From positions 1 through 49,781 of the forward strand of contig JAUNSU010000016.1 of assembly GCA_030539035.1 (NCBI GenBank): a stretch of 49,781 nt of DNA. The letters are read 5' to 3'. The notes under the pieces are model-generated. The model had not been told where the DNA came from, ran no database searches, and saw only the letters and a list, made by a program, of their open reading frames with translations. This stretch comes from Planctomycetia bacterium. GTDB lineage: Bacteria; Planctomycetota; Planctomycetia; Pirellulales; Thermoguttaceae. How positions within the stretch are numbered: the first letter of the stretch is position 1; each line of letters opens with the position of its first letter. Made by a program: the position numbers and the translations under genes. Positions 1 to 49,781 of this stretch are shown piece after piece.

Positions 1-93
1 ATCAAAAATATCAGCCCCGAATCTTATAATGATTTCATCCGTGTTTATCCGTGTCGTCCGTGGTTCCAAACAAAAATATTTTTACAGTACGAG
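1..93. repeat. Dispersed CCGTG/CACGG palindromic repeat, copy A (truncated by window start)
   Basis: The stretch carries the blocks CCGAATCTTAT, ATCCGTGTTTATCCGTG, TCCGTGGTTCCAAACAAAAA and a terminal TTTTTACAGTACGAG. The same blocks in the same order occur at 49182-49353 and, inverted, at 12576-12730 and 49727-49781. Only the right-hand part is present here because the window begins inside the element. No protein-coding signal is seen in it. Confidence 0.85.
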
Positions 94-231
94 TCTTTTG
101 AAAAAGATCGGAACATACTCTTCCCTTGAAAGTATACAGGAAAAATCGCTTTTTTCAACGGATCTTTTCTTTTTAAGAAACATTTTTAAAAAAAAGAGGT
201 TTGAACTCTTCTAAACAGGGAATAAAAATTA

Positions 232-237
232 TATAAT
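232..237 (+). promoter_or_regulatory. Candidate -10 box for the EF-hand/FGE-like gene
   Basis: A TATAAT hexamer lies 44 bases before the ATG at 282. No -35 element stands at a good distance (a TTGAAC at 201-206 is too far away), so this is only a weak candidate. Confidence 0.3.
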
Positions 238-281
238 GAACCTGGATTATGGATCGAATCGGGCTAAGTTGGAGATCGCTT

Positions 282-2006
282 ATGAAAAAAGTATTGTTTA
301 TCATTTTTATTGCGGGTTTATTCTGTTTTTCCTCCCCGGATCTTTATGGACAGCGGAACGCCAATCGGGCTGTTCGGCCTCCTCAGGTGAGTCCGGCAAA
401 AACCAGGAAGGAAAGATCTCCCTTTGAGGAGGCGATGACCGCAGACGGCAAACTCGATCTTTCCCGCCTTTCAAAAGAACTTCCTGAACAGCTGATCGAG
501 AAGTTGAAAAAATCGGATGAAGATAAGGATGGTTTTCTCGACTTCAAGGAGCGGCAAAAAGCGTTTAAACTCGGAATGAAGCCGAAAGAAGGGGCGCCCG
601 GCCTTGCTCCGCGTCCCAACGGGCCGGGCCGGAATCTCTTTCTCCAGGCAAAGCGCGCCGACGGTGCACTGGATTTGTCCAAGATTCCCAGGGATATTCC
701 CGTCGAAGAATGGAATCATCTGAAAAAGGCCGATCTGGACGGCGATGGTCTGTTGTCAAAAAAAGAACAGGAAAAAGCCTTTCAGAATCGAACCTATTTT
801 CCCAGTCCCATGATTCAGCAGGGACCGGAAAGCCGATCGGAAGGAAAAAACCGATCCCACAGGAAAGGATCGAAAGAAAAACCTTCCCTGGATCCGTTCC
901 AAAAGGCGCGCATGGAAGATGGGCGGATCGATCTGTCCAAATTGCCGGAAGATATCCCTTCCCATTTTCTGGATCAGATCAAGGAAGCGGATACCAATAA
1001 AGACGGATATCTGGACACCGAAGAACAGAAGGAGTTGCGAGCTCCCGGCAAACCGGGCGCGGGTCCCGTCGGCCCCGATTTTCCGCCGCCTCCTGTTGAA
1101 CCGCCGCCCGTCCAGGTCAACACCGCGGTTTCCCGAGTCCCGGGAGATCGGCTTATTAAAGCGAAAGGCGATGTTCCGAATGATCAGTTTGTCTTCATCC
1201 CCGCGAATCCCGAATTCCGTTTTAAATCGAATTTTCGCAACGATGGAGAGGGAGAAAAGGCTCCGATCACAAAAACGTATTGCCTTGCGAAATATCCGGT
1301 TCGAAATCGGGAGTACGCTCAATTTCTCGCGGAAACCAAATATGATTCCGTTCCGAAATATTGGAAAAACGGATCTTTCCCTAAAGGAAAGGAAGATCAT
1401 CCGGTTGTTCAGATCTCCTGTAAGGACGCGGAAGTTTATTGCGCCTGGATGAACGGAAAATATCCTGGATGGACCTTTCGTATCCCAACGGAGGCGGAAT
1501 GGGAAAACGCCGCGTCCGGTCCGGATCATCTTGCCTATCCCTGGGGCGATCATTCAAAAGCGAAATGGGAAGAAAATGCCCTGAGCGCGAATTTCAATTA
1601 CAATGGATACTGCGCGGCCTTTGTGATCAGAAAGGAAAGAGAATCCGCGGCCCTTCTGAAGATCATGTCCGATGGATCCGTGAAAGGATGGATCACCGAG
1701 GATCCCAAATTAAGTTTTCTCCGAACAGACGATTTCAAATTGATCGTTCAAAATGGAGGAACAACCACTCCAGTCGATCGGTTTAAGGAGGGATATTCGC
1801 CTTACGGATGCTTCGATATGGCCGGCAACTGCTCGGAATGGACCAGTTCCAAAATCGATGGATCGGAAGAGAAGACGATTTATGCGGTTCGCGGCGGATC
1901 CTGGTTCGCAAGCTTGGAAAATTGCTCTTGCACTTTCCGCGGAGAAGGCCGAAGTCCCGAAAACGGATATATTACCGTTGGTTTTCGAATCGCCGCCGGA
2001 AAATGA
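282..2006 (+). CDS. Secreted protein with three EF-hand repeats and a formylglycine-generating-enzyme-like (SUMF1) domain
   Basis: The product is 574 residues. The ATG at 282 was chosen over an in-frame start at 249 because GGAG sits 7 bases upstream and a signal peptide (MKKVLFIIFIAGLF) follows at once. Residues 54-90, about 117-152 and about 201-238 are three copies of a unit that reads as an ADG-LDLS-type segment, a helix, then a canonical EF-hand loop: D79-E90, D141-E152 and D227-E238, each with acidic residues at positions 1, 3, 5, 9 and 12 (one Asn, one Ser). A Pro-rich linker leads to a SUMF1/FGE-type C-terminal domain from about 300, with RIPTEAEWE, GCFDMAGNCSEW and RGGSW motifs. In catalytic FGE two cysteines follow RGGS closely. 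Here the first is absent (RGGSWFASLENCSC), so sulfatase-activating activity is doubtful and a binding or other modifying role is more likely. The gene appears to stand alone. Confidence 0.85.
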   Translation: MKKVLFIIFIAGLFCFSSPDLYGQRNANRAVRPPQVSPAKTRKERSPFEEAMTADGKLDLSRLSKELPEQLIEKLKKSDEDKDGFLDFKERQKAFKLGMKPKEGAPGLAPRPNGPGRNLFLQAKRADGALDLSKIPRDIPVEEWNHLKKADLDGDGLLSKKEQEKAFQNRTYFPSPMIQQGPESRSEGKNRSHRKGSKEKPSLDPFQKARMEDGRIDLSKLPEDIPSHFLDQIKEADTNKDGYLDTEEQKELRAPGKPGAGPVGPDFPPPPVEPPPVQVNTAVSRVPGDRLIKAKGDVPNDQFVFIPANPEFRFKSNFRNDGEGEKAPITKTYCLAKYPVRNREYAQFLAETKYDSVPKYWKNGSFPKGKEDHPVVQISCKDAEVYCAWMNGKYPGWTFRIPTEAEWENAASGPDHLAYPWGDHSKAKWEENALSANFNYNGYCAAFVIRKERESAALLKIMSDGSVKGWITEDPKLSFLRTDDFKLIVQNGGTTTPVDRFKEGYSPYGCFDMAGNCSEWTSSKIDGSEEKTIYAVRGGSWFASLENCSCTFRGEGRSPENGYITVGFRIAAGK

Positions 2007-2038
2007 TCCGCTCTGAAGGAAAAAGCCATTTTCGATCA

Positions 2039-2067
2039 TTGACAAGGAATCTTCAAAATTGTAGAAT
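2039..2067 (+). promoter_or_regulatory. Sigma-70-type promoter for the metY-like operon
   Basis: TTGACA (2039-2044), a 17-base spacer and TAGAAT (2062-2067) form a near-consensus promoter 81 bases before the metY-like start codon. It is the only good promoter seen ahead of the next three plus-strand genes. Confidence 0.6.
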
Positions 2068-2147
2068 CACAGGATTCTGGACAGACGAAAAAACAAATGT
2101 CCCGGATCCGTCAATCTATCAGGAATATGAAAAGAGATCAAAGAAGA

Positions 2148-3470
2148 ATGAGTAAAAAGCATTATCATCTGGAAACGGAAGCGATTCACGCGGGCCAATC
2201 CCCTGATCCGGCAACGAAGGCCAGCACCGTTCCCGTCTATCGGACAGCCGCGTTCCATTTCGATCATTCGGATCACGCGGCGGATCTGTTCGCCTTAAAG
2301 CAGTCGGGAAATATTTATTCCCGTCTGATGAATCCGACAAACGATGTTCTTGAGAAACGTCTTGCGGCTCTTGAAGGCGGCCGCGCGGCCCTTTCTCTTG
2401 CAAGCGGAACGGCGGCGATCTATTTTACCATTACGAATATTTTGCGGTCGGGCGACGAACTTGTTTCCGTAAACGATCTTTACGGCGGAACTTATACGAT
2501 GTTCGACAGTATTCTTCCCCAGCAGGGGATCACGGCCCGCTGTACTCCGATTAACGATTTTCGCGCCATGGAAAGCGCGATCAATGAACGAACAAAAGCG
2601 GTCTATCTTGAAATGATCGGGAATCCAACGCTGGAAGTTGCCGATATTGAAAAATACGCGAAGATCGCTCAAAAATATCATCTTCCCCTGATTGTCGATT
2701 CGACCTTTACTCCTCCCTCCCTTTTTCGTCCGATCGAATGGGGAGCAAATATCGTGATCCATTCCCTTTCCAAATGGATCGGGGGACATGGAACAGGGAT
2801 CGGGGGAATCGTTGTCGATGCCGGGAATTTTGATTGGTCGGATCCCAAATTTTCCCTGTACAACGAACCGGATCGGGGCTATCATTCTCTTCGCTTTGCC
2901 CATGATCTTGGTGATCAAAATGAATTGGCGTTTATCCTGCGGCTTCGATTGATCGGACTTCGCAATCAGGGCCCGACTCTTGCGCCGGACGCGGCCTGGT
3001 TGTTCCTTCAAGGGCTGGAAACCCTTTCTTTAAGAATGGAACGGCATTCCCAAAATGCGCGGACAGTTGCGAAATATCTCAAAAATCGAAGTGATGTCGA
3101 CTGGGTTCGATATCCCGGACTTCCCGGCGACCCCGCATACAGACTTGCTCGAAAGTATTTTCCGAACGGATCCGGCGGAATGGTCGTTTTCGGTCCAAAA
3201 GGAGGAAGCCGAACCGCAAAAAAAATCGCCGACTCGATCTCCCTGTTCAGTCTGATCGCAAACGTCGGCGATACGCGAAGCCTGATCATTCATCCGGCAA
3301 GTACAACTCACTCCCAGCTCAGCGATCAGGCGATGCGGGAAGCCGGGATCGTTCCCGAACTGCTCCGCCTCTCGATCGGCCTGGAGCATATCGATGATAT
3401 TATTTTCGCGCTCGATGATGTTTTAAACCGTGTTGGAAAAAAAGGAACCAAAGGAGATTCGATATTATGA
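2148..3470 (+). CDS. metY: O-acetylhomoserine sulfhydrylase-like PLP enzyme
   Basis: The product is 440 residues of the Cys/Met-metabolism PLP-dependent family. These enzymes join O-acetylhomoserine with sulfide to give homocysteine in methionine synthesis. Visible family features are the N-terminal ETxAIHAGQ-like segment, SRLMNPTNDVLEKRLAALEGG, the SGTAAI phosphate-binding region, DSTFTPP and the PLP lysine in HSLSKWIGGHGTGIGG. The C-terminal DTRSLIIHPASTTH segment is typical of the MetY branch rather than of cystathionine lyases. The start at 2148 follows family length; in-frame ATG codons at 2127 and 2097 would add residues not seen in relatives, and no strong ribosome site decides it. The stop overlaps the next start (ATGA at 3467-3470), which implies translational coupling. 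Confidence 0.9.
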   Translation: MSKKHYHLETEAIHAGQSPDPATKASTVPVYRTAAFHFDHSDHAADLFALKQSGNIYSRLMNPTNDVLEKRLAALEGGRAALSLASGTAAIYFTITNILRSGDELVSVNDLYGGTYTMFDSILPQQGITARCTPINDFRAMESAINERTKAVYLEMIGNPTLEVADIEKYAKIAQKYHLPLIVDSTFTPPSLFRPIEWGANIVIHSLSKWIGGHGTGIGGIVVDAGNFDWSDPKFSLYNEPDRGYHSLRFAHDLGDQNELAFILRLRLIGLRNQGPTLAPDAAWLFLQGLETLSLRMERHSQNARTVAKYLKNRSDVDWVRYPGLPGDPAYRLARKYFPNGSGGMVVFGPKGGSRTAKKIADSISLFSLIANVGDTRSLIIHPASTTHSQLSDQAMREAGIVPELLRLSIGLEHIDDIIFALDDVLNRVGKKGTKGDSIL

Positions 3471-4747
3471 AAAAATCCCTGTTTACAGAAGTTCTGTTCT
3501 TTCTATTTCTGTTGTCTTTTTTCGGTGAAAATCTTTTTACGGAAGAAAGGACAATTGTTTATTCAGCCGAAGAGACAAAGATGAAGACGCCGGAAACGTC
3601 AAAGCACTTTGAGAAATTTACCGATCCCGAAAGCGGTGTCGTTTCCTGGATTCTGAAGCCGAATACTGTTGCGATGAATCAGCAGACATTATATTTTACC
3701 AATCCTTCCATGTCGAAAGACGGACGGTATCTCTGGTTCTATTGTATGTTCTCGATGAAGGGCAGCCGCAGATCGCTTGGCGTTCTCGATTTTCAGACCG
3801 ATGAAGCCCATTATTTTCCGGAAACGGAAGGGTGCGGTTTTTCCGCGATGGTCGATCCGGATACCGGTGATGTCTATTGGGCGAATACAAGCAAAGGGAT
3901 CTTTCGCCGTTCCCCTGATCCGACGAAAAAAGCGGAGCAGATCTGCGGTATTCCGGAAAACTTTCCGAAAGGGGAAAAGATCCGTCAGCTCGTTTGCCAT
4001 CTTTCCTGGAATCCGGATAAAACGAAATTCTTTCTCGATTCCCGTGTTGATAATCACTTCTTTTGCGGAACGATTGATATAAAAACCGGAATGTATACGA
4101 AATGGTATGATATGGATTTTATGCACAACCATGCGCAATTCAATCCTGTTCGGGAAGAGCCTGTTTTCCTTTGCAAAGAATTCTATTACGATCATTATAA
4201 AAAGATCAAAGAACGAATCCGTATCCCGAGGGACAAGAACGGAATTTATGAACGTCTTTGGCTCTTGACCAAAAAAGACGGATTCAAAAGGATCGATCCT
4301 TACGGAGGGAAAGAGGGATACGCAACGCATGAATGGTGGTCCGCGAACGGAAAATACCTTTATTATTGCGGCGGAAAGAACGGCGCGATTCGATATGATC
4401 TGGATACCGGAGAACAGACGGTTGTTGTTCCGCTTAATCCAACTCATTGCCAATCGAGTAAAAACGATCTTTATTTTGCCTTTGATCGGTCGGTTGGTCC
4501 CTGGTATCGCGGCTGTTCCTGGACGGTTCATTTTTATAATTCAGAATCGAAAAAGGATCTTGCGATTGTAAGCAAAATCCCGGCTTATAATACCAAAGAG
4601 AACGAAAGTGTTCTTCATCCTGATCCTCATCCGCAGTTTGTCGCGTCCGATCGGTATATCGCTTCGACCTTTAATGTCGATGGAAAGATAACCGTTCTTT
4701 TAACTCCGGTTGAACCGCTGATCGCGAAAACAGGGAAAAGCCAATAA
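3467..4747 (+). CDS. Secreted oligogalacturonate-lyase-like beta-propeller protein
   Basis: The product is 426 residues with an N-terminal signal peptide (hydrophobic stretch at residues 9-22). The rest is a repeating beta-rich pattern (DGRYLWFYC, NPDKTKFFLDS, NGKYLYYCGG) of a propeller. Several blocks resemble polysaccharide lyase family 22 (oligogalacturonate lyase): HNHAQFNP around 220, ATHEWWSANGKYLYY with His288, THCQSS around 327 and LHPDPHPQF at 384-390. Known lyases bind a metal through His and Gln residues in these blocks. Here the HPHP motif has become HPDPHP, so activity is not certain. Relatives are cytoplasmic, whereas this one carries an export signal. It overlaps the metY-like gene by 4 bases and lies 26 bases before the next gene. 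A non-enzymatic propeller remains possible. Confidence 0.6.
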   Translation: MKKSLFTEVLFFLFLLSFFGENLFTEERTIVYSAEETKMKTPETSKHFEKFTDPESGVVSWILKPNTVAMNQQTLYFTNPSMSKDGRYLWFYCMFSMKGSRRSLGVLDFQTDEAHYFPETEGCGFSAMVDPDTGDVYWANTSKGIFRRSPDPTKKAEQICGIPENFPKGEKIRQLVCHLSWNPDKTKFFLDSRVDNHFFCGTIDIKTGMYTKWYDMDFMHNHAQFNPVREEPVFLCKEFYYDHYKKIKERIRIPRDKNGIYERLWLLTKKDGFKRIDPYGGKEGYATHEWWSANGKYLYYCGGKNGAIRYDLDTGEQTVVVPLNPTHCQSSKNDLYFAFDRSVGPWYRGCSWTVHFYNSESKKDLAIVSKIPAYNTKENESVLHPDPHPQFVASDRYIASTFNVDGKITVLLTPVEPLIAKTGKSQ

Positions 4748-4773
4748 GAATTTTTGCATCACGATAGGAAATT

Positions 4774-5907
4774 ATGAATCGAATCGGATTATATTTATGG
4801 ATTCCTGTTCTGCTGATCGCACTTCGGTCTTCTTTCGGATCGGATCAGGGACCGGCCTTTGAAGATCCTGTGATCCATCGGCTTTGGCAGCAGAAGGTCT
4901 CTCTGGAGCATGAAGAAGTTCCTTTGCGGAAATTTTTGGAGAGCGGGCAAAGCGTTTATCATTTTTCCTTTTTCATTGATCGCCGAATCGATCCGGATCT
5001 TCCGATTCGATGTTCGATGAATGATGTCTCCCTGCTCGAAGGGGTCCATAAGATCGCGAAGGATCATGATTTAAGTTTTCATGTTCTTGGCCAAAATCTT
5101 TATATTGGCCCGAAGGATGGGGCAGGGGAACTTCAGCTTCTGATCGCGATCCATCGCAATGAGATCGCGCAAAATCCGAAGATTCTGAATCGGCTTTTGA
5201 AAAAAGTGCCGTTTAAATCCGATTTCGGATCGGATCCGAAGATCCTTCTTGAGGAGCTTGCCCGAAAGTTCCGTTTTCAGTGGATCGATTTAAACCGTTT
5301 ACCGCACGATTGCTGGCGGGAGCTGGATCTTTATCCGATCTCCTCTGTCGATCTTATGTCTTTGCTTCTGGTCGGATTTCATGTCCGGTTTACCGCGGAT
5401 CCGGAATTGGATCATTTTCGGCTTTCTCTTTGGAAGGAAGAAGATCAGGGCGATCTTTCTGTTCCGGACAAATATTTGACCGATTCGATCAAGGCTCATT
5501 TTTCTTCGTGTCAATTTGAGGGAACCGGATCGTCGATTACAGTACATGGACCGTTGAGAGATCTTTCTGCGTTGAATACGGATCTTCTGGGAGAATTATT
5601 TCAGAAGAGATCGGAGCGAATTGCGGAAAGGGAATCGGATCGGCCGAAAAAGAGCGCGGGAAAGGGAATCCGGGAATTATCAGGATCGGTTAAGAACAAT
5701 AAATTACGGGATCTGTTCGATTATTTAGGCAAATCTTTTGATCTTCAATTTGAGTTGGATCCTTCTCTGAAATCGAAGGGAATTGATCTCGACACCCTTA
5801 TTACCTGTGAGTTCAAAAAGTCCCAGCGAAGTGCGGTTCTCGCGATTATCGCAAAGACTTTGAACTGTCAATACCGCATGGAAGACAATCGCGTCATCTT
5901 TTATTGA
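4774..5907 (+). CDS. Secreted protein with STN/secretin-N-like modules, function unknown
   Basis: The product is 377 residues beginning with a signal peptide (MNRIGLYLWIPVLLIALRSSFG). Two segments look alike. Residues about 42-113 run from VPLRKFL to NLYIGP and contain a conserved IAKDHDLSFHV core. The last about 55 residues contain DPSLKSKGIDLD, SAVLAIIAKTLNCQY and end in DNRVIFY. Both fit the short STN/secretin N-terminal fold that precedes secretin or TonB-receptor barrels, but no barrel follows. A charged linker around residues 285-310 separates the last module. The gene is the third in the metY-like run. It may be a periplasmic adaptor, but no function is assigned. Confidence 0.65.
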   Translation: MNRIGLYLWIPVLLIALRSSFGSDQGPAFEDPVIHRLWQQKVSLEHEEVPLRKFLESGQSVYHFSFFIDRRIDPDLPIRCSMNDVSLLEGVHKIAKDHDLSFHVLGQNLYIGPKDGAGELQLLIAIHRNEIAQNPKILNRLLKKVPFKSDFGSDPKILLEELARKFRFQWIDLNRLPHDCWRELDLYPISSVDLMSLLLVGFHVRFTADPELDHFRLSLWKEEDQGDLSVPDKYLTDSIKAHFSSCQFEGTGSSITVHGPLRDLSALNTDLLGELFQKRSERIAERESDRPKKSAGKGIRELSGSVKNNKLRDLFDYLGKSFDLQFELDPSLKSKGIDLDTLITCEFKKSQRSAVLAIIAKTLNCQYRMEDNRVIFY

Positions 5908-6814
5908 GAGTGCCATCGGAGCCGACTTGCCCGATGGATTCATGATAATTATGGACTTAAGGTAGATTATCTGTAAATTTATCCAATGGAAAATATTTTT
6001 TGTTCCCGATTAACTATGCGGAACAGAGAGGTTCGAATCACAACGCTATTATTTCACTCGGTTGGAACAGCCGAAAATCAGCGCCCGGCAGTCGCCCCTG
6101 GGACCGCAGACTTCCAGCCTGCATCTTCCTGTTTTTACGATATTCTTTGAACAGGGGGGACAGAAAACAGGACTGGTACTTTGTCCCCAATATCCTCTTT
6201 GTCGCCAGTGTCTCCAGCGTCCTCATTGTCTCCTCTCCCCTGTCCCGGCGGCACTGCCGCCGGGGATAAGCGAGGACGCTTACCCCTCCCAGCGCTCGGG
6301 TTCCCGCCTTTTTTAAGATCTTTGTTTTTCTCTGGTTCCCCGGTTTAATGGGTGATTATCTCCATTAAAAATTTCACGGTTGTTGAGGAGCCCCTCCGGC
6401 TTCGCCGTTCGGGATAGGGAGGAGGAGACAATGGAGACGATGAGGACGTTGGAGACAAAGTGGATCGGAAGGTTCGAATCCAACCGCAATCCTTAATCGA
6501 ATCACAACGGTTTTTGGAGATTCCAACCCTTCGACCACGGCGGCGCTGCCACCGGGAAGAGAAGAAATAAAATCCTTAAAATAAAAATTTCATCTTATCA
6601 CTTCACCGGACACGACATTTCAAAAGATCCCTTCGCGCTCTCCGCGCCGCTGCGCGATAATAAATTACACAGGATATTTGTGTGTATATCCGATTTTGCA
6701 GAATTTATTCACGGTTCGTTCCCTAATTCCGTTCGCTTCGCTCACTTCATTACGGGCTTGCAGTCGGTTGCCGGACAACCAACTTGGCACCGGTTCCCCC
6801 GCTAATCAATAATA
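5908..6814. other. Long noncoding, repeat-rich intergenic region
   Basis: No convincing gene is seen in these 907 bases. Contents include a CCATCGG/CCGATGG hairpin just after the preceding stop (5913-5937), the near-palindrome GCAGACTTCCAGCCTGC (6106-6122), a 50-base inverted repeat (6197-6246 with 6411-6460), two back-to-back hairpins (6245-6263 and 6262-6286), and three related short words of the form GGTTCGAATC(C)ACAAC near 6031, 6471 and 6497. It separates a plus-strand operon end from a minus-strand gene end. Confidence 0.7.
6197..6460. repeat. Imperfect 50-base inverted repeat around a GC-rich hairpin pair
   Basis: The left arm (6197-6246) and the reverse complement of the right arm (6411-6460) match at about 39 of 50 positions and are built from GTCTCC/GTCCTC-like words. 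The loop of about 164 bases starts with a perfect CCGGCGGC/GCCGCCGG hairpin and a second hairpin with TAAGCG/CGCTTA plus GGGG/CCCC. No transposase is nearby. Confidence 0.6.
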
Positions 6815-8067
6815 TTACAGCGTTTTCGATTCACCGCCGTCGATGGATCCCATCGCGCCCCAGATCCCCCAGGGAGATTGACCGGTCGCCTTTAAATAGT
6901 AATTGGGTGCAACGGTATGGGCCGCATCTCCTGTATCAATCGTATCGGAGACAAAGCGGACCGATCCGTCGCCCATCGCAACGTTTACTCCGCCATTGTG
7001 ATAGCTGCTTGATGTCAATGTCGCGTAAACATTACCGTAAACCTGCCCGCCGTTATTAGACGCGCCAGTACAGGAGGGCGAGTTCGGCGGCATCATGCAA
7101 ACAACACTGGAAACCGAAAGCCAGGCGATAATATATCCCCGGCCTGGGACTTCATGAACATTTTCCGCACTGAAAGTTCCGGAGAAATAATTCGGATCGT
7201 TTGCGTCCCGTGCTGCCGACATGCATCGGGAAATATTGTCGTATTCATTTAATCTGTTGACATAAGCGAGGCCGCCGCGAACAGGATTCTTTTGTCCATG
7301 AAAATTATAGACGATTCCTTCCGCAAAGAAAATTGTATTACTTGTTCCGTCAATAATTGTTTCCGTTGCCGTGATTCGCGATCCGCCGGTGGAGAAAGCT
7401 CCCCGGGGAGTAGGACGTTCGGCCCATGCGCTTACATTGACCAAATAATCGCCGACACAACATCGATAATTGTTCACCGATTGCCGCCCATCATTTGTAT
7501 CCTTTTCATAGGGACTTTCCCAGTTCGGTTCGGAAGGACAGATAAATGCCTGCTGTGTTTGCGCGAAGACATTCGATGTGCTTGTGCTGTAGGGGTTATA
7601 AAATACCGTTGAACCAGGAGAACCGGTACTGCTGTCCATTACCGCTTTAAAACCGGGCATTGCCTGTTGGTAAACGGAGATTCCCTCAATATAAGGAAGT
7701 GTAGGAAAAGCCCAGCTGACAACGCTGGTGACCAGCCATTTATTCCAGTTGCCGCCTGTTCCGCTGTAAGGAATATATTTGGGATCACCAAGTGATGCCT
7801 GGCCTGCCCGACTTGGAAAATAGCCGAAGGTATCCAAGTGATTATGCTGAGCCAATGCCAGCTGTTTGAGTTTATTGGTGCACTCCATTCGGCGGGCCGC
7901 TTCCCGCGCCGCCTGCACCGCAGGCAAGAGAAGACCTATGAGGATCCCAATAATCGCAATCACGACCAAAAGCTCGACAAGGGTAAAAGCGCGTTTTCGG
8001 AAAAGAGGTTTTAGTAAATTTCTATTTTCTCCCCCCCCCCCAGCTTAACATTTTTCAATGCTTTCAT
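6815..8067 (-). CDS. DUF1559 prepilin-like secreted protein, frame broken at a G11 tract in the leader
   Basis: The downstream frame encodes the DUF1559 core: [17 protein letters not shown], the [22 protein letters not shown] segment that follows the leader helix, and a C-terminal H-X9-DG motif before [10 protein letters not shown]. Such proteins are exported through type IV-pilin-like processing and are greatly expanded in Planctomycetota. The obvious start is ATG at 8067 with AGGAG about 8 bases upstream. From there the frame reads [12 protein letters not shown], enters a run of eleven G (8031-8041) and hits a stop at 8011-8013. One extra G, or two fewer, joins it to the prepilin frame, whose own upstream stop (8045-8047) excludes another ATG. 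The residue before Phe at the cleavage site is Ala rather than the usual Gly. Phase variation, slippage or a sequencing error would all explain the break. Confidence 0.85.
8031..8041 (-). repeat. Homopolymer tract G11 (C11 on the plus strand) inside the leader of the DUF1559 gene
   Basis: Eleven consecutive C on the plus strand lie 26 bases after the A of the start codon. The tract separates two reading frames that together form a complete prepilin-like N terminus. A length change of one base modulo three switches the gene on or off. Confidence 0.9.
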
Positions 8068-8503
8068 CACTCAATCTCCTTTTTTTTAAAAGTGTTTTAG
8101 AAACCGCAGATTGGAAAATACGAACGATATAGTCAATATTGTAGTCAAATCAGATGGATATGTCAAGAAAGAACAGAAAAATTTCAGAAAAATCTTTTTC
8201 AAATTCCTTCATGAACCTCAGAATAATCTAAAATCAAGGTCTTGTCAAGTTAAAATAGGGGTAAAATTGTCTTATAAATTAAAAAAACATCCTTTTTACC
8301 CCCAATCGCTTGCGCTTTGAGTACATCAGAAAACAAAAACTTTTTTCAAAGATCCCCCTCTGTGAAAATGATTCCAGAGGATGCGCCTTTGCTCCTCTTG
8401 AAGTGCGGACTCTCGGACCTTCTTTCGGAATCGATGCGCCTTTCTTCGAATGATCCTTCGTTCCAGAAAACTCATTTCAACGAAACCGTTTTCGGATTGA
8501 GCG
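8068..8503. other. Intergenic region without a recognisable gene
   Basis: These bases hold the upstream region of the DUF1559 gene (AT-rich, with two TTGACT words on the minus strand near 8128-8145) and the lost 5' part of the Hsp70 remnant. CTTTGAGTACATCAG at 8315-8329 resembles the edge found next to repeat copies B and C. I could not read the Hsp70 ATPase domain in any of the three plus-strand frames. Confidence 0.5.
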
Positions 8504-9302
8504 ATGGATCCCGATTTGTACGTTGCACTGGGAGCGGCGATACAGGGAGCGCTGATCGCCGGGGAAGACGCCGGCCCTGTTCTTGTGGAGATCACACCGC
8601 ATACACTCGGAGTTGCCGCCGTTAATCCGATCAATCAAGAGTTGGCTGTTGTTTCCCTGATCCCGCGCAATTCGGCTTTTTGCTGTTCGAGAACCGAGGT
8701 TTTTCAAACCCAGATCGATAATCAAAAAGTTATTTTAATCGAAGCCTATCAAGGAGAATCACCCGATCCGGATCAGGACATTCTTATCGGAAGATACAAA
8801 CTGGAAGGTTTTTCCGATTTAAAGCGAGGAAGTCCGATCCTTTGTAAATACGAACTTGATCTGAACGGAATGCTTAAAATTACAACTACGGAAAAAGAAA
8901 CCGGAAAGACCGCAATTTTAACCTTGAAAAATGCGTTCGATTCCCGGGAAGGAACCTCCTTGGACGACGAGGATGATTTCGATTCAGGAAAAACGTTCTT
9001 CCTGGACACGGAAGAAAACGCGGTGGAAAAGTTTATTGATGATTCTGATGAAGAACCGGAAATGATCGATGTACAGCCTGTTCCCGCCGATCCAAAAACA
9101 GATCTTTTCCAAAGAATCACAAATCTTGTTCAAGGATCTTGAAGGCAAAGCGGCAAAAGATGATCTCCGGGAAATGAATGAATTGGTCGATAAAATTCGA
9201 GCGGCACTTCAATCGATGAACTTTGAACAACTCGATTCTCTCGTGGATGAACTTGAGAATATGATTTACTATATTTTCTTAATGGACGAAAAAAGCGAAT
9301 GA
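8504..9302 (+). pseudogene. Hsp70 (DnaK-like) remnant lacking the ATPase domain, with a frameshift near the 3' end
   Basis: The first reading frame starts MDPDLYVALGAAIQGALIAGED, which is the end of an Hsp70 nucleotide-binding domain. It continues through the substrate-binding beta domain (VLVEITPHTLGVAAV, VILIEAYQGES, LKITTTEKETGK). A stop codon (8498-8500) precedes the first ATG, so about 340 residues of ATPase domain are missing. Near 9108-9130 the frame ends (LFQRITNLVQGS). Another frame continues with the expected C-terminal helices (FKDLEGKAAKDDLREMNELVDKIRAAL) up to 9302. Truncation plus frameshift indicates a decayed gene. An expressed stand-alone peptide-binding domain is possible but less likely. 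Confidence 0.7.
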
Positions 9303-9326
9303 TCGCTTGCTTGCCGATGCCGCTGT

Positions 9327-9360
9327 AAAGCCGGAGAAGAAAGAGACCCCGGCTTTTTTA
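9327..9360 (+). terminator. Rho-independent terminator after the Hsp70 remnant
   Basis: AAAGCCGG (9327-9334) pairs with CCGGCTTT (9349-9356) around a 14-base loop and is followed by more T. It still marks the end of the old Hsp70 transcription unit. Confidence 0.75.
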
Positions 9361-9384
9361 GTTCGGAGCGGATGGATCCTTTTC

Positions 9385-9906
9385 TTACTGATCTGCGGAT
9401 TCGGCGGCTTTTGCAATCGCCGCCGTTTGCCTCTTTCGCAGGATCAGATTATAGAGTACGGCGGCCCATCCGATACAGGAGATTCCCAGATAAATATAGG
9501 AGGGAAGCCGGGAAAATGTGTCCGGTCCTTTGAGAAGCGCGCTCTTCGGCGAGTCTGGAAGATAGATCACGGTGATCTCTTTGTTTCCCCATACTTCCGG
9601 ATCGTAATCGAATTTTTTCTGATGATCTGTTCCGGCTTTATCTTTGTATTGAATGGTTGAATAAACAACGATCCGTGTCTTTCTTTTCACTGTTTTTTGG
9701 ATGGATACGATCGTTCCCGGTGCTTCGATTCCATCCCGGGCCAATCGATTGACTTTGTTCAGTTCATAAAGACCGAGGATCAGAAAGGTCAATCCGATCG
9801 CCAATCCTATCAGAATTCTTCCGCGAGGATCACTTGCGATTTTTGCCCACATGTTTTCCCACAGATCCTCATTCTTCTTGACGGTTTTGATTTCCTGTTT
9901 TTCCAT
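9385..9906 (-). CDS. DUF3592 membrane protein
   Basis: The product is 173 residues. One transmembrane helix lies at about 30-50 (ILIGLAIGLTFLILGLY) and a second at about 137-155 (YIYLGISCIGWAAVLYNLIL). Between them is a soluble beta-rich segment (APGTIVSIQKTVKRK, STIQYKDKAG, VIYLPDSPKSALL), which is the typical layout of DUF3592. The start has AAAGGA about 8 bases upstream. Family function is unknown. It lies 36 bases downstream of the Nudix gene on the same strand and may be cotranscribed with it. Confidence 0.8.
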   Translation of the reverse strand: MEKQEIKTVKKNEDLWENMWAKIASDPRGRILIGLAIGLTFLILGLYELNKVNRLARDGIEAPGTIVSIQKTVKRKTRIVVYSTIQYKDKAGTDHQKKFDYDPEVWGNKEITVIYLPDSPKSALLKGPDTFSRLPSYIYLGISCIGWAAVLYNLILRKRQTAAIAKAAESADQ

Positions 9907-9942
9907 TTTCTTTTCCTTTCAAATAAGTGAGTGTTGTAAAAT

Positions 9943-10392
9943 TTACCGCAGCTCGATCTCTCCTGATAAAAGGAGGTTTAAAAAAGGGACATTGCTTTTC
10001 AGCAGATCCGGATCGATCATGAGCTCGGACAGTGTTCGCCAGCCGATCGCGGCGACTTCGGATTTCTGCGGAACAAACGCGGCGGACGGATCTTTCAATC
10101 GAACGGCAAACCAGTCGAGATGAACATTCCAGGGCGTAATATTTTCCCAGATCTTTCGAACAGGAATAATTTCCGTTCCGATCTCTTCCCGAAATTCGCG
10201 AACGACCGCGATTTCCGGGGTTTCTCCCGGCTCGATCCCTCCGCCTGGAAAGCAGAGAGCGCCCGGCGCGATCACCTGATCCGATCGGCGAATCACGATA
10301 AATTCCTGCCGCTCGATCCAGCGCGAATCGGAATCCGCACCGATCCGGTCCCGATTCACAATCGCAACCGCTCCGTATCGCTCAATTTTCAT
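9943..10392 (-). CDS. Nudix hydrolase
   Basis: The product is about 149 residues. The Nudix box (G-X5-E-X7-REUXEEXG) is seen as GGIEPGETPEIAVVREFREE followed by IG, in the usual position after APGALCFPGG. Such enzymes hydrolyse nucleoside diphosphates linked to another group; the substrate cannot be read here. ATG at 10392 is chosen because MKIERYGAVAIV is a natural family start and GAGG lies about 10 bases upstream. An in-frame GTG at 10416 is an alternative. It lies 32 bases downstream of the beta-helix gene. Confidence 0.85.
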   Translation of the reverse strand: MKIERYGAVAIVNRDRIGADSDSRWIERQEFIVIRRSDQVIAPGALCFPGGGIEPGETPEIAVVREFREEIGTEIIPVRKIWENITPWNVHLDWFAVRLKDPSAAFVPQKSEVAAIGWRTLSELMIDPDLLKSNVPFLNLLLSGEIELR

Positions 10393-10424
10393 ACCTGTAA
10401 AACCTCGTCTGCGCACAACAGATC

Positions 10425-12452
10425 TCAGAAGTCGATTTTGGGAACAGGTCCGATCAGACCGGCCGAGGAGACGTCAAGTTCCCGGATCCCGAATTCTTTC
10501 AGTTTCTCCGGATTCTTGAACTCGATTTTACCGTTTTTCGGATCGGATTTGATCTCCGGATCAAGTAAGATCAATCCCTCTGCGGGATGATCCGCGTCGA
10601 CCGTGGTTTCTAAAGAAACGGTTTTGACCCGATTTTTGACATCTTTCCAATATTTTTTATAGATCATTTTTTTGTCCTGATTGAAAAAGATATTGTTCTT
10701 GACTTCCGACATTCCAATGAAGCGGCCATTCAGATCCTCCAAAGTCGGATCAATTCCGGTTGCGCGGAGAAGGCCGGACTTTCCGCCGATAAGAATATTT
10801 CTTACGAGCTGAGCATCTGTATCGCGCGCAAAGGATAAAATGCCCTGATCTTCTTTTTCATCAATGATAAAAACATTGTCCTTGACAACGGTATTATGGG
10901 TCATATGGCAATGGATCGGCCGACGAGGGCCGAAAGAGAGATTCTTTTCGATCACACAATAATCGGCCTGTTCATCATAATAATAGGAACTGGCTCCGAA
11001 TCCCTGAAAAACGAAAAGATCGTAAACGAAATTTCCCCGATAAGTGTAATGCTTTCCGCCGCCGCAGTAAATGGCCGCACCGTCCCCCAGTTCGCGCATT
11101 ACATTATGGACCCGGTTCGATTCGATCAGAACATTGCTTCCGCCGGCGCAGGAGATCCCGCAGTAAGGTCCGTTGTAAACTTCATTATGGAGAAGATGGA
11201 TCTTTGCGTCTTTTTCAGAAGTTCCGTAAACCGGATTCGGATCCAGTTTTCCTTTGTCTGTACGGCGGGGCGCTGCAACATGGCAGGTGAGGGCGATCGC
11301 ACTTGGATAGATCAAACCGACATCATGAATGGAATTGTTTTCCACCCGAATGTTCTGTCCGTGAAGGGAAATCCCCTTCGCGCCAGTCTGTCGAATATGG
11401 GAATTGGAAAGAATCATTCCGTGAATATTAGAGGCCTTGATCCCCTGTCCGGAAACGTTGGAAACGGCAATTCTGTCCAGCTTGATCTCTTTCGAGTTTC
11501 CGATCTCCAGCGCACCTGAAAAATGTCCGGCTCCGAATCCGCCGGCAATGAGCGGTGTATTTGTTCCGGTCAATCCGAGTTGGGATAGAGTAATTCGCTC
11601 CGCATTCTGAATCATGATCAGTATTGAAAGCGATGGAGCGATACTGCGAATATTGGATTCATTTTCTCCTTCTTTCGGCCAATAGACAACCTTTTTCGCT
11701 TTGCGGTCAAGATACCATTGGCCCGGTCTTTTCATTCCATGTTTTGTATTCCAAACGACATAGGTATCGACGTTGAACGCGCCCGCCGGATGAGCCGGTT
11801 TTGTCGAAAAAGTGATCAGATCTTTTTCCTTGTCGTTCGCGGCAACCTGAAGAAGCGTTTCGTCCCACATATGATAAAGAGTGATCTCGCAATTTTCCAG
11901 ATCGGTGATCGGATCAAGATCTTCCGGACGATATTTCATGCTGGTTAATTGCTCGTCGGTCGGCTTCACATCCCATCCGCCGAGGGAAGAACTCATCCAA
12001 TGGCTTTTAAAAACTGAATTGTGCTTGTATTTTCCTTCTTCGGGCAATCGTGTCCGCTCGGCAAACGATCCGTTGATTGCCAAATATCGGAAATCTCCGT
12101 TGGGAACATCGGCGGTAAGAAATTTTCCTTCCTTTTTCCATTGTGTCAACGGTTTTCCGCCGCACAGGATCGGACGAGCCCCTTTTTCCGCGGTAAGATT
12201 CAATCCATTATGGTTGGCAGTGATCCGGATCGTACTGTCCAGATAATAAAAGCCGTCGGCAAGATAAACCGTTCGGTCTTTTTCAGCGATCTTTTTTTGA
12301 CTGATAGTGTCAAGAGCCTTTTGAATTGTCTTAAACGGCTTTTCCGATGATCCATCGTTGGCATCGTTTCCCTGTGGGGATACATGATAATCGCCGAAAA
12401 CAGGGATCGTCAATAAACAGATCAGAACAGACAGTAAAAAGGATTTTCTCAA
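10425..12452 (-). CDS. Secreted right-handed parallel beta-helix protein, probable polysaccharide-active enzyme
   Basis: The product is 675 residues. The start is TTG at 12452, supported by a perfect AGGAGG 5 bases upstream and an immediate signal peptide (MRKSFLLSVLICLLTIPVFG). YHVSPQGNDANDGSSEKPFKT is the opening seen in many secreted beta-helix enzymes. Residues about 270-560 carry repeated short beta turns rich in N, G and V (KASNIHGMILSNSHIRQTG, VENNSIHDVG, IESNRVHNV, VEKN-like), the signature of PbH1 coils. The fold is shared by polysaccharide lyases and some glycosidases. No catalytic set could be assigned, so the reaction is open. It heads a minus-strand run with the Nudix and DUF3592 genes. 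Confidence 0.8.
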   Translation of the reverse strand: MRKSFLLSVLICLLTIPVFGDYHVSPQGNDANDGSSEKPFKTIQKALDTISQKKIAEKDRTVYLADGFYYLDSTIRITANHNGLNLTAEKGARPILCGGKPLTQWKKEGKFLTADVPNGDFRYLAINGSFAERTRLPEEGKYKHNSVFKSHWMSSSLGGWDVKPTDEQLTSMKYRPEDLDPITDLENCEITLYHMWDETLLQVAANDKEKDLITFSTKPAHPAGAFNVDTYVVWNTKHGMKRPGQWYLDRKAKKVVYWPKEGENESNIRSIAPSLSILIMIQNAERITLSQLGLTGTNTPLIAGGFGAGHFSGALEIGNSKEIKLDRIAVSNVSGQGIKASNIHGMILSNSHIRQTGAKGISLHGQNIRVENNSIHDVGLIYPSAIALTCHVAAPRRTDKGKLDPNPVYGTSEKDAKIHLLHNEVYNGPYCGISCAGGSNVLIESNRVHNVMRELGDGAAIYCGGGKHYTYRGNFVYDLFVFQGFGASSYYYDEQADYCVIEKNLSFGPRRPIHCHMTHNTVVKDNVFIIDEKEDQGILSFARDTDAQLVRNILIGGKSGLLRATGIDPTLEDLNGRFIGMSEVKNNIFFNQDKKMIYKKYWKDVKNRVKTVSLETTVDADHPAEGLILLDPEIKSDPKNGKIEFKNPEKLKEFGIRELDVSSAGLIGPVPKIDF

Positions 12453-12575
12453 TTTGGCCTCCTAAGGGAAAGTTAATGTTCAGGAAATTTTGCAGCATCG
12501 ATCCTCAGGCCGTAAATATACCGCAATCCGATCGCAAGTGCAAGAAGCGAAAAAATTTTTTTGGTCTGTTTATCA

Positions 12576-12730
12576 CTCAAACTGTAAAAATATTTTTGTT
12601 TGGAACCACGGATAAACACGGATAAAATCAATATAAGATTCGGGACTGATATTTTTGATGAAAACGTGTTTTTACCAAAAAAATATCCGTGAAAATCCGT
12701 GGTTTCAAAATCGGTTATTGACCGTTTGAG
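12576..12730. repeat. Dispersed CCGTG/CACGG palindromic repeat, copy B (complete)
   Basis: It begins CTCAAACTGTAAAAATA and ends ACCGTTTGAG, so the ends are inverted copies of one another. Inside are GGAACCACGGATAAACACGG at one side and CCGTGAAAATCCGTGGTTTC at the other. It is inverted relative to copies A and C. It fills most of the gap between the beta-helix gene and the fliR stop codon and contains no coding signal. Confidence 0.9.
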
Positions 12731-12739
12731 TATATCAGA

Positions 12740-13516
12740 TTACTTGAACAGATAAGTCCATAAAAGGGGTATGGAATCCTGGAAATAGCGAAGAGCGAAT
12801 CCGAGTCCGGAAGCAAGAACAGCAAGAGCCAAAAAGACATTGACGTTAAAACTGAGGATCATTACATTCAGTTGGGGAACGGCGCGCCCGATCATCCCGA
12901 CAACCAGAAAGACCGACAATGCGGCAAGAATCACCGGAGCGGCAACACGAACGGCGAGAACTGTACTCAAATTTAAAATGTCCAGTATCGATTGGAACAT
13001 CTCCCGGGCAGAAAAGAGAGAACCGGGCGGGATCTTCTGAAAAGAATCAATATAGCCGGTCAAAAGCGTTTCAAATCCCCCGGCAACCAGAAAAACGACG
13101 ACTCCGAGGAGAAAAAGGAATTGGGAAAGGACCGGGATCTGATCTCCTGTTCCGGGATCCAATACCGCAGAGAGGGAAAGTCCGGCCATTCGGCTGATGA
13201 TGTCTCCCGCCATATTCATCGCGGAGAAAAAAATAAACAGGATCGCGGACATACAGAATCCGATCAGAAATTCCGCAATGAGCATTAAAGCACCGCGAAG
13301 GAGATTTTCGGGAATCGAGATCGGCATTTCCCAAGAGACGGAGACGACAAAAAACGCGAAGATCACCGTACAGTAGAATCGGATCTGTTTAGGAGTATCC
13401 GCGTTTCCGAACAGGGGCAAGAACAGGAAAAACCCCGCCGTTCTGAAAAAAACGAGCAGGGCCAAAGTTGTTCGGGAAAGGATCCAGAGATCAGCGTTAA
13501 TACTGGGAAGGGGCAT
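12740..13516 (-). CDS. fliR: Flagellar export-gate protein FliR
   Basis: The product is 258 residues, a usual length for FliR. It is an inner-membrane protein with about six hydrophobic segments (e.g. TTLALLVFFRTAGFFLFLPL near the N terminus and NVFLALAVLASGLGFAL near the C terminus). The family signature PQLNVMILSFNVNVFL is present near residues 215-230. FliR forms the flagellar type III export gate with FliP and FliQ. The homologous injectisome SctT cannot be excluded, but no injectisome genes are present. The ATG at 13516 lies inside the end of htrA (20-base overlap), so translation is probably coupled to that gene. No other flagellar gene is in the window. Confidence 0.85.
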   Translation of the reverse strand: MPLPSINADLWILSRTTLALLVFFRTAGFFLFLPLFGNADTPKQIRFYCTVIFAFFVVSVSWEMPISIPENLLRGALMLIAEFLIGFCMSAILFIFFSAMNMAGDIISRMAGLSLSAVLDPGTGDQIPVLSQFLFLLGVVVFLVAGGFETLLTGYIDSFQKIPPGSLFSAREMFQSILDILNLSTVLAVRVAAPVILAALSVFLVVGMIGRAVPQLNVMILSFNVNVFLALAVLASGLGFALRYFQDSIPLLWTYLFK

Positions 13517-15212
13517 AAACCGTCTGTCCGTTCAAAGTGGGAGTCGCCAGATATTCCCGGCGGTCTCTCCAAACAATGATTTCTGTTTTTGTACCGGGAG
13601 CGGTGAGTCCGATCAGCTGCTTGAGATGATGTTCGTCCCGAATTTCCAGTCCGTTGAAGGAAAGGATCACATCGCCGCGAATGAGTCCGATTCCCTCGGC
13701 GGGCGAACCCTTTTTCACTTCAAGCACTCGTGCGCCGATCTGTCGATCCAATCCGTCTTCCATATGCTTTGCGACCGAGTAATTCTTTTCCAGCTCTACG
13801 CCCATATATCCGCGATTCCAGTTCCCGGCCTGAATGATCTGATCGACAACGGCGTTGACCGTATTGATCGGAAGGGCAAAAGCGATTCCGCTTCCCTGTC
13901 CGGTTTTTGAGGCAATCGCGGTTACTATTCCAATTACCTCCCCTTTTTCGTTCACGAGAGGACCGCCGCTGTTGCCGGGATTGACCGACGCGTCTGTTTG
14001 CATGAATCCCTGGATCTGATCGGGAGTTCCCAACGGGATATTTTGGCGGTTGAGTCCGCTGATGATCCCGCGAGTAAGAGTTCCGCTCAATCCGTACGGA
14101 CTTCCGATGGAATAGACTTCATCCATTTCACTGATGGCATCGCTGTTGCCAAGGACCGAAAGGAGAACATCCTGATCCTGGATTTTTCCGGATAATTCCT
14201 TAAAGATCGTTGCGGGCAAATCGCTCCGATCGATTTCCAGTAAAGCCAAATCGGCCTGAGGGCAAGGGAAGATCATGATCGGATGAACCGATACCAGATT
14301 TCGAAAGGTAATACTGACGCGATCTTTGGAAACCGCGCGGCCGGCGACATGATTATTCGTTAAAATGAAAAATCGGCCATTATTCTGAATCAGAAAACCG
14401 CTTCCCGTTTCTTCGATGATCCGTCCGTCTTCCTTTCGTTTATCTTTATAAACTTCCGCTTCAATATGAACGACAGCGGCCCGGGCGCGAAGGATCGCTT
14501 CACGTTTGTTTTCATTCGAAAGATGTTGAATGGTATCGAACGACTCTCTGTTCAAAAGAGCGCTTCCTTTTCCGAACAGATCCGGCGTGGAAGGAATGCC
14601 CGGCGCCGTCGTATTGAATCCGGCCGGGGAAATCGTTCCCTGGTTGTTCCCTTGAGGATTGTACTCGGATGATCGAATGGAATTGCCCGCCGCAGAAGCG
14701 GAGGGAGATCCGTTCGGATATTGGGGAGGAGCGATGAATGTTCCGGTTCCGTTGGGGATCAGAACGCCGTTTGTTTCCGGACGGGAAGCGCTTCGTTCTC
14801 CTCCGTAATAGGAAGCGCCGTTATCTGCAACCGAAGATCCTTCAAGAGGACGATCCCCGTTCGCATTGCGAAAAACATTGTTCTTCTTTTCTCCCTGCTT
14901 CGATTCCGAACTTGTATTCTGGAAAGGAATGCTCTTCTTTTGTGAGTTGGAAGAACGATCGAGAGCGGCTTTATGGTCGGGATTCCCCTTCGTACTGGTT
15001 TTTTCCGGCTCAATGATCGATACGAGAACGCAAAGAAGCATGGATACCCCGATCAGAACGACCAGCGTTTTGAGTATGCTCTTGAGCTTCTGAACACTCG
15101 CGATCAGGCAGAAAAACAGAAATTGGGCGAATAAAATCGCCAGCAGCGCTGCCGGAATCGTCCAGACCGGAATGGTCCCGATCAGATCCGAAAACGTACT
15201 TTCCGCCATCAT
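13497..15212 (-). CDS. HtrA/Deg-family serine protease with two N-terminal membrane helices and one PDZ domain
   Basis: The product is 571 residues from ATG at 15212 (a second ATG at 15209 is equally possible; no strong ribosome site). Two hydrophobic helices (about residues 12-40 and 45-70) are followed by a low-complexity Ser/Asn/Pro linker of about 170 residues. The protease domain has the triad His in LTNNHVAG, Asp in ADLALLEID and Ser in NPGNSGGPLV. A single PDZ domain ends the chain (MGVELEKNY, GARVLEVKKGSPAEGIGLIRGDVILSFNG). HtrA proteins degrade or refold damaged envelope proteins. Anchoring by two helices plus a long linker is unusual and would place the protease some way from the membrane. 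fliR overlaps its 3' end. An inverted repeat over the promoter suggests repressor control. Confidence 0.85.
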   Translation of the reverse strand: MMAESTFSDLIGTIPVWTIPAALLAILFAQFLFFCLIASVQKLKSILKTLVVLIGVSMLLCVLVSIIEPEKTSTKGNPDHKAALDRSSNSQKKSIPFQNTSSESKQGEKKNNVFRNANGDRPLEGSSVADNGASYYGGERSASRPETNGVLIPNGTGTFIAPPQYPNGSPSASAAGNSIRSSEYNPQGNNQGTISPAGFNTTAPGIPSTPDLFGKGSALLNRESFDTIQHLSNENKREAILRARAAVVHIEAEVYKDKRKEDGRIIEETGSGFLIQNNGRFFILTNNHVAGRAVSKDRVSITFRNLVSVHPIMIFPCPQADLALLEIDRSDLPATIFKELSGKIQDQDVLLSVLGNSDAISEMDEVYSIGSPYGLSGTLTRGIISGLNRQNIPLGTPDQIQGFMQTDASVNPGNSGGPLVNEKGEVIGIVTAIASKTGQGSGIAFALPINTVNAVVDQIIQAGNWNRGYMGVELEKNYSVAKHMEDGLDRQIGARVLEVKKGSPAEGIGLIRGDVILSFNGLEIRDEHHLKQLIGLTAPGTKTEIIVWRDRREYLATPTLNGQTVYAPSQY

Positions 15213-15331
15213 AAATAATGTTGCTTGAGAAAAAAACACGGTTCTGCTCCTTCCGATGGAACTGTAAAACTGATTTATCCCCGATTCCAAAAAAATCCGT
15301 TTTTTTCGAGAAATCGGAAACAATCGTTTTA

Positions 15332-15354
15332 ATCACTACTTTTATAATAGTGAT
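15332..15354 (-). promoter_or_regulatory. Inverted-repeat operator candidate over the htrA promoter
   Basis: ATCACTA (15332-15338) and TAGTGAT (15348-15354) are perfect 7-base arms with a 9-base spacer. The element covers the -10 box of the minus-strand promoter at 15344-15371, a position typical for a repressor site. The binding protein is unknown. Confidence 0.5.
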
Positions 15355-15371
15355 AATTTCAGAAACTTCAA
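15344..15371 (-). promoter_or_regulatory. Promoter for htrA-fliR
   Basis: On the minus strand TTGAAG (15371-15366), a 16-base spacer and TATTAT (15349-15344) lie about 130 bases before the htrA start. The -10 box lies within an inverted repeat. Confidence 0.5.
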
Positions 15372-15483
15372 GTAAAAAATTTCGTTTTTGGGCAAATATT
15401 CAAAACGATTGCAGGAAGATCTAATATAAACGATACATTTTACCTATTTTTTTACGCGATTCCCTCCTGATAAGGATCTGAAT

Positions 15484-15499
15484 TCATAATAGTTTATGA
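15484..15499 (+). promoter_or_regulatory. Palindrome upstream of rubrerythrin, possible redox or metal operator
   Basis: TCATAA (15484-15489) and TTATGA (15494-15499) are inverted arms with a 4-base centre, 61 bases before the rubrerythrin start. Peroxide and iron regulators of the Fur/PerR family bind AT-rich palindromes in such places, but the match is short and the link is inference. A weak TTGCAG/GATACA promoter (15409-15437) lies upstream. Confidence 0.3.
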
Positions 15500-15559
15500 T
15501 TTCCTACGGTAAAGGAAATATAGTAACCCGACAGAATCTATTTCAAAAAGGAGAAAAAA

Positions 15560-16141
15560 ATGCCTTTAGTAAAAGGAACAGAGACAGAAAAAAATCTGAT
15601 GTTGTCCTTTCTTTATGAATCGACTGCCCGAAATCGATATACCTTTTATTCCATTCACGCACGCAAACAGGGTTTTCAGGAAGTTGCCCAGATCTTTGCA
15701 TTGACGGCGGATCAGGAACGAATGCATGGAGAAAAATTTTACGAACTGCTGGAGGGAGGAACTCTTGATGTTTGCAGCGACCGATATATCGCGGGCGCCG
15801 CAGGATCAACCACTCAAAATCTCGCCTATGCGTCCGAACAGGAATTTACCGAGTTTACCGATGTCTATCCGGGATTTGCCCGTATTGCCGAAGAAGAAAA
15901 TTTTCCGGCCATCGCCGATCTTTGGAGATATGTAATGATCGCCGAAGAAGCGCATAAAAAGCGATTCGATTATTATCTGAAGTACTTTAAAGAACGATCC
16001 GTCTTCGAATGCAAAGAGGAAGTTCTTTGGCAATGTCAAGTTTGCGGATATACGCATCGGGGACGGCTGGCCCCCGATATTTGTCCCCTTTGTTTTCATC
16101 CGCAGGGGCACTTTTTCGTTGTCAATCCGGCGATCGATTGA
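15560..16141 (+). CDS. rbr: Rubrerythrin
   Basis: The product is 193 residues, the usual length. The N-terminal ferritin-like four-helix domain has the diiron motifs YESTARNRYTFY, DQERMHGEKF, IAEEENFPAI and AEEAHKKRF. The C-terminal rubredoxin-like domain has two CxxC knuckles (CQVCGY and CPLC) with HPQGHFF. Rubrerythrin reduces hydrogen peroxide in the cytoplasm of anaerobes and microaerophiles, with electrons passing from the rubredoxin iron to the diiron site. AAGGAG lies 6 bases before the ATG. The gene is single, with opposed or divergent neighbours, and a small palindrome lies upstream. Its presence suggests an anaerobic or oxygen-avoiding life style. Confidence 0.95.
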   Translation: MPLVKGTETEKNLMLSFLYESTARNRYTFYSIHARKQGFQEVAQIFALTADQERMHGEKFYELLEGGTLDVCSDRYIAGAAGSTTQNLAYASEQEFTEFTDVYPGFARIAEEENFPAIADLWRYVMIAEEAHKKRFDYYLKYFKERSVFECKEEVLWQCQVCGYTHRGRLAPDICPLCFHPQGHFFVVNPAID

Positions 16142-16156
16142 TCCAGAAAGGGATTT

Positions 16157-17218
16157 TCAGCCGGGAATATAAGAGGTATCGGGCTCCACCGACTCGCAAT
16201 ATCGTGCGATCAGATCGGCGGCGGCTTCCATATCTTTCAGACTGACAATTTCGACAGGCGTGTGCATATATCGATTGGGAATGGAGATCAGAGCGGCGGC
16301 AACGCCGGCCCGGCTGACCTGAATGGATGCGGCATCGGTTCCGGTAATTCGGGGTTCCGCACTCAACTGATAGGGAATCTCATGTTCATTTGCGGTTTTG
16401 CAGAGAGCATCCAAAAGCTTGCGATTGATGTTGGGACCGACTCCGATGGCCGGACCGCTTCCCAATTTTACCTCTCCGTTCGCTTTTTTGTCGATTGTAG
16501 GGCAGTCCGTTGCATGGGTAACGTCGACCGCGATTCCAACAGCCGGATCTATCCCGAAAGAACTGGTTTTCGCTCCTCGCAGGCCTACTTCTTCCTGAAC
16601 GGTGGAGACCGCGTAGACTCCGCAGGAGAGCTTTTTCGGATTGATTCGGCGAAGAGCTTCCATGATTACCCATAAACCGACTTTATCATCGGTTGCAGGA
16701 GAAGCGATGTTCTCGTTCATAAGTTCATTCCATTCCAGAGCAACGGTGATCGGATCGCCGACACGCACTGCTTTTTCCGCTTCTTCTTTGTTGGCGGCCC
16801 CGATATCGATCCAGAGATCCTGAATTTTCGGAACTTTTTTCCGCTCATCTTCAGTGAGCAGATGAATCGGTTTTTTCCCGATGATTCCGTGAACAGGTCC
16901 GTTTGCGCCCCAAATATTGACATGGGATCCGATGATCACTTGCGGATCCCATCCGCCAAGTCCGAGGAAGTAGATGAATCCGTCGGGATCGATGTAATTG
17001 ACGATAAATCCGATCTGGTCGCAATGTCCGGCCAGCATGATTCGAAAAGGAGAATCCGGGTTCCGAACTGCCATTACATTCCCATGAACATCGGTATCGA
17101 CGCGATCGGCAAAATCCGCGGCGTATTCCCGAACAATTTTTTGGACAGGTTCCTCGAATCCGGAAGGACTGGGATGGGTTAAAATCGCATTTAAAAATTC
17201 TTTGCTCTTTTTATTCAT
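16157..17218 (-). CDS. M42-family metallo-aminopeptidase
   Basis: The product is 353 residues from ATG at 17218. An in-frame extension to 17311 has no ribosome site and no family counterpart. The two-metal active site of M42 peptidases is seen in order: His65 and Asp67 in AGHCDQIG, the bridging Asp in SPATDDKVG, the Glu pair in TVQEEVGLRGA, Asp in AVDVTHATD, and the last His in NRYMHTPVEIV. These cytoplasmic enzymes form large tetrahedral dodecamers that trim peptides released by proteases; some have been annotated as endoglucanases, which the motif set does not support here. The gene is transcribed towards rubrerythrin, their ends 15 bases apart, and stands alone. Confidence 0.9.
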   Translation of the reverse strand: MNKKSKEFLNAILTHPSPSGFEEPVQKIVREYAADFADRVDTDVHGNVMAVRNPDSPFRIMLAGHCDQIGFIVNYIDPDGFIYFLGLGGWDPQVIIGSHVNIWGANGPVHGIIGKKPIHLLTEDERKKVPKIQDLWIDIGAANKEEAEKAVRVGDPITVALEWNELMNENIASPATDDKVGLWVIMEALRRINPKKLSCGVYAVSTVQEEVGLRGAKTSSFGIDPAVGIAVDVTHATDCPTIDKKANGEVKLGSGPAIGVGPNINRKLLDALCKTANEHEIPYQLSAEPRITGTDAASIQVSRAGVAAALISIPNRYMHTPVEIVSLKDMEAAADLIARYCESVEPDTSYIPG

Positions 17219-17635
17219 TACCGAAAATATCCTTTCAAAAATGATTTTATCGAAAATTACCAAAATTCTCGACATTATATTATATTTTATCATGTTTGAT
17301 CTGAAATGCAAGAATAGAATAGTAAAAATCTCACCACGTAATTACTATATTGTGCATTTTTACTATATTATTATACAGGGGAATACAATGAAAGAAAAAG
17401 GTATCTGTAAATGAAAAATATTTGAATATTCAGGGGAATCTTTTGGGGTCCCCCCTCTGTTTAAGGAACACTCCTACGGTACAATACACTCTTAAATAAT
17501 ATATACAATATATATTGTGTAGAAATATAAACATTGGGTTGATTCGAATTTTAGAGGGAGAGAAATCAATTTTGACGGTAAATCCCGGTTCGAATCAAAA
17601 ACGCCGTTTTCAATTAAAGAAAAGAAGAACATTAG
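17219..17635. other. AT-rich intergenic region between divergent M42 peptidase and topA
   Basis: This 417-base gap serves the upstream regions of both flanking genes. It holds a perfect 14-base palindrome ACAATATATATTGT at 17505-17518 and CCTACGGTACAAT near 17473-17485, which may include a -10 box for topA. No RNA gene or short coding sequence with a ribosome site is seen. Confidence 0.5.
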
Positions 17636-20404
17636 ATGCCTGGCAAATCACTTGTAATTGTGGAATCGCCCGCCAAAGCAAGGACGATCGAAAAATATCT
17701 CGGCAGTAATTATGCAGTAGAAGCAAGTATAGGACACGTAAGGGATCTCCCGAAAGGGACCAAAGATCTTCCGGAACAGTATAAAAAGGAGTCCTGGGCC
17801 CGATTGGGGGTCAATGTGGAGAAGGATTTTGAGCCGATCTATGTTGTCCCCGGCGATAAGACCAAGCAGATCAAAAAGCTCAAGACGCTGTTGAAAGATG
17901 TTGACTCCCTGTATCTCGCAACGGATGAAGACCGTGAGGGAGAGGCGATCAGTTGGCATCTTTTTGAAATTCTCAAGCCGAAAGTTCCTGTTCGGCGTCT
18001 TGTCTTCCATGAAATTACCAAACAGGCGATTTTAAAAGCGCTCCAGCAAACGCGGGACATCGATATTGATCTTGTTCATGCGCAGGAAACGCGTCGGATC
18101 ATCGACCGTCTTTTCGGATATGAGATCTCGCCGCTTTTGTGGTATAAGGTCCGAAGTAATCTTTCGGCGGGCCGCGTTCAAAGTGTTGCTGTTCGTTTAA
18201 TTGTCGAACGTGAACGGGAACGAATTCTGTTCAAAAGCGCGATTTATCGCGATATTCTCGGGACTTTTGCGACATTTCCCGGGCAAAAATTTCAGGCGGA
18301 ACTGATCTCGGTTGCCAATAAACAGATCCCTTCCCGAAAAGATTTTGATCCCGCGACCGGAAAACTCCAAAAGCCCGAAAAATTCCTGATCCTTGGTTCC
18401 GAGGAAGTAAAGGATCTGATCGACCGGCTTGCCAAAGGGGTCGTGCGCGTTGAATCGATTGAGGAAAAGGCCTATACGACCCGTCCTTACGCTCCTTTTA
18501 CCACGAGCACATTGCAGCAGGAAGCAAACCGTAAACTCGGGTTTACTGCGCGAAAAACGATGAGCGTCGCTCAAAGTCTTTATGAAAACGGATATATCAC
18601 CTACATGAGAACCGACTCGACAAATCTTTCTGAAGAGGCGATTCACGCGGCGCGGCAGCTTGTTGCAACGCAATACGGTCCGGATTATCTTCCGAGTGAG
18701 CCGCGAACCTATCAGACCAAGGTCAAAAACGCTCAGGAAGCGCACGAAGCGATCCGTCCTTCCGGCAATGTCTTTGAACTTCCGGAAAGCCTTCATGGAC
18801 AGCTCTCGCATGATGAATTTCGACTTTACGATCTGATCTGGAAGCGGACGGTCGCAAGCCAAATGAACGATTCGCGCGGTCGAAGAAAGTCGGTAATGAT
18901 CGCGATTGATGATGCCCGATTCCATACAACGGGAAAGACGATCGATTTTCCAGGCTATTTGCGCGCCTATGTCGAAGGAATGGACGATCCGGGAGCGGAA
19001 ATTGCGGATCAGGAACTGATCCTTCCGGATCTGAAAGAAGGAGAAGAACTCGTCTGCAATGCTCTTGAAGCCCAGGAACATACAACGATGCCGCCGAGCC
19101 GGTATTCGGAAGCGGCGTTGACGCGAACATTGGAAGAAAAAGGAATCGGACGTCCGAGTACTTATGCTTCCATTATCGATACAATTTTAAATCGAAATTA
19201 TGTGTTCAAGAAAGGAAATTCGCTTGTTCCGACATGGACAGCGTTTGCCGTTTGCCAGCTTCTGGAAACGCATTTTCCCGATCTCGTCGATTATCAATTT
19301 ACCGCGGATATGGAAAACCAGCTCGATGCGATCAGCCGCGGTGAACTTACCTATCTCGACTATCTGGAAGCTTTTTATTACGGACCGGAAAAATTGAAGG
19401 GAAAAGGAGAGGTCGAAAAGAATCTTTCTCAGGAATTTCCCACCGGCTTGAAGACCTTGACCGAGAATAAGGTAAGTGAAATTGATGCGCGCAATGTCAG
19501 TCAAATATTGATCGGACAGCCGGAAGGGCAAGAGGAGCCGATCTATGTCCGCGTTGGCCGATATGGACCGTTCCTGCAGCAGGGGGAACGGCAGGTGAGT
19601 ATTCCGGATGATCTTCCGCCGGATGAATTGAATATATCCAAGGCATTGGATCTTTTCGCGAGTTCGGAGAAGACGGAATCTCCTCTCGGTGTATGCCCGG
19701 AGACAGGAAAACCGGTCTATCTGAAGAATGGACGATTTGGACCGTATATTCAACGGGGCGATGCGAAAGAGGGCGAAAAACCGCAAAACGCGTCTTTGCT
19801 GAAGAACATGAATCCGGAAGATGTCGATCTGGAGACCGCACTTGCTCTTTTGCGGCTTCCGCGAACATTGGGTGTCAATCCGGCCAACAACGAAGAGATC
19901 ATTGCGAACAATGGGCGCTTTGGACCTTTTATCAAATGCGGCGAAGAGACCCGATCGCTGCCGCCGGATATTTCTCCTTTGAATATCGAGTTGGAGAAGG
20001 CTCTTGAACTTCTTGCTCAGCCGAAGGGGGGAAAAACCCGGGGAACTGCGAAAAAATCGGAACCTCTTCGAGTGCTGGGAGATTCGCCGATCACCGGAAA
20101 GCCCATTCAGCTCATGGTTGGACGCTTTGGCCCTTATATTACCGACGGAGCGACAAACGTCTCTCTTCCCAAAGATATTTCTCAAGAAGAGATCACTCCT
20201 GAAAAGGCTCTCGAACTTCTTCGAATAAAAGCGGAAAAGGAAGCCCTGAATCCGACCAAACGAACGTTCCGGGGTCGAAAGTCTGTCAAAAAAGCGGTGA
20301 AAAAAACGACGAAAAAAGCCGCTAAAAAGACAGAGAAAAAAACCGTAAAGAAAGCGGCGAAAAAGACAGTGAAGAAATCCGCGAAAAAAGAGTCCGCGGA
20401 ATAA
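17636..20404 (+). CDS. topA: DNA topoisomerase I with lysine-rich C-terminal tail
   Basis: The product is 922 residues. It is a type IA enzyme that relaxes negative supercoils by single-strand passage. The Toprim domain shows Glu10 in VIVESPAKA and the acidic triad Asp97-Glu98-Asp99 in LATDEDREGE. The catalytic tyrosine is Tyr323 in GYITYMRTDST. The C terminus has four TopA-type repeats (GRYGPFLQ, GRFGPYIQ, GRFGPFIK and GRFGPYIT, each followed by an acidic/hydrophobic segment) instead of Cys4 zinc fingers. After residue about 875 comes a tail of repeated KKAVKKTTKK-like units of about 45 residues, similar in composition to histone H1 tails. The tail probably adds nonspecific DNA binding. A clear terminator follows. 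Confidence 0.97.
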   Translation: MPGKSLVIVESPAKARTIEKYLGSNYAVEASIGHVRDLPKGTKDLPEQYKKESWARLGVNVEKDFEPIYVVPGDKTKQIKKLKTLLKDVDSLYLATDEDREGEAISWHLFEILKPKVPVRRLVFHEITKQAILKALQQTRDIDIDLVHAQETRRIIDRLFGYEISPLLWYKVRSNLSAGRVQSVAVRLIVERERERILFKSAIYRDILGTFATFPGQKFQAELISVANKQIPSRKDFDPATGKLQKPEKFLILGSEEVKDLIDRLAKGVVRVESIEEKAYTTRPYAPFTTSTLQQEANRKLGFTARKTMSVAQSLYENGYITYMRTDSTNLSEEAIHAARQLVATQYGPDYLPSEPRTYQTKVKNAQEAHEAIRPSGNVFELPESLHGQLSHDEFRLYDLIWKRTVASQMNDSRGRRKSVMIAIDDARFHTTGKTIDFPGYLRAYVEGMDDPGAEIADQELILPDLKEGEELVCNALEAQEHTTMPPSRYSEAALTRTLEEKGIGRPSTYASIIDTILNRNYVFKKGNSLVPTWTAFAVCQLLETHFPDLVDYQFTADMENQLDAISRGELTYLDYLEAFYYGPEKLKGKGEVEKNLSQEFPTGLKTLTENKVSEIDARNVSQILIGQPEGQEEPIYVRVGRYGPFLQQGERQVSIPDDLPPDELNISKALDLFASSEKTESPLGVCPETGKPVYLKNGRFGPYIQRGDAKEGEKPQNASLLKNMNPEDVDLETALALLRLPRTLGVNPANNEEIIANNGRFGPFIKCGEETRSLPPDISPLNIELEKALELLAQPKGGKTRGTAKKSEPLRVLGDSPITGKPIQLMVGRFGPYITDGATNVSLPKDISQEEITPEKALELLRIKAEKEALNPTKRTFRGRKSVKKAVKKTTKKAAKKTEKKTVKKAAKKTVKKSAKKESAE

Positions 20405-20428
20405 TCCAAATACATTTTCCTTCTTCTT

Positions 20429-20460
20429 AAAACCGGAGACGCATAATCTCCGGTTTTTTA
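20429..20460 (+). terminator. Rho-independent terminator of topA
   Basis: AAAACCGGAGA (20429-20439) pairs with TCTCCGGTTTT (20447-20457) around a 7-base loop and runs into T. Confidence 0.9.
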
Positions 20461-20499
20461 TTTTCTTTTTTTTCGCGGGATCCTTTCCGATCGAACGGG

Positions 20500-20528
20500 T
20501 TGAAAGCGGAGGCAACTTTTGATATAAT
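20500..20528 (+). promoter_or_regulatory. Sigma-70-type promoter for the beta-helix/MBL fusion gene
   Basis: TTGAAA (20500-20505), a 17-base spacer and TATAAT (20523-20528) form a near-perfect promoter. Start of transcription near 20535 would leave a leader of about 195 bases before the ATG at 20730. Confidence 0.65.
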
Positions 20529-20729
20529 GTTCCTTGTCTGAAATCGTGAATTTTGATTGAGAATCCTTGCCCGATGTTTTTTCTGCCGCCGTGTTCCATT
20601 TCTCTCCATTCCTCCAAAATCTTTCACGGGATCAGAAGGGATTTTATACCATTTCCCAGAATCCGGCGAAGGCGTTTTTATTACAGTTGAATCATTGCGG
20701 ATGATCCGCGCAGCAAAGGAAATGATAGA

Positions 20730-23700
20730 ATGAAATTTTCGAAAATCCTGTTTGTTCTTTCTGCATTTGGGATATTCGGTATTCTTTTTTCCTTCTCTTC
20801 TTTGGAAGGAAAGGAATTTCATGTTGCCCTGAACGGACATGATCAGGGATCCGGATCCGCGGAAGATCCGTTTGCGACTCTTTTTAAAGCGCAGGACGCG
20901 GTTCGGGAATTCAAAAAGAAAGATCTGAAAGAACCGGTCGAAGTTGTTGTTCATGAAGGAATTTATTATCTTTCAAAGCGTCTGATCTTTACTCCGAATG
21001 ATTCCGGAACAAAAGAGTTCCCGATCATTTGGCGGTCCGCGAAAGGCGAAAAAGCGATTCTCAGCGGCGGATTTCCAATTACCGGCTGGAAGAAGGCTGG
21101 TGATCATCTCTATACGGCTTCTCTTTCAGAGAAGATCGGTCCGGAACCCTTTCCAAGAGAGGATGGTAAAGGACTTTCCTCCGATCAGCTGACTCAAATG
21201 TTTGTGAACGGACGGCGTGCGATCCCTGCTCGAACACCCAATGAAGGAATGTATTTTTATACTCGCGATCTCACTGCTCCGGCTCCGGCCCTGAAATGTC
21301 TGGGCTTTTATTATCAAGAGAAAGATGCGGGAAAATGGATCGACGATCCGAATACGCAAATCGTTCTTTATTACAACTGGAGCAATTCACACAACCGGAT
21401 CCTGTCTGTCGATAAAAAGAAAAATTATATTGAATTCAAACGGCCCGGCGGCCAATACTTTCTTGGCCCGGAAATTCGATATTATATCACCGGCAGTTTA
21501 TCCGCATTGGATGCGCCGGGAGAATGGTTCTGCGATTTCGCCGGAAAAACCGTTTATTATTATCCGCTGCCGGATGAAGATCTTTCGCAAGCACAAACGA
21601 TCATTACAAGAATCGATTCTCCGATCGTATTGATCAACGGATCAAAAAAGGGAGATCATCCGGCAGAATATCTCATCTTTAAAGATCTTTGCATTGAACA
21701 TTCCAACGCGAATTTGGGTCCGGATTATCCGCACAGTGTTCAAGGCGCTCATACCCAGTTCGGCGCGCTTACCGCCTATGGAATGGAGCACGTCCGCATC
21801 GAAAATTGTGAGTTTGCCCATCTTGGAGAACATGGAATTTCCCTGCTTGAAGGATGCCGTGATAATACGGTTTTTCAGTCCCATATTCATGATTTGGGCG
21901 GCGGCGGAGTTTATCTTTCCTGCGGATCTCCTGCTTCAAGTGATCCCAAGTCGCATACAGTGAATAATACCATAGAAAATAATATCATTCATGATGGGGG
22001 ATATCTTTACGCGGCGGGATGCGGAATATTCCTCGGCGGAAGCGCCTCTTATAATAAACTGCTCCATAATGAAATATTGGATTTCAGCTGGGACGGAATT
22101 CATGCCGGATGGAGCTGGACCGGTCTTGTAAAAGCGCATACTCATCATAATGAGATCGCATACAATCACATTCATCATATCTGCAACGGTGTTTTAAATG
22201 ATGCGGGAGGAATTTATATGCTGGGGGTTTCTTCCGGAACCGACGTTCATCATCAGCGAATCCATGATGTTTGGCGCTTTACCAGAGGAACGGAAGGATA
22301 CGGCGGCTGGGGGATCTATTTCGACGCCGGAAGTTCGGAAATCCATGTTCATGAGAATATCGTTTCCGATACCCAGGACGGCGGGCTTCATTTGCATTTT
22401 TATTCCAGTCCCTATGGAAATATTATCGATAATAATATCTTTGCTTTCGCGAAAAACGGCGAATTGATGCGCAATGCCGATATGCCCTCCAAAAAAGGAC
22501 TTCACGCGATCTTGTCAAAAAATATTATTTATGAAAACGGTTCCTTTGTTTATTGCGGAGAAAACTGGAATAAAGGATCCCTGTTCCAAACCGATTACAA
22601 CTGTTTTTGGACAGGAGATTTGAACGGTCCCGCTTTTTATCGGAAATCTTTTGCGGATTGGCAAAAAGAGGGCAATGATCAGCACAGCCTTCTTGCCGAC
22701 CCATTGTTTGTCGATCCCGATCAAAGAGATTTTCGCCTTAAACCGGATTCGCCCGCTTTAAAACTTGGATTCAAACCGATCGATTCTTCTCAAATCGGCG
22801 TTTACGGAGACGCAAAGTGGAAGGATCTCGCAAAAAGTTTTCCGGGCCGATCCATCGAACGGGCAATCGCGCCTCCGATCATTTCCCGATATTGGGATGA
22901 TTTCGAAGATTACAAGCCGGGAGAGAAACCGAAAATTCTTACCCTATATGAAGAAAATGATAAAGCGATCATTCGTGTTTCCGAGGAAGCGGGATCTGCG
23001 CCCGATTTGAATTCCAGCGTCAATTCCCAAGCAGGCCGGCGATCTCTCAAAGTTCAGGATGCTCCTGGGCAAAAATATGCGCACGATCCGCACGTTGTTT
23101 ATTATAAATTGTTTCCGGAAGGGAATATTCATAATTCCTTTGATTTAAAATTCCAGGAAGGGGCTCCTGTTAATTATGAATGGCGTGATTGGCGGGGAAC
23201 TCCTTATCAGCCGGGTCCGCACTTCACGATCAATCAGAGCGGGAATTTATCGGTCGACGGTAAGATCTTGGCGGATCTTCCCGCGGATCAATGGATTCAT
23301 TTTGATGTGCGATGCAAAACCGGTTCGCAAAGGAATAATATCTGGTCCCTGAAAATTACGATTCCGCACAAACAGCCTTTGATTTTTGATCACTTGCCGC
23401 TTGGTATAAATTTTGAACGGCTTAATTATCTTGGGTTCATTTCCATTGGAGAAAAAGAGAAAGCGTTTTATATCGATAATCTTTTGATCGAGCTGGAAGA
23501 TCAGACCGCAGATGGAATTTCCCGCATCAGCAGCGGGCTTAATTATGATGTTTACTCAATTCAGAATGGCTTGATTGACTTTTCCGAAGATCTGTTTGAT
23601 CCTTCGATCAAAAAAGATCTGCGTCGACTTGCGCCAAAAGGATCCGCACCGGGTTCCTATAATTCATTTCTGATCTATTGCGGAAAGCGTCCGGTCCTTA

Positions 23701-24290
23701 TCGACGCCTGCTGCCAAAAAAAGGACGGATCGCTCTTGAAAAAGATTCTCTCCCTTGGACTTGCTCCGAAAGAAATCGCGGCTGTTCTCCTTACCCATGC
23801 GCATGATGATCATGTTTACGGCTTGCTTGATTCTGATGATAAGGCCGTTTTTCCCGCCGCCGAGATTTATCTCTGTGATCTGGAAAAAGCGCATTGGGAA
23901 AAATTCGCAGGAAAGAATTCCATGATCCGCAAGGTGTTCAAGGCTTATGAAGGGCGAATCCGAACGTATAAATACGGAGATACAATTTTTGAGAATATCA
24001 AGTGCCTGGACGCGTCCGGACATGCGCCGGGACAGACTGTTTTCGCGGTTGAAGATGTCTGCTTTACAGGAGATCTTATTCACGCGGCCCAATATCAGTT
24101 TTCATTGCCCGGCGCCTGTACGATCTATGATCGGGACAAACCGAAAACCGCTGCGGCCCGATTTCGCTGTTTGAACGAAATCGCCAAATCGGGTACCCTT
24201 CTTTTTGGAGCGCATGTTCTGTTTCCCGGCGCGGGCTATCTCGAAAAGAACGGAGAGGGATTTCGATTTATTCCGTTCGAAAAACGATAA
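20730..24290 (+). CDS. Secreted fusion of right-handed beta-helix, lectin-like and metallo-beta-lactamase domains
   Basis: The product is 1186 residues in one uninterrupted frame. A signal peptide (about 1-27) is followed by EFHVALNGHDQGSGSAEDPFAT, the opening of secreted beta-helix enzymes. Residues about 190-690 carry many PbH1 coils (VRIENCEFAHLGEHGI, NTIENNIIHDGGYLYAAG, AYNHIHHICNGV). Residues about 710-930 look like a concanavalin-type lectin/LamG fold (YWDDFEDYKPGEKP, ending in AFYIDNLLIEL). Residues about 945-1186 are a complete MBL-fold hydrolase: T1022-HAHDDH with His1023, His1025, Asp1027 and His1028, then His1098 (SGHAPGQ), Asp1115 (FTGDLIH) and His1162 (GAHVLFPG). All zinc ligands are present, so the hydrolase is probably active outside the cytoplasm. 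I know of no described enzyme with this order. The beta-helix part resembles glycan lyases or glycosidases, but its substrate is unknown. AAGGA precedes the start. Confidence 0.85.
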   Translation: MKFSKILFVLSAFGIFGILFSFSSLEGKEFHVALNGHDQGSGSAEDPFATLFKAQDAVREFKKKDLKEPVEVVVHEGIYYLSKRLIFTPNDSGTKEFPIIWRSAKGEKAILSGGFPITGWKKAGDHLYTASLSEKIGPEPFPREDGKGLSSDQLTQMFVNGRRAIPARTPNEGMYFYTRDLTAPAPALKCLGFYYQEKDAGKWIDDPNTQIVLYYNWSNSHNRILSVDKKKNYIEFKRPGGQYFLGPEIRYYITGSLSALDAPGEWFCDFAGKTVYYYPLPDEDLSQAQTIITRIDSPIVLINGSKKGDHPAEYLIFKDLCIEHSNANLGPDYPHSVQGAHTQFGALTAYGMEHVRIENCEFAHLGEHGISLLEGCRDNTVFQSHIHDLGGGGVYLSCGSPASSDPKSHTVNNTIENNIIHDGGYLYAAGCGIFLGGSASYNKLLHNEILDFSWDGIHAGWSWTGLVKAHTHHNEIAYNHIHHICNGVLNDAGGIYMLGVSSGTDVHHQRIHDVWRFTRGTEGYGGWGIYFDAGSSEIHVHENIVSDTQDGGLHLHFYSSPYGNIIDNNIFAFAKNGELMRNADMPSKKGLHAILSKNIIYENGSFVYCGENWNKGSLFQTDYNCFWTGDLNGPAFYRKSFADWQKEGNDQHSLLADPLFVDPDQRDFRLKPDSPALKLGFKPIDSSQIGVYGDAKWKDLAKSFPGRSIERAIAPPIISRYWDDFEDYKPGEKPKILTLYEENDKAIIRVSEEAGSAPDLNSSVNSQAGRRSLKVQDAPGQKYAHDPHVVYYKLFPEGNIHNSFDLKFQEGAPVNYEWRDWRGTPYQPGPHFTINQSGNLSVDGKILADLPADQWIHFDVRCKTGSQRNNIWSLKITIPHKQPLIFDHLPLGINFERLNYLGFISIGEKEKAFYIDNLLIELEDQTADGISRISSGLNYDVYSIQNGLIDFSEDLFDPSIKKDLRRLAPKGSAPGSYNSFLIYCGKRPVLIDACCQKKDGSLLKKILSLGLAPKEIAAVLLTHAHDDHVYGLLDSDDKAVFPAAEIYLCDLEKAHWEKFAGKNSMIRKVFKAYEGRIRTYKYGDTIFENIKCLDASGHAPGQTVFAVEDVCFTGDLIHAAQYQFSLPGACTIYDRDKPKTAAARFRCLNEIAKSGTLLFGAHVLFPGAGYLEKNGEGFRFIPFEKR

Positions 24291-24370
24291 TCCAAACGGA
24301 TCTTTCCAAAGAGAAGACCGCCTCGGAAAAAAATGTTTGCAATCACACAATTAAAAAGGAGCAGAATTTT

Positions 24371-26530
24371 ATGAAATGGACCTTGATTATTTTGATGGGA
24401 CTCGCTTTTCTCGGATCGGCGCAGATCAGTTCCGCGCAGGATTCCCGAACATTGATCGAACCGGGAAAAACGGATCTCGCCGCAAATAAAATCCGTTTGG
24501 AAAACCGGGGATGCGATTCCCGGGTGAATACGGTAAATGGGATCGCTTTTTATGCCGTTCAAACGAAAGATACATATGCTTGGCCCGGCATTACGTTTTA
24601 TGGAGAATGGAATCTCGATCCGTTTAAGGAAATCGCTGTTGATGTCGAAAATGCGGATAAGGACCGCACCTTGAATCTCTCTCTGCGGGCGGATGATATC
24701 AACACGAACAAAAGTCAATATTGGCTTACCAAGGGCGATACTCTCGCGCCGGGAGAGCGAAAAACGATCACGCTTCGATTCCCGAATAATGTCCCTGCTT
24801 ATGTTCGGAGCAAAGTGTTCGGAATGCGGGGATTGCCGGGCAATATTCAGGCCAATTACAATACGGGAAAGGCCAGCGACGGACAAAAAGGATTTCAGCG
24901 GAATCAATGCCGGGCGATCTATGTCTTTACTTCCAAAAAAGAGAAACCAATCCAGTTTAATATCTATAAGATCGAAGCGAAAGCAATTCCCGGACAGGGA
25001 GATCTCGACAAATGGATTCATCTTTCCGAATTGGAATTCTTTCCCATGGTCGATCGATTCGGTCAATTCAAACATTCCGATTGGCCCGGCAAGGTCCATT
25101 CGGAAAAAGATCTGAAGGAGAATATCGCAAAAGAGAAAGCGGATTGCGATGAACATCCCCGTCCGGTCCAATGGGATCAATACGGCGGCTGGAAAAATGG
25201 TCCGAAGCTCAACGCGACCGGACATTTTCGCGTCGAAAAGTATAATGGAAAGTGGTGGTTCGTCGATCCCGAAGGACATCTCTTCTGGTCCCATGGAACC
25301 GACTGTGTAAGGGAAAACAGTTCCACCGCGATTTCCGATCGGGAATATCTTTATGAGGATCTTCCTTCCGAAGATTCCCCATTTAAGGTCTTTTATGGAA
25401 AAGGACGGAATGCGGCGCATGGATATTATGCGAATCGATCTTTCAATACCTATGATCTTGGCGGCGCCAACCTGCTCCGAAAATACGGGAAAAACTGGAA
25501 AGAGATCTCTTGGAATATCGCGCACAAACGCCTTCAGTCCTGGGGAATGAATACGATCGCGAACTGGTCCGATCCGAATATTTACCGTTTGCGTAAAACA
25601 CCATTTACGATTAATGTGAACACCGGATCGCCCCGTATTGAAGGATCGAAAGGCTTTTGGGGAAAATTCCCCGATCCTTTTCATCCCGCGTTCCGGCAAG
25701 CGGTCGCCGATGGATTGAACAAAAATCACAAATCCGAACTTGATGATCCCTGGTGTCTTGGGATCTTCGTTAATAATGAACTCTCTTGGGGAAACGACGG
25801 AACTTCTCTGAGTGAAGGCGCTCTTCTTTCTCCAAAAGATCAGCCGGCAAAAATCGCGTTTGTAAAAGAACTCAAGGAAAAATACAAATCGATCGATGCC
25901 CTGAACGGCGCATGGTCGTCGAAGTATTCTTCCTGGGACGATCTGCAGATCAATACGGAGGAAGCGAAAGATCCCGAAAAGAAATCGAAAAGCAGAAAAG
26001 AGGATCTTGAAGCGTTCTATTCCCAAATTGCGAATCAGTATTTCAGGGTGATTCATGAAGAGATCAAAAAAGCGGCTCCGAATACTCTTGATCTTGGCTG
26101 CCGATTTGCCTGGTGCAATGATCGGGCCGTGATCGAATCCGCGAAATATGTCGATATCATCAGCTTTAATAAATACTTGTATTCCGTCGCCGATTTTAAA
26201 CTTCCGAACGAGATCGATATGCCTTGTATTATCGGAGAATTTCATTTCGGCGCTTTGGATCGGGGAATGTTCCACACAGGCCTGAAGGCGACTAAAGATC
26301 AAAATGATCGGGCGCAAAAGTACGATGATTATGTCCGCGGTGCTCTTACTCATCCTCTTTGGGTCGGAACACACTGGTTCAAATATCAGGATCAGCCGAT
26401 CACCGGCCGCGCGGACGGTGAAAATTATCAGATCGGCTTGATCGATATTTGCGATACTCCGTATCCGGAAACCATCGCGGTCCTTCGCGCCATCGGAAAA
26501 GAGATGTATGATCTGAGAATGGGGAAATAA
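24371..26530 (+). CDS. Secreted GH50-like (agarase/beta-galactosidase-type) glycoside hydrolase
   Basis: The product is 719 residues with a signal peptide (MKWTLIILMGLAFLGSAQISSA). An N-terminal beta-sandwich-like part (to about 210) precedes a clan GH-A barrel that begins near NGKWWFVDPEGHLFWSHGTD. The likely acid/base is Glu470 in FVNNELSWG and the likely nucleophile is Glu623 in IIGEFHFG; both stand at strand ends as in GH-A enzymes. GMNTIANWSD and WWFVDPEGH recall GH50 exo-beta-agarases and related beta-galactosidases. GH42-like or an undefined family is possible. AAGGAG lies about 9 bases upstream of the ATG. It follows the beta-helix/MBL fusion by 80 bases, so both are probably cotranscribed and act on one external glycan. 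Confidence 0.7.
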   Translation: MKWTLIILMGLAFLGSAQISSAQDSRTLIEPGKTDLAANKIRLENRGCDSRVNTVNGIAFYAVQTKDTYAWPGITFYGEWNLDPFKEIAVDVENADKDRTLNLSLRADDINTNKSQYWLTKGDTLAPGERKTITLRFPNNVPAYVRSKVFGMRGLPGNIQANYNTGKASDGQKGFQRNQCRAIYVFTSKKEKPIQFNIYKIEAKAIPGQGDLDKWIHLSELEFFPMVDRFGQFKHSDWPGKVHSEKDLKENIAKEKADCDEHPRPVQWDQYGGWKNGPKLNATGHFRVEKYNGKWWFVDPEGHLFWSHGTDCVRENSSTAISDREYLYEDLPSEDSPFKVFYGKGRNAAHGYYANRSFNTYDLGGANLLRKYGKNWKEISWNIAHKRLQSWGMNTIANWSDPNIYRLRKTPFTINVNTGSPRIEGSKGFWGKFPDPFHPAFRQAVADGLNKNHKSELDDPWCLGIFVNNELSWGNDGTSLSEGALLSPKDQPAKIAFVKELKEKYKSIDALNGAWSSKYSSWDDLQINTEEAKDPEKKSKSRKEDLEAFYSQIANQYFRVIHEEIKKAAPNTLDLGCRFAWCNDRAVIESAKYVDIISFNKYLYSVADFKLPNEIDMPCIIGEFHFGALDRGMFHTGLKATKDQNDRAQKYDDYVRGALTHPLWVGTHWFKYQDQPITGRADGENYQIGLIDICDTPYPETIAVLRAIGKEMYDLRMGK

Positions 26531-26532
26531 AG

Positions 26533-29499
26533 ATGCAAGCTCCGCAAATCATTAAAGATCTGGTTTATAAATTTAAACAAAATCTTGAACAATATAAATC
26601 GAATCAGTACAAAGAGACAGAGACCCGGGTCCATTTTCTCAATCCATTTTGGGAAGCACTTGGCTGGGATATCCAGAACAGGGCCGGGAAATCCTTGGAG
26701 GACTGTGATGTTGTTCATGAAGATTCAATAAAAACAGAGGCCCGTGATCAAGATTTGATTATGCGGGCTCCGGATTATGCGTTCCGTGTTGGCGGAATTC
26801 GCAAATTCTTTCTGGAAGCCAAAAGACCCCTTGTCAATATAAAGATGGGGACAACGCCCGCCTATCAGCTTCGCAGCTATGGGTGGTCCTGTAAGCTTTT
26901 TTTATCTGTTCTTTCCGATTTTGAGGAGTTTGCGGTCTATGATTGTCGATTTCAGCCATTTGCAACGGATAGCGCGTCGACGGCTCGAATCCAATACTTG
27001 CAATATACGGATTATGTTGATCATTGGGAGGAAATTGCCGATCTTTTTCATCGTGATCGTGTTTGGAACGGCAGTATTGAGCAATTTGCAGAATCGAAAA
27101 ATTCGAAAAAAGGAACTTCGGAAGTTGATGCTGTTTTTTTGAAAGAGATCGAACAATGGCGGGAAATACTGGCAAAGGATCTTGCAAAAAATAATCCGGA
27201 ACTTTCTGTCCAAGATCTCAATTATGCGGTTCAGATTACGATCGATCGTATTTTGTTTTTGCGAATGGCGGAAAGCCGGGGGATCGAACCGGAAGATCAG
27301 TTGAAGAACTTGATCGACAGTGCGAATATTTATCAAAATCTGTGCAGAATCTACCACCGGGCTGATGAAAAATATAATTCCGGGTTTTTCCATTTTGAAA
27401 GCGAAGAAGACCAGCCGGAAAAACCGGATACATTAACGCTGGGGTTGTCCTTTTCGAATAAGTCGTTTCATGATATTTTTAAGCGGCTCTATTTTCCTTT
27501 ATCTCCTTATCGCTTTGACGTGCTTCCTGTTGAAATTTTAGGAAATGTTTATGAGCAATTTTTGGGGAAGGTGATTCGGTTGACTCCGACACGGCAGGTA
27601 AAAGTCGAAGAAAAACCGGAAGTACGCAAGGCGGGCGGTGTTTACTACACGCCCGGATACATCGTGGATTCTGTTGTGGAAAACACGGTCGGAAGATTGT
27701 GCGATGGTAAAACCCCCGCCGAGGTTGCCAAACTCAAAATTATCGATCCTGCCTGCGGAAGCGGATCTTTTTTGCTGGGGGCTTATCAGTATCTGAAAAA
27801 ATGGCATTTAAACTATTATATTGATCTTTATAAAAGAACGGGAAAAATTCCGAAAGTTCCGAAAAATCATGATGAGGAAGATCATATTGATTTGCAATAT
27901 CGGCGAAAGAAAAGAAAAAAATCCGAAAGGTCTCCGTATGTGATTATTGAAATATCAAAAAACAACTGGATTCTTTCGCAGGCGGAAAAACGTCGAATTC
28001 TGCTCAACAATATTTTTGGGGTCGATATTGATGCGCAGGCGGTTGAGGTAACAAAACTGTCCCTGTCGCTTGCCGTTCTGGAAGGAGCTCATCTTGAGTC
28101 CCTTGATTGTGAACGCCGCCTCTTTTATGAACGGGCCCTTCCAAATCTTGCTTTGAATATTCGCTGCGGAAATTCGTTGGTCGCCCCCGACTTTTATCAA
28201 AAAAATCCCATTCTTTTTGCTGATTTCGATGAACAGTTGCGAATCAATGCTTTTGATTGGACCGATAGAGATCTCGGCTTTGGAAAAATTATGGATCAAG
28301 GCGGCTTTGACGCGGTTATCGGAAATCCGCCCTGGGGACAGAAAGAATGTAAATTCAGTACTGAAGAAAAACGGTATTTTGAAATTCATTATCCAACCGC
28401 TTCTGTCGGAATTCTTGATTTCTTTCGTTTGTTTGTTGAAAAATCCATTTCCCTTTTGAATTCAACTGGCGTTTGGGGACAGGTCTTACCGGACATCGTT
28501 CTGCTTAAAGATTATGAATCGACTCGATCTTATATCTTGAATCATATCCATTTACAGAACATCAATCATTGGGGAACTGCTTTTGCGAAAGTGAATATGG
28601 ATGCTTGTACTCTCATCGGAACAAAAAGCAAATTCAGAAAAAGAATACGTATTTCAGTTTTTCAAAATGGTAATAAGGTTGTAAATAATGAATTATCACA
28701 AAGCGTATTTGCACAATTGCCGGACTGTAAATTTAATCTGTTTTTGACGAATGAATCCTGGAAACTGATCTCAAAATTAAACGGCCTTCAAAAATTCTCC
28801 GAATTCTTTCAAACACATGAAGGAATCCATTCCGGTAATGTGAGGAGCAAGCTCTTTGTGGACAGTCCATTAAATGAAAACTGCAAAAAACTGATATTTG
28901 GCCGTGATGAAGTCAAAAGATATTTTTTGAATTGGAAAGGGAAATGGGTCCATTATTCAAAGAGCTATTTTAAAAAAAATGATTATGCGGGGCTTGGAAA
29001 ACCGGAGTATTTTGAGACCCCCAAGTTAATCATTCGCAGAACAGGTGATTATATTTTAGCCTGTCTGGATGAGGAAAAATACTATTTCAGCAATAATTTA
29101 TTTGTTTGTATTCCGAACGATTCGAAAGTCAATTTGCTGTTTTATCTTGGAATACTCAATTCCCGATTATTGTCCTGGTATTATCGAACAATGCAGCCCC
29201 GAGTTGGAAGAGCCTTTGCGGAAATCAAAATCAATTTAATAAACGACTTGCCTGTTCCCAATATGGACCTTCATAATCCGAAATGCTCAAAGTGCCGAGA
29301 TGAACTGATTGAAAGTGTTGAGAGAATTCTGTTTTTGAACAGAAAACTGAATGTGATTTCAAACGGCGGATCCGCTCTGCAGAATCGTATTGTTCTGGAA
29401 CGGCAGATTACAGCACTTGATCATCATATTGACGATCTGGTTTATGATCTGTACGATTTATCGGAAGAAGAACGAAAAATGGTCAACAGCTCCTCGTGA
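26533..29499 (+). CDS. Type IIG restriction-modification enzyme (nuclease plus N6-adenine methyltransferase in one chain)
   Basis: The product is 988 residues. The N-terminal nuclease shows Pro80-Asp81 and Glu95-Ala-Lys97 (PDYAF ... FLEAKRP), a PD-(D/E)xK site. A helical linker follows. The gamma-class methyltransferase has motif I DPACGSGSFLLGAY (from Asp405), the NIFGVDIDAQAVEV segment and motif IV NPPW at 598-601. The C-terminal third, with SPLNENCKKLIFGRDEVKRY, SYFKKND and LGILNSRLLSWYYR, resembles the TaqI-type target-recognition domain. Such enzymes cut and methylate without a separate subunit. The start lies 2 bases after the glycosidase stop with no clear ribosome site, so translation probably reinitiates. 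The gene is richer in A+T and has far fewer GATC sites than its neighbours, which points to recent acquisition. Its target sequence cannot be read. Confidence 0.9.
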   Translation: MQAPQIIKDLVYKFKQNLEQYKSNQYKETETRVHFLNPFWEALGWDIQNRAGKSLEDCDVVHEDSIKTEARDQDLIMRAPDYAFRVGGIRKFFLEAKRPLVNIKMGTTPAYQLRSYGWSCKLFLSVLSDFEEFAVYDCRFQPFATDSASTARIQYLQYTDYVDHWEEIADLFHRDRVWNGSIEQFAESKNSKKGTSEVDAVFLKEIEQWREILAKDLAKNNPELSVQDLNYAVQITIDRILFLRMAESRGIEPEDQLKNLIDSANIYQNLCRIYHRADEKYNSGFFHFESEEDQPEKPDTLTLGLSFSNKSFHDIFKRLYFPLSPYRFDVLPVEILGNVYEQFLGKVIRLTPTRQVKVEEKPEVRKAGGVYYTPGYIVDSVVENTVGRLCDGKTPAEVAKLKIIDPACGSGSFLLGAYQYLKKWHLNYYIDLYKRTGKIPKVPKNHDEEDHIDLQYRRKKRKKSERSPYVIIEISKNNWILSQAEKRRILLNNIFGVDIDAQAVEVTKLSLSLAVLEGAHLESLDCERRLFYERALPNLALNIRCGNSLVAPDFYQKNPILFADFDEQLRINAFDWTDRDLGFGKIMDQGGFDAVIGNPPWGQKECKFSTEEKRYFEIHYPTASVGILDFFRLFVEKSISLLNSTGVWGQVLPDIVLLKDYESTRSYILNHIHLQNINHWGTAFAKVNMDACTLIGTKSKFRKRIRISVFQNGNKVVNNELSQSVFAQLPDCKFNLFLTNESWKLISKLNGLQKFSEFFQTHEGIHSGNVRSKLFVDSPLNENCKKLIFGRDEVKRYFLNWKGKWVHYSKSYFKKNDYAGLGKPEYFETPKLIIRRTGDYILACLDEEKYYFSNNLFVCIPNDSKVNLLFYLGILNSRLLSWYYRTMQPRVGRAFAEIKINLINDLPVPNMDLHNPKCSKCRDELIESVERILFLNRKLNVISNGGSALQNRIVLERQITALDHHIDDLVYDLYDLSEEERKMVNSSS

Positions 29500-29528
29500 A
29501 AAGTATTGGTGAAAAGTATGATCGAGTC

Positions 29529-29555
29529 AAAAAGGCGAGGGGACTCGCCTTTTTG
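29529..29555 (+). terminator. Rho-independent terminator after the Type IIG gene
   Basis: AAAAAGGCGAG (29529-29539) pairs with CTCGCCTTTTT (29544-29554) around a GGGA loop. It ends the plus-strand unit that starts at the promoter near 20500. Confidence 0.85.
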
Positions 29556-29596
29556 CTTATCCGATCATGATTCGGATCTTTTCTCATTGGATCAGA

Positions 29597-30736
29597 TTAC
29601 TTTTCGGATCGATCTTCCGCGCAATAGGCGAGAACGATCAGAACATATCCGGTGATCAGACCGGGATCGTTTTCCATCCACATGCGATTGTCGTTGACCC
29701 AGGATCCGTCTTTATTTTGAGCTGTTTTCAATAAATCGATCAATTCTCCTTTCCAATAATGATCGTTGCCGTCTTTATCGGTAAAAAGATTCTTTTTAAG
29801 AACATTCAGGGTTTTCGACATTGTGTGATAGTAATAGTAAAGGCCTCTTTTTCCCAGTCCGGGATTTTCGGTAAGGGTGTAATGATCGCGGATCCATCCG
29901 GAAGCGGCTTTTACCCGGGGATCCTTTTCATCGAGTCCCGCGTAAATCAGGCTTTTCAAACCGGCGTAGGTAATACTGCCGTAAGACCTCAGTCCCCCTT
30001 CGACCCGTCCGGCGGGGCTTTCCCCTTCTCCCGCGCAAGTATAGATAAATCCGCCGTCTGTATTTTTCTCTTCCGGGGAAGAGAGATCGGCTTCCGTTTT
30101 CAAATTTTGACATCGGGAAACAAAAACGAGCGCACGCTTGATCGCTTCATCATCCGGACCGGCCCCAAGCTCATGCAGGGTTTCCATAAAGAATTGGGTA
30201 TTGGACAAATCGGGACGGGACTTGCCGCCGTATCCCAATCCGCCGTAATAGACATTTTCCTGATCCGTTCCGTTTTCTTCTCCATATTGCTGGGATCGGA
30301 TATAGGCTTCTCCTTTTTTGATGTATTCATCCAGATTTTTTCTTCCCAATTTACGGGCGAGATTTAAACAGGAAACGGCAAGACACGATTCATAAATGGC
30401 AATTCTCCCACCCGGCGAATAGATCCCGCCGTCCTCGTGAACGTTCTTTAAAAGATAATCAATTCCCTTGGCAACCGCCGGATCATCCGGAGAGATCCCG
30501 GACTCCATTAAACCGATCAGGGCAATAATACTGATCCCGATTCCCGCGCGGGGAGTGGAAGAGAAGCCTCCGTTTTCTCCCTGAAGGAATCGAAGATATT
30601 CAACCCCTTTCGCGATCATTTCTTTGCGCTGATCTTCCCATTTGTTTTTTTGTGTTGCATCGGGCTCCGCGGCGAAAAGGGATCCTCCGATCATCAGGAA
30701 CATTCCTGCAATTATTATTGACGACAGATATTTCAT
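29597..30736 (-). CDS. Secreted prenyltransferase/squalene-cyclase-like alpha/alpha-barrel protein
   Basis: The product is 379 residues from ATG at 30736, where a signal peptide begins (MKYLSSIIIAGMFLMIGGSLFAA). The longer in-frame start at 30832 adds only a basic stretch and is rejected. The mature part is a series of helix pairs with squalene-oxidase/prenyltransferase-type repeats (GVEYLRFLQGENGGFSS, GIDYLLKNVHEDGGIYSPGG, LLKTAQNKDGSW). No DxDD cyclase motif is seen, so terpene cyclisation is not supported. Proteins of this kind are common in Planctomycetota and are exported; their role is unknown. It lies 99 bases downstream of the second DUF1559 gene of the tandem pair. Confidence 0.8.
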   Translation of the reverse strand: MKYLSSIIIAGMFLMIGGSLFAAEPDATQKNKWEDQRKEMIAKGVEYLRFLQGENGGFSSTPRAGIGISIIALIGLMESGISPDDPAVAKGIDYLLKNVHEDGGIYSPGGRIAIYESCLAVSCLNLARKLGRKNLDEYIKKGEAYIRSQQYGEENGTDQENVYYGGLGYGGKSRPDLSNTQFFMETLHELGAGPDDEAIKRALVFVSRCQNLKTEADLSSPEEKNTDGGFIYTCAGEGESPAGRVEGGLRSYGSITYAGLKSLIYAGLDEKDPRVKAASGWIRDHYTLTENPGLGKRGLYYYYHTMSKTLNVLKKNLFTDKDGNDHYWKGELIDLLKTAQNKDGSWVNDNRMWMENDPGLITGYVLIVLAYCAEDRSEK

Positions 30737-30835
30737 TTTATTTCTCTTTCTTTTTGATCTAAAGATCGACCGCTTTCTTCCTTTTCTGAAGATCCGAAAG
30801 AAAACGGCCTTTCTTTTTGGTTTATGGTTCAAAGT

Positions 30836-31846
30836 TTACAGTTCGTTTGCGATTGATTCATTGCCGGCGGCGCTTGCAATGGCGCGCCAAACATCCAGCG
30901 CGATTGTATCGCTGATCGTTCGAACACTTCCATCGGCCATCGACGCATTAACACAGGCCGGATGTTCGGAAGCGGCTCCCCAATAGATCAGTTCTTTACC
31001 GCGAAGCCAAATAGCCGGCTGTTCCGCGTTGGGCAGTTTCCAGCATCCAAAGCCGGTCGACATTACGCGTCCTGTGATCCAGGGGAAACCTCTCTGCGAT
31101 AATGTCGCAAGGGGCTTCTCTGATTCCAAATCCGCTTCTTTATATACGGAAACATCGCCGGCCCCCAGTGAGTTCATTCGCTTCCAGTCTTTTCCTTCCG
31201 GGGTCTCCGGGATATTTTCGAAGCCGAGAAGGCTTTCCGAAAGGGCAAGCGTATTGCTCGTTCCGTCCAGAATGTTCGCGAAGGAGGTTTGGACAAATCC
31301 GAAGATCCCATCGTTCTTTTTCCCGTCCAGATAAAAACCGTCGCCGGTTCCCGATCCAAGGCAAAAAACGTAGTTGGTTCCCGCCGTTGTGTTTACCGTC
31401 GGATAGGTGATTGTTTTTAACCGGTTTTGTGATTCACTTGGACAGTTCAGAATAGGACAAGGGAATGCGAGCCGATCGTCGATCAGGGAATTGATCGCCG
31501 ATTTGGTCGCGTAAACTTTCCATGTATAGGATCCAAAATCGATCCCGTTCATGAATTGCCCCTGTTCGATATGGGACAGGATTCGCGCATGAATCGAATA
31601 TTCCGTGTTGAACGATCCATGCGTGCTGTCCGATCCCCAGGAAGTAAACATTGGGAATCCGTTAAAAGTATCATGATAGTTGTGCAGAGCGAGTACCCAC
31701 TGCTTCATATTGTTGGTGCACTGCATTCTGCGCGCTGATTCCCGCGCCGCCTGAACGGCGGGAAGAAGCAGCCCGATTAATATCCCGATGATCGCGATTA
31801 CAACAAGTAATTCGACCAGGGTAAATCCTTTATTCAAATTTTTCAT
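30836..31846 (-). CDS. DUF1559 prepilin-like secreted protein (second of a tandem pair)
   Basis: The product is 336 residues from ATG at 31846. The leader MKNLNKG is cut before [20 protein letters not shown], the standard type IV-prepilin site with Gly at -1. The conserved AVQAARESARRMQCTNNMKQW follows, and the C terminus has H-X9-DG (His in SEHPACV, then ADGSVRTISDTI). An in-frame GTG at 31885 overlaps the upstream stop but would put 13 extra residues before the leader, so it is rejected. The gene lies 35 bases after the other DUF1559 gene. The two share the fold but differ in the middle, consistent with an old duplication. Confidence 0.92.
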   Translation of the reverse strand: MKNLNKGFTLVELLVVIAIIGILIGLLLPAVQAARESARRMQCTNNMKQWVLALHNYHDTFNGFPMFTSWGSDSTHGSFNTEYSIHARILSHIEQGQFMNGIDFGSYTWKVYATKSAINSLIDDRLAFPCPILNCPSESQNRLKTITYPTVNTTAGTNYVFCLGSGTGDGFYLDGKKNDGIFGFVQTSFANILDGTSNTLALSESLLGFENIPETPEGKDWKRMNSLGAGDVSVYKEADLESEKPLATLSQRGFPWITGRVMSTGFGCWKLPNAEQPAIWLRGKELIYWGAASEHPACVNASMADGSVRTISDTIALDVWRAIASAAGNESIANEL

Positions 31847-31881
31847 CTTTCTTAAATGATCTCCATAAAATAAGAAGAAGA

Positions 31882-32871
31882 TCACGGAATCTGCGCGATT
31901 TCATTTCCTGCGCGGCTGGAAAAAGCGCGCAGAAGATACATATCCGTTGTATCGGATATCAATCGCACGGATCCATCGCAAAAGGCAAATTGAGCTCCGC
32001 CGGAATGTTCGCTCGAAAAAGATCCGGAACTGTAAAACTGCTTATGGAGCGCGTGCTCCGCATTCGACAGATCGCGAATGATGTTTACTGTCCACTGGAC
32101 ATTTTTCGAACTCACATAAACGATCGCACCATTATAAGGATTGGCGTAAGCGCCGCGCACCCAGGCAAAATAGCCTTCGTAATCATTATGGGAGATCTCT
32201 CCCAATCCGAAAGTGTTCGACGTTCCGTCGGTGATCGCGCGCATTCCGATTTTGCTGTCTTCAAAGAAGATCCCGTTATTTGCGTTTGGACCTCCTCCGT
32301 AAGCTCCTCCATTTTCCGCAGCGGTTCGTTTAAGAGAGTATTTCGTATCTGATGCGCCGCCTTCGGCAACGGCCCCTGATATTCCGTAGTAATGGGCCGT
32401 ATAGCAGTCGATTTCCTGATTATAAACCTTCATGCTGGAATAAAATGCGGAAGAGGAAGGACAGAGAAAGGTCGGTATTTTACTCTTGGCAATGGTCTCA
32501 TTTCCCTGATAATCGCCGGTTCCTTCGTCTTCTTCGTAAGGATTGGCGAAATCGATATTTCCATGGAGATTGACTTGCTCCATAAAGGGAAGAACGCGGA
32601 CCAGAATTCCCAGTCCTTGGCTTTTGTCGTTTTTGTACTTCAACCAAGCTTCCGGCGGAAAGACGCCGCAAGCATCATGATATCCGTGGAATCCGAGCAT
32701 GATCTGCTTGAGATTATTCGAGCATTGCATCCGTCGGGCCGCCTCGCGCGCCGCTTGAACGGCGGGAAGAAGAAGTCCGATCAGAATTCCAATGATCGCG
32801 ATCACAACAAGAAGCTCCACAAGAGTAAATCCTGAAAAACGATTGTTTTTTCCGATTTTTGTTTTTCTCAT
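31882..32871 (-). CDS. DUF1559 prepilin-like secreted protein (first of a tandem pair)
   Basis: The product is 329 residues from ATG at 32871, with AAGGAC about 7 bases upstream. The leader [14 protein letters not shown] precedes [14 protein letters not shown] with Gly at -1. [22 protein letters not shown] and the C-terminal H-X9-DG ([19 protein letters not shown]) are present. A longer in-frame start at 32970 is rejected because it would place more than 45 residues before the cleavage site. It begins a minus-strand run with the second DUF1559 gene and the prenyltransferase-like gene. Confidence 0.92.
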
Positions 32872-33130
32872 TTTATTGTCCTTTTGGGGAATCAGTCTGT
32901 CGGGAAATTTTGTTTCCATTTCAGAATCTTTTTTGTTTTCGATGAAAAGATCCCGCAGGAATATTAACATGGAAATGAATTCCTCCGCTTTTCAAAGCAT
33001 TTTTTTACAGGAATTTTATAAATCTTTCAATACGGTCTGTTTTTACGCCTGAACGCGGAAAAATCCGATTCCGGAAAATGCGGAAATTCGCAGGTAAAAA
33101 CGAAATACACTCACAAAAAAGAACGGCGAT

Positions 33131-33964
33131 TCATCGCAGAAGAACGGTCGTTTTCGTCGCTTCCAGAGGGGCGGCGGGCAAAAGAAAAAGGCGTTCCCAA
33201 TAGGAACAGACAGAAAAAATCGGAACGGTCTTTCGGCCGAAATCCGAAAAGATCTTTTTTTGCAGATCATTCAGAAAAAGGATCCAATACAAAACCGGAT
33301 CATTAAACGAACTGAACAGGTGAAATCGGGGAGAACAGATCCCCAGAGAACAGAAGAGGAAAAAGAAGGAGCTGCCCAGGCAGATCGGACTTACCGATTT
33401 TAATAAACGAATTTCCGGAGGAAAGTCGAGAATTATTTCTTCTTTTGAACAAAAACGAATACGGTTCAACGGGTTTTTGGCAAAGGAACCGCTCAATCCT
33501 CCCTGTTCCATAAAGAGCGGCGGCGCGTTGAGGGGAATCAAAATGGGAAGCAAGTCCCTTTCCGCGAGATCCTGTTCGGAAAAATTGTTCAAAAAGTCCC
33601 GAACGGAATTCAGGTCCGAAGAGGTTTTTTCTTCAAGATCGTTCAGAACGGAGAGAATAGAGTCGTTTGTCGATTTTTTTGCAGGAAAACCGGCGAGAAG
33701 CTGCAGTTCCATCGCGTTCATTATTTCTTTTGTCCAATAAGCAGAATCAAGTCCGGCGCGATTTCTTTCTGAAAGCAGACAGCGATCATAATCGGAGGAT
33801 CCAACAGGATAAACGCGGATCGACTTATTTTCATTTGGGATCTTGAGCCGGGATTCCGGAACTTGCAAACAGAGAAAAACGGTCAATAAACAACCGGCGA
33901 GGCCCGTCAAGAGTGCGGCGGTGAAGAAAAAGGGAATTCGGTAGTTCTTTATAAATTTTCTCAT
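33131..33964 (-). CDS. Membrane protein of unknown function
   Basis: The product is 277 residues. One hydrophobic helix lies near the N terminus (FFFTAALLTGLAGCLLTVFLCL, about 12-33) and another at about 195-212 (ICLGSSFFFLFCSLGICS). Between them is a soluble helical segment (NDLEEKTSSDLNSVRDFLNNFSEQD). No known family is recognised. The ribosome site is weak. The frame is long for chance and has normal GATC density, so I keep it as a gene with caution. The C-terminal 60 residues are rich in Phe, Leu and Ser. Confidence 0.5.
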   Translation of the reverse strand: MRKFIKNYRIPFFFTAALLTGLAGCLLTVFLCLQVPESRLKIPNENKSIRVYPVGSSDYDRCLLSERNRAGLDSAYWTKEIMNAMELQLLAGFPAKKSTNDSILSVLNDLEEKTSSDLNSVRDFLNNFSEQDLAERDLLPILIPLNAPPLFMEQGGLSGSFAKNPLNRIRFCSKEEIILDFPPEIRLLKSVSPICLGSSFFFLFCSLGICSPRFHLFSSFNDPVLYWILFLNDLQKKIFSDFGRKTVPIFSVCSYWERLFLLPAAPLEATKTTVLLR

Positions 33965-34152
33965 AATATCATTTTCCGAATTTCATCCAAAAAAACAAGG
34001 GGGGGAGAAAACATTCCCGGGGGTCTCGGAAAAATTTACCCAATCCTTTTTCTCTTTGCTCTTTGTTCTATTTTAACATCGAACCAAGTCTTCACCGGAA
34101 AGACTTCAAACAAGATAAATTTTCAATTACTTTGATCAAGGAAAGGAAAAAG

Positions 34153-34953
34153 ATGAATACCACAGAAAAACATAATTGTTCCGCCGGAAGATGGACGTTG
34201 CTTGCCGTTGTCCTCGTTTTTGCGCTTGCGGTAATCGCCTGGGCAACCATGGAACAGAAAAAGAATATTTTGAAAACGGCGGAAGAAATTGGAGAATGCA
34301 AGACCTTTGTCGAATGCGTTCAAAAGGCGGGCCTGAGCGGGGTTCTGGAAAAAGACGGCCCTTTCAGTGTCTTTATTCCAACGGATACGGCCTTCGCCAA
34401 GCTTTCGTCGGAGCAGTTGACCAATCTTTTGAACAATAAATCGGCTCTTACCGCGCTTCTCCTCTATCATATGGTTCCCAAAAGGCTTACACCGGAAGAA
34501 ATGGAGAATCTTGAGAGCTGTATGACCTGTACAGTCCCTCAAACATCCATTGCCTGCACCTCCAAGTCCTTCGGAACCGGGAATTGCATCAAGGCGGCGC
34601 TTCCCTGTACGAACGGCGTGATCTTTTTGATCGATTCTGTTCAGGTCCCTTCCGCGCTGAATAATCCTCCCGCGGTACTGGAAACGGAAGAGATCTCCAT
34701 TACAGAAACCTCCGGCTCTTCGCCGGCAGCAGGATCCGGCTCGAATGATTCCAAAAATTCCGAAAATCAATCATCCGGAAAAAACGCCGAAAAGCCAGCT
34801 CCGTCCCCGAAAGGATCAGAATCCAAAGCGGTTGAATCCAAAGCCGCAGGGACCAAGTCCGCCGATTCTCCATCAATGGATTCTCAAGGGAACAAAAAAA
34901 CGGGATCTTCGGATAAAGCTTCTCCTGCAAAGTCCGAAAAACCTTCAAAATAA
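34153..34953 (+). CDS. Secreted or membrane-anchored fasciclin (FAS1) domain protein
   Basis: The product is 266 residues. The start at 34153 is supported by AAGGA about 7 bases upstream; an in-frame ATG at 34063 is not. A hydrophobic segment at about 14-31 (TLLAVVLVFALAVIAWA) is a signal peptide or anchor. Residues about 45-180 are a FAS1 domain, with FVECVQKAGLSGVLEKDGPFSVFIPTDTAFAKL and LLLYHMVPKRL. The second half has extra cysteines (CMTCTVP, IACTS, NCIKAALPC) that probably form disulphides. The last about 80 residues are a Ser/Lys/Pro-rich disordered tail. FAS1 domains mediate adhesion. Preceding AT-rich DNA offers no clear promoter. Confidence 0.8.
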   Translation: MNTTEKHNCSAGRWTLLAVVLVFALAVIAWATMEQKKNILKTAEEIGECKTFVECVQKAGLSGVLEKDGPFSVFIPTDTAFAKLSSEQLTNLLNNKSALTALLLYHMVPKRLTPEEMENLESCMTCTVPQTSIACTSKSFGTGNCIKAALPCTNGVIFLIDSVQVPSALNNPPAVLETEEISITETSGSSPAAGSGSNDSKNSENQSSGKNAEKPAPSPKGSESKAVESKAAGTKSADSPSMDSQGNKKTGSSDKASPAKSEKPSK

Positions 34954-35328
34954 GATCGAAAGGACAACAACCATAAATTGATCGACAATTGCCGCGGCGC
35001 GATGAATTTATGAAAAAAACACGATGAAGGGGGAAATTGAGCGGCGGCGGGTTTAAAAGCCGGCTCTTGCAAAGATTTTTTCAAGATTCGTGGATATAAA
35101 AACAGGATGAACCGGTTTTCCTGTGAAAGAAAACGCGGTCGAGTCGGGAAGATTCCAGAAATGAGATTTTTCAGATCGATTCGCGTTTTCTTTTATCTTT
35201 TCCTGATTTCTTTCTTTAAGAAATGGGAACCTGTTGACATTGACGGGATTCGCGGTTAAACTTGATGAATCAGGAAATTAACGAATTTTGGCGTGAACCG
35301 GCCTCAACATTTATAAAAAGGAAGATCT
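34954..35328. other. Intergenic region upstream of trkA
   Basis: Apart from the promoter at 35234-35262 nothing recognisable is seen in these 375 bases: no RNA gene, no repeat copy and no small gene with a ribosome site. Confidence 0.5.
35234..35262 (+). promoter_or_regulatory. Sigma-70-type promoter for trkA
   Basis: TTGACA (35234-35239), a 17-base spacer and TAAACT (35257-35262) lie 67 bases before the trkA ATG. Confidence 0.6.
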
Positions 35329-36675
35329 ATGCGAGTACTGATCCTTGGGGGCGGGACGATAGGATCGTCCATTGCAAGGATGCTTTGCCCGAAAAATTCG
35401 GTTACTTTGGTCGATATTAACCCGGAAATTGCCCGGGAATTGGACAGTGAATTGGATATTCGGGCTGTCTGCGGCTCGGCTTCCCAATCGAGTGTTCTTT
35501 TTCAGGCGGGAGCGCCGACGGCAGATATTTGCCTTGCTCTTACGGGAATCGATGAGATCAATATCGTAGGCGCAAGTATTGCCCGGGCAATGGGGACAAG
35601 CCGGGTTGCCGCTCGGGTCTATTCCCAAATTTTTCGCGATTTGAGCACTTTCGACTATCGCCATCATTTCGGAATCGACCGCCTTTTGAGTATTGAAAAT
35701 TTAACCGCGATGGAGCTCGCCTGTAAAATTCGAGAGCCGGGCGCAATGCTGATCGAGCATTTTGCAAACGGCGAGATCGAAATGCAGAATGTCGTAATTA
35801 CAAAACCTTCGCCCCTTCTTGGAGTCGAACTGGGAAAGTTGAAGATGTCCCCGGATCTTCGTATCGGAACGATCTGCCGCAATACAAACACAAATATCGC
35901 ATCGGCAACGGATACGATCGAAATCGGCGATACGATTACCCTTTTCGGGATTCGAAGTTCGGTGGAATCAATGAAAAGGACTTTAAACGTCCCTTCGCTC
36001 CAAAGACAGAGCGTTGTAATCGCCGGGGGAGGGGAATGCGGATATCATCTCGCCCAAATTCTGGAAGTGCGAAATTATAAGATCACGATCTTTGATGCGG
36101 ATCGAAGCCGTTGTGATTATCTTGCGGGCCAACTGAAAAAATCGATGGTCTGCTTTGGCGACGCAAGCCAAAAGAAAGTTCTTGAAGAACTGAATATTGG
36201 CAAATCGGATATCTTTGTTGCCTGCATGGGCGACGATGAAAATAATATCATGTCGTGTGTCGAGGCGCGCGAACTCGGAGCGGAACAGCTCTTTGCGGTG
36301 ATCAATCGGCCGGATTACGCGGCGGTGATCGGAAAATTCGGGATCTCGGCCGCGATCAGTCCGCAAAGTGTCCTCCGGCGGCAGGTTGAGGGATTCATGC
36401 ACCAGGGCCCCCTCGTTTATAATAATTCCAATCTTTTAAGCGGTGAGATTGATGTCGCCGAGTTGGAGGCCGGTAAGAATTCGCTGATCTCTCAACAGGA
36501 GCTGAAAGATTGCGGACTTCCCAAACAGGCGCTTTTCGCGGCGATTATCAGCGGGAACACCGTTTATGTTCCCGACGCTCATTCTATTATTAAGCCGGGC
36601 GATACGGTGGTTTCCGTTGTTCATTCTTCCTGTATTTCCGCGATGGAAAAGTTGTTCGCGCCAAGGCCGGATTAG
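35329..36675 (+). CDS. trkA: Trk potassium-uptake regulatory subunit TrkA
   Basis: The product is 448 residues, the usual length. It has two tandem RCK units. Each has a Rossmann TrkA-N domain with a Gly-rich nucleotide loop (LILGGGTIGSSIA at residue 4 and VIAGGGECGYHLA at about 225) and an acidic strand end (VDIN and FDAD), followed by a TrkA-C domain (EMQNVVITKPSPLLGVELGKL; EIDVAELEAGKNSLISQQELKDCGL). TrkA binds NAD(H) or ATP on the cytoplasmic face and gates the TrkH/TrkG potassium channel. No trkH is next to it, so the membrane partner must be elsewhere. The gene has its own promoter and terminator. Confidence 0.95.
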   Translation: MRVLILGGGTIGSSIARMLCPKNSVTLVDINPEIARELDSELDIRAVCGSASQSSVLFQAGAPTADICLALTGIDEINIVGASIARAMGTSRVAARVYSQIFRDLSTFDYRHHFGIDRLLSIENLTAMELACKIREPGAMLIEHFANGEIEMQNVVITKPSPLLGVELGKLKMSPDLRIGTICRNTNTNIASATDTIEIGDTITLFGIRSSVESMKRTLNVPSLQRQSVVIAGGGECGYHLAQILEVRNYKITIFDADRSRCDYLAGQLKKSMVCFGDASQKKVLEELNIGKSDIFVACMGDDENNIMSCVEARELGAEQLFAVINRPDYAAVIGKFGISAAISPQSVLRRQVEGFMHQGPLVYNNSNLLSGEIDVAELEAGKNSLISQQELKDCGLPKQALFAAIISGNTVYVPDAHSIIKPGDTVVSVVHSSCISAMEKLFAPRPD

Positions 36676-36743
36676 GGAATCGCGATTGATTCCGCCGGAG
36701 AGGAAAACTCCGGCGCAAGATTTCCGGAACAGATTTCTCGAAT

Positions 36744-36780
36744 AAAGCGGATCAAAAAAATCCGCTTTCCCTGTTTTTTA
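36744..36780 (+). terminator. Rho-independent terminator of trkA
   Basis: AAAGCGGAT (36744-36752) pairs with ATCCGCTTT (36760-36768), then T-rich sequence follows. A second hairpin, CGCCGGAG/CTCCGGCG (36693-36715), lies between it and the stop codon. Confidence 0.8.
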
Positions 36781-36787
36781 TCCGGAT

Positions 36788-38065
36788 CTATAAGCTTTTC
36801 TTTGATCGGAAAGGTCCGAATACCGCTTTGATCTTCATGCTTTCATCTTCGGCAACGAGATGGAAAATCTTGTATTGACGGCCTCCGTCGAAAACGCGAA
36901 GGACAACATGTCCATAAGCCGGTTTAAGAAATTTTTGCCAGCTTTTATCCTTGTTTTCATCCATTTGTTTTTGAGAGACCCATGTGGGAGAGACAATCCG
37001 GTCCCCCTGATAAAGGGAGGAATCGGTCATGTTGATCATGGTATTGTCCTGAAGATGCCCGCGATCCCATACATTTGTGATATAAACATGGGCTTGAACC
37101 TCTTTTGTGAAGTCCGGCCGCATTGCGTCTTTATAGGAATGGTGATTGGTTTTGCAGACATCGACGATCCCCGCCGCTTTGCCCACCGCGCCTTCGAGCA
37201 GATATCCTTCGCAATCTTTACTTTTCGCGTCGCCGCTGATATCGCCGCCGGTAAAGTATCGGAAAGGTCCGAAGTCGATCGTAAAGCCGATGCTCATCGC
37301 GTTTTCCCTGTACTTTTTGAATTCAGGATCCGCGAAGAAATCGGCGTTTTTTCCTTCTTCTCCGGTCCAAACGATTCCGTTCGCACAGATGTTCCGTGTA
37401 TGGAAATCGGGCCAGGCACTTTTATTTTTGCGAAGAACGATCTGATCTTTTTTTCCAACGAGGAATTCTTCCATTCGAAAATCGCCGTTTTTTACCTTCC
37501 ATTCGGTAAACTTTCTGAAGTTCATGAAATCGTCCGCGTCTTTGGCTGTTCGTTCATAATGCGGATATCCGCGATCATATACGGTATCGATAGAAAAGAT
37601 CTCGCCGAGGTTTGCAAGTCCGCTTAAACAGTAATCCGGAGTCCGTCCTGTCGTTTTTCTCGCATGAATTTGGCTGGATCCCGCGTGATCGCTGTGATAA
37701 TGGGAAAGCATCATATAATCGATCTTTTTGCCCGCCGGATTGACGCGCTGTATGTATCGGGCAATCCATTCACTCGGAAGCCGGGATTTGTCCGGAAGAA
37801 CCGGAAACTGATCCTCCTGATTCGATAAACGGTCGGAGGAATCCAGAATCATGGATGTTCCATCCGGAAAGATCAAAAACATATTTTCCCCGACGCCAGT
37901 ATAGATATAATGAATATCCATTTCTCCCTCTTTCCAGGCGGAAAGAGGTTTGCCAATTTCATCTCCGTTTTCTTTTGCGGAGAGTGATCCCAACGAACCG
38001 GCGATCATGAGCGATCCGGCGGACAGGGAACATTTCATAAATTCGCGTCGATTGTTTTTTCGCAT
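36788..38065 (-). CDS. Tat-exported metallo-beta-lactamase-fold hydrolase
   Basis: The product is 425 residues from ATG at 38065, with AAGGA about 7 bases upstream. The N terminus has a twin-arginine motif (NNRREFMK) and a hydrophobic stretch (SAGSLMIAGSLGSLSA), so it is folded in the cytoplasm and exported. The MBL core follows: VGENMFLIFPDGTSMILDSSD, His122-x-His124-x-Asp126-His127 in SHYHSDHAG, an Asp in TGGDISGD, and histidines in KTNHHSYKDAM and QAHVYITN. The layout is nearest to the ComEC/competence-like branch, not classical beta-lactamases. The substrate is unknown. The gene lies 48 bases downstream of a secreted beta-helix gene on the same strand. Confidence 0.8.
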   Translation of the reverse strand: MRKNNRREFMKCSLSAGSLMIAGSLGSLSAKENGDEIGKPLSAWKEGEMDIHYIYTGVGENMFLIFPDGTSMILDSSDRLSNQEDQFPVLPDKSRLPSEWIARYIQRVNPAGKKIDYMMLSHYHSDHAGSSQIHARKTTGRTPDYCLSGLANLGEIFSIDTVYDRGYPHYERTAKDADDFMNFRKFTEWKVKNGDFRMEEFLVGKKDQIVLRKNKSAWPDFHTRNICANGIVWTGEEGKNADFFADPEFKKYRENAMSIGFTIDFGPFRYFTGGDISGDAKSKDCEGYLLEGAVGKAAGIVDVCKTNHHSYKDAMRPDFTKEVQAHVYITNVWDRGHLQDNTMINMTDSSLYQGDRIVSPTWVSQKQMDENKDKSWQKFLKPAYGHVVLRVFDGGRQYKIFHLVAEDESMKIKAVFGPFRSKKSL

Positions 38066-38113
38066 TTTATTTTCCTTTCTTGAATTACTCAAAGACAGCG
38101 GATTGGGAAAGAA

Positions 38114-39904
38114 TTATTTTTTTTCATATTTTTTGATGAATCCGGTTTTTTCCATTCCGAGTTCATCGGCGATTTTTTTCAGTTCATCTTTTTGATAATA
38201 GTCTTTTATGAGCCAGCGGAAAAGCGGTTTTTCCGATTGATAATACTGATTTCCTTCAAGGGTCAATCCGGGCCGCCAATCATTATCCATTCGGACACAT
38301 ACTTCGGTGGATTCGCTGAAAACATTATTTCGGATCACGAAATTTTTGGTTTCCGCCTTATTGCCGTAGAACATGAGATGAGCTCCATTCGGATCCGGCC
38401 GTTGATCATGAGCCCATCCGAATCCGGCGTCCAGGCAGATATTATCTTCGAAAAGGATATTTTCCGTAATTCCGCGATTCCAGTATTCGAACGAGTATTC
38501 GGAATTCCAGATCAGATTTTTTCGATAGGTTGTATTGAGTTCATTATCATATCGTCCCTGATTGGTAAGAGCGGCATCATAGACTTCCCAAAGGCGGTTT
38601 TCTTCAACGAGATTTCCATCGCAATTTCCCCAGAATTCGATTCCGTTTCCGAATCGGACAGGTTTTCCATCCGGACGGGTAAACTGATGCCCTCCGCCAA
38701 TGTAATAGATATCGCATTTTCGGATCGTAATTCGTTTGGTCGATCCGCCGCCGAATCCGTGCGCCGCTCCATAAGCGACCGCAAGATTTTCGTAGATAAT
38801 ATCATGTCGATTGTTCTCTTCGATAATATGTTTTCTTAAAGCGAGTTCGATCGAATCCAGTTCTTTGCCCGGATTACCGTCGAATCGGAGATAAACCAGT
38901 TGATCATTCGCATTATACCAGTAGTCGCCCGGCTTTTTGCAATCTTCCAGCTTCCATTTTTTGATCCCGCACCGGTGCAGTTTTGTATAATTTCCATGAT
39001 TGAAGATGATGTTTCCGACATCGCAGGAGAGTATTTTGGACGGATCCAAAGAGGCCGCGCGGACATCAAGGATCTCAAATTCCAGCGTGCAGTCCGACGG
39101 CATTCCGCCAAGCGCGAGATGATAGCAAAGAGCCGCCTTTTCTTCCTCTTTTTTCATGCTCATTTTGTTGATAAGGAAGATCTTGTTTTCTTTCCATTCG
39201 GGCGTGATTTCGGTTGTTCCCGGCGCAAAATAAAAAACATCCCAGGGAGAATTCGATTTTTGAATGGTCAAGCTGCTCATTGGGAACGGTTTGGAACATC
39301 GGGCGCGGAAAACGATCTGAATCCCCGATTCCGGAAGATCACCGGAAACCGACGGTCCCCAGATCTGAAGGTGATTCGATTTTGTTCCGGAAGTTTTGCA
39401 TTTCAGTTTGAACCCGTTTTCTGTCCGCGAGAAAGTACTTTGTGCGCCGTTTTCTTCATGCCGGCTCCACGCCCCGTTCCCCTGAACGGAGCTGTTTCCT
39501 TTTGTATTCCAATTGAATTTTTCTCCGACAACAGGTTCGATTTTTTTTGTTGACCAGATCCCCGGTTGAACTTCGGTCCAGTCTTCGGGATTCGATGCGT
39601 CGGCCGATCCGTAGAGCTTGGGAAGTTCGCCTTCTCCATAGGCTCCGTAATAGACGGGATTTCCTTCTGCTCCGCTGTGGGGAAGAAGAGTTCCCCGCCA
39701 AAGTCCGCCCCGGGCAAAAAGGATCTTGTCGCCCGGCTTCATTTCCGTCGAGTTGACTTTTTTCAGAGATTTCCAAGCGGTGTGCGGGGCTGTTCCTTTG
39801 TTCTTATCCGATCCGGATTCACTGTTGACGTAATACGTTGCCGCCAAACCGGGGGTCGAACAGGCGAACAGAAGAAAAAGGATTAACGATAATTTCGTTT
39901 TCAT
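38114..39904 (-). CDS. Secreted right-handed parallel beta-helix protein, probable polysaccharide lyase or glycosidase
   Basis: The product is 596 residues with a signal peptide (MKTKLSLILFLLFACSTPGLA; the Cys could be a lipobox but fits it poorly). TYYVNSESGSDKNKGTAPHTAWKSLKKVN is the usual opening of this class. A beta-sandwich-like insert (about 130-280, with STFSRTENGFKLKCKTSG) precedes the PbH1 coils (about 355-560: HDIIYENLAVAYG, ITIRKCDIYYIGG, VEENRLWEVYDAAL, FVIRNNVFSEST). The insert may be a carbohydrate-binding module. No catalytic residues are assigned. It lies between the MFS transporter gene and the Tat-exported MBL gene on the same strand. Confidence 0.8.
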   Translation of the reverse strand: MKTKLSLILFLLFACSTPGLAATYYVNSESGSDKNKGTAPHTAWKSLKKVNSTEMKPGDKILFARGGLWRGTLLPHSGAEGNPVYYGAYGEGELPKLYGSADASNPEDWTEVQPGIWSTKKIEPVVGEKFNWNTKGNSSVQGNGAWSRHEENGAQSTFSRTENGFKLKCKTSGTKSNHLQIWGPSVSGDLPESGIQIVFRARCSKPFPMSSLTIQKSNSPWDVFYFAPGTTEITPEWKENKIFLINKMSMKKEEEKAALCYHLALGGMPSDCTLEFEILDVRAASLDPSKILSCDVGNIIFNHGNYTKLHRCGIKKWKLEDCKKPGDYWYNANDQLVYLRFDGNPGKELDSIELALRKHIIEENNRHDIIYENLAVAYGAAHGFGGGSTKRITIRKCDIYYIGGGHQFTRPDGKPVRFGNGIEFWGNCDGNLVEENRLWEVYDAALTNQGRYDNELNTTYRKNLIWNSEYSFEYWNRGITENILFEDNICLDAGFGWAHDQRPDPNGAHLMFYGNKAETKNFVIRNNVFSESTEVCVRMDNDWRPGLTLEGNQYYQSEKPLFRWLIKDYYQKDELKKIADELGMEKTGFIKKYEKK

Positions 39905-40003
39905 GATTTACTTTCCAAAAATACAGGATTTTGATGATATGATCCGGCTGATTTGCGATCGCGCCGGATCGAACATTTTACTTCGATCAAGAATGAGATC
40001 GGA

Positions 40004-41719
40004 TTATTCCGGAAGCGGTTTTCCTTTCGTTTCCGGAAGGAACCAGATGATCAGTATTCCGAGCAGGAAGATCGGGCAAAGCGATGCGCCCGCGTATCGG
40101 ATCGGTTCGGAAAATCCGTTTGCTTCCGTAAAGATATAAGCGGTAAGGCCGCCGAAAAGACCTGGTCCAACCGCGGCGATATATCGGCCGACATTATAGC
40201 AGAAAGAGACCGATGTACTCCGCAGACGGGTCGGGAAGAGCTCCGGAAAATAGATCGTAAAGCCTCCCATCAAAGAGACCAGTGAAAAGCCCATTAAAGG
40301 AACGAATACAAGGACTTTCCACAAACAATCCATCAGGAGAAAGACCGCAAGAGTCGTGATCATTGAGGAGATCAAAAAGATCGTAAAGGTTGGCCGGCGT
40401 CCGATTCGGTTCGTAATGATCGTAAAGGAAAAGATCCCGAAAAAACCGCCGATATTGATCAGAACGGAGGTTAAACTCCCCCATCGGCCAACGACCAGAT
40501 CGTATTCCTTCTTTTGCTCTGTTAATTGACCGATCAACTGAGCGGAATCGCTTTTTGACGCGGAATCGCTCTTCGCGGCGGATCCGGAAAGCCAGCGGCT
40601 CCAATCTTCTTTTTCCAATGCGAGCGGCTTTTTTTCCTGATGATTTTTCTGAAGTGTTTTAAAAATCGCGCTTCCATTGATTCCGGAGGAAGCGGGATCG
40701 GCTGGAAGGGACATGAAATAATCCGAGGTGATCTCTTTTTCGAAAACCTGATTCGCGAATTGCGGATCCGCGATCATTCGGCCAAGAAATTCTTTCTCGA
40801 CGGCAATATTTCTACTCTGGTTGGCAAGTTCGGAAGATTTTCGGAAAACGGATCGATTCAGATCAATCGCAAAGAGCATGATTCCCCAGAAGCCGATAAC
40901 GCCGACCATCGCGAGCATCATTCCGAGGATTACCCGTTTGCGGATCTGCGGATCGGTAAAAAGTTCGACAATGGATCCGCTTTTTCGGCCTCCCTCTTTT
41001 TCTTCCGCTTTTGCCTTTTTCCAGGCTTCCGGTTCGTCCATGTATCGAACGAAAAAAACGAGCAGAACCGGAAGAATCCCAACGACGAAAGACCATCGCC
41101 AGGTACTCCAGCTGCCCGGCAGCATTTCCAGTTCGATCAGTTCGCCGATTCCGAGCGTAATAAAGGCGGCCGCGATATTGCCGAAAGCGGAAATCGCCTG
41201 CAAAAAGCCGAGGGCGTAAGCTCGCGCTTCGGTCGGCATGCTTTCTGCGACGATGGTCGCGCAGACCGCGAATTGACCTCCTACTCCCAATCCGGTTAAA
41301 AAGCGAAGGATCAAAAATTCGGGAACGTTCCGCGCGAATCCGGTCAACCCGGTAAAGCCCGCGTAAAGCAGAATAGTCCAGAACATGGTCCGTACTCTTC
41401 CGTACTTATCTCCGCAGATCCCGAAGATGATCCCGCCTGTCGCCCAGCCGATCAGCATAAGGCTGGTCGCGTATCCCGCGTAAGTCGATACATGGGGATC
41501 CCGTTCCGAGATCCTGAGAAGTTCCGCGATCGCGGGACTTCGAGAAAGCGCAAAAAGCTGCTGATCCAGGCAATCGAATGTCCAGCCCATTGTGCAGAGG
41601 ATCAATACAAACCAGTGATACCAGCTCAATTGCCGATACCAGGGAAGTTTACTGCCGGACACCGATCCTGAATTGGGTGGATTCGGAACGGTATTTTCTT
41701 TTTTCGGACTCGTTTCCAT
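40004..41719 (-). CDS. MFS transporter with a large loop insert
   Basis: The product is 571 residues, longer than the usual 400-450. A soluble N terminus (to about 33) is followed by six helices, the MFS motif GDKYGRVR at about 104, a cytoplasmic loop and the second bundle. Between helices 7 and 8 (about 288-400) sits a hydrophilic, mainly helical insert (e.g. EKEFLGRMIADPQFANQVF and DWSRWLSGSAAKSDS), predicted on the periplasmic side. The sequence resembles the sugar/carboxylate-proton symporter group. Context (nagB, beta-helix and MBL genes on the same strand) suggests uptake of a sugar or sugar acid released outside. GGAG lies 6 bases before the ATG. Confidence 0.85.
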   Translation of the reverse strand: METSPKKENTVPNPPNSGSVSGSKLPWYRQLSWYHWFVLILCTMGWTFDCLDQQLFALSRSPAIAELLRISERDPHVSTYAGYATSLMLIGWATGGIIFGICGDKYGRVRTMFWTILLYAGFTGLTGFARNVPEFLILRFLTGLGVGGQFAVCATIVAESMPTEARAYALGFLQAISAFGNIAAAFITLGIGELIELEMLPGSWSTWRWSFVVGILPVLLVFFVRYMDEPEAWKKAKAEEKEGGRKSGSIVELFTDPQIRKRVILGMMLAMVGVIGFWGIMLFAIDLNRSVFRKSSELANQSRNIAVEKEFLGRMIADPQFANQVFEKEITSDYFMSLPADPASSGINGSAIFKTLQKNHQEKKPLALEKEDWSRWLSGSAAKSDSASKSDSAQLIGQLTEQKKEYDLVVGRWGSLTSVLINIGGFFGIFSFTIITNRIGRRPTFTIFLISSMITTLAVFLLMDCLWKVLVFVPLMGFSLVSLMGGFTIYFPELFPTRLRSTSVSFCYNVGRYIAAVGPGLFGGLTAYIFTEANGFSEPIRYAGASLCPIFLLGILIIWFLPETKGKPLPE

Positions 41720-41857
41720 TTTCTTCTCCGAAAGAAATGTGATTTCTTTGCCGTTTATAAATTTGTCGTTTTTATAAAATTAAAGGAAGGATTTAATGTG
41801 TTCTGTATGCACGATTTTCGAAAACGGACAGAATTCGATCCCGAGAAGAATCGGGTA

Positions 41858-42625
41858 TTACCAATTTCCGCTTTCCGCGTCGAGATACATCGTTGCGTTG
41901 GGATGTTCTCTTAAAATGGCAGCGGGACATTTTGTTGAGATCGGCGAATACACCGTATTATACACGGCGTTCTTTTTTCTTTGACCGGGAACAGTGCAGA
42001 TCAGTGTTCCTCCGGCCATTAAAGTTGGAATGGTAAGTGTAATCGCCTGTTTGGGAACATCATCAAGGGTCGGAAAACAGCCGTCGTGAACCTGCTGCAT
42101 TCGGCAAACATTGTCGAGATCGACAATTTTTACCGCTTTGGGATCATGGAAATCGGCGACAGGCGGATCGTTGAACGCGATATGTCCGTTTTCTCCGATT
42201 CCCATGCAAACGACATCAACCGGTTTTTCCCGAATGATTCGATCATATCTTTCGCAAAGCTGTTCCGGGCTCAAGGATCCGTCTCCTTCATCGAGCAAAA
42301 AGATCTTTTTAAAAGGAAGAAGATCAAAGCAATGATCTTTAAGATACTGAGAAAAACGGGCAGATGATCCGAGAGGAAGTCCGATATATTCATCCATGTG
42401 CAGCGCGATTACTTTCGACCAGTCGATTCCTTTTTCCTGAACAAGCGCGGCGAGAGTATCATCCTGCGAGGGCGCAGCGGCAAAAATCACACGCGCTTCT
42501 CCATTTTTCTGAATCGCTTTTCGAATCGCTTCTCCGGCATCTTTTCCCGCCTGATCGCCCATCGCCTTTCGGCTGGAAAATTTCATTATCCGAAGATTAC
42601 CTGCCTGGATTGTATTTTGGCCCAT
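41858..42625 (-). CDS. nagB: Glucosamine-6-phosphate deaminase
   Basis: The product is 255 residues from ATG at 42625, with AAGGGG just upstream; a longer in-frame start at 42667 is not needed. NagB converts glucosamine-6-phosphate to fructose-6-phosphate and ammonia in the cytoplasm. Family blocks seen are FAAAPSQDDTLAAL, the catalytic HMDEYIGL and GIGENGHIAFNDPP with the active-site His, and TLTIPTLMAGG. 6-phosphogluconolactonase is a relative but lacks the HMDEY block. It is first in the minus-strand set nagB, MFS, beta-helix, MBL and has a good promoter, so the set probably handles an amino-sugar-containing glycan. Confidence 0.9.
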   Translation of the reverse strand: MGQNTIQAGNLRIMKFSSRKAMGDQAGKDAGEAIRKAIQKNGEARVIFAAAPSQDDTLAALVQEKGIDWSKVIALHMDEYIGLPLGSSARFSQYLKDHCFDLLPFKKIFLLDEGDGSLSPEQLCERYDRIIREKPVDVVCMGIGENGHIAFNDPPVADFHDPKAVKIVDLDNVCRMQQVHDGCFPTLDDVPKQAITLTIPTLMAGGTLICTVPGQRKKNAVYNTVYSPISTKCPAAILREHPNATMYLDAESGNW

Positions 42626-42690
42626 ATCCCCTTCCTTTCTGTTCTGCTCTCTGTTTATCCAATTCATGAAAGAATCCGGCTATTCCGTAT

Positions 42691-42719
42691 AATATATCAG
42701 TTTCTTTTTCCCTTTGCAA
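42691..42719 (-). promoter_or_regulatory. Promoter for nagB and the downstream catabolic set
   Basis: On the minus strand TTGCAA (42719-42714), a 17-base spacer and TATATT (42696-42691) lie 66 bases before the nagB start. Confidence 0.5.
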
Positions 42720-42877
42720 GCATTTGCCCCGTTTTCGATTCTCGAAAGACAAAATTTTTCAGAAAATGCGGAATGGTGCCGGTGTTCCCGGAAAAGCATG
42801 AAGATAAGAATTGAAAAATCGCATCTGGACAATTGGGTGATTATCTTATTGAAGATTATACGCGATTAGGGAAAGAA

Positions 42878-42894
42878 CGGCGGCTTTACCGCCG
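42878..42894 (-). terminator. Hairpin after prfB, likely terminator
   Basis: CGGCGG and CCGCCG form a 6-base GC stem with a 5-base loop, 27 bases past the prfB stop. On the minus strand it is followed by TTCTTT, a modest T-run. Confidence 0.45.
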
Positions 42895-42921
42895 GAAATC
42901 CCTGATCACCAATCATTCATC

Positions 42922-44026
42922 TCAGTCTGTTTTGACGCGCCAGCGGAGATATTCTTCCATAAAAGGCTGAATATTGCCGTCGAGAACATCGTAGAAATTT
43001 CCGTTGGAGTATCCGGTGCGGGCATCTTTGACCCGTTGTTCCGGATGAAGGAAGTAATTGCGGATCTGGGATCCAAAGCCGATCTTCGCCATATTTTTAT
43101 ATTTTTCGGCCATCTGCTGTTCCCGTTTTTCCACTTCTCTTTGAAGAAGACGGGCGCGGAGCATCTTCAGGGCCATTGCCCGATTCTTATGCTGGCTTCG
43201 TTCATTTTGGCATTGAACGACCGTATTGGTCGGAATGTGCGTAAGCCGGATCGCGCTGGAGGTTTTATTAACATGCTGTCCACCGGCGCCGCTTGCCCGA
43301 AAGACATCTTCGCGAATATCTTCATCGCGCAATTCCACATTGATCGAATCATCAATCGCCGGCGATACATCGACGGCGGCAAAGCTCGTTTGCCGTTTTC
43401 CTTCCGCATTGAACGGACTGATCCGGACAAGACGGTGAATTCCGATCTCGCTTTTGAGATATCCATAGGCCATTGGTCCCTTGACCATAAGGGCCGCACT
43501 GTTGATTCCCGCCTCTTCATTTTCCTGCCGATCGAGAATTTCAACACTGTATTCCCGGCTTTGCGCCCAGTTGATATACATTCGAAAGAGCATTTCCGCC
43601 CAATCGTTTGCGTCGGTTCCTCCATCGCGGGCATTGATCGTAAGAATCGCGTCGTTTGTATCGAACGGACCATTGAGAAGAGCATTCGTCTCCAATGTTT
43701 TTAATACGATCTCGACATGCGCAAGTTTATAAGGAATTTCCGATGCGAGTTCCTCGTCTTCGGCCCCCAATTCAAAAAACAGATCCAGTTCATCAAGATC
43801 GGCAATGATCTCATCCATCGGCTTGAGAAGGGATTTAAGACCTTTAAGGCGCTGAACGGTCGGCTGGGATTTTTCACTGTCGTCCCAAAAGTCGGGCGCG
43901 GTCATTTCTTCTTCGATCTTGGCGATCTCTTCTTTTTTTGTATCGTAGTCAAAGAGAGTCCTTCAGTCGCAGAAGGCCCTCCCTGATCTCCCGGGTTCGG
44001 TCGATCCATTCGTTTTCAATAGGCAT
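42922..44026 (-). CDS. prfB: Peptide chain release factor 2, made by programmed +1 frameshift
   Basis: RF2 reads UGA and UAA stop codons. The gene starts at ATG 44026 (AGGA about 10 bases upstream) and reads 25 codons to an in-frame TGA at 43951-43949. The site CTTTGAC (43954-43948) then allows the ribosome to slip +1 and continue through YDTKKEEIAKIEEEMTAPDFW to a 367-residue product, the usual RF2 length. An AAGGA sits just before the slip site, as the internal Shine-Dalgarno does in other bacteria. The peptidyl-tRNA hydrolysis motif GGQ is in SGAGGQHVNKT, and the stop-codon recognition motif SPF is in ISPFNAEGKR, which identifies RF2 rather than RF1. Low RF2 raises frameshifting, giving autoregulation. 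Confidence 0.95.
43948..43954 (-). promoter_or_regulatory. Programmed +1 frameshift site of prfB (CTTTGAC)
   Basis: On the minus strand CTT (43954-43952) is followed by the in-frame stop TGA (43951-43949) and C. The RF2 reading frame resumes at GAC (43950). An AAGGA lies a few bases upstream. Confidence 0.95.
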
Positions 44027-44102
44027 AATATCTTGTTCCTGGAGAAAATAAAGTGAAAAAATGGTTCATAAAAAATAAGGATACTTTTTAAAACAAACAG
44101 TA

Positions 44103-44130
44103 CGCCGGCCGAAGATCTTTTCGGCCGGCG
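44103..44130 (-). terminator. Strong hairpin after carB, likely terminator
   Basis: CGCCGGCCGAA (44103-44113) pairs perfectly with TTCGGCCGGCG (44120-44130), 21 bases past the carB stop. T-rich sequence follows on the minus strand after a few bases. Confidence 0.65.
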
Positions 44131-44151
44131 AAAGAAACATGGTTCAGGGAC

Positions 44152-47100
44152 TTAGCCCCGATGATAATCCTGAAGGGATTTTACCGTTTCCGGTCCTTCC
44201 TTGATCGCGCCGATCCCTTTGCTTGCGGCCAGCGCGGCGGCTAATGTCGTAATGTAAGGAATATGAAGCCGGATCGCGGTCTTGCGGATATAAGAGTCGT
44301 CGTGAACGCTCGTCTTTCCGTTCGGAGTATTGACCACAAGCTGGATCTCTCCGTTTTTCAGAGCGTCCAGAATGTTCGGACGTCCTTCCCGGACTTTCAG
44401 AATCTTCATGCAGGGGATTCCCGCTTTTTGAAGATCGCTGTAAGTTCCGGTCGTTGCGAGAATTTTGAATCCGAGTTCCATGAACTGCCGGGCAACCGCA
44501 TTGACCGCAGGACGGTCGGACGGGGTTACCGTGATCAGGACCGTCCCCTGGGTCGGCAATACCGCGTTGGCCGCTTCTTCCGCTTTATAAAACGCGAGTC
44601 CAAAAGAATCGGAAAGGCCAAGGACTTCTCCGGTGGATCGCATTTCCGGTCCGAGCAAAGGATCGACTTCCGGGAACATATTGAACGGAAAGACCGCTTC
44701 TTTCACTCCGAAATGGTTAATCGGCCGCGATACGATATTCATGTCTTTCAGCTTCTCTCCGATCATCGCCCTGGTCGCAAGGGCCGCCATTTGAATATTG
44801 CAGACCTTGGAGACAAGCGGAACCGTCCGGCTTGCGCGCGGATTGGCTTCCAGAATATAAACGGTATCCTCGGCGATTGCGTACTGGATATTCATCAGAC
44901 CGACGACTCCCATCTCGACCGCGATTTTTTTCGTATATTCGCGAATCGTTTCTACGTGCTTCGCCGGAATACTGATCGGCGGGATCACACAGGCGGAATC
45001 TCCTGAATGGATCCCCGCAAGTTCGATGTGCTCCATTACCGATGGAACGTAAGCGTCTTCTCCGTCGGAGATCGCGTCCGCTTCCGTTTCAATCGCATTG
45101 ACCAGAAAACGATCGACCAGAATCGGCCGTTCGGGAGAGACATCGACAGCGGCGTTGACGTAATCGATCAGCATTTGATCATCATGGACGATTTCCATTG
45201 CCCGGCCGCCCAATACATAGGAAGGACGAACCATGAGCGGATATCCGATTCGACGCGCGGCGGCGAGAGCCTGTTCCACGTTGACCACCATATCCGATTC
45301 CGGTTCCGGGATCTGGAGTTTCTTCATCATTTTCCGGAACAGATCGCGGTCTTCGGCAAGATCGATCGTTTGCGGAGATGTTCCGATGATCTTAACGCCC
45401 GCCGCTTCCAGCTGCGCCGCGAGATTCAACGGTGTTTGTCCTCCGAATTGAACGACGACACCGTCCGGTTTTTCCGCTTCATAGATGCTCAGTACATCTT
45501 CCAGGGTAAGCGGTTCAAAATAGAGCCGGTTGGAAGTATCGTAATCCGTCGATACGGTTTCCGGATTGCAGTTGACCATGATCGTTTCATATCCCGCTTT
45601 CCGGAGAGCAAACGCGGCATGAACACAGCAGTAATCGAATTCGATTCCCTGTCCGATCCGGTTCGGGCCTCCGCCGAGCACCATGATCTTTTTATGCGTA
45701 TTGACTTCATGCTTCATAGAGCTGTTGTAAGTGGAGAAATAGTACTGGGCATTTTCCACTCCGCTTACCGGGACCGGTTCCCATGTTTCTTTGATCCCCA
45801 GTTTATATCGCTGTTCCCGAATCGATTTTTCGGAAAGATCCAGCAGTTTGGCAAGATACCGATCGGCAAATCCGTCCTTTTTCGCTTGCGTGAGAAGGGC
45901 GTCCGGAAGAGCCTTTCCTTTGTATTTCAAAATTTGAAGTTCGAGATCCAAAATTTCCCGGATCTGTTCCAGAAAATACTTTTTCACTTTGGTCAATTCA
46001 TGGATCTTCTCGACGGTTGCTCCCTGGCGGAAGGCTTCATAGATCAAAAAGTACCGCTTGCTGTTCGGATAGGAAAGGGAATGAAGAAGATCCTCAAGAG
46101 GTTTTTCGGCCATTCCTTTCGCGAATCCCAGTCCGTATTGTCCGATTTCCAAAGATCGAATCGCTTTCTGGAACGCTTCCTTGAAGTTCTTTCCAATACT
46201 CATTACTTCACCGACGGCCCGCATTTGAGTTCCAAGGCGGTCTTCGACCCCATGAAATTTTTCGAAGGCCCATCGGGCAAATTTTACAACGACATAATCT
46301 CCGCTTGGAGTGTACTTATCGAGAGATCCGTCCCGCCAATAAGGCATTTCGGAAAGAGTCAATCCGGTTGCCAGCTTTGCGGAGATCAAAGCGATGGGAA
46401 ATCCGGTCGCTTTCGACGCAAGGGCGGACGATCGGCTTGTTCGCGGATTGATCTCGATCACCGTGATTCGATCGGTCTTCGGATCATGAGCAAATTGGAC
46501 GTTCGTTCCTCCGATCACTCCGATCGATTCGACAATGCGATACGCCTGATCCTGCAATCGCATTTGAAGATCCTTGCTGATTGTGAGCATGGGCGCGGTG
46601 CAGAAGGAATCGCCGGTATGAACTCCCATCGGATCGACATTTTCGATAAAGCAGACGGTGATCATTTTCCCTTCGCGGTCCCGAACGACTTCCAGTTCCA
46701 GTTCTTCCCATCCGAGAACGGATTCTTCGATCAGAACTTCGTGAACCAAGCTCACGGAAAGTCCGCGGGAAGCGATTGTATCGAGTTCTTCCGTATTATA
46801 CGCGATTCCGCCGCCGGTTCCCCCCATCGTGTAGGCGGGGCGAACAACAACGGGAAAACCGAGCTTTTCGGCGATTCGCTGGCATTCTTCCAAGGAATGA
46901 GCAACTTCGCTCCGCGGGGTTTCTATTCCCAATTCGGCCATCGTATCCTTGAAAGCCTGTCGATCTTCTCCCCGTTCAATCGCGTCGAGTTGGACGCCGA
47001 TCACTTTTACATTGTATTTGTCGAGAATGCCGTGCTTCGCAAGATCCGTCGCAAGATTCAGGGCCGATTGACCGCCAAGATTCGGAAGAAGAGCATCCGG

Positions 47101-47346
47101 CCTTTCTTTTAAGATAATTCGTTCAAGAGATTCAACGGTAAGAGGTTCGATATAAGTGAAATCCGCAATTTCAGGGTCGGTCATTATTGTTGCCGGATTT
47201 GAATTGACGAGTACGATTTGATAGCCAAGCTGCCTTAATGCTTTACAAGCCTGTGTTCCCGAGTAATCGAATTCGCACGCTTGACCAATAATAATCGGAC
47301 CCGAACCGATAATGAGAACCTTTTTAATGTCTGTTCGACTCGGCAT
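44152..47346 (-). CDS. carB: Carbamoyl-phosphate synthase large subunit
   Basis: The product is 1064 residues from ATG at 47346, with GGAGG about 7 bases upstream. Two homologous ATP-grasp halves are seen: VLIIGSGPIIIGQACEFDYSG at the N terminus and IMVLGGGPNRIGQGIEFDYCC at about 550. Both ATP-grasp domains keep their metal-binding EINPR and EANPR segments. A C-terminal MGS-like regulatory domain (PNGKTSVHDDSYIRKTAIRL) probably binds allosteric effectors. CarB uses ammonia channelled from CarA, bicarbonate and two ATP to make carbamoyl phosphate for arginine and pyrimidines. carA is not adjacent. A strong promoter and a palindrome lie just upstream. Confidence 0.98.
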   Translation of the reverse strand: MPSRTDIKKVLIIGSGPIIIGQACEFDYSGTQACKALRQLGYQIVLVNSNPATIMTDPEIADFTYIEPLTVESLERIILKERPDALLPNLGGQSALNLATDLAKHGILDKYNVKVIGVQLDAIERGEDRQAFKDTMAELGIETPRSEVAHSLEECQRIAEKLGFPVVVRPAYTMGGTGGGIAYNTEELDTIASRGLSVSLVHEVLIEESVLGWEELELEVVRDREGKMITVCFIENVDPMGVHTGDSFCTAPMLTISKDLQMRLQDQAYRIVESIGVIGGTNVQFAHDPKTDRITVIEINPRTSRSSALASKATGFPIALISAKLATGLTLSEMPYWRDGSLDKYTPSGDYVVVKFARWAFEKFHGVEDRLGTQMRAVGEVMSIGKNFKEAFQKAIRSLEIGQYGLGFAKGMAEKPLEDLLHSLSYPNSKRYFLIYEAFRQGATVEKIHELTKVKKYFLEQIREILDLELQILKYKGKALPDALLTQAKKDGFADRYLAKLLDLSEKSIREQRYKLGIKETWEPVPVSGVENAQYYFSTYNSSMKHEVNTHKKIMVLGGGPNRIGQGIEFDYCCVHAAFALRKAGYETIMVNCNPETVSTDYDTSNRLYFEPLTLEDVLSIYEAEKPDGVVVQFGGQTPLNLAAQLEAAGVKIIGTSPQTIDLAEDRDLFRKMMKKLQIPEPESDMVVNVEQALAAARRIGYPLMVRPSYVLGGRAMEIVHDDQMLIDYVNAAVDVSPERPILVDRFLVNAIETEADAISDGEDAYVPSVMEHIELAGIHSGDSACVIPPISIPAKHVETIREYTKKIAVEMGVVGLMNIQYAIAEDTVYILEANPRASRTVPLVSKVCNIQMAALATRAMIGEKLKDMNIVSRPINHFGVKEAVFPFNMFPEVDPLLGPEMRSTGEVLGLSDSFGLAFYKAEEAANAVLPTQGTVLITVTPSDRPAVNAVARQFMELGFKILATTGTYSDLQKAGIPCMKILKVREGRPNILDALKNGEIQLVVNTPNGKTSVHDDSYIRKTAIRLHIPYITTLAAALAASKGIGAIKEGPETVKSLQDYHRG

Positions 47347-47417
47347 GGTTTTTTCCTCCTTCAACTATGAAAAACCCTGGAATTTTCCGTTCAGAAGAAG
47401 AACTTTCCGTGAGCTCT

Positions 47418-47439
47418 TGTACTGAACGAAAACAGTACA
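47418..47439 (-). promoter_or_regulatory. Palindrome downstream of the carB promoter, operator candidate
   Basis: TGTACTG (47418-47424) and CAGTACA (47433-47439) are perfect 7-base arms around an 8-base spacer. They fall about 10-30 bases after the expected transcription start of carB. This could be a repressor site or a small leader hairpin. No regulator is assigned. Confidence 0.45.
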
Positions 47440-47456
47440 GATCTAAAATTCTTCTC

Positions 47457-47484
47457 ATTATACCTAATACCAATTCGCCGTCAA
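47457..47484 (-). promoter_or_regulatory. Sigma-70-type promoter for carB
   Basis: On the minus strand TTGACG (47484-47479), a 16-base spacer and TATAAT (47462-47457) form a strong promoter. The -35 box overlaps the last codons of the preceding gene. The leader before the carB ATG is about 100 bases. Confidence 0.7.
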
Positions 47485-49142
47485 GTTGCGGGAAAAACAA
47501 TCGAGTCGACAAAGACCTTCTGAAAACGGGGGAGCGATGCAAGATCCAGCTGCCGGGCGTTTCGAATAAATTCTTGAATATGCTTTAAGTAACAAGAATC
47601 ATAAAGAGAGGAAATCGCCCCGTTTAATGAACTGTTTCCAAGGTATTTACAGCGGCGAATTCCCGCCTCTCCCGGTAAAAGGCCGATCCGAAAAGCGTTC
47701 TTCATTTGAAGGTGATTCCCGAATCCGCCCGCAATAAATATTTTTTTAAAATCTTTAAAAGAAATCATTTTTTCTTCCGCAAGGAGCCGAATCCCCCCTC
47801 GTATTGCCCCTGCTGCAAGCTGAACCTGCCGAATATCTTTTTGAGTTAAACAGATCGGGGGCTTTCCTTTTTCATTCAGTCGGAAAATTGGGCGATTTTT
47901 GTCGATTTCCATTCGGGTCGCAAGATCCGGATCGATCTTCGAAAAACGGGGATCGTTCTTTTTGCAAAATCGTCCCCCGGGATCAATGATCCCCTGATCC
48001 AGCAGCAGAGCGATCAGATCGACCAGACCCGATCCGCAGATCCCCCGAGGTTCCTTTCCTCCGATCGTTCGAAGGGACAGATGAGAGCGAAATTCCGCTT
48101 TTTCAATCGCGCCGGGCAATCCGGACATCCCGTATCGGATCCCTGCTCCTTCAAAGGCGGGACCCGCCGCAGTTGCCGCAACGGTAAGCTCTCCCTCTTG
48201 AATCAGGACCATTTCTCCATTTGTTCCGAGGTCCAAAAACAGTTCCGCGGCCTTGCTCTTCTTTGCCAGCACATCGGACAGGCCCCGATTCTTCAGATCA
48301 TAAAGACCGCTGACGATATCGCCGCCGACAAACCCCGCGAGAATCGGAAAAAGAAAGATCTTTGCTTTCGGTGAGATCGGGAAAGACCCGTCCGGAAGAT
48401 CTTGCAAAGAAACAACCGGAAATTGGCGAACGGGAGGTTCAAAGGGATGTTGTCCAAGCGGAGCGGGATCCAGGCCGAGAAAAAGATATTCCATTACTGT
48501 ATTGCCGGCAACGGACATTTTTACAATTCGATCGTGCGGAATGCCCGTCTCCCGGGCAAGGGAATCGATCATATTCGCGATTTGATCTCTTGCGAGATTC
48601 TGTAATTCCTTTCGTTCCGGATCGCCCTGAACCGCATAGGAAATCCGGCTGATAATATCGCTTCCTCGTGCGATCTGCGGATTTAAGGAGGAACAGATCC
48701 CGATCGTTTCCCGATTCTTGAGATCGACAAGCGCCGCCGCAATGGTCGTCGATCCAAGATCAATCGCGATTCCGTATTCCTTGCCCGGATCCTGTTTCTT
48801 TTGGATTTTCTCCATGAAGATCGGGGAAAGAGCCTTTTCGAGATTCGGCAATTCGATCAGAAGATCCCTATCGATGGAAATTGTGCAGGCAAGGACTTTT
48901 TCAAAAGATCCCTTGTACTGATCTTCCTGCGAAATAAAGACGATCTGTTTTTCCGCTTTCGGATGGGAAGATCGGAACTCTTCCGGAAGAGGCGCCAAAC
49001 CGACAAGGCATTTCCCGCAGCGCCCTTTTCCGCCGCAATCAAAAGGGAGAGAGAAGTGAAGATCCCCGATCAATTTTCCAAGGTTCGTTCCATTGGGAAC
49101 GCTTGATCGGTAAAGCCCGGATCTCGTTTTTGATGAATTCAT
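47481..49142 (-). CDS. Reductive activator of corrinoid proteins (2Fe-2S ferredoxin plus ASKHA ATPase domain)
   Basis: The product is 553 residues. The N-terminal ferredoxin-like domain has Cys36, Cys42, Cys45 and Cys86 (CGGKGRCGKCL ... LACT), a plant-type [2Fe-2S] ligand set. The rest is the DUF4445 ASKHA ATPase: IAIDLGSTTIAAALVDL at about 124, SVAGNTVMEYLFLG, LDLGTNGEMVL, GICGSGLVDLIALL and FIAGGFGNHL. Proteins of this layout (RACo, RamA) use ATP to push an electron onto inactive Co(II) corrinoid proteins so that they again carry methyl groups. The partner corrinoid protein and methyltransferase are not in the window. No clear ribosome site precedes the ATG. A ferredoxin gene that could supply electrons lies 218 bases upstream, beyond a repeat. 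Confidence 0.9.
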   Translation of the reverse strand: MNSSKTRSGLYRSSVPNGTNLGKLIGDLHFSLPFDCGGKGRCGKCLVGLAPLPEEFRSSHPKAEKQIVFISQEDQYKGSFEKVLACTISIDRDLLIELPNLEKALSPIFMEKIQKKQDPGKEYGIAIDLGSTTIAAALVDLKNRETIGICSSLNPQIARGSDIISRISYAVQGDPERKELQNLARDQIANMIDSLARETGIPHDRIVKMSVAGNTVMEYLFLGLDPAPLGQHPFEPPVRQFPVVSLQDLPDGSFPISPKAKIFLFPILAGFVGGDIVSGLYDLKNRGLSDVLAKKSKAAELFLDLGTNGEMVLIQEGELTVAATAAGPAFEGAGIRYGMSGLPGAIEKAEFRSHLSLRTIGGKEPRGICGSGLVDLIALLLDQGIIDPGGRFCKKNDPRFSKIDPDLATRMEIDKNRPIFRLNEKGKPPICLTQKDIRQVQLAAGAIRGGIRLLAEEKMISFKDFKKIFIAGGFGNHLQMKNAFRIGLLPGEAGIRRCKYLGNSSLNGAISSLYDSCYLKHIQEFIRNARQLDLASLPRFQKVFVDSIVFPAT

Positions 49143-49158
49143 CTTGAATTACTCAAAG
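49143..49158. repeat. 16-base word shared with the leader of the Tat-MBL gene
   Basis: CTTGAATTACTCAAAG (plus strand) abuts the start codon of the corrinoid activator and recurs exactly at 38079-38094, just upstream of the Tat-exported MBL gene. In both places it precedes a minus-strand gene. Its reverse contains TTTGAGTA, also seen at the ends of the large dispersed repeats. Confidence 0.6.
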
Positions 49159-49181
49159 CGCAAAGACTTTGATCTCTGTTA

Positions 49182-49353
49182 CTCAAACTGTAAATAACTG
49201 ATTTTGAAACCACGGATTTCACGGATTTTCACGGATATTTTTTTGGTAAAAACAACGTTTTCATTAAAAATCTCCGCCCCGAATCTTATTTTGATTTCAT
49301 CCGTGTTTATCCGTGTCATCCGTGGTTCCAAACAAAAATCTGTTTACCGTTTA
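49182..49353. repeat. Dispersed CCGTG/CACGG palindromic repeat, copy C (complete)
   Basis: It starts CTCAAACTGTAAATAACTG and ends near TTACCGTTTA. It carries ACCACGGATTTCACGG near the left and TCCGTGGTTCCAAACAAAAA near the right. It lies between the ferredoxin and corrinoid-activator genes and is in the same orientation as copy A. Confidence 0.9.
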
Positions 49354-49359
49354 AATCTG

Positions 49360-49674
49360 TTAAATGGAAACGTTGGAAGGACGACGGGCCGGTTCGACAA
49401 CGCGAATCGCGTCCGGTTCCGGACAGATGTAAAAGCAGTCCCCGCAGCCGGTGCAATTCTGATTCGCAACGATCGCCGCCTTATATCCCATGGAATTTCG
49501 AACTGGACCTTCTTCGAGCACCTGCATGGTGCAATGAGCAATACACAATCCGCAGCCCTTGCAATTTTCGGAATCAATCATTACCGAACGGCGCGGCATC
49601 GCTTTTTTTCGATAGTACTCCTCGACAATTCCCGATTCCTTCGGCCTTGCCGGCAATGTGATATTCAACATCAT
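49360..49674 (-). CDS. 2[4Fe-4S] ferredoxin, possibly a 2-oxoacid oxidoreductase delta-type subunit
   Basis: The product is 104 residues. Two complete CxxCxxCxxxC(P) clusters are present: CKGCGLCIAHC at about 38 and CTGCGDCFYICP at about 74, giving two low-potential [4Fe-4S] centres. An N-terminal extension of about 30 residues precedes them. Small ferredoxins of this size often head operons for 2-oxoacid:ferredoxin oxidoreductases, but no such subunit follows here. The start is one of two adjacent ATG codons (49674 or 49671), with AAGGA about 8-11 bases upstream. It may feed the corrinoid activator downstream. Confidence 0.85.
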   Translation of the reverse strand: MMLNITLPARPKESGIVEEYYRKKAMPRRSVMIDSENCKGCGLCIAHCTMQVLEEGPVRNSMGYKAAIVANQNCTGCGDCFYICPEPDAIRVVEPARRPSNVSI

Positions 49675-49726
49675 CTCTTTATTTCCTTACGCGGAGAATT
49701 TGCTTTTCTGTCTTGCAAGTATAATC

Positions 49727-49781
49727 CTCATACTGTAAAAATATTTTTGTTTGGAACCACGGATGACACGGATAAACACGG
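49727..49781. repeat. Dispersed CCGTG/CACGG palindromic repeat, copy D (truncated by window end)
   Basis: CTCATACTGTAAAAATA followed by TTTGGAACCACGGATGACACG matches the left end of copy B. The window ends inside it. Confidence 0.85.

What the first reader, a model, noticed from the sequence alone, without database searches (positions are those of the whole stretch)
20730..24290. One secreted chain joins a beta-helix, a lectin-like domain and a complete MBL hydrolase
The sequence shows one 3.56-kb frame with a signal peptide, PbH1 coils, a lectin-like segment and an MBL domain with every expected zinc ligand (His1023, His1025, Asp1027, His1028, His1098, Asp1115, His1162). From known families, beta-helix enzymes act on polysaccharides and MBL-fold enzymes hydrolyse esters, lactones, thioesters or phosphoesters. 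I infer a two-step enzyme in which the helix binds or cleaves a glycan and the MBL domain removes or opens a product group. I do not know this architecture from the literature.
Basis: partly seen in the sequence, partly recalled or inferred. Interest (0 to 1): 0.8.

Follow-up and report, generated by a model that had tools for sequence, protein, structure and literature searches.

The report
Secreted glycosidase fused to zinc hydrolase
One bacterial gene encodes a single, probably exported protein that joins a sugar-chain-cutting enzyme (GH141-like) to a complete zinc lactonase/esterase; both halves belong to known families, and the join, which looks real, was seen in only one of more than 700 related genomes.

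Summary
Observation confirmed. The beta-helix half (29-700) is GH141-like: it matches BT_1002 (5mqp, 2e-33) and 9rx2 (3.5e-48) and keeps both BT1002 catalytic aspartates (D491, D532; 31 of 31 homologues). The middle segment (712-922) is a conserved accessory domain; "lectin-like" could not be shown. The MBL half (926-1186) belongs to the LrsL/AidC/MPH/dihydrocoumarin-hydrolase group.

But the join fits the whole first protein to the mature part of a same-genus MBL (its signal peptide missing), in frame, with matching codon usage. I read it as a real, lineage-restricted fusion; assembly chimera about 6%. That both modules act on one glycan is inference; LrsL's AHL-binding phenylalanines are missing. 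New variant of a known kind, moderate interest.

The parts
20730..20813 (+). Signal-peptide-like N-terminus, about residues 1-28
   Evidence: Sequence by eye: lysine, then hydrophobic run; no predictor available
20814..22829 (+). GH141-like right-handed beta-helix half, about residues 29-700
   Evidence: PDB 9rx2 3.5e-48, 5mqp (BT_1002) 2e-33; Pfam Beta_helix 4.2e-14, DUF5123 1.9e-4; family profile finds the same two structures
21339..21566 (+). GH141 insertion-domain match, residues 204-279
   Evidence: PF21231 E 1.7e-5, 25.2 bits against cut-off 27
22200..22202 (+). D491, equivalent of BT1002 nucleophile D523
   Evidence: Alignment; D in 31 of 31; role from PMC10154630
22323..22325 (+). D532, equivalent of BT1002 acid/base D564
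   Evidence: Alignment; D in 31 of 31; role from PMC10154630
22863..23495 (+). Conserved accessory domain, fold unassigned, residues 712-922
   Evidence: Alignment A1; found in 16 of 392 phylum genomes; no Pfam/PDB match
23496..23504 (+). Junction, about residues 923-925
   Evidence: Homologues of the first half stop 0-6 residues past ~921; same-genus MBL aligns from its residue 28 to residue 927 here
23505..24290 (+). MBL lactonase/esterase-type half, residues 926-1186 and stop
   Evidence: PDB 7y7u (LrsL) 1.2e-28, 5hif 1.8e-27, MPH 1p9e 2.8e-22; profile 5hif 7.6e-68
23796..23813 (+). HxHxDH: H1023, H1025, D1027, H1028
   Evidence: equals LrsL H151, H153, D155, H156
24021..24023 (+). Zinc ligand H1098
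   Evidence: equals LrsL H236
24072..24083 (+). Zinc ligand D1115 and substrate-side H1118
   Evidence: equal LrsL D257 and H260
24213..24215 (+). Zinc ligand H1162
   Evidence: equals LrsL H304
24371..26530 (+). Neighbour gene, beta-agarase-like, same strand, 80 bases downstream
   Evidence: PDB 4bq2 beta-agarase 2.2e-98

Best explanation
A genuine, lineage-restricted gene fusion. A GH141-like glycosidase with its usual C-terminal accessory domain has been joined end to end to the mature part of a dinuclear-zinc lactonase/esterase of the LrsL/AidC/MPH group. Shown by sequence: the single frame, homology of both halves, both sets of catalytic residues, exact domain borders. Inferred: the protein is exported; the beta-helix cleaves a glycosidic bond using D491 and D532; a zinc-bound hydroxide in the MBL half hydrolyses an ester or lactone, with H1118 near the carbonyl oxygen. 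Most likely the fusion keeps the esterase/lactonase next to the glycan that the glycosidase attacks, so that it removes a blocking ester or opens a lactone on the same material.
For: One open frame. First half: 9rx2 and 5mqp matches, D491 and D532 invariant, aligned to residues essential in BT1002. MBL half: group membership, complete LrsL ligand set plus H1118. Junction: first-half homologues end 0-6 residues past ~921 in 18 of 19 full-length cases; same-genus MBL aligns from just after its signal-like segment; no in-frame ATG/GTG near the junction. Fused MBL groups with the same-genus stand-alone MBL, support 91/90. Codon usage and GC3 alike on both sides. Polysaccharide context: beta-agarase-like next gene.
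Against: One genome only among more than 700 searched. No direct evidence of activity or of a shared substrate. MBL half lies on a long branch and its DTGxG loop reads DACCQ, so loss or change of function is possible. The same MBL family is fused to a peroxidase-like domain elsewhere, so a glycan role is not implied by the family.
Confidence: 0.45

Rival explanations
1. Real fusion, but the MBL half is a lactonase for signals or foreign lactones/aryl esters; the glycosidase and accessory domain mainly hold it in extracellular glycan or biofilm matrix.
For: Best single solved match is the AHL lactonase LrsL; group also holds AidC, MPH and dihydrocoumarin hydrolases. Catalytic set complete.
Against: Of LrsL's three AHL-tail phenylalanines, F197 and F200 lie in a stretch missing here and F275 aligns with Y1133. 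AidB equivalog score 101 against cut-off 360.
Confidence: 0.22
2. Real fusion, but the MBL half is a passenger or is losing function; the protein works as a GH141-like glycosidase like its unfused relatives.
For: Long branch, altered DTGxG loop, no second genome with the fusion, other C-terminal additions on the same scaffold.
Against: All seven ligands and H1118 kept; codon usage like neighbours.
Confidence: 0.2
3. The first half is a glycan-binding or inactive helix and the MBL half is the only enzyme.
For: CAZy membership of the first half could not be tested; GH141_M match is below cut-off.
Against: Both catalytic aspartates invariant in 31 of 31.
Confidence: 0.07
4. Assembly chimera: two unrelated genes joined in a draft metagenome-type assembly.
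For: Draft of 250 contigs; in all other genomes searched the halves are separate.
Against: The join is in frame, falls on both domain borders and lacks the MBL signal peptide, start codon and intergenic DNA; own genome holds no second copy of the MBL half; composition does not change.
Confidence: 0.06

Closest known systems
GH141 glycoside hydrolases (BT1002 fucosidase, Xyn141E xylanase, Wf141 endo-fucanases)
   Same: Beta-helix fold by homology, insertion-domain match, both catalytic aspartates
   Different: Low overall similarity to BT1002, GH141_M below cut-off; those enzymes carry no MBL domain
PDB 9rx2 'parallel beta-helix repeat protein'
   Same: Best solved match of the whole first half, 26-691 (3.5e-48)
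   Different: 717-aa chain without MBL; no paper found for it
LrsL / AidC / methyl parathion hydrolase / dihydrocoumarin hydrolase group of MBL enzymes
   Same: Complete dinuclear zinc ligand set and H1118
   Different: Those are separate proteins; two AHL-tail phenylalanines absent, third is Tyr
Unfused relatives of the first half (L033, L034 and others)
   Same: Same first ~921 residues and domain order, up to 46% identity
   Different: They end there, or carry a further non-MBL domain (L065, L072, L073)

Membership tests
GH141 | Both BT1002 catalytic aspartates (D523, D564) | tested here: met
   D491 and D532; roles
GH141 | Significant sequence match to a characterised member | tested here: met
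   5mqp (BT_1002) 2e-33
GH141 | Pfam GH141_M above curated cut-off | tested here: not met
   25.2 bits against 27; insertion domain only, so filed as GH141-like, not as a member
GH141 | CAZy/dbCAN assignment | not testable with these tools
   No CAZy library available
GH141 | Glycosidase activity | not testable with these tools
   Needs assay
MBL lactonase/MPH group | HxHxDH ~ H ~ D ~ H zinc ligands | tested here: met
MBL lactonase/MPH group | Sequence/profile match over the whole domain | tested here: met
AidB AHL lactonase (NF047979) | Score above curated cut-off | tested here: not met
   101 bits against 360
LrsL-like AHL lactonase | Three AHL-tail phenylalanines F197, F200, F275 | tested here: not met
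   Two in a missing stretch, third is Y1133
Lectin / carbohydrate-binding domain (residues 712-922) | Profile or fold match to a lectin or carbohydrate-binding family | tested here: inconclusive
   No significant Pfam or PDB match; models unusable

The most novel reading that the evidence does not exclude
A bicatalytic exported enzyme in which a GH141-type glycosidase and a zinc lactonase/esterase act in sequence on one glycan, giving the LrsL/MPH group of MBL hydrolases a glycan-linked role.
Probability: 0.3. Interest if true: 0.6.

Novelty: new variant of a known kind. Interest (0 to 1): 0.38.

Why it matters
The natural substrates of many lactonase/MPH-type MBL enzymes are unknown (own knowledge). 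A natural fusion to a glycosidase is a direct clue: if the MBL half acts on esters or lactones of the glycan that the GH141-like half cuts, it links this enzyme group to polysaccharide breakdown and gives a testable substrate class. Text searches returned no paper describing the architecture, within an open-licence library only.

Tried and rejected
Structure prediction of the full protein (three-sequence alignment) and of the accessory domain alone gave mean pLDDT 39.9 and 33.7, so no fold search was run. Profile searches of the accessory domain gave nothing significant; an E 0.8 match to a xylanase module was treated as chance. Regions around topA in three same-genus genomes showed no beta-helix/MBL pair beside topA. 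In the fetched stretches none of the homologous MBLs lay beside a beta-helix homologue. Genome-contig and viral-contig scans gave only distant relatives. The other MBL in the window, 36788-38092, was considered as a relative and rejected (best match E 0.11). A lost stop codon between neighbours was rejected because the MBL signal peptide is absent.

Full report
What is there. Window 20730-24290(+) is a single open frame of 1186 aa from ATG to stop. The N-terminus looks like a Sec signal peptide by eye. Pfam finds Beta_helix (350-484), a sub-threshold GH141 insertion domain (204-279), sub-threshold DUF5123 (566-697) and Lactamase_B (974-1120).

The first half. By sequence the beta-helix matches two solved structures, 9rx2 ('parallel beta-helix repeat protein', 3.5e-48) and BT_1002 (5mqp, 2e-33); a family profile finds only these two at E 1e-4 or better. 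BT1002 is the founding GH141 enzyme, whose D523 and D564 are essential (PMC10154630, PMC12786026, PMC5593877). In the printed alignment D491 and D532 fall on chain positions 528 and 569, which I take to be D523 and D564 because both are shifted by the same 5 residues. Both are D in 31 of 31 aligned homologues. GH141 includes an RG-II fucosidase, a xylanase and endo-fucanases, so the substrate cannot be read from the family.

The middle domain. Residues 712-922 form a conserved unit, attached to the same beta-helix in many related genomes; 16 of 392 genomes sampled across the phylum hold it. Its fold is unassigned: no significant Pfam or PDB profile match, and unusable structure models. 'Lectin-like' is therefore a guess; a beta-sandwich seems plausible from the sequence pattern, no more.

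The MBL half. Residues 926-1186 match the LrsL/AidC/MPH/dihydrocoumarin-hydrolase group. The ligand set equals LrsL's H151xH153xD155H156 ~ H236 ~ D257 ~ H304, and LrsL's H260, near the lactone oxygen, corresponds to H1118 (PMC9441902). It is not an AidB equivalog (101 bits against 360). Of the three LrsL phenylalanines that hold the AHL tail, two lie in a stretch missing here and one aligns with Y1133, so an AHL substrate is not favoured. The loop that reads DTGxG in most relatives reads DACCQ here.

Is the fusion real? Searches of 147 relatives, 119 family members, 392 phylum and 396 order genomes (overlapping sets; handles reach at least G753, hence more than 700 genomes) found no other frame joining the two halves. 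Many are drafts, so absence is not absolute. The largest other open frame holding this MBL was 597 aa. Homologues of the first half stop 0-6 residues past ~921 in 18 of 19 full-length cases, as does a paralogue in the same genome (L003); the exception, L039, carries a further domain. The stand-alone MBL of a same-genus genome (L010) aligns from its residue 28, after its signal-like segment, to residue 927 here, and the two group together with support 91/90, though on long branches. So the join is whole first protein plus mature second protein, in frame, with about three residues between. A missing stop codon would have left the signal peptide in place; a random chimera would rarely hit both borders. 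Codon usage and GC3 are alike on both sides. No ATG or GTG lies in frame near the junction. I put chimera at 6%.

How it may work. The chain is probably exported. The GH141-like module would cleave a glycosidic bond through D491 and D532, and the MBL module would hydrolyse an ester or lactone with a zinc-bound hydroxide. The next gene, 80 bases downstream on the same strand, is beta-agarase-like (2.2e-98), which fits a polysaccharide setting. That both modules act on one glycan is inference. Rivals are a tethered lactonase for signals or foreign lactones, and a passenger fusion. The scaffold accepts other C-terminal additions (L065, L072, L073), and the same MBL family is joined to a peroxidase-like domain in several relatives, so both partners are prone to fusion.

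Source. The genome is a draft of 4.25 Mb in 250 contigs, unnamed here. DUF1559 pseudopilin-like genes suggest Planctomycetota to me; this was not tested.

Verdict. Observation confirmed; interpretation partly supported; a new domain architecture made of known families, known from one genome.

Noticed in passing
L068:2344-3732, L070:7115-8590, L071:1104-2459: The same MBL family is followed in one frame by what reads by eye as a glutathione-peroxidase-like domain; other open frames of 464-514 aa in the family may be similar.
   Followed up: no
window 36788-42667 (-): A second, unrelated MBL protein (36788-38092, twin-arginine-like leader by eye) lies next to a beta-helix protein (38114-39904), an MFS transporter and a glucosamine-6-phosphate isomerase/6-phosphogluconolactonase-like gene: an unfused beta-helix plus MBL pair.
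   Followed up: partly
L065:1533-4884, L072:6184-9708, L073:4087-7614: Relatives of the first half carry a further C-terminal domain, LamG-like by eye, where this protein carries the MBL.
   Followed up: partly
L003:2-2137 (G000:C182): A paralogue in the same genome appears to hold two copies of the accessory domain and ends without an MBL.
   Followed up: no
L107:2-1756: A contig in the viral collection encodes a close beta-helix relative (38%) cut at the contig end.
   Followed up: no
window 26533-29499 (+): Eco57I-type restriction-modification methylase with a TaqI-like specificity domain, directly after the agarase-like gene.
   Followed up: no
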